DNA of 40,440 nt, from positions 1 through 40,440 of the forward strand of contig JAJPKR010000047.1 in assembly GCA_021323595.1 (NCBI GenBank). Reading direction: 5' to 3'. The position numbers were made by a program, and so were the translations under genes. The notes below the pieces were generated by a model. The model saw only the letters and a program-made list of their open reading frames with translations, was not told where the DNA came from and did no database searches. Origin of the DNA: Terriglobia bacterium. GTDB lineage: Bacteria > Acidobacteriota > Terriglobia > Terriglobales > SCQP01. The first letter of the stretch is position 1. Each line of letters opens with the position of its first letter. Of this stretch, positions 1 to 40,440 are shown one piece after another.

Positions 1-67
1 CGATCTCGAGACCAGAGTGCTCGAACCGCTCGAAAATCCGTTCGGCCCAAAACTGTTACCCATGTAG
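1..67 (+). CDS. Possible C-terminal end of a gene from outside the window (transposase-like context)
   Basis: One frame is open from base 2 to a TAG at 65-67 and would encode a peptide ending NPFGPKLLPM. The tail is too short to assign to a family. Its stop codon falls inside the first of two tandem 17-base repeats (55-71 and 80-96), an arrangement seen where a transposase gene runs into the terminal repeats of its insertion sequence. Calling it a transposase C-terminus is inference from that context only. Confidence 0.25.
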   Translation, partial: DLETRVLEPLENPFGPKLLPM

Positions 68-96
68 CCGGTACATTCCGTTACCCATGTCTCCGG
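55..96. repeat. Tandem 17-base repeats, possible insertion sequence terminus
   Basis: GTTACCCATGTAGCCGG at 55-71 and GTTACCCATGTCTCCGG at 80-96 differ at two positions and are spaced 25 bases start to start. Repeated short transposase-binding sites near the end of an element are typical of IS21-like sequences. The rest of the element would lie left of the window. The family assignment is a guess. Confidence 0.4.
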
Positions 97-104
97 GCCG
101 GACC

Positions 105-182
105 GGGCCGGGCGATGAGCTTCGCAGGGCCGCGCATCCCCGCTCGGTCGCGGCTGGCTGGATCTTCGGTGCTGGAACTCGG
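105..182. repeat. Interspersed repeat, copy A (left of vapBC)
   Basis: This stretch shares GGGCGATGAGCTTCGCAGGG near its start and CGGCTGGCTGGATYTTCGGTG near its end with copy B at 956-1040. The two copies are in the same orientation and bracket vapBC. The core is also found in copy C at 31563. Confidence 0.55.
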
Positions 183-211
183 CGGCCGGCGCCAAGGGCT
201 GGGTTCGGGCT

Positions 212-246
212 CGCATCTGATGACTTCGCATCTGATGTATGATGCG
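212..246. promoter_or_regulatory. Candidate VapB operator upstream of vapBC
   Basis: CGCATCTGATG occurs twice as a direct repeat (212-222 and 227-237, period 15). The second copy is also the left arm of an inverted repeat, CGCATCTGATGTATGATGCG (227-246, 6-base arms, 8-base spacer). Ribbon-helix-helix antitoxins bind paired repeats of this kind to autoregulate their operon. The site overlaps an upstream in-frame ATG at 239, which argues that translation of vapB starts at 263. Confidence 0.5.
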
Positions 247-262
247 TGATGCGGATGGCCTT

Positions 263-493
263 ATGCGGACGACCCTGGCGATCGACGACGACGTGCTGAG
301 CGCGGCCAAAGAGATGGCGGCGATGGAGAAGAAATCCGTGGGGGAAATCATTTCCTCTTTGGCGAGACGGGCACTCGTGGGAGGAGGATCCAACGCGAAA
401 CGCCGCAATGGCGTGCCGCTGCTCAACGTGCGCGGGAGAGCGCAGCGAGTCACGTCAGAGCTGATCCGGCAACTCCGTGAGGATCTGCCGTGA
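263..493 (+). CDS. vapB: VapB-type ribbon-helix-helix antitoxin
   Basis: The gene encodes a 76-residue antitoxin that should neutralise the PIN-domain toxin encoded immediately downstream and repress the operon through its N-terminal DNA-binding domain. The N-terminus MRTTLAIDDDVLSAAKEMA is a typical ribbon-helix-helix start: a short basic/hydrophobic strand and then a helix. The C-terminal part, with NGVPLLNVRGR and VTSELIRQL, looks like the toxin-binding tail of VapB proteins. An in-frame ATG at 239 would add eight residues, but it lies inside the candidate operator, so 263 is preferred. The stop overlaps the toxin start (GTGA), indicating translational coupling. Confidence 0.85.
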   Translation: MRTTLAIDDDVLSAAKEMAAMEKKSVGEIISSLARRALVGGGSNAKRRNGVPLLNVRGRAQRVTSELIRQLREDLP

Positions 494-921
494 CGTTCTT
501 GCTCGATATCAACGTGATGATCGCCCTGATCGATCCGGGGCACATGCAGCACGATCGAGCGCACGCGTGGTTTGAACGGCAAGGCCGCAAAGCTTGGGCC
601 ACATGTCCGCTCACCGAAAACGGCGTCCTGCGGATCGTGGGCCATCCGCGCTATCCGAATTCCCCTGGTTCTCCGGCGGCAGTCGCCGAGTTGCTGGTTC
701 AATTCCGAGCGCTGCCCGGCCATGCATTCTGGCCCGACGACGTGACGCTGCTGAACCGCCGGCGCGTGAACACAGCGCGTCTCCTGGATTCGGCTCACGT
801 CACCGACAGTTATCTCTTGGCGCTTGCGCGCGCGCACAACGGCCAACTGGCCAGCTTTGATCAACGGCTGGTCACCGATGCGGTCCTGGACGGGAAGAAG
901 GCGCTGCACCTGATTCATTGA
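490..921 (+). CDS. vapC: VapC-family PIN-domain ribonuclease toxin
   Basis: This 143-residue PIN-domain protein is a Mg2+-dependent ribonuclease toxin of the VapBC type. The four expected acidic residues are visible: Asp6 in LLDINVMIA, Glu43 in LTENGVLRI, Asp106 in HVTDSYLLALA and Asp124 in ASFDQRL. The gene starts with GTG and overlaps the antitoxin stop by four bases, the standard antitoxin-first arrangement. PIN toxins of this family usually cleave tRNA or rRNA; the target cannot be read from sequence. The pair is flanked by direct copies of an interspersed repeat, which suggests it arrived or moved as a unit. Confidence 0.88.
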   Translation: MTFLLDINVMIALIDPGHMQHDRAHAWFERQGRKAWATCPLTENGVLRIVGHPRYPNSPGSPAAVAELLVQFRALPGHAFWPDDVTLLNRRRVNTARLLDSAHVTDSYLLALARAHNGQLASFDQRLVTDAVLDGKKALHLIH

Positions 922-955
922 ACGTTGGGGCGTCAACCTCCGACTTACTCCTGGT

Positions 956-1040
956 GGGCGGGGCGATGAGCTTCGCAGGGCTTCGTTCTCCCACCCCGGG
1001 GCGCGCCTCGGCTGGCTGGATTTTCGGTGGTTAACTCGGG
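956..1040. repeat. Interspersed repeat, copy B (right of vapBC)
   Basis: It begins GGGCGGGGCGATGAGCTTCG and ends near GGCTGGCTGGATTTTCGGTG, matching copy A at 105-182 in the same orientation over about 80 bases with scattered substitutions. Its first part also matches copy C (31563-31642). It fills the gap between vapC and the convergent penicillin acylase gene. Confidence 0.55.
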
Positions 1041-1117
1041 GCGCCGCCGGCGGCCGGGAAGCGCGAGCGTCTGCGATGGGGCGCCAGGCGGCCGACGCCC
1101 AGCGTCCACGGGCAGAG

Positions 1118-3604
1118 TCAGCGGGGGGCGGGGGTGAGGAGGAGGGTGCGTTCGGTGGCGGCGGCGACGCGGGCGGGCGAGAAGTAGATCGGGAAATAGC
1201 GGCCGCGGGCCCAGAGGGGATAGAGGTCGCGATAGTGCGGGCTGCGGACGTCGCCGGACTGGCCGGGGTTATTGAGGCCGACGGAGCGATCCCAGTCGGC
1301 GGTATCGGCGATGATCTTGAACGAGCCGCCGGCGATTTGGTTGCCGCCGTCGCCGGTGGCGTCCACGGTATAGGCGTCGCCGCCGCGCGGCAGGGCGCCG
1401 ACGTCGAAGCGGGCGCGCAGCGCCGGGGGCAGCGCCGGGCTGAGCGGATGAAAGATCGTGGCGTGATGGAAGGCGCCCAGGCGCCAGCGCGAGGGGTCGG
1501 GCCCGAAGCGCGCCGCCAGCTCGCGCACGGTTTCGGCGAGGGCGTTCGCCAGCACGGCGTCGCGGGCGGCGGCGGGGTTGGGGCCGAAGCGGGCGTCGGG
1601 CCGCTCGAGCCAGCCGATGATCTTGGCCAGGCCCAGGCGGCCGATATAGGGGCGCGCGGCGGGCGGGACGCGCAGGCGATAGAGATCCGCCTGGAGATGG
1701 TTTTGCCACTTCTGGTAGATGCCGGCGGCGGCGGAATCCGGGTCGAGGACGTAATTCCAGTGCAAGAGCGCCTGGCGCGCGCGCTCGACGGCGGCGCCGG
1801 GCGTCCGCACGGCGGCGAGCAGCGGCACCAGGCGGCGCGCGGGAATCGAGAGGTAGTCGTTCTGCAGCGCCTCCATGGCGGCGACGTCGAAACGGCTGCC
1901 GCGCGCGAGGACCTCGGCGACGACTTCGGCGCGGAAGGGATCGGCCCACTGGTAGGTGAGCGCTTCCCGGTAGGGCCAGTGGGGCGGGATCAGGTAGTTA
2001 TTCGAGGTGTTCCAGAAGCCCTGGGCGGGATCGACGACGTGCGGCAGCTCGAGGATGGGCAGGAAGCCGGCCCATTCGTAGCGGCCGTCGCCGGGCACCG
2101 GCACCAGGCCGCTCCAGTTGGGACGCAGCGGCGCGATGCCGGTCGCCTGCCAGCCGATATGGCCGTCGCGTCCGGCCCAGACCATGTTCTCGGAGGGAAT
2201 GCGCGAGTAGGCGCAGGCATCGCGGAACTCGCGCCAGGTGCGCGCCTGATCCATGCGCAGGCTGGCGAGATAGGGCGCGCTGCCGGTTTGCAGCCAGGCG
2301 GCGCGGACGGCATAGGCCACATGATGCGCCGGATCTTCGAAGACCACCGGGCCGTGGCGCGTGTACTTGAGCGCGACGGCCACCGGCGCGCGCCCCTTCA
2401 CCGGAATCGTGGCGGCGAGCACGCGCATCGTCTCCCAGCGGCCGCGATAGCGGTATTGCAGCGGGTTGGCGGGATTGGTGGCGTACACGTAGAGGTCTTC
2501 TTCGTCGCCGCCGAAGATGGTCAGGCCCCAGGCGCCGTAGCGGTTGTGGCCGATGGAGACGCCGGGCAGCGCCGGCTCGCCGCCGCCGATCACGTCCCAG
2601 CCGGGCGCGACCAGATGCACCCAATAGCGCAGCGACGGCGCCTCCTGCACGCGATGGGGATCGTTGGCCATGAGCGGCAGGCCGGCGGCGGCGCGGCTCC
2701 CGGCGACCACCCAGTTGTTGCTGCCGATGACGTCGCGCCGCACGTCGAGGTCGGCGACGGTGGGCGCGGTGGTCCAGCGCGCCCAGGCGTCGAGGTCGGC
2801 GAGGGCGCGGGCGCGCGCGGCGGGGGAGGCGGCGCGATAGGCGGGGGCGAGCTCGGCGGCGGTGAAACGGATGGGCGTGCGGAAGGCGGCGTACAAGGCC
2901 AGGATGCGCTCGCTCAGCAGCGATGCATTGACGGCGGGATCCATCCGCAGATCGGGATGCGGCGGCTGGAAGGACTCGAGCTGCGCGACGCGGGCGGCGC
3001 CGATGGCGCGCACCGCCAGCGCCACGTTCAGCTCCTGGCGCACGTTGCCGAGCAGCCCGTTGAAGCGCGAGACCACGTCGGCGGGCTTCCAGGGCTGGGG
3101 CCGGATGCCGAGCATCTGGAACTCGGGCGTAAGCAAGCCGGGATCGCGGCGGGTGCGCGCGATGTAGGCGTTGATGCCGGCGACGAAGGCGCGGACGATC
3201 GCCGGGCCGTCGGGGTGATACCAGCGCAGCTCGCGGTCGAGATCGCCGCGAAACTGGAACAGGCGGGCGCCGATGTCGCGGTCGAGCTCGGCGGGGCCGA
3301 GGATCTCGGCCACGGTGCCGGTCGCCTGGCGGCGCCAAATCTCGAGCTGGAAGAGCCGGTCGCGGGCGACGTTGTAGCCCTGCGCGAAAAACAGGTCGTG
3401 CTCGTTATGCGCGTAGATGTGGGCGATGCCCCAGCGGTCGATGCGGATGGTTACCGGACGCTCGAGGCCGGGGACCGCGAGCGTCTGCGTGCGGGCTGGG
3501 GGCGGGGTTTGCGCCGGGGCGGCGGGCGGCGCAGCGGCGAGGGCGGCGAGAGACGCGGCGAGCGCCAGCAGGCGGAGGCGAGGCATGGGAGCGCCCGCCA
3601 TCAT
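1118..3604 (-). CDS. Secreted penicillin acylase family (Ntn-hydrolase) protein
   Basis: An 828-residue precursor of the penicillin G acylase / acyl-homoserine lactone acylase superfamily. Residues 1-32 form a signal peptide (basic start, Ala/Leu-rich core ending APAQ), so the enzyme should be periplasmic or secreted. Members self-cleave into alpha and beta chains, and the new N-terminal Ser of the beta chain is the nucleophile. That Ser is visible at about residue 295 in DVIGSNNWVVAG, followed by the family pattern LMANDPHR. A GFWNTSNNYL segment resembles the Asn-containing oxyanion region. Length is normal for the family. The natural substrate (beta-lactam, acyl-homoserine lactone, other amide) cannot be decided. 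A second in-frame ATG at codon 7 is an alternative start. Confidence 0.88.
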   Translation of the reverse strand: MMAGAPMPRLRLLALAASLAALAAAPPAAPAQTPPPARTQTLAVPGLERPVTIRIDRWGIAHIYAHNEHDLFFAQGYNVARDRLFQLEIWRRQATGTVAEILGPAELDRDIGARLFQFRGDLDRELRWYHPDGPAIVRAFVAGINAYIARTRRDPGLLTPEFQMLGIRPQPWKPADVVSRFNGLLGNVRQELNVALAVRAIGAARVAQLESFQPPHPDLRMDPAVNASLLSERILALYAAFRTPIRFTAAELAPAYRAASPAARARALADLDAWARWTTAPTVADLDVRRDVIGSNNWVVAGSRAAAGLPLMANDPHRVQEAPSLRYWVHLVAPGWDVIGGGEPALPGVSIGHNRYGAWGLTIFGGDEEDLYVYATNPANPLQYRYRGRWETMRVLAATIPVKGRAPVAVALKYTRHGPVVFEDPAHHVAYAVRAAWLQTGSAPYLASLRMDQARTWREFRDACAYSRIPSENMVWAGRDGHIGWQATGIAPLRPNWSGLVPVPGDGRYEWAGFLPILELPHVVDPAQGFWNTSNNYLIPPHWPYREALTYQWADPFRAEVVAEVLARGSRFDVAAMEALQNDYLSIPARRLVPLLAAVRTPGAAVERARQALLHWNYVLDPDSAAAGIYQKWQNHLQADLYRLRVPPAARPYIGRLGLAKIIGWLERPDARFGPNPAAARDAVLANALAETVRELAARFGPDPSRWRLGAFHHATIFHPLSPALPPALRARFDVGALPRGGDAYTVDATGDGGNQIAGGSFKIIADTADWDRSVGLNNPGQSGDVRSPHYRDLYPLWARGRYFPIYFSPARVAAATERTLLLTPAPR

Positions 3605-3655
3605 ACACCCGCGCGCGCAGGGCGGGGCGGACCGGGGCGCGGGCCGGCCGCGGGG

Positions 3656-5992
3656 TCAGCGAACGGCGAAGCGGCGGAACACCCGCACTTTGACGCCGTC
3701 AATGGCGACCGTGAAGACCGCCACGACCACGAGCAGCTCGACGATGAGGCGCCAGGGGAGCGGGGCCATCAAGACTCCCTTGCCCGCCAGGGCGGCGACG
3801 GCGATGAGATCGAGGGCCGAGGCCAGCAGGAGCCAGCGGCTGGGGCGCGAGCGCCACAGCCGGCCGCGCTCGCGCACGAGATAGACGTTGCCCTGCCCGG
3901 TGAAGACGAGCAGGAGGAACACCAGGGTTTGAAGCTGTCCCAGCGGCAGGCGCAGCACGTCACGGCCATAAAAGAAGACGGCGAAGGACAGCGCGAGCAC
4001 GAAGGCCGCGAGCACGGCGGCGGTCAGCACGAGCGTGGCGATGTCCCAGCGGTCGGGCTCCGGCGAAAACGAGACGCGATCGGTGGCGATGGCCATGGTG
4101 ACGAAGTCGTTGGTGAAGAGCAGCAGCACCACCAGCAGCGGCGTGATCACGAACGCCCGCGCGAGCATCACGCCGAGGCTGAGCAGGATGCCGATCTCGA
4201 GCGTCTTGATGATCTTGTTGAGCGTGTAGGTCAGCATGCGCTGGTGAATGCGGCGGCCGGTTTCGACGGCGCGCAGGACGCCGGAGAGGCCGGTTTCCGT
4301 GAGCACGACGCTGGCCGCCGCCTTGGCGACGTCGGTGGCGCTGGCGACGGCGACGCCGGTCTCGGCCTGCTTGAGCGCCGGGGCGTCGTTGACGCCGTCG
4401 CCGGTCATGCCGACGATGTGGCCGCGGCGCTGCAAGGCGGCGACCAGGCGGAGCTTGTCTTCGGGGAAGACGCCGGCGAAGGCGTCGCAGCGGTCGGCGG
4501 CGGCGGCGCCGTCTTGCAGGTCGGCGGCGCTGCCGACGCGCTCGCCGATGCCGACCTGGGCGGCAACCGCGCGCGCGGTGGCGGCGCCGTCGCCGGTGAT
4601 CATGATGACGCGCACGCCCAGGCGCTGCAGGCTCTGCACCAGCGCCTTCGAGTCGGCGCGAATGGGATCTTGCAGGCCGAGGAGGCCGACGGCTTCCAGG
4701 CTGCCTCCCTCGCCGGCGGCGACGGCGAGAACGCGTCCGCCGGTGGCGGCGAGGCGGGCGACGGCGGCGGCCGCAGCGGCGGCCTCGCCAGCGCCGAACA
4801 CGGCGTCAGGCGCGCCTTTCACGACGCGGAGGCGGCCGGCGCCGTGCTCGTAAACGGACTCGGAACGCTTGGTGGCCGGGTCGAAGGGGATCAAGTGCAG
4901 CCGTTGGGGCGGGGCAACGAGCGCGCCCGCCTTCCCGGCGGCGGCGAGGATGGCGAGATCGATCGGGTCCTGCGTGGCGGCATCGGAGGCCAGCGCGGCA
5001 AAGCGCAGGACTTCGGCGGCGGAATGGCCGGCGAGCGGCTGCACCTGGGCGACCGCCAGGCGATTTTCGGTGATGGTGCCGGTCTTGTCGGTGCAGAGGA
5101 CGTCCATGGCCGCCGCCTCTTCGATGGCGGAGAGGCGCGTCACCAGCACCGCGTGGCGTGACAGCTCCAGCGCGCCCAGGGCCGTAGCCACGGCGAAGGT
5201 CGCCGGCAGCGCCACGGGCACCGAGGCCACCAGCAGAATCAGCGCGAACGGCAAGGCCTCGGCCCACGGCAGCCGCGCGAAGGGCGCGTACATCAGCAGC
5301 GCGGCCACCAGCGCGGCGTCGAGGGCGATGAGATATTTGACGATCGTGAAAATGAGTTCTTGCAGGTGGCTGGCGGTCTTCGCGGTCTTCACCAGTTCGG
5401 CGGCCCTGCCGAAATAGGTGCGGGCGCCGGTGGCCGTGACTTCGCCGTCGGCCTCCCCGTGCTTCAGGCGCGAGCCGGCGTAGACGAGGGCGCCGGCGGA
5501 TTTCGCCACCGGCAGCGATTCGCCGGTGAGTTCGGATTCATCCACTTGCAGCGCGCCGGCGAGCAGCCGCACATCGGCGGGAGCGAGGTCGCCCAGGCGC
5601 AGATGGATGACGTCGCCCGGCACGAGGCGCTCGGCGGCGGTCGTTTGCCAGCGGCCGTCGCGCAAGACGCGCGCCTGCACGCGCAAGCGCGCGCGCAGCA
5701 GCGCGAGCGCACGGTTGGCCTGGTTCTCCTGGGTGAAGCTGAGAATGGCGTTGAATACGAGCAGGGCGGCGATGATGATCGCGTCGTCGCGCTTGCGCAC
5801 GAGCAGTTCGAGCACCACGGTGGCTTCGAGCATCCAGGGAACGGGCGCCCAAAACTTGCCCAAGAAGGCGCGCAGGGGGCGGCGGCGCTCCTCCTCGACG
5901 CGATTGGGGCCGAATTCGCGCTGCCGCGCCTCGGCTTCGGCCGTCGTCAATCCCGTGAGCGGGGCGCACGCCCCCACGTCCCCTCGTGGCAT
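3656..5992 (-). CDS. P-type H+-ATPase (plasma-membrane P3A type)
   Basis: A roughly 778-residue P-type ATPase predicted to export protons at the cost of ATP. Hallmarks in order: actuator loop LTGESLPVAK (about residue 157), the M4 sequence VASVPVALPATF (about 256-267), phosphorylation site CTDKTGTITEN with Asp about 302, hinge motif TGDGVNDAPALK, and a membrane Asp in LFTNDFVTMAIATD in the position of the proton-carrying M6 Asp of fungal and plant pumps. Heavy-metal-binding domains and the CPC motif of copper pumps are absent, supporting the H+ type. An in-frame TTG at 6001 would add three residues; ATG at 5992 is used. It may help pH homeostasis. The gene stands alone. Confidence 0.88.
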   Translation of the reverse strand: MPRGDVGACAPLTGLTTAEAEARQREFGPNRVEEERRRPLRAFLGKFWAPVPWMLEATVVLELLVRKRDDAIIIAALLVFNAILSFTQENQANRALALLRARLRVQARVLRDGRWQTTAAERLVPGDVIHLRLGDLAPADVRLLAGALQVDESELTGESLPVAKSAGALVYAGSRLKHGEADGEVTATGARTYFGRAAELVKTAKTASHLQELIFTIVKYLIALDAALVAALLMYAPFARLPWAEALPFALILLVASVPVALPATFAVATALGALELSRHAVLVTRLSAIEEAAAMDVLCTDKTGTITENRLAVAQVQPLAGHSAAEVLRFAALASDAATQDPIDLAILAAAGKAGALVAPPQRLHLIPFDPATKRSESVYEHGAGRLRVVKGAPDAVFGAGEAAAAAAAVARLAATGGRVLAVAAGEGGSLEAVGLLGLQDPIRADSKALVQSLQRLGVRVIMITGDGAATARAVAAQVGIGERVGSAADLQDGAAAADRCDAFAGVFPEDKLRLVAALQRRGHIVGMTGDGVNDAPALKQAETGVAVASATDVAKAAASVVLTETGLSGVLRAVETGRRIHQRMLTYTLNKIIKTLEIGILLSLGVMLARAFVITPLLVVLLLFTNDFVTMAIATDRVSFSPEPDRWDIATLVLTAAVLAAFVLALSFAVFFYGRDVLRLPLGQLQTLVFLLLVFTGQGNVYLVRERGRLWRSRPSRWLLLASALDLIAVAALAGKGVLMAPLPWRLIVELLVVVAVFTVAIDGVKVRVFRRFAVR

Positions 5993-6055
5993 GTAAGGCA
6001 ATTTTAGGGCACGCGAGGGACTATTTTGGAGGACGGAACGAGGAGCGGGGACCGG

Positions 6056-7132
<1,077 letters not shown>

Positions 7133-7219
7133 GCCCTTGGGGGTGAAGCGTCCTCGCATAGAGCTAGAGTAACTGGGATCGGGGAGACGCGACGGCAGGC
7201 TGACGGGGAGGCCAAGACC

Positions 7220-7271
7220 GGCAGGCAAGGCTGCGCACCCCGCGGCAAAACTGGCAGGCAAGAATGCCCGC
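7220..7271. repeat. Two copies of a GGCAGGCAAG short interspersed repeat
   Basis: GGCAGGCAAGGCTGCGC (7220-7236) and GGCAGGCAAGAATGCCCGC (7253-7271) lie 33 bases apart between the threonine aldolase start and the hemW stop. A related copy, GGCAGGCAGGAATGCCGGC, is at 39251-39269. The sequence contains an imperfect palindrome (GGCA...TGCC). Confidence 0.5.
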
Positions 7272-7299
7272 CCTACAGCAGGAGCGGGACTGACGGGGG

Positions 7300-8445
7300 T
7301 CAGAGGAAGCGGGCGAAGACTTCGTTCGAGAGCAGGCGGCCGCGCGGCGTCAGGGCGACGCGCCCGCCCTGCGCGGCGAGCAGGCCGGCGGCGGCGAGCT
7401 CCGCCAGCGCCGTCTCGAAGCCGGCGAAGGCCGCCGCCGCGACGCCGGCATTGCGGCGCAGGCCGAGAAACAGCGCTTCCTCGCGCGCCATGCGCGGGGT
7501 GAGCGCGCAGCGCTCCCGGCGGGGCAGGCGGCCGGCGGCGAGGGCGGCGAGGTAGGCGTCGAGGCCGCCGGCGTTGCCCCAGCGCTCGGAGCCGGTGAAG
7601 GAGTGCGCGTCCAGCCCGAAGCCGAGATAGGGGCGGCGCAGCCAATAGCGCTCGTTGTGGCGGCTTTCGCCGCCGGGGCGGGCGAAGTTGGAGATCTCGT
7701 ATTGGCGATAGCCGGCGCGCGCGAGCAGGGCGCAGGCGGTCTCGTATTGCTCGGCGATGGCGTCGTCGTCGGGGACGGCAGCGGCGTGATAGCGCGCGCC
7801 GCCGGCGCGCAGCTCGCGGCCCAAGCGGCTGTCGTCATCCACCTCGAGCATGTAGATGGAGATGTGGGGCGCGTCCGCGGCGACCGCCGCGGCCAGCGAT
7901 GTGCGCCAGGAGGCGGGCGTCTGGCGGGGCAAGCCGGCGATGAGGTCGAGATTGACGTTGGCGATGCCGGCGGCGCGCAGATGCGCGAGATCGGCGAGGA
8001 CGGCGGCGGGCGGCTGGCGGCGGCCGACGGCGCGCGCCTCGGCTTCGACGAACGACTGCACGCCCAGGCTGACGCGATTCACGCCGGCGGCGGCGAGGGC
8101 GCCGAGGACCGCGGGCGGGAGGGTGCCGGGCATGGCCTCGACGGTGAATTCGGCGCCGGGGGCGATGGCGAAGCGCTCGCGCAGGGCGGCGGCGAGCGCG
8201 GCGATCTGTTCGGGGGCGAGCAGCGTGGGCGTGCCGCCGCCCCAATAGATGGTATCCACCGGCGGCCGCGCGAGATCGAGGGCGGCGAGGGTGAGGTCGA
8301 TTTCGCGCAGCAGGGCGCGGCAGTAGTCGGCTTGCAGGGCGGCGGGAAAGACGCCGCTGGCGAAGTTGCAGTAGGAGCACTTCGCGCGGCAGAACGGCAC
8401 GGCGAGATACAGGCCGAAGGCGTCGCGCGCGCCGTCGCGGGACAC
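7300..8445 (-). CDS. hemW: HemW-like radical SAM protein (heme chaperone)
   Basis: A 381-residue radical SAM protein of the coproporphyrinogen oxidase-like HemW family, which binds heme and delivers it to target proteins; older annotations call it oxygen-independent coproporphyrinogen III oxidase. The CX3CX2C cluster motif is in PFCRAKCSYCNF near residue 18-25, followed by YWGGGTPTLL and the family segments VSLGVQSF and NLDLIAGLPRQT. The C-terminal HemW domain is present (NERYWLRRPYLGFGLDAHSF, then a winged-helix-like tail). It starts with GTG three bases after the stop of the LacD-type aldolase gene, so the two are probably co-transcribed. A true heme enzyme role versus chaperone role cannot be separated by sequence alone. 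Confidence 0.9.
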   Translation of the reverse strand: MSRDGARDAFGLYLAVPFCRAKCSYCNFASGVFPAALQADYCRALLREIDLTLAALDLARPPVDTIYWGGGTPTLLAPEQIAALAAALRERFAIAPGAEFTVEAMPGTLPPAVLGALAAAGVNRVSLGVQSFVEAEARAVGRRQPPAAVLADLAHLRAAGIANVNLDLIAGLPRQTPASWRTSLAAAVAADAPHISIYMLEVDDDSRLGRELRAGGARYHAAAVPDDDAIAEQYETACALLARAGYRQYEISNFARPGGESRHNERYWLRRPYLGFGLDAHSFTGSERWGNAGGLDAYLAALAAGRLPRRERCALTPRMAREEALFLGLRRNAGVAAAAFAGFETALAELAAAGLLAAQGGRVALTPRGRLLSNEVFARFL

Positions 8446-8448
8446 CGG

Positions 8449-9501
8449 CTAGGCCAAGGGGGCGGCGGGCGCGACGCCCGGCTCCCCGCGGCGCGGCGCG
8501 GCGCCGTGGGCATCGAGGCCGTAAAAGGCGAACCAGGGCTTCGCCGCGCGCAGGCTGGCGTTGACCGCTTCGATGTTCTTGCGGCCCTCGCTCTCGAGCC
8601 ACTGCTCGAAGGCGGCCAGGCCCTGGCGGGCATAGACGGGAATGCCGTCGGCCCAGGTGGCGCGTCCGCAGAGCACGCCGGAGAAGGGGACGCCGGCTTC
8701 CGCCGCGAGCGCCAAGCTCTCGTTGAACTCGGCGTTGCTGACGCCGGCGCTGAGATAGATGAAGGGCTTGCCGGCCGCGGCGGCGGCGGCGGTGAAATGG
8801 CGCTTGGCTTCGTCGCGGGTATAGGCGGCGGCGCCGGTACAGGCGCGGGTACCGGCGGTGAATTTCAGATTGACCGGGATCTCGACTTTCAGGATATCCA
8901 CGCCGTATTGCGGCTTCGAGAACTCGGCCATGCTGCGGGCGACGATCTCCGGCTTCTTGCGCGCGTATTCCAGCCCCTTTTCGTCGCCGCCGGCGGGATC
9001 GTAGCCGACGAACTCGAGGAAGAACGGAATGTCCTGGGCGCGGCACTCGTCGCCGACGCGCTCGATGAAGGCGTGCTTGTGATCGTTGATCTCGGCGCGC
9101 TCGAAGGGGGTGTAGTAGAGCAGCACCTTGATGCAATCGGCGCCGGCGGCCTTGAGGCGGCGCACGGACTGGTCGGGCAGCAGGTCGGGCAGGCGCCCCG
9201 GCTGCGTGTTGTCATAGCCGGATTTCTCGTAGGCGAGCAGCAGGCCGGCGTTCTTGGCGCGGCGCCGGGTGGCGGGCAGGCCGAACTCCGGGTCGAGCAA
9301 GATGGCGCTGGCGTAGGGGGTGAGCAGGCGGGCGACGGCGATCTTGAACTCTTCCATCTGCGCCCGCGTGGCGGGCTTCCCCGCCGCCTTGGCCAATGCC
9401 TTCTCCAAGCTGCCGCGCTGATCCATGGCGGCGGCGGCGATCACCCCGCGCTCGTCGGATACCGCCTTCATTCCCTTCAACTTGCCTTCGCTGAGCTGCA
9501 A
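8449..9501 (-). CDS. lacD: Tagatose 1,6-diphosphate aldolase (LacD family)
   Basis: A 350-residue class I aldolase of the LacD family, which splits tagatose 1,6-bisphosphate into glyceraldehyde 3-phosphate and dihydroxyacetone phosphate. Recognisable family segments are AMDQRGSLEKAL, ILLDPEFGLPATRR, AGLLLAYEKSGYD, IKVLLYYTPFERAEINDHKHAFIERVG (shortened here only in mention) and FFLEFVGYD; the likely Schiff-base lysine is in DILKVEIPVN. The start is a TTG at 9501, supported by GGAGG seven bases upstream; an ATG ten codons in is the alternative. It is upstream of, and nearly abuts, hemW. No other lactose/tagatose pathway genes are near, so the physiological substrate may be a different sugar phosphate. 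Confidence 0.83.
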   Translation of the reverse strand: MQLSEGKLKGMKAVSDERGVIAAAAMDQRGSLEKALAKAAGKPATRAQMEEFKIAVARLLTPYASAILLDPEFGLPATRRRAKNAGLLLAYEKSGYDNTQPGRLPDLLPDQSVRRLKAAGADCIKVLLYYTPFERAEINDHKHAFIERVGDECRAQDIPFFLEFVGYDPAGGDEKGLEYARKKPEIVARSMAEFSKPQYGVDILKVEIPVNLKFTAGTRACTGAAAYTRDEAKRHFTAAAAAAGKPFIYLSAGVSNAEFNESLALAAEAGVPFSGVLCGRATWADGIPVYARQGLAAFEQWLESEGRKNIEAVNASLRAAKPWFAFYGLDAHGAAPRRGEPGVAPAAPLA

Positions 9502-9608
9502 CGGTCTTCCTCCCCGGGGGATCGATGGTTATCCCTATCCAATTGTAAACGCGCGCCGCCGCTTGGGCGCGCGGCGGAGGGCGGGGCAGCGTAGAATTGA
9601 GGGCAGCC

Positions 9609-10655
9609 GTGGCGAAGCCGCATTTTTACGCCGAACATGCGGAGGGGTTGAAGCGCGAACTGGCGGCCGCGCTCGACGCGGCGGCGCTGCGCGCGCTGCA
9701 CCGCAAGCAGCCGGCGCGGCACTTCCTGGCCGCCGGGGGCTTGTTCGCGGTTCTGGCGCTGGCCTTCGCCGGGGCGGCGCATTTCGCGCAGCCGTGGATC
9801 TGGGCGCCGCTGGCGATCGTCGAGGGCTTCTGCATTTTCGACTGCACGGTGCTGCTGCACGAAGTGGTGCACGACAACGTGCTGCGGGGCACGCGCGAGG
9901 CGGAGCTGCCGGCGGAGGCGGGCGGCTGGCACCGCGCGCTGGCGCTCGCCTACTCGATTCCCAGCGGCATCTCCGCCACCCAGTTCACGCGCTGGCATCT
10001 CGACCATCACGCCGAACTGGGCTCGAGCGAAAGCGATCCCAAGCGCGCCCATCTGTCGCCCAAGCGCAACCGCCGCTGGCTGAAGCTGCTCTACTTCACG
10101 CCGGCGCTGTTCTTCATCTATTTCCGCGCGGCGCGGCGGGAGGCGAGCACCTATCCGGCGGCGCTGCAGGCGCGCATCGCCGCCGAGCGGCGGCTGGCGA
10201 TGCTGTTTCACTTGGCGGTGGGCGCGGCGACGCTGCTGCTCGCCGGCTGGGGGGCGATGCTGCGCGCCTGGGCGGCGCCGGTCTTTCTGGTCTTTCCCGT
10301 GGCGTTTGCGCTGAACCGGCTGGGGCAGCACTACGACATCCGTCCCGAGGACACGGCGGAGTGGAGCACGCTGATGAAGCCGCGCTGGTATTGGAGTCTC
10401 GCATTTCTCAACTCCAACTACCATCTCGAGCACCATTACTTCCCGCGCGTGCCGCTCTACAACCTGCCGCGCTTGGGACGGCTGTTGCGGCCCTTCTACG
10501 CGCAGCGGGGCATGCGCTACCACACCTTCGGCGAGCTGCTGTGGAAGTATCTCGTGCTCAATCGCCCGCCGCACGCCAATTGGGACGAGCCGGCGGGATG
10601 GCGGGGATCGGGATCGGAGGAGACGCAGGCGTTCGTGCGTTCGTCAGCGCAGTGA
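9609..10655 (+). CDS. Membrane fatty acid desaturase family protein
   Basis: About 348 residues, with the three histidine boxes of the di-iron membrane desaturase/hydroxylase superfamily: HEVVHDN (residues 84-90), HLDHHAE (130-136) and HLEHHYF (272-278). Hydrophobic stretches around residues 39-55, 66-82, 164-174 and 200-235 are consistent with membrane segments. Members introduce double bonds or hydroxyl groups into acyl chains or other lipids. GTG at 9609 is preferred to the TTG at 9597 because GAGG lies six bases before it. The gene is divergent from the LacD-type gene and is followed by a palindrome array. The substrate and position of desaturation are not predictable from the sequence. 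Confidence 0.82.
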   Translation: MAKPHFYAEHAEGLKRELAAALDAAALRALHRKQPARHFLAAGGLFAVLALAFAGAAHFAQPWIWAPLAIVEGFCIFDCTVLLHEVVHDNVLRGTREAELPAEAGGWHRALALAYSIPSGISATQFTRWHLDHHAELGSSESDPKRAHLSPKRNRRWLKLLYFTPALFFIYFRAARREASTYPAALQARIAAERRLAMLFHLAVGAATLLLAGWGAMLRAWAAPVFLVFPVAFALNRLGQHYDIRPEDTAEWSTLMKPRWYWSLAFLNSNYHLEHHYFPRVPLYNLPRLGRLLRPFYAQRGMRYHTFGELLWKYLVLNRPPHANWDEPAGWRGSGSEETQAFVRSSAQ

Positions 10656-10660
10656 GCGCG

Positions 10661-10797
10661 GGCGCCGGGGCTAAGCCCCGGAATCGCTAATGACGGCGCG
10701 AACGCCGGGCTCAAGCCCGGCTCTGCCACGAGGTCAAAGCCCGGCGGCGCCACGGCGCTAAATCCCGGCGCTTCCGCAGCGCTGAAGCGCGGCGGGG
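10661..10797. repeat. Array of degenerate GC-rich palindromes
   Basis: Five related units follow one another between convergent genes. Two are perfect palindromes: CCGGGGCTAAGCCCCGG (10665-10681) and GCCGGGCTCAAGCCCGGC (10704-10721). The others are decayed: GGTCAAAGCCCGGCGG near 10732, GGCGCTAAATCCCGGCGC near 10754, and GCGCTGAAGCGCGGC near 10779. The shared core is GCTYAAGCCCGGC. It looks like a REP-type repeat that multiplied locally, and it may also end transcription from both sides. Confidence 0.65.
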
Positions 10798-10809
10798 CCG
10801 CGGGAACGG

Positions 10810-11667
10810 TCAGCGCAGGCGATGGAGCACGGGCAGGCTGGCTTCCATCATCGGCAGGCTCATCTCCAGGTAATAGTTGCGGATGCCGCCGATCTTGGCG
10901 GCGGCGAAGATGCGCCGCCAGTCGAGGGTACCCTGGCCGAGCGGCACGATGCGGCGGGTCCTCGCCGACCAGCCTTGCACGTGCATGGAAATGAAGCGGC
11001 CGGGATAACGGGTGAAATAGGTGACGGCGTCGAAGCCGTAGGCGATGGAAGAGACCTGGAACTGGAACTTCACCAGGCGGGGATCGAGCAACTGGAACAG
11101 CAGATCGTAGGTGCGGCGGCTGCCGACGCTGGTGTCGAGGAAGCCCTCGTTGTGCAGGCCTTGCTGGATGCCGGCGGCGGCGGCGCGCGCCGCGATGCCG
11201 TTGTACTCGTCGGCGGCGCGCTTGACGTCGTCGAGCGTGGGATGCTGGGGGCCGTCGAGGCTGGGCACGATCATCTGCGTCAGGCCGAGCTCGTGCGCCC
11301 AGGCGATGCGGGCCGGCTGCTGGGTGCGCAGCTCGTCCATGCCGAAGTGGGAGCTGACGCAGGTGAGGCCGTGATCTTCGATGATGCGGCGCAGCTCGCG
11401 TCCGGAATATTTGGCGAGACCGCCGAAGCCGCTGTCGGCGTAGCCGACCGGCGAGCACAGCTCGATGGACTTGAAGCCGGCGCGCGCCAGCGTCGCCAGC
11501 GTGCCGGGGAAATCGCGCGCGATTTGGTCGCGCACCGGCCAGGTCTGGCAGCCGATGGGCAAGCCCAGCGGATCGGCGGCGGCGGGCCGCGCGGCGGCGG
11601 CGGCGAGGCCGGCGAGCGCGCCGGCGGCCTGCAGAAATTGGCGGCGGTTGAGGTCGGATGCGAACAT
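10810..11667 (-). CDS. Tat-exported sugar phosphate isomerase/epimerase-like TIM-barrel protein
   Basis: A 285-residue xylose isomerase-like TIM-barrel protein. It starts with a twin-arginine signal (LNRRQFLQAAGALAG, then an Ala-rich core), so it should be exported folded. The mature part has the family features: GFKSIELCSPVGY, HGLTCVSSHFGMDE, NEGFLDTS and YLEMSLPMMEAS. GGAGGAG precedes the ATG at a good distance. It lies 57 bases downstream of the Gfo/Idh/MocA gene on the same strand. Pairs of such exported proteins are common in Acidobacteriota, Planctomycetota and Bacteroidota; recent work on the families links some of them to periplasmic 3-keto-sugar chemistry. The substrate here is unknown. 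Confidence 0.82.
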   Translation of the reverse strand: MFASDLNRRQFLQAAGALAGLAAAAARPAAADPLGLPIGCQTWPVRDQIARDFPGTLATLARAGFKSIELCSPVGYADSGFGGLAKYSGRELRRIIEDHGLTCVSSHFGMDELRTQQPARIAWAHELGLTQMIVPSLDGPQHPTLDDVKRAADEYNGIAARAAAAGIQQGLHNEGFLDTSVGSRRTYDLLFQLLDPRLVKFQFQVSSIAYGFDAVTYFTRYPGRFISMHVQGWSARTRRIVPLGQGTLDWRRIFAAAKIGGIRNYYLEMSLPMMEASLPVLHRLR

Positions 11668-11724
11668 GGCTCCTCCGGGCGGCTTCTGGGTGGCTGCGGC
11701 GCGGGGCGCGGCGGCGCGCAGCGG

Positions 11725-13248
11725 CTAGGCCAGCTCCCAAGGCCAGCGGCGCGGCGGCGCGATCTGCGCGTTGGCGGCGTCGAGGTCCTCGGGCTTGCCC
11801 TCGGCCAGGCTGGTGATGCGTTTGGCGGCGGGATCCCAAGCCAGCTTGGTACCGGCGCGGACGGCGATGCAGCCGAGCAAGAGCGCCTCGACGACCGGCT
11901 GCTCGAACTCGAAGTTGGCGCGCGGCGCGGGGCCGCCGCGAATAGCGTCGAGCCACTCGCGATAAGCGCCGGGCGACTTGGGCAGATCGTCGGGCGGCGG
12001 ATTGAAGGCCTGCTGGCGCGCGTCGGGGATGAGCTTGGGATGCTCGCCCTCGAAGCCGCAGAGGATCTTGCCGCGATCGCCGACGAAGAGCATGCCCTCG
12101 CCATCGCCGGGATCGCTCATCAGCTCGCCGGGCGCCAGCTCCGCCGGCCGCGGCGGGCGCAGGTGCGCGTCATACCAATGAATCGTCACCGCCGGGTATT
12201 CGCCGCGCGCGGGAAATTCCCAGCGCACCAGCTCGCCGACGGGAAAGCTCTCGGGAAACAGCGGCGTCGAGCTGGCTTCGACGGTGGTCGGGGCGGTGAG
12301 CCGCAGCACGCGAAACAGGGTGTCGAAGCTGTAATTGGCCATGTCGCCGATGGCACCTTCGCCGAAGTCGTACCAGCCGCGCCAGACGAAGGGCAGGTAG
12401 ATATGGTGGAAGGGGCGCAGGGGCGCCGGCCCCAGCCACAGGTCCCAATCGAGGCCGTCGGGCACGGGCTGGATTTCCGTTGGGCGGGCGAGGCCTTGCG
12501 GCCAATAGGGACGCTGCGACCAGTTGTGCACCTCGCGCACCGGGCCGATTACGCCCGCCGCCACCCATTCGGTGAGATGGCGCGTGGCGTCGGAGGCCTC
12601 GTTCATCACCGCGACCTGGGTCGCCAGGCCGGTCTCGCGCGCCGCCCGCGCCATCAGGGCGCATTCGGCGATGGTGTGCGCCATGGCCTTCTGGCAGAAG
12701 ACGTGCTTGCCATGGCGCAGGGCGTAGATCGAGATCTGCGCATGCCAGTGATCGGGCGTGCAGACGACGACTGCGTCCACGTCGCGCTCGCGCGCCAGCA
12801 GCTCGCGGAAGTCGTTGTATTGGGCGCACGGCCGCTGCTCGCCGGCGGGCAGGGTCTTGCGGTAGTAGGCATCGACCAGGCGCGCCGCGGGCGCGCGGCC
12901 GCAGGTCGGGCCTTTCCAATCGGCGCCCCAGGCATCGTCACCGAGCAGCTTGCGCTGCTTTTCGAGAATTTCGCCGGGATCCCACTCGGAGTAGTCGCTG
13001 CTCTCGCGGTTGACGTCGCAGACGGCGACCACGCGCACGTCGGCGAACTTGAGGAAGTCCATCATCACGCGCGTGCCTTGCGCGCCCACGCCGATGGAGG
13101 CGAGGCGGATGGGGCGGCTGGCGGGCACCGTGGGCAGGCCCAGGGCCGAACGCGGCAGCAAGGTGAGCGCGGCGGCAGCAGCGCCGGCGCCGACAAATTC
13201 GCGCCGGGTCATCTGCGGCTTCGAAGGGGCAGTCTCGTGAGCTGACAT
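11725..13248 (-). CDS. Tat-exported Gfo/Idh/MocA family oxidoreductase
   Basis: About 507 residues. A twin-arginine signal (MTRREFVGAGAAAAALTLLP) starts near residue 12. The Rossmann segment RLASIGVGAQGTRVMMDF follows, then VVAVCDVN, VDAVVVCTPDHWHA and a long C-terminal beta-sheet domain (WLGPAPLRPFHH, WYDFGEGAIGDMANY). The usual catalytic EKP motif reads QKA here (FCQKAMAHT): the lysine is kept and its neighbours are not. ATG at 13248 is chosen; the frame extends ten codons upstream to 13278. It is the first gene of an operon with the downstream isomerase. Two tandem palindromes directly upstream may be its operator. The likely role is redox chemistry on an exported sugar; no substrate can be named. 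Confidence 0.85.
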   Translation of the reverse strand: MSAHETAPSKPQMTRREFVGAGAAAAALTLLPRSALGLPTVPASRPIRLASIGVGAQGTRVMMDFLKFADVRVVAVCDVNRESSDYSEWDPGEILEKQRKLLGDDAWGADWKGPTCGRAPAARLVDAYYRKTLPAGEQRPCAQYNDFRELLARERDVDAVVVCTPDHWHAQISIYALRHGKHVFCQKAMAHTIAECALMARAARETGLATQVAVMNEASDATRHLTEWVAAGVIGPVREVHNWSQRPYWPQGLARPTEIQPVPDGLDWDLWLGPAPLRPFHHIYLPFVWRGWYDFGEGAIGDMANYSFDTLFRVLRLTAPTTVEASSTPLFPESFPVGELVRWEFPARGEYPAVTIHWYDAHLRPPRPAELAPGELMSDPGDGEGMLFVGDRGKILCGFEGEHPKLIPDARQQAFNPPPDDLPKSPGAYREWLDAIRGGPAPRANFEFEQPVVEALLLGCIAVRAGTKLAWDPAAKRITSLAEGKPEDLDAANAQIAPPRRWPWELA

Positions 13249-13278
13249 GGGCGGCGACAGGAATGCGGTTGGCAGCAT

Positions 13279-13303
13279 ATCACAGTGATCCGGTCACGGT
13301 GAT
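13279..13303. promoter_or_regulatory. Candidate tandem operator upstream of the Gfo/Idh gene
   Basis: Two palindromes, ATCACAGTGAT (13279-13289) and GTCACGGTGAT (13293-13303), lie in tandem with their centres 14 bases apart. They begin 31 bases upstream of the preferred start of the minus-strand oxidoreductase gene, where a promoter would be expected. The rest of the 304-base divergent region (13249-13552) shows no gene I can support. Confidence 0.4.
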
Positions 13304-13552
13304 TGGGGACGCGGCGGGCGCGCCGGAGGGCCGGGCGTGGACGGACGGCGGTCGCAGGCCGGCCCTTTGCGGTGAGGCCGGCGGCGGACCTTCAATTACC
13401 GGCCAATTACCGGCGATTGCCCCCGGCGAGACGCCAAAGGGGCGACGCGCCGAGCGACCCGAGCGCCAACTGCTGCGAGTTCGCAGCTAGGAGATTGGCG
13501 GCGCCCGGCGCGCGGTGGGCGGCGGTATGCTAGCCGAGGAGCCACCGTCGCG

Positions 13553-14956
13553 ATGGCGGCGAACGAAAGGACGTTCATGCGCCCGGCGGGCGTGCCCGAG
13601 GCCGCGTTCGCGGCGAGCGACCGCGAGCTGGCCGAATGGGTGCGCGACGCGCGCGCGCGCACGCTGGCGCTGGTCGCGGACCTGAGCGACGAGCAGTTGC
13701 TCGGCCCGCGCCTGGCGATCCTCAATCCGCTGCTCTGGGAGATCGGCCACGTCGCCTGGTTCCAGGAGAAGTGGGCGCTGCGGCACGCGGCGGGACGGGC
13801 GCCGCTGCGCGCCGACGCCGATGCGCTCTACGACTCCGCCGCCATCGCCCACGATACGCGCTGGGATCTGCCGCTGCCCGGGCGGAAAGAGACGGGCGAG
13901 TACTTGGTGCGCGTGCGCGACGAGATCCTGGAGCGCATCGCGCGCGGCGGGCTGAGCGAGGCGGAGCGGTATTTCATCCAGCTCGGGGTGTTTCACGAGG
14001 ACATGCACACGGAGGCGTTCACCTATACGCGCCAGACGCTGGGCTATCCCGCGCCGGTCTTCGGCGCGGCGGCGGCGGGCGAAGACGGCGCCGCTGGCAG
14101 CGCCGGCGCCAGCGCGGGCGCGGGCGAAGACGCGCGCCCTGCCGGCGCGGACGGGTGCGCGGGCGACGCGGAGCTGGCGGGCGGGCCGTTCTGGCTGGGG
14201 GCGGCGCCCGAGGACGGCGGCTTCGTTTTCGATAACGAGAAGTGGGCGCATCGGGTGGAGCTGGCGCCCTTCGCGATCGCGCGCGCGGCGGTGACGCAGG
14301 GGGAGTTTCTGGCGTTCGTCGAGGAGGGCGGGTACCGGCGGCGCGAGTGGTGGAGCCCGGCGGGCTGGCAGTGGCGCGAGCAGGCGCAGGCGACGCAGCC
14401 GGTGTATTGGCGGCGCGACGGCGGCCGCTGGTGGCGGCGCGACTTCGACCGCTGGGTGGCGCTCGAGCCCGAGCGTCCGGTGCTGCACGTGAACTGGCAC
14501 GAGGCCGAGGCGTATTGCCGCTGGGCGGGACGGCGGCTGCCGAGCGAGGCGGAGTGGGAGGCGGCAGCCGCGCTCCCCGGCAGCGACGAGGTGGGGCAGC
14601 GGCGCTTTCCCTGGGGCGCGGCGCCGCCGACGGCGGCCACCGCCAACCTCGACTGGCGCACGATGGGGGCCGTGGACGTGGCGGCGCTGGCGGCGGGCGA
14701 CAGCGCCTGCGGCTGCCGCCAAATGATCGGCAACGTCTGGGAGTGGACGGCGAGCGATTTCGGCCCCTACCCCGGCTTCACGCCCGATCCCTACCGGGAG
14801 TACTCCCAGCCATGGTTCGGCACGCACAAGGTGCTGCGCGGCGGCGCCTGGCCCACCCGCGCGCGGCTGCTGCGCAATACCTGGCGCAATTTTTATCCGC
14901 CGCACCGCCGGGACGTTTGGGCCGGCTTTCGCACCTGCGCGGCGGGGAACGGCTAG
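13553..14956 (+). CDS. senA: Selenoneine synthase SenA (EgtB-like nonheme iron enzyme)
   Basis: A 467-residue EgtB/SenA-type enzyme. The N-terminal DinB-like domain carries the iron-binding histidines: His66 in [10 protein letters not shown], and His148/His152 in [12 protein letters not shown]. After a Gly/Ala-rich linker (about 171-205) comes a formylglycine-generating-enzyme-like domain ending [16 protein letters not shown] and FRTC. EgtB makes the C-S bond of ergothioneine; SenA joins hercynine to a selenosugar with O2 and then yields selenoneine. The SenA call rests mainly on the next gene, a SenB-type glycosyltransferase 13 bases downstream. GAGGAG lies 11 bases before ATG 13553; a second ATG at 13577 has AAGGA six bases before it and is a real alternative. 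Ergothioneine synthesis remains the main competing function. Confidence 0.85.
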
Positions 14957-14969
14957 CGCCGCGCCATCC

Positions 14970-15953
14970 GTGCGCATCCGGTTGCTCACACCTCCGGGCG
15001 GCGACCCGCGCAGCGGCAACTCGGTGACCGCGGCGCGCTGGGCGGGACTGCTCGGCGAACTCGGGCATGAGGTGAGCCGGGGCGAGGATTGGCAGGGCGA
15101 AGCCTGCGACGCGCTCATCGCTTTGCACGCGCGGCGCAGCCACGCCGCGATCGCGCGCTTCCGGCAAGCGCGGCCGCAGGCGCCGCTGGTGGTCGCGCTC
15201 ACCGGCACGGACCTTTACGCGGATTTGCCGGAGAGCGCGGAGGCGCGCCAGTCGGTGGAGATCGCGACGCGGCTGGTGGTGCTGCAGCCGCTGGCGCTTA
15301 AGCGGCTGCCGGCGGCGGCGCGCGACAAGGCGCACGTCATTTATCAATCGGCGACCGCGCCGGCGGCGGAGCGCGCCGGCGGCGATGCGCCGTTCCGGAT
15401 TTGCGTGCTGGCGCACTTGCGCGCGGTCAAGGATCCGCTGCGCGCGGCTTACGCGGCGCGCGAGCTGCCGGCGGCGTCGCGCATCGAGGTGGCGCATGCC
15501 GGGGCGGCGCTGAGCGGGGACTGGGCCGAGGCCGCGCGCGCGGAACAGGCGCGCAACCCGCGCTATCGCTGGCTCGGCGACTTGCCGCACGCAGAGGGGC
15601 TGCGGCTGCTGGCCGGCTCGCGCGCCCTGGCGGTGAGCTCGCGGCTGGAGGGGGGCGCCAACGCGATCAGCGAAGCCGCCGCCGCCGGCGTCGCGGTGCT
15701 GGCGTCGCGCATCGAGGGGAACGTCGGACTGCTCGGCGAGGACTACGAAGGGTATTTCCCGTGCGAGGACACCGCGGCGCTGCGCGCGCTGCTGCTGCGC
15801 GCCGAGCAAGACGCCGCGTTCTTGGCGCGGCTGCGCGCGCAAGGCGAGCGCCTGCGGCCGCACATCACTCCGGCGGCCGAGCGCGACGCCTGGCGCCGCC
15901 TGCTCGCCGCGCTCGCCGCGCCGCCGGAGCGGCAGGGGCGCGCGCGGCCGTGA
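14970..15953 (+). CDS. senB: Selenosugar synthase SenB (TIGR04348-type glycosyltransferase)
   Basis: A 327-residue GT-B-fold glycosyltransferase starting with GTG 13 bases after senA. The N-terminus RIRLLTPPGGDPRSGNSVTA, the ALIALHARRS segment and LVVALTGTDLY are typical of the SenB family; the nucleotide-sugar-binding half contains SSRLEGGANAISEAAAAGVAVLAS and IEGNVGLLGEDYEGYF. SenB proteins use selenophosphate and UDP-N-acetylglucosamine to make the selenosugar that SenA consumes. The third enzyme, selenophosphate synthetase (SenC/SelD), is not in the window, nor is EgtD for hercynine, so both must be supplied from elsewhere. The gene ends about 190 bases before tRNA-Phe. Confidence 0.87.
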   Translation: MRIRLLTPPGGDPRSGNSVTAARWAGLLGELGHEVSRGEDWQGEACDALIALHARRSHAAIARFRQARPQAPLVVALTGTDLYADLPESAEARQSVEIATRLVVLQPLALKRLPAAARDKAHVIYQSATAPAAERAGGDAPFRICVLAHLRAVKDPLRAAYAARELPAASRIEVAHAGAALSGDWAEAARAEQARNPRYRWLGDLPHAEGLRLLAGSRALAVSSRLEGGANAISEAAAAGVAVLASRIEGNVGLLGEDYEGYFPCEDTAALRALLLRAEQDAAFLARLRAQGERLRPHITPAAERDAWRRLLAALAAPPERQGRARP

Positions 15954-16139
15954 GCGCCGGACGCGGGCGGCACGGCGGGGCGGGGCTGCGCGCGCGCGTT
16001 GGGGCTGCGCGCGCGGCGAAGACGTGGCATCATGAAGGCTGCGCGCTCCCCGTGCGCGGCGCGCGGCCCCGAGGCGGTTGGGAACGGCGGCCGGCGGCGC
16101 TGAAGTCCAGACGCGCATGCTGTTGTCCCTCCGCAGGAC

Positions 16140-16215
<76 letters not shown>

Positions 16216-16364
16216 TTTGCGTCCGGCGCGCGGCGGCGGCGAAGCCAGCGACGGCCCCGGAGACCTCGAGGACCGCGCTTGCGGGTTCCTGTAGGGGCGG
16301 CGGTCGAATCTTCTCAACTTGCCTGGCGAGCACAATGATCGACGTTCCGGCCGGAGGAACGCCG

Positions 16365-17657
16365 TCAGGCAATCTTTTTCACGACTACGACCGTCATGTC
16401 GTCATCCTGCTTGCCGGCGGCGAAATCGGCAACCTCGCCGATGATGGTCCTGGTGAGCAGGCCGGCCGAAACATCGCGGTTGGCGCGGATCGCGCCGATG
16501 AGGCGCGGTTCACCGAATTGCTCTCCGGAGCCGTCGAAGGCTTCGGTCACGCCGTCGGTGTAAAGCACGAGCATGTCGCCGGTTTGCATCAACGCCTCGG
16601 AGAGGGTGCATTCCCAGCCGGAGAAAAGGCCGACGACGGTATTGGCCGCGTCAAGCTTCGTGATTTCGTCGCCGCGGAGCAGCAGCCCGGGCAGATGGCC
16701 GCAGTTGGCGTAGTGCAATCGGCCCGAGTTGGTGTCGTACTCCGCATAGAAAAGCGTCGCGTAGGCGCTCGAATCCGTGGTTTCAAACAACAGGCGATTC
16801 ACATTCGCGAGCGCCTGTTCCGCCCGCCCGCCGCCCCAGGCGCACTGGCTGCGCAGGCTGGCCTGAAGGTTGGCCATTTGCAGCGCCGCCGCAATGCCCT
16901 TGCCGGCGATGTCGGCGACGACCACGGCGACCTTATCCCCGCCAAGCTCGAGGAAGTCGTAATAATCGCCGCCAACGGCCCGGGCTTGAACACAGATCCC
17001 CGCGCAGTCGAGCGTGGGGATCGAAGGCGGTTTTTGCGGCAGCAAGCGCAACTGCACTTGCCTCGCGATTTCCATTTCGCGGGCAGCGAGGCGCTCGGCT
17101 TCGCGGCGGCGAGCCTCGGCTTGCCGCCGGGTCTCGAGCGCTTGCGTCACCTCGCTGAACCCCGCCAGGCCGAACGGGTTGCCGTCCGGATCTTCGAAAC
17201 GGCAGAACATCGCGCCCCATTCCGCGATGTGCGGCGGCAGGGAGAACTTCACGCCGCGCGCGGACCATTCCTGGTACTTGGCCTCGACGTTTTCCGCGGT
17301 AAAGGTGATGAGGCTGGAACGGCCGGGGACGCCTTCGGGAACGAAACCGGGGCCCGGCAGCACCAGCGCCAGCCGGGCGGTGCCGTCGGGGGGAGCGACT
17401 TCAATCCAGCGATAGCCGGATGGGAAGCGCGCATCAATCATCAGCCGGAAGCCGAGTTGGTCCACAAAGAAGTTCTTGCTGCGCTCCTGATCGCGAACAT
17501 AGACGCTCACGAAATTGAGGCGAAGGAATACGTCCTCGCGATCGTGGGCCGGCGCCGCCCCTTCGAACTGAAACGAATGACGGATTCCCTGCTCGACGAA
17601 GACGATCGAGTCGCCGGCGGAGCCGGGATCTGGAAGCTGACGAGGTTCCCGCGGCAT
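16365..17657 (-). CDS. Glyoxalase/VOC domain fused to a PP2C-type (SpoIIE/RsbU) phosphatase
   Basis: A 430-residue two-domain protein. Residues about 43-168 form a vicinal-oxygen-chelate (glyoxalase/bleomycin-resistance) domain with VYVRDQERSKNFFVDQLGF and CRFEDPDGNPFGLA. A charged helical linker (about 172-200) leads to a PPM/SpoIIE-like serine/threonine phosphatase domain. Its metal-binding acids are in VGGDYYDFLE (Asp231, Asp234), VADIAGKG (Asp249), YTDGVTEA (Asp368) and QDDDMTVV (418-420). Such phosphatases dephosphorylate anti-sigma-factor antagonists. The VOC domain probably senses a small ligand and controls the output; that is inference. GGAAGG lies eight bases before the ATG. No anti-sigma partner gene is adjacent. 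Confidence 0.86.
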   Translation of the reverse strand: MPREPRQLPDPGSAGDSIVFVEQGIRHSFQFEGAAPAHDREDVFLRLNFVSVYVRDQERSKNFFVDQLGFRLMIDARFPSGYRWIEVAPPDGTARLALVLPGPGFVPEGVPGRSSLITFTAENVEAKYQEWSARGVKFSLPPHIAEWGAMFCRFEDPDGNPFGLAGFSEVTQALETRRQAEARRREAERLAAREMEIARQVQLRLLPQKPPSIPTLDCAGICVQARAVGGDYYDFLELGGDKVAVVVADIAGKGIAAALQMANLQASLRSQCAWGGGRAEQALANVNRLLFETTDSSAYATLFYAEYDTNSGRLHYANCGHLPGLLLRGDEITKLDAANTVVGLFSGWECTLSEALMQTGDMLVLYTDGVTEAFDGSGEQFGEPRLIGAIRANRDVSAGLLTRTIIGEVADFAAGKQDDDMTVVVVKKIA

Positions 17658-17704
17658 GGCATCGGCCTTCCGTCAGGATGCTACACGCATTTCGGTCGCC
17701 GCAG

Positions 17705-18160
17705 CTAAGGCTTCAGATCGAATGCCGGACGCAGGCTTTCATCCATGTAGAAGGGCACGGACGTGTGTTCATGCACGATTCGCCAGTTGCCGTCGCGGCG
17801 CTCCAGGCAGACCGTTTGGCGCATCCAGAAGTCAACATCGCGGGCGGCGCCCTTCTTCCGGCCCGCGAGCCGCACATAGCCGTGCGCGAAGGCAACGTCG
17901 CCCGTGACCTTCACCTCGATGCCTTTCGTTGCGATGGTCACCGGGCCCTCCCAAATGCCGAGCCAGGCCTCTTTTCGTTTTGGATCGATCCCATCGTGAA
18001 CGAGCGGCGGTTCGAGATCGAAAATGACGGCGTGAGGCGCATATGGCGCGGCAATGCCGGCTGCGCTTTTTTCGTAGTGCGCGCGGGCGATCTCTTCGAG
18101 CAGATTCAGGATGGCGGCGCGGTCCTGCCGTGCCGTTCGCTCGGTGGCGGGCGGGGTCAT
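17705..18160 (-). CDS. SnoaL-like / NTF2-fold protein
   Basis: A 151-residue protein with the cone-shaped NTF2/SnoaL-like fold pattern: an N-terminal helix (RAAILNLLEEIARAHYEK), then YAPHAVIFDLEPPL, then strands such as GPVTIATKGIEVKVTGDVAFAHGYVRLAG and a final DGNWRIVHEHTSVPFY. Members are often small-molecule isomerases or hydrolases, or ketosteroid isomerase-like binding proteins of unknown role. AGGAGAGG directly before ATG 18160 marks the start; the longer frame upstream has no support. It lies about 47 bases downstream of, and on the same strand order as, the VOC-PP2C gene, divergent from the dienelactone hydrolase gene. Confidence 0.8.
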   Translation of the reverse strand: MTPPATERTARQDRAAILNLLEEIARAHYEKSAAGIAAPYAPHAVIFDLEPPLVHDGIDPKRKEAWLGIWEGPVTIATKGIEVKVTGDVAFAHGYVRLAGRKKGAARDVDFWMRQTVCLERRDGNWRIVHEHTSVPFYMDESLRPAFDLKP

Positions 18161-18323
18161 GGTCCTCTCCTTTGCACATGGAAGCGGGCTGCTCGCCGCG
18201 CCGAGGCAGCTTCGACGGCGCCGATGATCGCCCCGCCTCGATGGCATTATCGCCCGGGGCGCGCGTGGGCTCGGCGCGGCGGCGACGGGAGCGCGAGAGC
18301 GGCGGGGCTGGTATGATCGCGAC

Positions 18324-19280
18324 ATGCCAGCAACACAGGCGCGGCGACAACAGGCGCGGAGATACACGGCGATGCGAGACGGCTTAGCTGCGGTGCGCGG
18401 CGGTTGGGCAGTGCGAGGCGGCTGGGCGCCGAGGCGAGACGGTTTGGCGGCACGGCGCGGCGGTTGGGCGGCGGCGCGGCGGCTGCTCTGGACGGCGGCG
18501 GCGGCGGCGCTATTCCTGACGCCGGCGGCGGCGCAGGGGTGGGCGCGGGCGAAGGTCGAGCGATCGCCGCGGCACCACGAATGGGTGACGGTGCGGCACG
18601 GCAACCGCGCCGTGCAGGTGTTCATCGCGTATCCGCAGGCGAGCGAGAAGCGGCCGGCGGTGCTGATCATCCACGAGATCTTCGGCATGACCGATTGGGT
18701 GCGGGATGTCGCCGACGAGGTGGCGGCGGCGGGCTACATCGCGGTGGCGCCGGATCTGCTCTCCGGCATGGGGCCGGGGGGCGGGGACAGCGACGCCTTT
18801 CCCGACCAAAGCGCGCGCGTGAAGGCGGTCAGCGAACTTGATCCCGAGCAGATCACCGCCGACCTGGACGCCGCCGCCGATTATGCGGAGAAGCTGCCGT
18901 CGTTCAACGGGCAGCTTATGGTGGCGGGGTTTTGCTGGGGCGGCGGCCAGAGCTTCCGTTACGCGACCCACCGGCCGGGACTGACGGCCGCCTTCGTCTT
19001 TTACGGGCCGCCGCCGTCACCGGCGGCGATGCGGCGCATCACCGCGCCGGTGTACGGGTTTTATGCCGGACTGGACGCGCGCATCAGCGCGACCGTCCCC
19101 GACACCACGCGGGAGATGAAGGCGGCGGGCAAGTTCTACCAGCCGGTGGTATACGCCGGGGCGGGCCATGGCTTCATGCGCGCCGGGGAAGCGCCGGACG
19201 CCACGCCGGGCAACCGCAAAGCGCGGCAGCAAGCGTGGCAGCGCTGGCGGCGGATCCTGGCGCGGCTGCGGAAGCGCTAG
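18324..19280 (+). CDS. Dienelactone hydrolase family protein, probably exported
   Basis: An alpha/beta-hydrolase of up to 318 residues. The dienelactone hydrolase triad is visible: Cys204 in GFCWGGG, Asp251 in AGLDARI and His282 in GAGHGFM, with Glu118 in HEIFG. Residues 53-70 look like a signal peptide core (LLWTAAAAALFLTPAAAQ). Before it lies an odd basic region made of two in-frame copies of a 20-residue unit (codons about 17-36 and 37-56; RGGWA recurs). This makes the start uncertain: ATG 18324, ATG 18372, or a TTG at 18444 preceded by GAGG, which would give an ordinary signal peptide. Family members hydrolyse enol lactones or other esters; the substrate is unknown. Confidence 0.82.
   Translation: MPATQARRQQARRYTAMRDGLAAVRGGWAVRGGWAPRRDGLAARRGGWAAARRLLWTAAAAALFLTPAAAQGWARAKVERSPRHHEWVTVRHGNRAVQVFIAYPQASEKRPAVLIIHEIFGMTDWVRDVADEVAAAGYIAVAPDLLSGMGPGGGDSDAFPDQSARVKAVSELDPEQITADLDAAADYAEKLPSFNGQLMVAGFCWGGGQSFRYATHRPGLTAAFVFYGPPPSPAAMRRITAPVYGFYAGLDARISATVPDTTREMKAAGKFYQPVVYAGAGHGFMRAGEAPDATPGNRKARQQAWQRWRRILARLRKR
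18374..18470. repeat. 60-base-period direct repeat at the start of the dienelactone hydrolase gene
   Basis: GCGAGACGGCTTAGCTGCGG (from 18374) and GCGAGACGGTTTGGCGGCAC (from 18434) begin two 37-base copies, each ending CGGCGGTTGGGC. The period of 60 bases keeps the reading frame. Intervening shorter copies of the GCGGCTGGGC part add to the repetition. Confidence 0.6.
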
Positions 19281-19521
19281 GCGCGGGCGGCCGCGGCGAG
19301 GCGCGAGGGCCGGCGCAGCGGCCGCGCAGAGCGGCGCGGGCGTGCTGTGCAACGCTCTCGACGGTGTCGCCATCACTTCGCCGTTCGGCAAGGTTCGGGT
19401 GTTCGAGGGCGGCCAAATCCGGCCGAACAGCTCATCCAAGGTCCGCTCAACTCCACCATCGCCGGGACGGCGTTGGCGGCGCAGCCGCCCGGAGGGGGGC
19501 GAGGGTCCGCTATCCTGAACG

Positions 19522-19854
19522 GTGGCCTCGCATCCAGTGGTTTACGTGACGCCGGCGGGGGAATTCACGCTCGAGGTCGAGGAGCAGGATTTTCTGTGGC
19601 AGGCGGCGGGGCGCGCCGGCATCGATCTGCCGTCGCGCTGCCGCATCGGCTGGTGCCTGACCTGCGCCGGACGGCTGCTGGCGCCGGGCGACTTCGATGC
19701 CTCGGCGGCGCGCCGCTACTACGAGGCTGACCGCGCCGCCGGTTTCATCTTGCTGTGCACGGCGCGGCCGCGCTCGCCGCTGCGCATCCTCACGCACCAG
19801 CAAGACGCCATGCGCGCGTTCCGCGCCGCGCACGGGCTGCCGGCGCCGGTCTAA
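19522..19854 (+). CDS. Plant-type [2Fe-2S] ferredoxin
   Basis: A 110-residue small electron carrier of the plant/cyanobacterial ferredoxin family. The cluster ligands follow the family spacing: Cys39, Cys44 and Cys47 in SRCRIGWCLTCAG, and a fourth Cys about 31 residues later in FILLCTARP. Start and length are normal; GTG at 19522 begins the frame. It is preceded by 240 bases without a supported gene and is convergent with the APC permease gene, with six bases between stops. Its redox partner is not evident; the desaturase in the window would need such an electron donor, but no direct link is shown. Confidence 0.88.
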   Translation: MASHPVVYVTPAGEFTLEVEEQDFLWQAAGRAGIDLPSRCRIGWCLTCAGRLLAPGDFDASAARRYYEADRAAGFILLCTARPRSPLRILTHQQDAMRAFRAAHGLPAPV

Positions 19855-19860
19855 TCCGAT

Positions 19861-21315
19861 CTAATCGGCCGCGCCTTCGGCGCGGATCCGCTCGAACGGC
19901 CAGTGGCCCTGGCGCCACACCCAATAGAAGAAAATCGGGATGCCCGCCGCGAGGCTGATCGCGCCCCAGAACATGTTGGAGGCGGCGAAGGAGCGGCCGA
20001 AGAGCGTGAACGTGGTCGAGCCGGAGGCGGTGAAGACGTAGATCCATCCGGCGATCGCCAGCAGCACGGGGAGCGGATAGAGCCACATGCGGAAGGGCCG
20101 GCGGCCGGGGGGAAAGCGCTTGTGCAACAGGAACACGCCGAAGCCCTGAGCGATGAACTGCACCAAGATACGCGAGGTCAGCAGGATGGTGATCTCGGCG
20201 GCCAAGGGCACGAAGCTGACGGCGACGGTGACGGCGCCAAGCACGATGAGCGACAGGTCGGGGAACTTGCCGCGCGGATGCACATGCTCGAAGGCGCGGA
20301 AGAAATAGCCGTCGCGGGCGGCGGCGTAGGGGATGCGCGAATAGCCGAGCATCAGCGCGAACGAGGAGGCGAAGCTGGTCCAGAGGATGAGCGCGGTCAG
20401 CAGCGCCGCCGCCTTCACGCCCCAGATCTTTTCCATGAAGAGGCTGGCGACGTAGCCGCTGTGGCGCGCGGCCTCGATGCCGAGGGAGCCGGTGATGGCC
20501 AGGTGAATGGCCAAATAGAGCAGCGCCACGCCGAGGACGGAGATGATGATCGAGCCGGGGATGGTGCGCTGGGGATCCCGCACTTCCTCGCCGACATAAC
20601 AGATGACGTAGTAACCGAGAAAGTCGTAGATGACGAAAGCCATGGCCGCGCCGAGCGCCATCATGCCCGCGCCATCGAGATGGAACGGGCGGCCGCCGTG
20701 AAACGCGCGGCTGGCATGGAAGTGGGTGAAGCCGGCGACGATGGTCAGGCCCACCGCGCTCATCATTCCCGCCCACAGCACGACGGTGATCTTGCCCACC
20801 GATTCGATGCGGCGGTAGCACAGCGCCACCGCCAGCAGGGCGACGGCGGCGGCCAAGAGGCCGTGATGCCAGTCGCTCATGGCGGGGAAGAAATAGCGGG
20901 AGTAATCGGCGAAGCCGATGGTGCCGGAGGCGATCTCCAGCGGCCCGCTGAGGATGAACTGCCAGATGAAGAGAAAGGCCAGCAGCCGTCCCCAGCGGCG
21001 CGGCCCGAAGGTCTCGCGCAGGAACAGGTAGGAGCCGCCCGAGCCGGGCAGCGCGGCCCCCAGCTCGCACCAGATCATGCCGTCGCAGATGGCCAAGACG
21101 GCGCCCGCCGCCCAGCCCAGCAGCGCTTGCGGGCCGGGCAATTGCGCCAGGATCAGGGGAATGGTGAGAAAGACGCCGATTCCCACCATGTTGGACATGT
21201 TGAAGGCCGACGCCTGCAGGAGCGAAAGACTCTTGACCAGCTCCGGCGCCGGCGGCGTCGGTGAAACCGAGACGCCTGAGCCGTCGTTAGAGGATGACGA
21301 GGAAGGGGAGGACAC
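19861..21315 (-). CDS. APC-superfamily amino acid/polyamine permease
   Basis: A 484-residue integral membrane transporter of the amino acid-polyamine-organocation superfamily, expected to have 12 transmembrane helices. TM1 has the unwound-helix pattern (FNMSNMVGIGVFLTIPLIL), followed by PGPQALLGWAAGAVLA and the conserved ELGAALPGSGGSYLFLRETFG. Later segments such as YVGEEVRDPQRTIPGSIIISVLGVALLY-type sequence are typical of the family. A Ser/Pro-rich N-terminal tail (about 25 residues) is cytoplasmic. It starts with GTG. The substrate is not predictable. It is divergent from the ROK kinase gene, with 162 bases between them. Confidence 0.88.
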   Translation of the reverse strand: MSSPSSSSSNDGSGVSVSPTPPAPELVKSLSLLQASAFNMSNMVGIGVFLTIPLILAQLPGPQALLGWAAGAVLAICDGMIWCELGAALPGSGGSYLFLRETFGPRRWGRLLAFLFIWQFILSGPLEIASGTIGFADYSRYFFPAMSDWHHGLLAAAVALLAVALCYRRIESVGKITVVLWAGMMSAVGLTIVAGFTHFHASRAFHGGRPFHLDGAGMMALGAAMAFVIYDFLGYYVICYVGEEVRDPQRTIPGSIIISVLGVALLYLAIHLAITGSLGIEAARHSGYVASLFMEKIWGVKAAALLTALILWTSFASSFALMLGYSRIPYAAARDGYFFRAFEHVHPRGKFPDLSLIVLGAVTVAVSFVPLAAEITILLTSRILVQFIAQGFGVFLLHKRFPPGRRPFRMWLYPLPVLLAIAGWIYVFTASGSTTFTLFGRSFAASNMFWGAISLAAGIPIFFYWVWRQGHWPFERIRAEGAAD

Positions 21316-21477
21316 CGGCTTTTCATCCTAACGCGACCCGGCGGGCGCAAGGCCTCGGAAATGCGCGGAGGGGCATCGCCCGGCGCGCGACCGGCGGCGC
21401 GGGACGACGGCGGATGATCGCGAGCGGCGCGGGCGCGGAGAGCGCATTGCTATGATCACGAAAGGAACCCCTGCGGC

Positions 21478-22470
21478 ATGACAGCAACCCAATATGGCAT
21501 CGGCGTGGATCTTGGCGGCACCAATCTGCGCATCGCGGCGGTCAGTCCCACCGGCGAGATCCTCGAGAAAATCGCGCTCGACACGGAGGTCAAGGAGGGG
21601 CGCGAGCGGGTGATCGCGGACATGTGCGGGGCGATCGAGGAACTGTGCGGGCGCATGGGCAGCGGGCGGCCGGCCGGCATCGGCATCGGCGTGCCCGGGA
21701 TCATCAATTTGGGCACGGGCATGATCCGCCAGTCGCCGAATCTGCCGGGCTGGAGCGATTTTCCGGTGCGCGCCGACATCGAGAACCGGCTCAACACCCA
21801 GGTGATCCTCGAAAACGACGCCAACGCGGCGGCGCTGGGGGAGAAGTGGGTGGGCGCGGGCAAGGACGTTTCCGGCCTGTGCATGCTGACGCTGGGCACG
21901 GGCATCGGCGGCGGCATCATTCTCGACGGGCACATCTGGCACGGGCGCGACGGCATGGCCGGCGAACTCGGGCACATGACCATCGATCCCAACGGCCAGC
22001 TTTGCGGCTGCGGCAATCTGGGGTGCATCGAGGCTTACGCCTCGGCGACGGCGATCGCGCACATGGCGCATGCGGCAATCAACGTCGGGCGCTCGCCGGC
22101 GCTGAGCCGCGCTGCCGAAGAGGTCGGCGAACTGACGGCGGAGATCGTCTTCATCATGGCGCAGCAGGGGGACCGGGTCGCGCGCGAGATCTTCGATCTG
22201 GTGGGGCGGTCGCTGGGGGTCGCCGTGGCGAACCTGATCAACGCCTTCAATCTGCCGCTGTACGTGCTCGGCGGCGGCGTGGCACGCGGCTGGGAGGCGT
22301 TCCGGCAGCCGCTGCTCGAGGAAGTGCAAAAGCGCTCGGTCGTCTACCGCGCCACCACGCCGCGCATCGAGCCGAGCGCGCTGGGCGCGGAAGCGGGGCT
22401 GCTGGGCGCGGCCTATCTGCCGTTCCAGCACGCGGCGCCCGGGGGCGCGGCGTCGGCGTCGAAGGCCTAG
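21478..22470 (+). CDS. ROK-family sugar kinase (glucokinase-like)
   Basis: A 330-residue ROK kinase that phosphorylates a hexose using ATP. Phosphate-binding loop: GVDLGGTNLRIAAV (9-22). Substrate and catalytic loop: ILENDANAAALGE with Asp114. Second ATP motif: LGTGIGGGIILDG. Zinc-binding ROK signature: His166 in GELGHM and Cys176, Cys178 and Cys183 in LCGCGNLGCIEA. No N-terminal helix-turn-helix is present, so it is a kinase and not a ROK repressor. AAAGGA lies upstream of the ATG. Its stop overlaps the stop of the convergent lipoprotein gene (CTAG). Glucose is the likely substrate, with N-acetylated or other hexoses possible. Confidence 0.9.
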   Translation: MTATQYGIGVDLGGTNLRIAAVSPTGEILEKIALDTEVKEGRERVIADMCGAIEELCGRMGSGRPAGIGIGVPGIINLGTGMIRQSPNLPGWSDFPVRADIENRLNTQVILENDANAAALGEKWVGAGKDVSGLCMLTLGTGIGGGIILDGHIWHGRDGMAGELGHMTIDPNGQLCGCGNLGCIEAYASATAIAHMAHAAINVGRSPALSRAAEEVGELTAEIVFIMAQQGDRVAREIFDLVGRSLGVAVANLINAFNLPLYVLGGGVARGWEAFRQPLLEEVQKRSVVYRATTPRIEPSALGAEAGLLGAAYLPFQHAAPGGAASASKA

Positions 22471-22958
22471 TTCGAAGACAAGCGGCGGTAGAGATAAACC
22501 TGCGGCGGCCCGCTGCGGCCGGGCACGGTGCGCTCGCGCCGGATGGTTTGGCCGTCGGGCGCGAGGGTGAAGACGATGTGTTCGTCGGCGGCGGCGGGAG
22601 AGCCGGGCGGACGATGAATGTCGAGCGCGATGGCGCGGCCGCCCGCGAGCACGCGCGCGACGGCCGCGCCGGTCACCCCGCCCAAGGGCAGCGGATGCGA
22701 TTGGCCGTCGAGGATGAACGTGCTGACATTCATGGGGTTGCCGTCGAACACGAAAGCGATGGTGAAGGCCTCGCCCGAGGCGGTGAGCTTGATGACGGTG
22801 CTGTGGCCTTGCATCATCGGCGGCACGCCTCGCGATTGCGAAAGGTCGAGCTGCCAGGCGCCGTTGAAGCGCGGGTCGGGAGCGCGGCGGCGCGAACAGG
22901 CGGCGCCGGCGGCGAGCCAGAGGGCGCAGGCGAGCGCCAGGGCTGCGGTTCGTTGCAT
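22467..22958 (-). CDS. Putative lipoprotein of unknown function
   Basis: A 163-residue protein with a lipoprotein signal: Ala/Leu-rich core and lipobox LAAGAAC with the Cys at 20. The mature part is beta-rich (FNGAWQLDLSQSRG, HSTVIKLTASGEAFTIAFVFDG, VYLYRRLSSN), reminiscent of lipocalin-like or other small beta-barrel domains in which a tested residue pattern describes deviation from a reference compound; I do not recognise a specific family. It lies nine bases downstream of the DoxX-like gene and probably belongs to one operon with it and the cytochrome c gene. Confidence 0.7.
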   Translation of the reverse strand: MQRTAALALACALWLAAGAACSRRRAPDPRFNGAWQLDLSQSRGVPPMMQGHSTVIKLTASGEAFTIAFVFDGNPMNVSTFILDGQSHPLPLGGVTGAAVARVLAGGRAIALDIHRPPGSPAAADEHIVFTLAPDGQTIRRERTVPGRSGPPQVYLYRRLSSN

Positions 22959-22967
22959 GGGTTCATC

Positions 22968-23324
22968 CTAGAGCGCGACGGCGCGGCGCGGCCGGCGCGC
23001 CAGGCCCAGCGCCGCGAGCACGATCGCGAAGCACAGGTGCGCGGCGGCGAGCGGGTAATCGCGATGCAGGACAAAGACGGCCGCGCCGCCGAGCATGAGC
23101 ACCGCCAGCACCGCGGCGGCGAGCGGCGCCAGCCGCCGCGGCAGCAGCGCCAGCGCGCCGAGCACTTCCACCAGCCCGAAGACGATCACGAACCAGGGCG
23201 CGAAGCCATAGCGCGCGAACATCGCTTGATCGGAGCCGGGCGCGATCAGCTTGTAGGCGCCGTCGAGGAAAAAGAGAATCGCGAAGACGGCCGTCGCGGC
23301 CACGATCAGACCTTTCTTGAGCAT
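22968..23324 (-). CDS. DoxX-like small membrane protein
   Basis: A 118-residue protein with four hydrophobic helices (about 5-22, 44-62, 66-88 and 93-110). The family-like features are FLDGAYKLIAP after the first helix and PWFVIVFGLVEVLGALALLPRR in the second. DoxX-like proteins are membrane proteins associated with respiratory or quinone-linked processes; the exact function is unknown. It lies between the cytochrome c gene (44 bases upstream) and the lipoprotein gene (nine bases downstream) on the same strand. Confidence 0.75.
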   Translation of the reverse strand: MLKKGLIVAATAVFAILFFLDGAYKLIAPGSDQAMFARYGFAPWFVIVFGLVEVLGALALLPRRLAPLAAAVLAVLMLGGAAVFVLHRDYPLAAAHLCFAIVLAALGLARRPRRAVAL

Positions 23325-23368
23325 ATGGGGCCCGCGCCCGCGCGCCAGGGCGCGCGGACGCTACCAGA

Positions 23369-23914
23369 CTACATCACGGGCTCGGGATAAATGCTGCGGG
23401 GATTGTACGCCTGCATCTGGCGCAGCTCATCCGGGGTCTGCTTGGGCAAGTGGCGGATGAACAGCACCAACCGCCAGATGTCGTCGGCGTCGTCGTCGGG
23501 CCAGGCAGGCATGCCGCTCATGCGAATGCCGTTGCGGATGGTGTAAAAGAGCGCGCCGTCGGACTTTCCCTGGGTAGTGAATCCGCGCAGATCGGGGGGC
23601 TTGGGATAGAAGTTCTTGCCCATGTCGGTCAGGCCGTCGCCGTTGTTGTCGTGGCAGATGGCGCAGTGGGCGGCGAAGTGCTCGCGCCCGGCGGTGAGAT
23701 TGGCTGCGGTCGGAGGGAGGGGATTCCGCAATTGCTTTTCGCCCGCGGGCAGCGCCCAGTTGCGCGCCAGGGTCGCCAGCCAGGTTTCGAGAGCGGTCGG
23801 CTTGGCGGCGGCGCTGAAGCCGCGGGCGGTGCGCACCCAGGTGACGCCGCCGCCGATGATGATGCCGATGACAATCAATCCCCAGGCCCAGCCGGGAAAG
23901 CCGCGTTTCGCCAT
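23369..23914 (-). CDS. Membrane-anchored monoheme cytochrome c
   Basis: A 181-residue class I-type cytochrome c. Residues about 9-27 form an uncleaved-looking membrane anchor (WAWGLIVIGIIIGGGVTW). The heme site is CAICH (84-88). The likely distal methionine is in GIRMSGMPAW, followed by DDDADDIWRLVLFIRHLPKQT, typical of the C-terminal helix. It should transfer electrons on the periplasmic face. The frame is open to 24193, but that upstream part is basic and low in similarity, so ATG 23914 is used. The gene is divergent from the DHH phosphoesterase gene. Confidence 0.87.
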   Translation of the reverse strand: MAKRGFPGWAWGLIVIGIIIGGGVTWVRTARGFSAAAKPTALETWLATLARNWALPAGEKQLRNPLPPTAANLTAGREHFAAHCAICHDNNGDGLTDMGKNFYPKPPDLRGFTTQGKSDGALFYTIRNGIRMSGMPAWPDDDADDIWRLVLFIRHLPKQTPDELRQMQAYNPRSIYPEPVM

Positions 23915-24125
23915 GTCGCGCCGATGCCCCTGCCACCAGTATTTCTCATTTGCTTGCGCTGGGGCCGCCGGCGGCGGTGGCGAACGCCGGAGAGAGCGGC
24001 GGCGGGACGGAGCGGGGCGGCGCCGCGCGCTTGACAAACGGGCGCGTGCGCCCCAAGCTAACACTCTTTGCCCGGCGACGGCCGGCGGGGCCGGGCGCGG
24101 GCGCCAGCGGCGGAGGTTCTGGAAT

Positions 24126-25118
24126 TTGCGGCAGGTGCGGGTTTTCTTCCATGACAAATGCTTCGATGGCGCTGCTTCGGCGGCGGTTTTCACCGCCTTC
24201 TATCGCGCCAAGATCGCGGCCGGCGCCGAATTTGGCTATTTCGGCCTGGTGCATAAGGCGGAGGGCTTGTTCGATACGGCGGAGTTCACGGGGGACGACA
24301 ACGCCATCGTGGATTTCAAGTACAACCCCGACCCGCGGGTGACGTGGTGGTTCGATCATCACCAGAGCGCGTTCCTTTCCGCCGCTGACGCCGAGCATTT
24401 TCGCCGCGAGCGCAGCCCGCAGAAGTTTTACGATCCGGATTTCCGCTCCTGCACGGCGTTTTTGGCGCAGGTGGCGCGGGAGCGCTTCGGCTTCGACGAG
24501 CCGGGCTTGCGCGAGCTGGTGCACTGGGCGGACGTGGTGGACGGGGCGCTGTTTCCCAGCGCGGCGGCGGCGGTGGAGATGCGCGAGCCGGCGCTGAAGC
24601 TGACGCTCGCGATCGAGGGCACGCGGGCGCCGGAGTTTCTCCGCCGCCTGATCCCGGATTTTCTGCGCCATTCGCTCGACGCGTTGCTGCGCCAGGACTA
24701 CGTGCAGGCGGCGCTCGAGCCGCTGCTGCGGCGGCACCAGCAGATGCGGGAATTGATCCGCGAGCGCAGCGAGTGCCGCGACGGCGTGATCGTTTTCGAT
24801 TTGGCCGACCTCGACTACGAGGGCTACAACAAGTTCCTGCCCTACTACTGGCATCCGGAAGGGGTCTATAGCATCGGCGTGAGCCGCAGTCCCTTCCGCG
24901 TGAAGCTCTCGGTGGGCTCGAATCCGTGGCACTCGCTGCCGCGCATGGAGAACCTGGCGGCCATCTGCGAACGCTACGGCGGCGGGGGGCACGCGCGCGT
25001 GGGGGCGATTTCGTTCGCGCCGAGCGCGGTGGAGGAAGCGCGGGCGGCGGCGCGAGAGATCGCCGCGGAACTGCGCCGGTCCTATCGCGCCGCGGCGCAG
25101 CCGACGCCGGCGGGGTAG
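24126..25118 (+). CDS. DHH-family phosphoesterase
   Basis: A 330-residue DHH/DHHA1 phosphoesterase, a Mn2+-dependent family including nanoRNases, exopolyphosphatases and cyclic-dinucleotide phosphodiesterases. Metal-site segments are visible: FHDKCFDGAASAAV near the start, DNAIVDFKY, the name-giving WWFDHHQSAF, and a later HWADVVDGALF. The C-terminal DHHA1 part has GGGGHARVGAISF, the family GGGH substrate-binding motif. The frame is open from 23616, but GGAGG at 24112-24116 lies nine bases before TTG 24126, right where similarity begins. The substrate is not assigned. Confidence 0.85.
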   Translation: MRQVRVFFHDKCFDGAASAAVFTAFYRAKIAAGAEFGYFGLVHKAEGLFDTAEFTGDDNAIVDFKYNPDPRVTWWFDHHQSAFLSAADAEHFRRERSPQKFYDPDFRSCTAFLAQVARERFGFDEPGLRELVHWADVVDGALFPSAAAAVEMREPALKLTLAIEGTRAPEFLRRLIPDFLRHSLDALLRQDYVQAALEPLLRRHQQMRELIRERSECRDGVIVFDLADLDYEGYNKFLPYYWHPEGVYSIGVSRSPFRVKLSVGSNPWHSLPRMENLAAICERYGGGGHARVGAISFAPSAVEEARAAAREIAAELRRSYRAAAQPTPAG

Positions 25119-25140
25119 AGCCCGGCGCGCCGACTTTTTT
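25107..25140 (+). terminator. Possible rho-independent terminator after the DHH gene
   Basis: An imperfect GC-rich hairpin (CGGGG...CCCG and flanking pairs) overlaps the stop codon and is followed within 12 bases by a run of six T at 25135-25140. Such T runs are rare in this GC-rich window. The stem has mismatches, so the call is tentative. Confidence 0.3.
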
Positions 25141-25184
25141 CGGGGCGGCGGCCGCGGCGGACGCGACCGAAGCTGGAGATCAAG

Positions 25185-25703
25185 CTAGAGATACCGTTCG
25201 CGCAGCAGGCGCAGGTGATGCGCGTAATGGCCGGCGACGATGAAGGCCAGCGCGCGCACGCTGACGGGGTTGCCGCTGGCGACGCCGCGGCGGCCCCACG
25301 CCTCCTGCGGCAGGTGGCGGAACAGGTCGAGGGAGGCAGCGCGAACGCGGCGGAACTCCCCGGCATGCTCCGCCCAGGCGATCTGGTCGGATCCGGCCGC
25401 CGCCACGGCGGCGTCCTGGTCGAAGCTCGGCAGGTCCGGCGACAGGCCGCGCGCGAACCAGAAGGCGCGAAAGGCCATGACGCGCTCGGTGTCAGTGACG
25501 TGCGCCAGCACCTCGCGCATGCTCCACTTGCCGGGCGCATAGCGATGACGGGACCAGTCCTCGGAGATCGCGGCGGCGAAGCGGTCGAACTCGGGGAGCT
25601 GGGCGGCGAGCACGGCGACGGGATCATCGCCGGGGACTTGCTGGATGTAGTTGTGGTAGTAGGCCGCGGCTTCCTCCGGCCCCGGCCTGCCGATGGCGCT
25701 CAT
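25185..25703 (-). CDS. DinB-superfamily protein
   Basis: A 172-residue four-helix DinB/YfiT-like protein. WSMREVLAHVTDTERVMAFRAFWFARG carries the first metal-binding His of the family, and AGHYAHHLRLLRERYL near the C-terminus carries the others. Members are metal-dependent, often thiol-handling or damage-induced proteins with no known reaction. ATG 25703 overlaps the stop of the upstream PPOX gene (ATGA), which decides the start against the ATG at 25727. Confidence 0.82.
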   Translation of the reverse strand: MSAIGRPGPEEAAAYYHNYIQQVPGDDPVAVLAAQLPEFDRFAAAISEDWSRHRYAPGKWSMREVLAHVTDTERVMAFRAFWFARGLSPDLPSFDQDAAVAAAGSDQIAWAEHAGEFRRVRAASLDLFRHLPQEAWGRRGVASGNPVSVRALAFIVAGHYAHHLRLLRERYL

Positions 25704-26356
25704 GGCTCGATTTTGCGCGCGCGCCAATAAGCCTGCACGTGCTCCGGCGCGGGCGTTCCGGGCGGCAGGCGCGGATCGGCGACGGGCGCGGCGGCGGTCT
25801 GGCGCAGGGGCACGACGCCCGCCCAGACGGGCAAGGCGTAGTCGGCGTCTTCGTCTTTGGGCGGGCCGCTGCGCACCTTGGCGGAAGCCTCCTCGATGGT
25901 GAAGCGGACGACGCCGGTGGCGCGGAGCTCCTTCTCGCTCGGCGGCCGCACCGCCGGCCAGCGGCCGGCGATGAGGTGGTCGGAGATGACGCGCAGCGCC
26001 GCTTGCTTGGCCCCGGGCTCGGCGATGGTTTGCGCCGTGCCGAAGGCCATGACCGAGCGATAGTTCAAGGAATGGTTGAAGGCCGAGCGCGCCAGCACCA
26101 GGCCGTCCACGAGGGTGACGGTGACGCAGGTGGGGCAGCCGCGGTCGAGCGCGCGCACGATGCGGCTGGCGGCGGAGCCGTGCAGATACAACACCTCGCC
26201 GTCGCGGCCGTAGAGCATGGGCACGACGACGGGCTGGCCCTCGGCGCAGAAGCCGACGTGGGCGAGGAAGGCGGCATCCAGGATCGCGTGCACGTCCGCA
26301 GGCGCGTGCGAGCCGCGCTCCGGATGCCGCCGCAGTTGTGTGCGTTCGCCGGCCAT
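25700..26356 (-). CDS. Pyridoxamine 5'-phosphate oxidase-family flavoprotein
   Basis: A 218-residue split-barrel FMN-binding protein of the PPOX family, similar in pattern to nitroimidazole-resistance (NimA-like) and related proteins. Family segments are ILDAAFLAHVGFCAEGQPVVVPMLYGRDGEVLYLHGSAAS, a region shortened here to its key residues (HVGF, VVVPMLY, LYLHGSAAS), then FNHSLNYRSVMAFG and WAGVVPLRQ. It begins 16 bases after atpE and overlaps the following DinB-type gene by four bases, so the pair seems to be transcribed with the F0 genes. No functional link to ATP synthase is known. Confidence 0.84.
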   Translation of the reverse strand: MAGERTQLRRHPERGSHAPADVHAILDAAFLAHVGFCAEGQPVVVPMLYGRDGEVLYLHGSAASRIVRALDRGCPTCVTVTLVDGLVLARSAFNHSLNYRSVMAFGTAQTIAEPGAKQAALRVISDHLIAGRWPAVRPPSEKELRATGVVRFTIEEASAKVRSGPPKDEDADYALPVWAGVVPLRQTAAAPVADPRLPPGTPAPEHVQAYWRARKIEP

Positions 26357-26372
26357 GCGCGGCCGCTCCGCC

Positions 26373-26705
26373 TCACTTCGTAAAGATGACGATAATCGCG
26401 ATGACGAGCGTATAGAGCGCCAGCGATTCGATCAGCGCCAGGCCGAGGATGACCATGGTGCGAATGGCGTTGTTGGCGCCGGGATTGCGCGCCAGGCCGT
26501 CGGCGCTATGCGCGGTGGCCATGCCTTGGCCGATGCCGCAGAGACCGGCGGCGATTCCCATGCCCAAGACCGCGGCCAGGGGCTTGGCCCAACTGGCGGG
26601 ATTGGCGGCGGCGGCATTGCCGGCGGCCGTCGCTTGCGCAAAGAGCGGCGAGGCGGCCAAAACGCCGCCCACCAGGGCTAAGAGCTGCATCCACTTGCGT
26701 CGCAT
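26373..26705 (-). CDS. atpE: ATP synthase F0 subunit c with Na+-type residues
   Basis: A 110-residue c-ring subunit; typical ones have about 80. The extra part is an N-terminal signal-like segment (MRRKWMQLLALVGGVLAASP and FAQ). Helix 1 has the Gly-rich AVLGMGIAAGLCGIGQG and the polar loop LARNPGA; helix 2 has LALIESLALYTLV. The ion-binding Glu is residue 93. Gln60, Ser94 and Tyr98 are spaced from it exactly as Gln32, Ser66 and Tyr70 are from Glu65 in the Na+-translocating c-ring of Ilyobacter tartaricus. This supports, but does not prove, sodium binding. AAAAGGA lies ten bases before the ATG. It follows atpB after 137 bases. Confidence 0.95.
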   Translation of the reverse strand: MRRKWMQLLALVGGVLAASPLFAQATAAGNAAAANPASWAKPLAAVLGMGIAAGLCGIGQGMATAHSADGLARNPGANNAIRTMVILGLALIESLALYTLVIAIIVIFTK

Positions 26706-26842
26706 GCTGGATTGTCCTTTTCGGCTCCGTCACCGGAGCCGCGTATGAATTCCGCCCAGGAGGTGGTTCTGGCGCGGCCGGGGGGCCGCGCAGCTCACGC
26801 TGGCGCGGTGCTGCCAAAACCGGGGCCGAGCGGGCATCGCGA

Positions 26843-27571
26843 TCAATGCTCCTCGGCGACGGCGCTGCCCAAATAGACCATCGTCAGCAGGACGAAGATG
26901 TAGGTCTGCAGCAGCGCCTCGAAAACGTGAAAGCCCATGAAGAGCACGCCGGCCACGGGCACCAGCGCGGTCATCATGACGATGACCATATCGCCGGCGA
27001 ACATGTTGGCGTAAAGACGAACGCTGAGCGAAAGGATGCGGGCAAAATGGCTGATGACCTCGATGGGCACCATCAGCGGCGCGATCGCGGGCATGGGCCC
27101 GGCGAACTGCTTGAGGTAATGCTTGCCGCCGTGCTTGCGCACGCCCGCCCAGTGATAGTAGAGAAACGCGACGACGGCCAGGCCCAGCGTGACCGATTCG
27201 CTGCCGGTCGGCGACTCGAAGCCGGGGATGAGGCCGAGCAAATTGCCGGCGAGGATGAAGATCGTGAGCGTGAAGATGAGGCCGAGGAAGCGGTGCGACT
27301 CGTGGCCGATCACCTCCTCGGAGTGCTGGTCCAGACCGGTCCACAGCCACTCGAAGATGTGCTGCCAGCCGCGCGGATTCTCGACGGACAGCGCGCGCCC
27401 GACCAGCGTTCCCAAGACGCCCAAGAAGAGCGCGACCAGAATCTCCATCGCCACCTGGCCGGGAATCGGCGCCTGCGGGTTGGCGGGGCGAATATGCAGC
27501 CAATGCAGCAGGGCCAGCACGGGCCCGCCGAAGGCGGCATTGAGCAGACGAGTGAACCAGAGTTCGTGCAA
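26843..27571 (-). CDS. atpB: ATP synthase F0 subunit a
   Basis: A 242-residue stator subunit forming the ion half-channels beside the c-ring. The essential Arg is residue 185 in ILSLSVRLYANMFAGD; other family segments are LAGNLLGLIPGFESPTGS and PLMVPIEVISHFARI (with polar residues of the exit channel) and the C-terminal EALLQTYIFVLLTMVYLG. Five or six transmembrane helices are expected. An in-frame stop two codons upstream leaves TTG 27571 as the first usable start. It is downstream of atpI with 69 bases between. Confidence 0.95.
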   Translation of the reverse strand: MHELWFTRLLNAAFGGPVLALLHWLHIRPANPQAPIPGQVAMEILVALFLGVLGTLVGRALSVENPRGWQHIFEWLWTGLDQHSEEVIGHESHRFLGLIFTLTIFILAGNLLGLIPGFESPTGSESVTLGLAVVAFLYYHWAGVRKHGGKHYLKQFAGPMPAIAPLMVPIEVISHFARILSLSVRLYANMFAGDMVIVMMTALVPVAGVLFMGFHVFEALLQTYIFVLLTMVYLGSAVAEEH

Positions 27572-27640
27572 GGTCTAAGGTCCCGGGCGGCGCGGCCGCC
27601 GATTTTCCGGACGCGGCGCCGGGCGGCCGCCGGCCGGCTT

Positions 27641-28081
27641 TCAGACCGCCTCGGGCGGCGAAACCGACTCACTGCGCTGGGGGCCGTCGCCGGGGCCGCG
27701 AAACGCCTGCGCGACCTCGTAGAAAGCCTCGATCATCACGGCCGCCGCCGCGGCCAACAGGCCGAACAGCACGGCGAAAAACGCCACCAGGTGAACGACA
27801 AATATAGCATAAAGAGCCGCGGCGAGCAGCACCAGGCGCAGCCAGTAACGGCTGCCGCCGCGCCGCTTGCCGCCGCCGGCGATGCTGGCGGTCATGGCGT
27901 AGATGCCGCTCTTCAGCCAGCGAAAGTTGAGCCAGCTCAGCAGGCCGCCGAGCGCCAGGCCGAAGCCCCACGCCGGACCGCGCCAAGCGCCCACGCCCGC
28001 CGCCGCCAGCAGGGCGCACAGCAGGGTCAGGCGCTCCACGCGCTCTTCGGGTGCGAGGCGGGCCCAGCGCGAAGTGCTCAT
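27641..28081 (-). CDS. atpI: AtpI-like ATP synthase accessory membrane protein
   Basis: A 146-residue protein with four hydrophobic segments (about 19-35, 41-56, 78-97 and 100-116), including GFGLALGGLLSWLNFRWLKSG, typical of the ATP synthase subunit I family, which assists c-ring assembly. Its ATG overlaps the stop of the upstream atpZ-like gene (ATGA), so the start is at 28081 and the longer open frame to 28324 is not used. It lies directly before atpB, the standard position of atpI. Confidence 0.75.
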   Translation of the reverse strand: MSTSRWARLAPEERVERLTLLCALLAAAGVGAWRGPAWGFGLALGGLLSWLNFRWLKSGIYAMTASIAGGGKRRGGSRYWLRLVLLAAALYAIFVVHLVAFFAVLFGLLAAAAAVMIEAFYEVAQAFRGPGDGPQRSESVSPPEAV

Positions 28082-28320
28082 GCGGGAGGCGAGCCGCCTT
28101 GGGTGCGTTTCACCACGCGAAACAGCTCCAACAGGCCGGCGATCACGCCCAGGATGACGAAAACGATCTCGAAGACGGGCTGCGTGCGCCACCAATGGTC
28201 GAGGGTGTAGCCGATGAAGAATCCGATCAGCGCGGCGGCGGGCATCATCACCGCCAAGCCGGTGTATTCGCCGATCAGAACCCAGACCGTTGCCCGCCGA
28301 TCCACCATGGCCTTCGCCAC
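28078..28320 (-). CDS. atpZ: AtpZ/AtpI-family small membrane protein
   Basis: An 80-residue protein with two transmembrane helices (VMMPAAALIGFFIGYTLDHW and VFEIVFVILGVIAGLLELFRVV), the pattern of AtpZ-type proteins encoded at the head of many F0 operons. Family members are thought to help ATP synthase assembly or conduct divalent cations. The GTG at 28320 or an ATG four codons in (28308) may be the start. The stop overlaps the next gene by four bases. It is the first gene of the atpZ-atpI-atpB-atpE series. Confidence 0.78.
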   Translation of the reverse strand: MAKAMVDRRATVWVLIGEYTGLAVMMPAAALIGFFIGYTLDHWWRTQPVFEIVFVILGVIAGLLELFRVVKRTQGGSPPA

Positions 28321-28387
28321 CCATCAGGATAGCAAGCGGCGCGGCGGGCGCGATCCGCGCGGCACCGGCGACGGACGGGCCGCCGCG

Positions 28388-29761
<1,374 letters not shown>

Positions 29762-29765
29762 GGCT

Positions 29766-31448
29766 TTAGGAAGCGGAACGGCGGTAGGAAGCGACCAGCC
29801 GCATTTCGCCGTCGGCGACCACGGCGGCTTCCGCCGCCGGTCGCTCGGCAAGGGGGAGCTGAATGACGAAGCGGGTACCGCCCTCTTCGGGCCGCTCCGC
29901 CCAGACCTTGCCTTCGTGCATTTCGACGAGGGAATAGACGGTGGCCAGGCCGAGCCCGGTGCCGTCGCCGAAGTGGCCGCGGAAGGGCTCGAAGATCTCT
30001 TCCTCGGCGCCGGGCTGGAGGCCGCAGCCGGTGTCTTGAAATTCCAGGCGCACGCCGAACGACGACGGCCGCGCGGCAATGCGCAGCGTGCCGCCGTTGG
30101 GCATCGCCTTCAAGGCGTTATCGGTCAGGTTCCAGAAGACTTGCTTGAGCCGGTCGACATCGCCGCTGACGACGATGGGGGCGGGCCCGAGGTCGGCGGC
30201 GATGACGACGCCGGCGGCCTGGCAGCGCGGCCCGTTGCGCACCAGCGCCAAGACCTCCTCCAAGGTGGCGCGCAGGTCGAGCGGCGCCAAGGTGCAAGGC
30301 TGCTCGCGGGCGTAGGTCAAGAAGTCGCTGACGATGCGGTTGAGCCGCTCCGACTCGCGCACCACGATCTCGATCAGGCGGCGCTGCTCGTCGTCGAGCG
30401 AGGCGAAGCGGCCGAGCAGGCGCACCGAGCCGGCCACCGAGGCCAACGGATTGCGGATTTCGTGGGCGATGCCGGCGGCCATGCGCCCCAGCGCCGCCAT
30501 GCGGTCGCGGACGCGCACTTCCCGTTCCAGCCGCCGCAGCTCGGTCAGGTCCTGAAAGTGAAAGACGCGGCCGGCGGACCGCCCCGCGACTTGCAGCGGC
30601 ACCACGGTCAAGCCGACGATCTTCTCGCGGCGGTTGATCGCCAAGTTCACTTCGCCGCGGCGGCCGAGCATGCTTTCGGGAATGTCGCCGAAGACTTTTT
30701 GCACTTGCGTGCCGACGAGCTGGCTGGCGCCCCGCTCCAGGATTCGCTCCGCCGCGCCGTTGGCCAAATAAATGCGCCCGGCGAGGTCGGTGGTCAGCAG
30801 GCCGCCGCTCATGGAACGAATGATGTTGTCGTTGAGCGAGCGCAGGCTGGCGAGATCGTGCTGCTGCTCTTGCAGCTCTTCGCCGGCGGCCTTCAGCTTG
30901 CCGGCCAGCAGTTCGGCGAGATAGGCGGCCGCGAGGAAGGCCAAGCCGTTGAGCAGCACGGAGAGCGCGAGCGCCTTTTCGCTGGCCGCGGCGGCGGTGG
31001 GCTGCAGGCGGGCGAAGGCGGGCAGCAGCGCCAGTTCGGCGGCGCCCCAGTAGGAGACCGCGCACAGGCCGGCGAGGATGTAAACGTACAGGCCGGGCAG
31101 CAGCAGCGCGGCCACGATCACCAGCAGCGCGTAGATCTCGGCCAGCAGGCTGTTCACGCCGCCGCTTACGGCCACCAGCGCCGTGATCAGCAGCATGTCA
31201 ATGCTGAGCTGGAGATAGACCTGCGGGCCGAGCGCGCGCCAGCGCGGCAGCAGCAGGCGCTCGCCGAGCGCCGCCAAGTACCAGAGCGCGATCAGCGCCA
31301 ACAACGGGATGATGGCGCGGGCGTTGGTCGAGTCGCGATAAGCGATCAACAGCTCCAGCGACAGCACCAGCGAGATGCCGAAGAAGCGGATGCGCGTGAG
31401 CCAGCGGAGCCAATCCGCCCGGCCGCCCACGCTGAATTGGGACGCCAT
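29766..31448 (-). CDS. pilS: PilS-type membrane sensor histidine kinase
   Basis: A 560-residue kinase. About six hydrophobic helices lie between residues 20 and 180, without a large periplasmic domain, as in PilS. A PAS domain follows (about 202-300, NIIRSMSGGLLTTDLAGRIY), then the dimerisation helix with the phosphorylated His329 in GIAHEIRNPLAS. The ATPase domain shows an N-box (FWNLTDNALKAMP), G1 (DTGCGL) and G2 (GTGLGLATVY). It should phosphorylate the response regulator encoded next. PilS in other bacteria senses pilin in the membrane; whether that holds here is inference. Confidence 0.87.
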   Translation of the reverse strand: MASQFSVGGRADWLRWLTRIRFFGISLVLSLELLIAYRDSTNARAIIPLLALIALWYLAALGERLLLPRWRALGPQVYLQLSIDMLLITALVAVSGGVNSLLAEIYALLVIVAALLLPGLYVYILAGLCAVSYWGAAELALLPAFARLQPTAAAASEKALALSVLLNGLAFLAAAYLAELLAGKLKAAGEELQEQQHDLASLRSLNDNIIRSMSGGLLTTDLAGRIYLANGAAERILERGASQLVGTQVQKVFGDIPESMLGRRGEVNLAINRREKIVGLTVVPLQVAGRSAGRVFHFQDLTELRRLEREVRVRDRMAALGRMAAGIAHEIRNPLASVAGSVRLLGRFASLDDEQRRLIEIVVRESERLNRIVSDFLTYAREQPCTLAPLDLRATLEEVLALVRNGPRCQAAGVVIAADLGPAPIVVSGDVDRLKQVFWNLTDNALKAMPNGGTLRIAARPSSFGVRLEFQDTGCGLQPGAEEEIFEPFRGHFGDGTGLGLATVYSLVEMHEGKVWAERPEEGGTRFVIQLPLAERPAAEAAVVADGEMRLVASYRRSAS

Positions 31449-31562
31449 GGACGCGTTCTGTCTGGGGGGAAGTCAGATTATGTCGCGTGCGCCGAAATTT
31501 GGCGATACCGAAGCGCGCCGGCTCTTGCCTCCCGGCACACCGGCCTCGCGGTCAGGTATGGC

Positions 31563-31642
31563 GGGCGGGGCGATCAGCTTCGCAGGGCGTCGTTCTCCCA
31601 CGCCAAGGCGCGCCGCTGCGCCTTGGGAGGTTCGCCCCGCCC
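31563..31642. repeat. 80-base element with 11-base terminal inverted repeats (copy C)
   Basis: GGGCGGGGCGA (31563-31573) and TCGCCCCGCCC (31632-31642) are perfect inverted repeats. Inside is a perfect 9-base hairpin, CCAAGGCGC (31603-31611) and GCGCCTTGG (31618-31626), with a six-base loop. Its first 40 bases match copies A and B beside vapBC. It occupies the 268-base gap between pilS and the DsbA-like gene, where I see no coding region. Confidence 0.6.
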
Positions 31643-31716
31643 CGGCGTGGTTAGCTCACCTTAGCCGACGAGATCCGCCCCGCGGAATTGCGCGGGTCTT
31701 CTCGCGGCGTGCGCGA

Positions 31717-32718
31717 CTAGGGTTGTTTGGGATGAGCGGGCAGCGGCGGCAAGGGCTTGCAATGTCCGCACTGCCCGCCCTTGAGGTCGCCGACCAATTT
31801 CCCCGGCGTATCGTCGAGCGGGCCGTCCTTGGCTTCCGCCTCGACCAGCGGCCGCATGACCTGTATCGGCACGGCGCCGGGAATCGGGCGCCCGTTGACG
31901 AAGAGCGTGGGGGTGCGGACCACCCCGACCGCCTTGCCCTCGGCGAGAGTGCGCTCGACCACGCGCCGCGGCAACGGCGAACTCATGCAGGCATCGAAGC
32001 GCGCGGGATCGCTGCCCGACTCCAAGGCGAAGTCGCGCAAGCGGCTGGCGGCATCGGCGGGCGTGAGCTGGTCTTGATGATCGAAGGTCGCTTGCTCGAA
32101 GGGCCAGAAGTGGGCGGGGTTTTGCTGGACGACGCAGGCGGCCGCCTCCGCCGCGGCCATGGACCAGGGATGAATCTTGACCAGCGGAAAATATTTGAAG
32201 ACCACGCGCACCGTCCCCGGCATCTGCTGCGCGAGCTGCTGCAAGACGGTGTTCTCTTCCTTGCAATAGGGGCACTCGAGATCGCTGAATTCGTAGATGG
32301 TCACCGGCGCCGAAGCCGCACCCTCGGCGGGGCTATCGCCAATTTGCAGCTTGGCGCGGATCGAGCGCCACGGGTCGGCGCTGAGCTCGCTTTTATCCTC
32401 GCCGAGCATGATCTCGCGCTCGTCGGGCGAGATGAAATAGGTCTGCTCGGCGTGCTGGTCCCCCTTGGCGACGGCGACCTTGACGGTGCGAATGCCGCTG
32501 GCATCGGGCGGGGAGATGCTGGTGATCGTCATCTCGTCAAGATGCTGGAAATCCAGCACCCGGTGCAAGTACGCCTGCACGCGGGCGCGCAAGCTCGACT
32601 CGGAAGCGGCGCCGCGCGCTTTCTCGGCTTGGCCGGCGCGCGGCGCCGCCAAGGCCGGCACCGCCGCGAGCGCCAGGGCCAGCGCCAGCAGGGGCGCCCA
32701 ATTCCCTCTGCGTGTCAT
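31717..32718 (-). CDS. DsbA-like thioredoxin-fold protein with an extra C-terminal CXXC
   Basis: A 333-residue exported protein. A signal peptide covers residues 1-25 (ending PALAA). An N-terminal domain of unknown fold (about 40-125) precedes a DsbA/thioredoxin domain with active site CPYC (149-152, in FSDLECPYCKEE) and the cis-proline loop VVRTPTLFVNG. Near the C-terminus a second dithiol, CGHC (317-320), sits in a flexible Pro-rich tail. Expected role: disulfide formation or isomerisation in the periplasm. Its ATG overlaps the nadE stop (ATGA). Confidence 0.85.
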   Translation of the reverse strand: MTRRGNWAPLLALALALAAVPALAAPRAGQAEKARGAASESSLRARVQAYLHRVLDFQHLDEMTITSISPPDASGIRTVKVAVAKGDQHAEQTYFISPDEREIMLGEDKSELSADPWRSIRAKLQIGDSPAEGAASAPVTIYEFSDLECPYCKEENTVLQQLAQQMPGTVRVVFKYFPLVKIHPWSMAAAEAAACVVQQNPAHFWPFEQATFDHQDQLTPADAASRLRDFALESGSDPARFDACMSSPLPRRVVERTLAEGKAVGVVRTPTLFVNGRPIPGAVPIQVMRPLVEAEAKDGPLDDTPGKLVGDLKGGQCGHCKPLPPLPAHPKQP

Positions 32719-34424
32719 GGTTTCCCTCGTTCTCCGGCGGCGGCAGCCGGCCGCGCCGTTTTCTCCACGTATTGCTGCGCGATGGGGAATCGCCGCCCCA
32801 TCCCGAAGGCCTTCTTGGAAATCTTAAGCCCCGGCGCCGCCTGCTGCCGCTTGTATTCGCTGCGGTCGATGCGCATGATCCATTGGACTACCAAGTCCGG
32901 GTCGAGGTTACGGTCGGCGGCGATCTGCTCGGCGCTCTTATATTCTTCGACGTAATCCAAGATGATCGCGTCGAGCACCGGGTAGGGAGGCAGATCTTGC
33001 TGGTCGGTCTGGTTCGGGCGCAACTCCGCCGAGGGCGCCTTGTCGAGAACGGCGCGGGGGATGATCTCCCGCTCGCGGTTGGCGTACCGGGCCAGCTCGT
33101 AGACCTGGGTTTTGAGCACGTCGGAGATCACGGCCAAACCGCCGGCCATGTCGCCGTAGAGGGTGCAGTAGCCCACGGCCAATTCGCTCTTGTTGCCGGT
33201 CGAGAGCACGAGCGCGCCGGTGCGGTTCGAGAACGCCATCAACACCATGCCGCGCAGCCGCGCCTGGATGTTTTGCTCGGCGAGGTCCTGGCACGCGCCG
33301 TCGGCGGCGCCTTGCCACTCCGGGCGGAGGGCGGCGAGCATGGCGGCGAAGGGGGGCTCGATGGAGACTTCGCGCAACTCGATGCCGAGGTTGGCGGCAA
33401 GGCAACGGGCGTCGGCGGCGCTGGCGGGCGAGGAGTAGCGGCTGGGCATGGTGAGGGCCAAGACCGCCTGCGGGCCCAGCGCCTCGACGGCGATGGCGGC
33501 GGTCAGGGCCGAATCCACGCCGCCGCTGAGGCCGACCAGCACGCGGTGGAAGCCGCACTTGCGCACGTAGTCGCGGGTGCCGAGCACGAGCGCCTGCCAG
33601 GCCGCCGCGGTCTCGTGCTCCGGCTGCGCGCGGATGGGGCCGCGCCATTCGCCGGCCTGGACCACGAACAGGTCTTCGCTGAAGCTGGCGGCGCGCGCGC
33701 GCAGGTCGCCGTAGTCGCCCAGCACCAGCGAGGAGCCGTCGAAGATCAACTGATCGTCGCCGCCGGCTTGATTGACGAGGATGACGGGCACGCGGTACTC
33801 GCGGGCGATGGCGCCCAGCATCTCCTGCCGCAGGCCGATCTTGCCGCGCCAGAAGGGCGAGGCCGAGATATTGATCAAGAAGTCGGCGCCTTGGCGCATT
33901 TGATCGGCGACGGGATCTTCGGCGTAAAGCAAGCGGGCGCGCTTTTTGGGCCAGTAGTGCTTATCGTTCCAGGCGTCCTCGCAGATGGTCACGGCGATGC
34001 GCCGGCCGCGCCAGTTCCACACCCGCTGCCGCTCTGCGGGAGCGAAGTTGCGCAACTCGTCGAAAACGTCATAGGTGGGCAGGAGCATCTTCGACTGCTG
34101 GAAGACGACGTCCCCGCCTTGGAGAACGAGCGCGGTGTTGTGGACGCTCTTGCCGGTTTCCGCCCGCGCCGGCGTGGGGCAGCCGCAAAGGATGGCGACG
34201 CCGGGCACCTGGCGCGAGACATCGCGCAGCAGCGCCTGGCACTCCTCCACGAACTCGGGCTTTTCGACCAGGTCCCGCGCGGGATAGCCGCAGATGGCCA
34301 TCTCGGGAAAGACGGCCAACTCCGCCCCTTCGGCGGCAGCTTGACGGGCGAAGTCGGCAATTTTGGAGGCGTTGGCGGCCAGCGCGCCAATGGTGGGATT
34401 CACCTGGGCCAGCGCGATTTTCAC
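32715..34424 (-). CDS. nadE: Glutamine-dependent NAD+ synthetase
   Basis: A 569-residue two-domain enzyme making NAD+ from deamido-NAD+ with glutamine-derived ammonia and ATP. The N-terminal nitrilase-type glutaminase shows the catalytic triad Glu41 (VFPEMAICGYP), Lys112 (SKMLLPTYDVF) and Cys148 (TICEDAWND). The synthetase domain starts with the pyrophosphatase loop LVGLSGGVDSALTAA (SGGVDS 300-305) and contains STGNKSELAVGY. It begins with GTG 34424. Translationally coupled to the DsbA-like gene by a four-base overlap; the link between them is not obvious. Confidence 0.95.
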   Translation of the reverse strand: MKIALAQVNPTIGALAANASKIADFARQAAAEGAELAVFPEMAICGYPARDLVEKPEFVEECQALLRDVSRQVPGVAILCGCPTPARAETGKSVHNTALVLQGGDVVFQQSKMLLPTYDVFDELRNFAPAERQRVWNWRGRRIAVTICEDAWNDKHYWPKKRARLLYAEDPVADQMRQGADFLINISASPFWRGKIGLRQEMLGAIAREYRVPVILVNQAGGDDQLIFDGSSLVLGDYGDLRARAASFSEDLFVVQAGEWRGPIRAQPEHETAAAWQALVLGTRDYVRKCGFHRVLVGLSGGVDSALTAAIAVEALGPQAVLALTMPSRYSSPASAADARCLAANLGIELREVSIEPPFAAMLAALRPEWQGAADGACQDLAEQNIQARLRGMVLMAFSNRTGALVLSTGNKSELAVGYCTLYGDMAGGLAVISDVLKTQVYELARYANREREIIPRAVLDKAPSAELRPNQTDQQDLPPYPVLDAIILDYVEEYKSAEQIAADRNLDPDLVVQWIMRIDRSEYKRQQAAPGLKISKKAFGMGRRFPIAQQYVEKTARPAAAAGERGKP

Positions 34425-34525
34425 TGCTCAAAGTCTAGCAAATTGACACCGGGACGCACGCCAGGCGGCGCCGGCAGCAGCGCTGGGGCGGAGGCGGCGG
34501 GCAGCGGAAGCGCGAGCGCGAGGGC

Positions 34526-34738
34526 TTACGCCGCCTGAGCGGGCGAAGCCGGGCTGACCGAGATGCGGTTGACTTCGGTGAGAAAGACGCGAGCGTCTTC
34601 GGCCTCAAGGTCCTTCGATTCGCCGTTGGAGAAGTGCACTTTGACCTTGCCGTTGTCCTCGGGCTGGTAATACACGACGTGATCGAGGCAATAAACGATG
34701 CGAGCCCGAGAAGCAGTCAAGAACCGGCCAGAAGCCAT
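34526..34738 (-). CDS. Small protein of unknown function
   Basis: A 70-residue protein I do not recognise. It is predicted beta-rich (ARIVYCLDHVVYYQPEDNGK, then VKVHFSNGESKDLEAED), followed by a short helix (ARVFLTEVN) and an Ala/Pro-rich tail. A very strong ribosome-binding site (AAAGGAGGGG) eight bases before the ATG supports expression. It sits alone between nadE and the divergent TPR gene. The dG-like hairpin strands suggest a small regulatory or binding domain, but no function is proposed. Confidence 0.68.
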   Translation of the reverse strand: MASGRFLTASRARIVYCLDHVVYYQPEDNGKVKVHFSNGESKDLEAEDARVFLTEVNRISVSPASPAQAA

Positions 34739-34897
34739 GGAAAATCCCCCTCCTTTCGCCTGATGCCGGGTTCCGCGCCGGGGTTGGGCGAGCTGGCGGA
34801 CCTGGCCTCCCTTCCCGGGACAGGTCCGTTGATGCCCTTGATGCGGCCAGGTTGGCAGAGGCGGGCGAGATTCGGATAATGGCAGCAGGTTCGGTTC

Positions 34898-35377
34898 ATG
34901 GAAGACACGCGGGCGCGGGCTCTATCTCTGTTCGAAGAGGCGTATCGGCGCCAAATGCAGGGCGCGCTGGACGAGGCGCTCTCGCTCTACACCCGTTCGA
35001 TCGAGACCTATCCCACCGCCGAGGCGTACACGTTTCGCGGCTGGACGTATTCGTTTTTGGGCGATTACGACCAGGCGATCGAAGAGTGCCTGCGCGCCAT
35101 CGAAGTGGATCCCTCCTACGGCAACCCGTACAACGATATCGGGGCCTACCTGATCGAGAAGGGCCAGTGGAACGAGGCGATCGGCTGGCTGCAGCGGGCG
35201 ACGCGCGCCCAGCGCTATGAGAGTTATTGCTTTCCGTACTACAACCTGGGGCGGGTTTTCGAGCGCAAGCGCGACTACGCCCGGGCGCAGCAAGCCTACC
35301 TGGCGGCGCTCGAGGCTAACCCGCACTACGCTCCGGCGCGGGCGGCGCTGCGCCGGCTGCATGCGATGTGGAACTGA
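34898..35377 (+). CDS. Tetratricopeptide-repeat protein
   Basis: A 159-residue protein built almost wholly from TPR units: about residues 16-36 (ALDEALSLYTRSIETYP), 38-71 (EAYTFRGWTYSFLGDYDQAI), 73-105 (PYNDIGAYLIEKGQWNEAI) and 112-146 (PYYNLGRVFERKRDYARAQ). It has no signal peptide or other domain, so it is likely a cytoplasmic scaffold. The start codon lacks a strong ribosome-binding site. It is convergent with the erpA-type gene. Confidence 0.85.
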   Translation: MEDTRARALSLFEEAYRRQMQGALDEALSLYTRSIETYPTAEAYTFRGWTYSFLGDYDQAIEECLRAIEVDPSYGNPYNDIGAYLIEKGQWNEAIGWLQRATRAQRYESYCFPYYNLGRVFERKRDYARAQQAYLAALEANPHYAPARAALRRLHAMWN

Positions 35378-35407
35378 CGCCGCCCGGGACCTCAGCGCCG
35401 GCGCCGC

Positions 35408-35728
35408 TTAGACGGAGAACGACGAGCCGCAGCCGCAGGTGTGCTTGACGTTGGGGTTGTTGAACTTGAAGCCGCTGCCTTCGAGGGTTTCGACGTAGTC
35501 CACTTCGCAGCCGTCCAAGTACATCAGGCTCATCGGATCCACGAACACCTTGAGGCCATCCACCTCGAGGGTCTTGTCCTGGGCCGTGGGCGTGTCGAAT
35601 TGCATCGAGTAGGAGAAACCGGAGCACCCGCCGCCGACCACCGCCACGCGCAAACCGCCGGGCAGGGGCGTCTGCTGCGCCATGATCTCCTTAACCTTTT
35701 CGACCGCCTTCGGGGTGACGTTAATCAT
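35408..35728 (-). CDS. erpA: Iron-sulfur cluster carrier of the ErpA/IscA (HesB) type
   Basis: A 106-residue A-type carrier protein that passes Fe-S clusters to apoproteins. The three ligand cysteines are in place: GGGCSGFSY (Cys35) and the C-terminal TCGCGSSFSV (two Cys). LEGSGFKFNNPNV is the usual preceding segment. GAGGAGGAG lies upstream of the ATG. The nearby Fe-S proteins NuoI and endonuclease III would be plausible clients, but that is context only. Confidence 0.93.
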   Translation of the reverse strand: MINVTPKAVEKVKEIMAQQTPLPGGLRVAVVGGGCSGFSYSMQFDTPTAQDKTLEVDGLKVFVDPMSLMYLDGCEVDYVETLEGSGFKFNNPNVKHTCGCGSSFSV

Positions 35729-35812
35729 TCGGGTAAGACTCCTCCTCAGAAAAGATTAAAGCACGGCGGCGCTTCGATGCAAACCCCGGCGGCAAGCGCC
35801 GGAGGGGCGGGC

Positions 35813-35842
35813 ATGGTGGGCGGGGCGATACGAGCCGGAACC
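35813..35842. repeat. Fragment of the GGGCGGGGCGAT repeat (copy D)
   Basis: TGGTGGGCGGGGCGAT at 35815-35830 matches the start of copy B (which also reads TGGTGGGCGGGGCGATGAG), then diverges. It is treated as a remnant of the same repeat family. Confidence 0.35.
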
Positions 35843-35844
35843 GG

Positions 35845-36309
35845 CTAGGAATCGGCGGCCGCGGCGCCAGCCGGCACGGGCGCCAGGAGCTGCTCCTTGC
35901 GGTAGATCAGATTGCTGACGTCGTAGGAGGCGAGTTCAAAGCCGTGGCCGTGCGTGATGGCGTCAGTGGGGCAAGCTTCGACGCAATAGCCGCAAAAAAT
36001 GCAGCGGTTGTAATCAATGTTGTACACCTTGGCGTAGCGCTCACTGGCGCTGATGCGCTGGGTGTCGGTGTTGTCGGCCGCTTCGATATAGATGCAGTTG
36101 GCGGGGCAGTTGGCGGCGCACAAGAAGCAGGCGACGCATTTTTCCAATCCGTTTTCGTCGCGCTGGAGGACGTGAACGCCGCGAAAGCGCTCCTGAAAGC
36201 GCACCGGCTCGTCGGGGTAGAACTCGGTGATCGGGGGGCGAAACAGCTCTTTCAGCGTGACGGCCATGCCCTTGGCGATGGCGATCGCATCCTTGACCGG
36301 AGTGCCCAT
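35845..36309 (-). CDS. nuoI: NADH-quinone oxidoreductase subunit I
   Basis: A 154-residue subunit of respiratory complex I, carrying clusters N6a and N6b. Two CX2CX2CX3C motifs are visible: CVACFLCAANCPANC and CIFCGYCVEACPTDAI (last Cys split between the two in the usual crossed way). The N-terminal AIAKGMAVTLKELFRPPITEFYP and RFRGVHVL are typical of NuoI. The other complex I genes are not in the window, so this copy is separate from any nuo operon or is one of several copies. It is divergent from rph. Confidence 0.93.
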   Translation of the reverse strand: MGTPVKDAIAIAKGMAVTLKELFRPPITEFYPDEPVRFQERFRGVHVLQRDENGLEKCVACFLCAANCPANCIYIEAADNTDTQRISASERYAKVYNIDYNRCIFCGYCVEACPTDAITHGHGFELASYDVSNLIYRKEQLLAPVPAGAAAADS

Positions 36310-36401
36310 GGCGCTAGTATATGCGACCGGGACGGCGGCGCTCGCACGGGGCGGCGGCGGCGCGGCGCTTGCTAGACTGAACGCTTTACGGAGACTGCGC
36401 C

Positions 36402-37130
36402 TTGCGAAGCGACTTGCGCGCGCCGGATCAACTGCGTCCGGTGCACATCGAACCCGACTTCCTGCCGACGGCCGAGGGCTCGGCGCTGATCGTGATCGGC
36501 CATACGCGGGTGATCTGCACGGCGACGGTGGAGGACAGCGTGCCGAGTTTTCTGCGCGGCTCGGGCCAAGGCTGGCTGACCGGCGAATACGCGATGCTGC
36601 CGCGGGCGACGCTGACGCGCACGCCGCGGGATGCGGCGCGGGGGCGGATCTCGGGCCGCAGCCATGAGATCCAGCGGCTGATCGGGCGCTCGCTGCGCGC
36701 GGCGCTCGATCTGACCAAGCTGGGCGAACGCACGGTGATTGTCGACTGCGACGTCTTGCAGGCCGACGGCGGCACGCGCACCGCCGCCATCACCGGCGGC
36801 TTCGTGGCGGTAGCGCTGGCGCTGCGGCGCATGCAGCAGGCGGGCGTTTTCGCGACGCTGCCGGTGCGGGATTACCTGGCGGCGGTCAGCGCCGGGCTGA
36901 TTGACGGCACGCCCACCTTGGACCTCAACTACGAGGAGGATGCGCGCGCGGAAGTGGACATGAACGTGGTGCTGACCGGCAGCGGACGCTATGTCGAGAT
37001 CCAGGGGACGTCGGAGCGGCGGCCCTTCGGCGACGAGCAAGCGCAGGCGCTGCTGGGGCTGGCGCGCGCGGGCGCGGCCAAGCTGTTCGAGGCGCAACGC
37101 GCGGTGCTGGCGCTCGAGCTGGGGGCATGA
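36402..37130 (+). CDS. rph: Ribonuclease PH
   Basis: A 242-residue phosphorolytic 3'-5' exoribonuclease that trims tRNA 3' ends. Typical segments: LRPVHIEPDFLPTAEGSALI, WLTGEYAMLPRAT, the phosphate-binding GRSHEIQRLIGRSLRA, DCDVLQADGGTRTAAITGG and DLNYEEDARAEVDMNVV. It starts with TTG, supported by GGAG nine bases upstream. The stop overlaps the rdgB start (ATGA), so the two are coupled. Confidence 0.95.
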   Translation: MRSDLRAPDQLRPVHIEPDFLPTAEGSALIVIGHTRVICTATVEDSVPSFLRGSGQGWLTGEYAMLPRATLTRTPRDAARGRISGRSHEIQRLIGRSLRAALDLTKLGERTVIVDCDVLQADGGTRTAAITGGFVAVALALRRMQQAGVFATLPVRDYLAAVSAGLIDGTPTLDLNYEEDARAEVDMNVVLTGSGRYVEIQGTSERRPFGDEQAQALLGLARAGAAKLFEAQRAVLALELGA

Positions 37131-37729
37131 AGTTCTATCTGGCCAGCTCCAACCCCGGCAAGCTGCGGGATTTCAGCGGCATGGCGCCGCTGGAGGTGGA
37201 GCTGCTGCCGGGCTTCGCCGCCCTACCGCTGGCGATCGAGGACGGGGCCACGTTCGAAGCCAACGCGGTCAAGAAGGCGGAGCATTACAGCCGGCTGTCG
37301 GGACAACGGGTGGTGGCCGACGACTCCGGATTGGAAGTGGCGGCGCTCGGGGGCGCGCCGGGCGTGCATTCGGCTCGCTTCGCCGGGCCGAACGCGAGCG
37401 ACGCGGACAACAACCGGCTGCTGCTGGAGCGGCTGACGGGAGTGCCGCGCAAGCGGCGGCAGGCCGCCTTCGTGTGCGTGCTGGCGCTGGCGGAAGCGGG
37501 GCGGCTGCTGGCGACGTTTCACGGACGGGCGGAGGGCTTCATTCTGGAAGCGCCGCGCGGCGCGCACGGGTTCGGCTACGATCCGCTGTTCTACTCGCCC
37601 GCGGCCGGCTGCGCCTTCGGCGAGCTGACGCCGGAGCAGAAGGCGCATTATAGTCATCGCGGCGCCGCGGCCCGGCAACTGCTGGCCTGGAGGCAGGCGC
37701 AGAACGCCCGCACGCACAGCCATGGCTAA
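37127..37729 (+). CDS. rdgB: XTP/dITP pyrophosphatase (RdgB/HAM1 family)
   Basis: A 200-residue house-cleaning enzyme that hydrolyses non-canonical purine nucleoside triphosphates. Family motifs: LASSNPGKLRDF at the N-terminus, TFEANAVKKAEHYS, the VVADDSGLEVAALGGAPGVHSARF region (given by its ends VVADDSGLEV and PGVHSARF), HGFGYDPLFYSP and KAHYSHRGAA. It overlaps rph by four bases and nth by eight, consistent with a genome-maintenance operon. Confidence 0.94.
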   Translation: MKFYLASSNPGKLRDFSGMAPLEVELLPGFAALPLAIEDGATFEANAVKKAEHYSRLSGQRVVADDSGLEVAALGGAPGVHSARFAGPNASDADNNRLLLERLTGVPRKRRQAAFVCVLALAEAGRLLATFHGRAEGFILEAPRGAHGFGYDPLFYSPAAGCAFGELTPEQKAHYSHRGAAARQLLAWRQAQNARTHSHG

Positions 37730-38426
37730 AGCCTCTTCCCCGCCCCGCGCGCGCAAGGCCGCCCCGCCGCGGCGGCCGCGGCCGCCGGAAGCCGACCGGC
37801 AGCGCGGAATCCTCGCGGGCCTCGCCGCCGCCTATCCCCACGCCCACTGCGCGCTGACGCACCGCAACGCCTGGGAGCTGCTGGTGGCGACGATTCTCTC
37901 GGCGCAATGCACCGACGCGCGCGTGAATCAAGTGACGCCGGCGCTCTTCGCGGAATTCCCGACGCCGGCGGCGATGGCGCGGATGGAGCCGGAAGCGGTC
38001 GAGCCGCTGATTCGCTCGACCGGCTTCTATCACAACAAGGCGAAGTCGTTGGTCGGCGCGGCGCGGAAGATCGTCGCCGACTACGGCGGCAAGGTGCCGG
38101 ACACGATGGAGGCGCTGCTGACGCTGCCCGGCGTGGCGCGCAAGACCGCCAACGTGGTGCTGGGGGTGTGGTTCCACAAGGCGACGGGCGTGGTGGTGGA
38201 CACGCACGTGCAGCGGGTGTCGCGCCGCCTGGAGCTGACGCGCGAGGAAGACCCCAAGCGCATCGAAGCCGATTTGATGCGGCAGATTCCCCAAGAGCAA
38301 TGGATCGACTTTTCCCATCGGGTGATCTGGCATGGGCGGCAAATTTGCGTCGCGCGCAAGCCGAAGTGCATCGACTGCGCGATCGAGAAGTTTTGCTTCT
38401 CGGCCGACAAGACGTGGTGGTCGTAA
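37722..38426 (+). CDS. nth: Endonuclease III (DNA glycosylase/AP lyase)
   Basis: A 234-residue base-excision repair enzyme that removes oxidised pyrimidines. The helix-hairpin-helix LPGVARKTANVV contains the catalytic Lys, and the catalytic Asp is in VVDTHVQRVSRRL. The C-terminal [4Fe-4S] site has the exact CX6CX2CX5C spacing in ICVARKPKCIDCAIEKFC. An extra basic, Pro-rich N-terminus of about 25 residues precedes the core. It overlaps rdgB by eight bases. Confidence 0.95.
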   Translation: MAKASSPPRARKAAPPRRPRPPEADRQRGILAGLAAAYPHAHCALTHRNAWELLVATILSAQCTDARVNQVTPALFAEFPTPAAMARMEPEAVEPLIRSTGFYHNKAKSLVGAARKIVADYGGKVPDTMEALLTLPGVARKTANVVLGVWFHKATGVVVDTHVQRVSRRLELTREEDPKRIEADLMRQIPQEQWIDFSHRVIWHGRQICVARKPKCIDCAIEKFCFSADKTWWS

Positions 38427-38435
38427 GCTGAGGAC

Positions 38436-39143
38436 ATGGCCGAGATTCCGGAGATTCGCGAACAGGGCGGCGCGCGGCAGGGGCAGCCGCAATTTCTCGA
38501 CCGGCGCCTGTACTTGCAGCTGCTGGCGTTCGGCGGCGCGCCCGATCCGGCGCCGCTGAGCCGGGCGCTGGCGGCGGCGCAAATTCCCGGCGTGATCTAC
38601 GCCGACCTGCACGATCCGCGAGGGCTGGGGCTGCTCACGTGGAGCGAGGATCCGGAATTTTTCACCGGGCCGCTGCGCGCGGCGCTGCAGCAGCCGGCGC
38701 TCGCAGGCTGGGCGCTCAAGCCCGGCTACACGATGTTCGGCCGCAGCTATGCGCTCGGCCACGAGCCCGACCTGGAGGATTGGCTGATCGAGAAGCCGCG
38801 GCGTTCGGTGCTGAATCCGGAGTGGCCGTGGGCGGTGTGGTATCCGCTGCGGCGCAAGGGCGCATTTTCCGCGCTGACGCCGGAGCAAGCGCAGCCGATC
38901 CTGCGCGAGCACGGGCGCATCGGCCACGCCTTCGGCGAGGCCGGCTTCGCGCAGGACGTGCGGCTGGCGTGTTTCGGCCTGGATGCGCACGACAACGATT
39001 TCGTGATCGGCTTGCTGGGCGCGCGGCTGCATCCGCTCTCGGCCTGCGTGCAGGCGATGCGCAAGACGCGCCAAACGAGCGAGTTCATCGAAGCCATGGG
39101 ACCGTTCTTCGTCGGCCGCGCCGTGTGGCGGCACGGCGGCTGA
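38436..39143 (+). CDS. hemQ: HemQ-like chlorite dismutase-family protein (coproheme decarboxylase)
   Basis: A 235-residue protein of the chlorite dismutase superfamily. In bacteria using the coproporphyrin-dependent route, HemQ decarboxylates coproheme to heme b. Family segments: WYPLRRKGAFSALTPEQAQ, then the likely proximal heme ligand His in ILREHGRIGHAF, and the C-terminal CFGLDAHDNDFVIGL and TSEFIEAMGPFFVGR. The distal Arg of true chlorite dismutases cannot be placed with confidence, which favours HemQ. It starts nine bases after nth. Confidence 0.85.
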   Translation: MAEIPEIREQGGARQGQPQFLDRRLYLQLLAFGGAPDPAPLSRALAAAQIPGVIYADLHDPRGLGLLTWSEDPEFFTGPLRAALQQPALAGWALKPGYTMFGRSYALGHEPDLEDWLIEKPRRSVLNPEWPWAVWYPLRRKGAFSALTPEQAQPILREHGRIGHAFGEAGFAQDVRLACFGLDAHDNDFVIGLLGARLHPLSACVQAMRKTRQTSEFIEAMGPFFVGRAVWRHGG

Positions 39144-39250
39144 GCCGGCGCCCCGGCGAAAGAGCGGGGTGCAATGACTTGCCCCGAAGCGGTCCATGCG
39201 AGTGGCGGGCGGTGAGCCCGCGCGGCGCAATGGCGACGCGGGCGAACGCA

Positions 39251-39269
39251 GGCAGGCAGGAATGCCGGC
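39251..39269. repeat. Third copy of the GGCAGGCAAG short interspersed repeat
   Basis: GGCAGGCAGGAATGCCGGC matches GGCAGGCAAGAATGCCCGC at 7253-7271 except for three positions. Here it spans the ATG of the downstream membrane protein gene and supplies its AGG ribosome-binding bases. Confidence 0.45.
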
Positions 39270-39531
39270 TCCTCTGAGCGCCGGCGCCTCGCTGCGGCGG
39301 GAGCGGTGGCGGCGCTGGGGGCGCTATCTGCTTTTCGCGCTCCCCTTGCTCGCGCAAGTGATCGCGCTGCCGGCGCTGCTCGTGTATTGGATGCTGAATC
39401 CGCAAGGCATGGCGAGCGGCGGCGCCTGGTATTCGTGGGTGGTGGTGCTGGCGCTGATTCTGGCCTATTTCCTGGTGGTGCAGCCGTGGGCGCAGGTGGG
39501 CAGGGGCGAGCCCTGGCCCACTGAGGTCTGA
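39262..39531 (+). CDS. Small two-helix membrane protein of unknown function
   Basis: An 89-residue protein with two predicted membrane helices (YLLFALPLLAQVIALPALLV and WYSWVVVLALILAYFLVVQPW, with basic residues before the first). No family is recognised. Basic residues (RRERWRRWGR) before the first helix suggest a cytoplasmic N-terminus. ATG 39262 lies inside a short interspersed repeat; the frame is open further upstream (39196) without support. Confidence 0.55.
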   Translation: MPAPLSAGASLRRERWRRWGRYLLFALPLLAQVIALPALLVYWMLNPQGMASGGAWYSWVVVLALILAYFLVVQPWAQVGRGEPWPTEV

Positions 39532-39576
39532 TGGCTTGAGATCTACGGGCGCGGCAGCGGGGTCGTGTTAAGGCGC

Positions 39577-39623
39577 TGGAGCCGACGGCCGGGCTCGAAC
39601 CGGCGACCTGCTGATTACGAATC
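39577..39623 (-). pseudogene. 3' fragment of tRNA-Thr (CGT), likely attachment site
   Basis: On the minus strand these 47 bases form the end of a tRNA. They are the anticodon loop TTCGTAA (anticodon CGT) with its 3' stem TCAGC, the variable region AGGTC, the T-arm CCGGTTCGAGCCCGG, the acceptor strand CGTCGGC, and TCCA. Only two bases of the 5' anticodon stem remain; the D-arm and 5' acceptor strand are replaced by unrelated sequence. Remnants of this kind are left at the distal end when a phage or integrative element inserts into a tRNA gene. Confidence 0.8.
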
Positions 39624-40075
39624 GTGTAACACGGCAGGCAAAGAGTGTAACCTGGGGCAGTGGCGTGCGCGAATAGGGCGGCTTTTCTGGCACCTTTCTA
39701 TACAGTCCCGCCCTCGCAATTGCCCCTGTTTTCTCTCAGGGGTCCCCCAACTTTCCACCCAACTTAGCAATGCACAGTACACGGCATCGCCTACTACTTG
39801 GCATCGCAGGAACACGCTACGCTGCCCTATACGCGGCGAACGGCCCCGCCCTGGTAGTCGTCTGCACCCGACAACCGATCGCCTCGCCTGAGCGAGCAGA
39901 GGCTCAGCGTTGGGCCGTGTAGCCGGTCCGCACAGAGGACTCCGGCGCGTTTCGGCCGAGCCCCGGTTGCGCTATGCGGCTTCGGGCAACGCTCTCGGTT
40001 CACCCGCCCATAATCCGCCAGGCCAAGAAACCCAAAGCGGGCAGTTGTGTGGAGTGGGAGTAGTCTATTGGGGTC
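39624..40075. other. Gene-free, less GC-rich stretch at the presumed island edge
   Basis: No reading frame here has convincing protein features. The composition is visibly less GC-rich than the rest of the window, with runs such as TTTTCTCTC. A short hairpin, CCCCTG (39723-39728) and CAGGGG (39737-39742), is present. It may hold integrase arm-binding sites next to the tRNA-Thr fragment. The apparent protein reading across the tRNA (WSRRPGSNRRPADYES) is a translation artefact. Confidence 0.5.
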
Positions 40076-40366
40076 ATGGGGCGACCGATCCCGGGGTTCC
40101 GGCGGCGGAAGCGAGGCGGGCAGATGTTCGCCGATCTGGGCGAAGCCCTCGGCGCGGTGGCGCGAGCGCAGTTCGCGTTCTATCTGAGCAGGTGGGGCGG
40201 CCGCATGCCGGGCTGGCGGCGCGCGATCCTCGCGGGCCGGGCTCGAGTCTATGCGCTGCGCCCGCCGGCGTCATGGTCGCGCTGGGGGCGCTCGATGCAC
40301 GCTAAGCGCGGCGGACTCGCCCGGCAACGTCAACGAAGGGAGGCGGCGAATGGCGGCAAATCTTGA
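40076..40366 (+). CDS. Hypothetical protein on the presumed island
   Basis: A basic, 96-residue protein with no recognised family (for example FADLGEALGAVARAQFAFYL and a Trp/Arg-rich middle). Codon third positions are strongly GC-biased as in real genes of this genome. A second ATG at 40124 is an alternative start. The 3' end overlaps the next frame by 17 bases. Confidence 0.45.
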   Translation: MGRPIPGFRRRKRGGQMFADLGEALGAVARAQFAFYLSRWGGRMPGWRRAILAGRARVYALRPPASWSRWGRSMHAKRGGLARQRQRREAANGGKS

Positions 40367-40440
40367 CAAGAAACCCGCGGCCACGGCCGAGACAATGAGC
40401 GACTCCGAGGTGCGGCGCGCGCTGGCGGAATTGGGGATTC
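40350..40440 (+). CDS. Start of a hypothetical protein, cut by the window edge
   Basis: The frame runs from ATG 40350 to the window end without a stop. GGGAGG lies eight bases before the ATG, a good ribosome-binding site. The 30 visible residues begin MAANLDKKPAATAETM and include SDSEVRRALAELGI, suggesting a helical segment. Too little is present to name a family. Confidence 0.5.
   Translation, partial: MAANLDKKPAATAETMSDSEVRRALAELGI

Follow-up and report, generated by a model that had tools for sequence, protein, structure and literature searches.

The right end of the window analysed here (40,440 nucleotides, the entire contig C33 of a genome of 65 contigs and 3.55 Mb, ending at 40440) is, with a probability of about 94%, the end at which a phage-related element, brought into the gene for tRNA-Thr(CGT) by a tyrosine integrase, left the displaced tRNA fragment. 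This reading rests on an identical core at two places in the genome, an intact tRNA with an adjoining integrase, the order and orientation of the two ends, cognate repeats inside them, and the same architecture throughout a family of related elements. The original prediction of a truncated tRNA-Thr(CGT) on the minus strand, reduced to its 3′ 47 bases by a cut within the anticodon stem, is confirmed by identity to the intact gene on contig C3: window positions 39577–39623 (minus strand) correspond to tRNA nucleotides 30–76 with the CCA, and the block 39575–39623, which comprises these 47 nt plus 2 bp and is referred to below as the attachment core, is identical at 49 of 49 positions to G000:C3:5744–5792 in a BLAST search of the organism's own genome. 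The intact tRNA-Thr(CGT) (C3:5746–5821) holds the only other exact copy of the core genome-wide, and an E value of ∼1e-18 within the own genome means that the match is not due to chance. ARAGORN called no tRNA at 39577–39623, as expected for a gene interrupted on the 5′ side of its anticodon stem, and a search of public genomes with the 49-bp core returned zero exact matches.

If the fragment marks one edge of an integrated element, the intact tRNA should mark the other. On C3 the gene carrying the same 3′ 47 bases is adjoined by an open reading frame for a tyrosine integrase (L006:4452–5735; PF00589 at 74 bits, PHROG integrase at 1.6e-56), which points toward the tRNA and stops 8 bp from the 49-bp core; this supports the predicted element edge. 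Behind the integrase and on the opposite strand lie genes for a 223-aa protein without assignment, an HTH_17/excisionase-like protein, a phage O-like replication protein (with no relatives in viral contigs) and a DnaB helicase. The order and orientation of the two ends are those expected of an element that runs from window position 39624 rightward through a missing stretch into C3:1–5743, so that the predicted direction was right, and the element measures at least 817 + 5743 bp (≥6.6 kb), its middle being absent from the assembly. The evidence supports the view that C3 carries the restored-tRNA end and the window the displaced-fragment end of one element. The change in composition that had been claimed at this point is present as a drop in GC from ∼0.70 to 0.61–0.63 over about 39500–39950, but the change is slight and, within the element, confined to about the first 300 bp, after which the values return to 0.69–0.72.

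In the event that we envisage, a circular element would have carried an attP with a copy of the tRNA 3′ part, and its integrase, bound to arm-type repeats flanking the core, would have joined attP to the chromosomal tRNA by recombination at the anticodon loop. The element's 3′ copy would then complete the chromosomal 5′ half, giving the intact C3 gene beside the integrase, while the original 3′ half would be pushed to the far end (39577–39623), followed by the original chromosome with the hemQ-like gene, nth and rdgB. We infer both the recombination itself and the present mobility of the element.

The chromosome to the left of the fragment had been described as normal, with hemQ, nth and rdgB, and this holds for rph, an rdgB-like gene and nth by NCBIfam models, whereas hemQ can be assigned at the family level only. 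The hemQ-like gene (chlorite dismutase family; 38436–39143, plus strand), which flanks the element on the 3′ side of the original tRNA, passes the cut-off of Pfam Chlor_dismutase (PF06778), while the NCBIfam HemQ models score below theirs; relatives of it occur in 11 of the 13 other genomes of the family. At the far left of the window, positions 1–107 match the left end of contig C20 without a difference and C4:5860–5966 at 99%, and look like a dispersed, contig-breaking repeat, perhaps the end of an insertion sequence. The same repeat lies directly behind the 3′ ends of two tRNA-Arg sequences in this genome, at L086 (G000:C4) 5806–5968 behind the tRNA-Arg(TCT) fragment on C4 and at L103 (G000:C21) 6742–6933 behind the tRNA-Arg(CCT) on C21, which perhaps reflects an insertion preference.

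To the right of the core, positions 39624–40440 are DNA of the integrase-free end of the element, as judged from order and orientation relative to C3 and from an exact 107-bp contig-end overlap with contig C47, and the contig stops within the element. Beyond the core this stretch has no similarity to the C3 sequence, one 24-bp repeat apart. The next frames had been called unrecognised, and the 96-aa reading frame at 40076–40366 (plus strand) indeed has no family match: it gave zero Pfam, PHROG or NCBIfam matches and none in phages or plasmids, and only weak, partial matches (E of 6e-5 or worse) among 297 genomes of the phylum. It is nevertheless probably a true gene of the element, since the 25 codons that differ between it and a 93% identical copy on C47 comprise 18 synonymous and 7 non-synonymous changes, i.e. 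the differences are mostly silent. A further reading frame, beginning MAANLDKKPAATAETMSDSEVRRALAELGI..., starts at 40350 (plus strand), remains open to the contig end at 40440 and is identical on C47.

The C47 copy belongs to a sibling element, as the genome contains two such elements, one at tRNA-Thr and one at tRNA-Arg(TCT), whose common middle is absent from the assembly. Contig C4 encodes an integrase that shares 46% identity with the C3 enzyme, and has a 51-bp, 96% identical 3′ fragment of tRNA-Arg(TCT), and C47 carries the intact tRNA-Arg(TCT); the sibling thus has its integrase at the fragment end and not adjoining the intact tRNA. The window shares with it positions 39933–40440 (C47:1–508, 93% identical, the last 107 bp being the identical ones), a 508-bp stretch in which an RNA search found nothing but tRNAs. 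Exactly 107 bases are identical between the right end of C33 and the left end of C47, and likewise between the left ends of C3 and C4, among 19 pairs of contig ends in the genome sequence that have a 107-mer in common. This sharing probably reflects an assembly graph with 107-bp overlaps that was broken at shared nodes, and C33 breaks at 40440 because the sibling (C4/C47) has the same middle. As for the missing middle itself, the 48-bp end sequence is found in no viral contig, and no further contig matches the window end. Two other integrase-bearing elements are present in the genome, L090 (G000:C8) 5978–11422 at tRNA-Asp(GTC) and L118 (G000:C37) 15–5209 at tRNA-Leu(TAA), the latter on the 5′ side of its tRNA. 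Both have a zinc-ribbon reading frame in common with C3 and C4, and a DUF3631-type large protein is encoded on C37 as well as on C4.

The C3 integrase has 26 relatives in public genomes, all in records named for Acidobacteriota (Acidobacteria, Granulicella, Bryobacterales and similar), and most of these lie against an intact tRNA (Asn, Arg, Lys, Val or Thr) at its 3′ end, in the same convergent arrangement as on C3. At eight loci the 3′ end of the same tRNA (45–48 nt, 96–100% identical) recurs upstream in the same orientation and delimits elements of 5.4–8.4 kb; one of the eight, L159, has a second, tandem tRNA fragment. Two more loci with the fragment 22 kb and 13.9 kb away bring the total to ten elements of 5.4–22 kb. 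Except in the diverged L170, the identity with the intact tRNA sets in 45–47 nt before its 3′ end, a point that falls on the 5′ border of the anticodon loop or directly beside it and corresponds to the anticodon-centred class of Islander (PMC4383910). A brief search of the literature found no description of this element family in Acidobacteriota.

Both ends of the element in this genome contain a 24-bp direct repeat, GTCCC[C/T]CAACTTTCCACCCAACTT, which lies 119–142 bp inside the core in the window and 42–66 bp inside the core on C3. The window copy (GTCCCCCAACTTTCCACCCAACTT, 39742–39765, plus strand) matches C3:5678–5701 at 23 of 24 positions in the same orientation, and the C3 copy sits within the last codons of the integrase gene. 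Across the 3.55 Mb of the genome the 18-bp centre of the repeat has just two occurrences, one within either end, and therefore pairs the window and C3 ends independently of the core. In lambda-type systems such repeats are the arm-type binding sites of the integrase, element-specific direct repeats on both arms of attP outside the core. The 24-bp repeats resemble these in being direct, on both arms, outside the core and specific to each element, and we consider them putative arm sites to which the integrase would bind; they differ in apparently consisting of tandem half-sites of ∼12 bp at fixed offsets, with the integrase-proximal copy in the last codons of the gene. The 24-bp repeat contains CAACTT half-sites, and the elements at tRNA-Asn have a repeat of the GGTAT type. 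A remnant of a second integrase at 39742 was rejected as the source of the window copy, as only 24 bp match and the offset recurs in other elements.

The repeat of the sibling element differs from this one and is likewise present at both of its ends (C4:5636–5674 and C47:588–626), and among the ten family elements eight have element-specific repeats at the same offsets, six of them strong. Strong repeats are seen in both elements of this genome as well as in L149, L150, L158, L159 and L162, weaker ones at the expected offsets in L157 and L170, and none in the best alignment of the two ends of L156. Alignments of ends scored a mean of 18.1 for cognate and 9.3 for non-cognate pairs. Of two held-out genomes, Granulicella sp. 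L46 had the repeat at the predicted places and Acidobacterium sp. S8 did not, its element being decayed, with a short integrase remnant and a diverged fragment. On the integrase side the repeat consists of two tandem half-sites of ∼12 bp, which encode doubled motifs in the integrase tail such as PNFPPNF, PVFSPV and PQNPPQ; these repeat-encoded C-terminal tails are seen at L006 5678–5701 and at the integrase ends of L149–L171, and the doubled motifs vary by element lineage. There was no support for the idea that the N-terminal domain co-varies with the arm type more closely than other parts of the integrase. The less ordinary trait of these elements is that their arm repeats are fixed in position and variable in sequence, with the integrase-side copy in the tail of the gene.

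The original prediction had proposed a comparison with relatives lacking the insert, and this yielded linkage of the flanks but no clean empty site, the family genomes compared all being of other genera. In G001 and G006 (another genus) the 3′ side of tRNA-Thr holds, within ∼7 kb, homologs of genes of the window's nadE region, and G001 additionally has the gene of the upstream C3 flank on the 5′ side of tRNA-Thr(CGT). As both flanks surround one tRNA-Thr in G001, the flanks of C33 and C3 most likely represent one locus, albeit with a different gene order. None of the hemQ-like loci of the 11 relatives has a tRNA-Thr nearby, which indicates that rearrangements have occurred there. Extra 3′ fragments of tRNA-Thr(CGT) are found in G002 and G007 (one each) and in G010 (two), and the tRNA is accordingly a repeated target in this bacterial family. 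The G010 locus (L053, G010:C183:17000–36000) is a tandem island array in which an intact tRNA-Thr(CGT) is followed by two downstream 3′ fragments (27917–27964 and 23162–23208), with no recognisable integrase.

What stands against a single integration event is that C33 and C3 are separate contigs, none of which joins window position 40440 to C3:1. The fragment might be a relic of an earlier element, since lost or deleted, with the C3 element a different and later insertion into the same tRNA. The repeated hits on tRNA-Thr(CGT) in G010, G002 and G007 and the tandem fragments at L159 lend this some plausibility, but we consider it very unlikely given that the core is identical at 49 of 49 positions, that the same arm repeat occurs in the window and C3 ends and nowhere else in the genome, and that both contig ends run into middles common to the same sibling element. 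Even less probable is an artefact of assembly or binning, in which the contig end would be chimeric or the DNA that of a foreign organism: the genome is fragmented into 65 contigs with many 107-bp contig-end overlaps, yet the fragment lies 817 bp inside its contig, the 49-bp repeat is shorter than the 107-bp overlap and so cannot be a graph artefact of that length, and the same structure is present in independent public assemblies.

The integration event is of a textbook kind that is already known. Islander (PMC4383910) catalogues genomic islands integrated into tRNA genes, including an anticodon-centred site class 'A', and its islands, like the element described here, have an intact tRNA and a 3′ fragment in the same orientation at their ends, a tyrosine integrase at one of them and a split at the anticodon loop; arrays in tandem are seen as well. 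Both the intact tRNA and the 3′ fragment are in this genome, with the tyrosine integrase near an element end; as to their lying on one replicon, orientation and flanks fit and the flanks form one locus in a relative, while the ends are on separate contigs. Nothing essential differs from an Islander-type island, apart from the two contigs and the middle absent from the assembly.

While the mode of integration is clear, the type of element has to be weighed. We somewhat favour a small island of the satellite type, which would have an integrase, a regulator and replication genes but lack virion genes. This is consistent with the eight complete relatives of only 5.4–8.4 kb, with the AlpA/HTH-like, primase/helicase and weakly terminase-small-subunit-like proteins that relatives encode, and with the finding of no portal or HK97-type capsid gene in the assembled genome, an assembly that does not contain the element middle; the missing middle and the relatives of 13.9 and 22 kb argue the other way. 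PICIs (PMC6092414) and PICMIs (PMC10803314) are likewise small elements with an integrase, an AlpA/HTH-type regulator, replication genes and a specific site, and the corresponding module (integrase, HTH_17/excisionase-like, O-like and DnaB) is present here. Classical PICIs measure about 12–15 kb and the complete relatives here are smaller; a helper phage, induction or packaging is not known for the present element. It is also conceivable, if less so, that the element is a prophage, complete or decayed, or else a satellite that forms capsids, its late genes then lying in the missing middle. The element has its tyrosine integrase and its O-like and DnaB genes in common with temperate phages that replicate by lambda-type O/DnaB; no virion gene (head, portal, terminase or tail) turned up in the assembled genome, which lacks the middle. 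The viral contig L146 combines a related integrase at tRNA-Arg(TCT) with virion genes, although most of the complete relatives fall short of the size of a phage genome. L146 (1618–5137) encodes a head protein, a portal and a terminase small subunit beside its integrase, and is itself a prophage or a capsid-forming satellite.

The analysis resolves what was half a tRNA gene near the end of a contig as a mapped integration event. It adds the matching end, the cause of the contig break, a sibling element and a family whose arm repeats keep their position but vary in sequence. A bolder and tentative reading is that these elements form a family of small satellites in Acidobacteriota that has yet to be described, and that their integrases may recognise arm repeats made of tandem half-sites and set at fixed distances from the tRNA core; the repeat might then switch between lineages in step at both ends, its integrase-proximal copy lying in the integrase's own C-terminal codons. 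If true, a satellite family with switching arm repeats would offer a natural series from which arm-site specificity could be read, and the integrase family, with one layout but different arm repeats and target tRNAs, could be used for studying how such enzymes choose their DNA.
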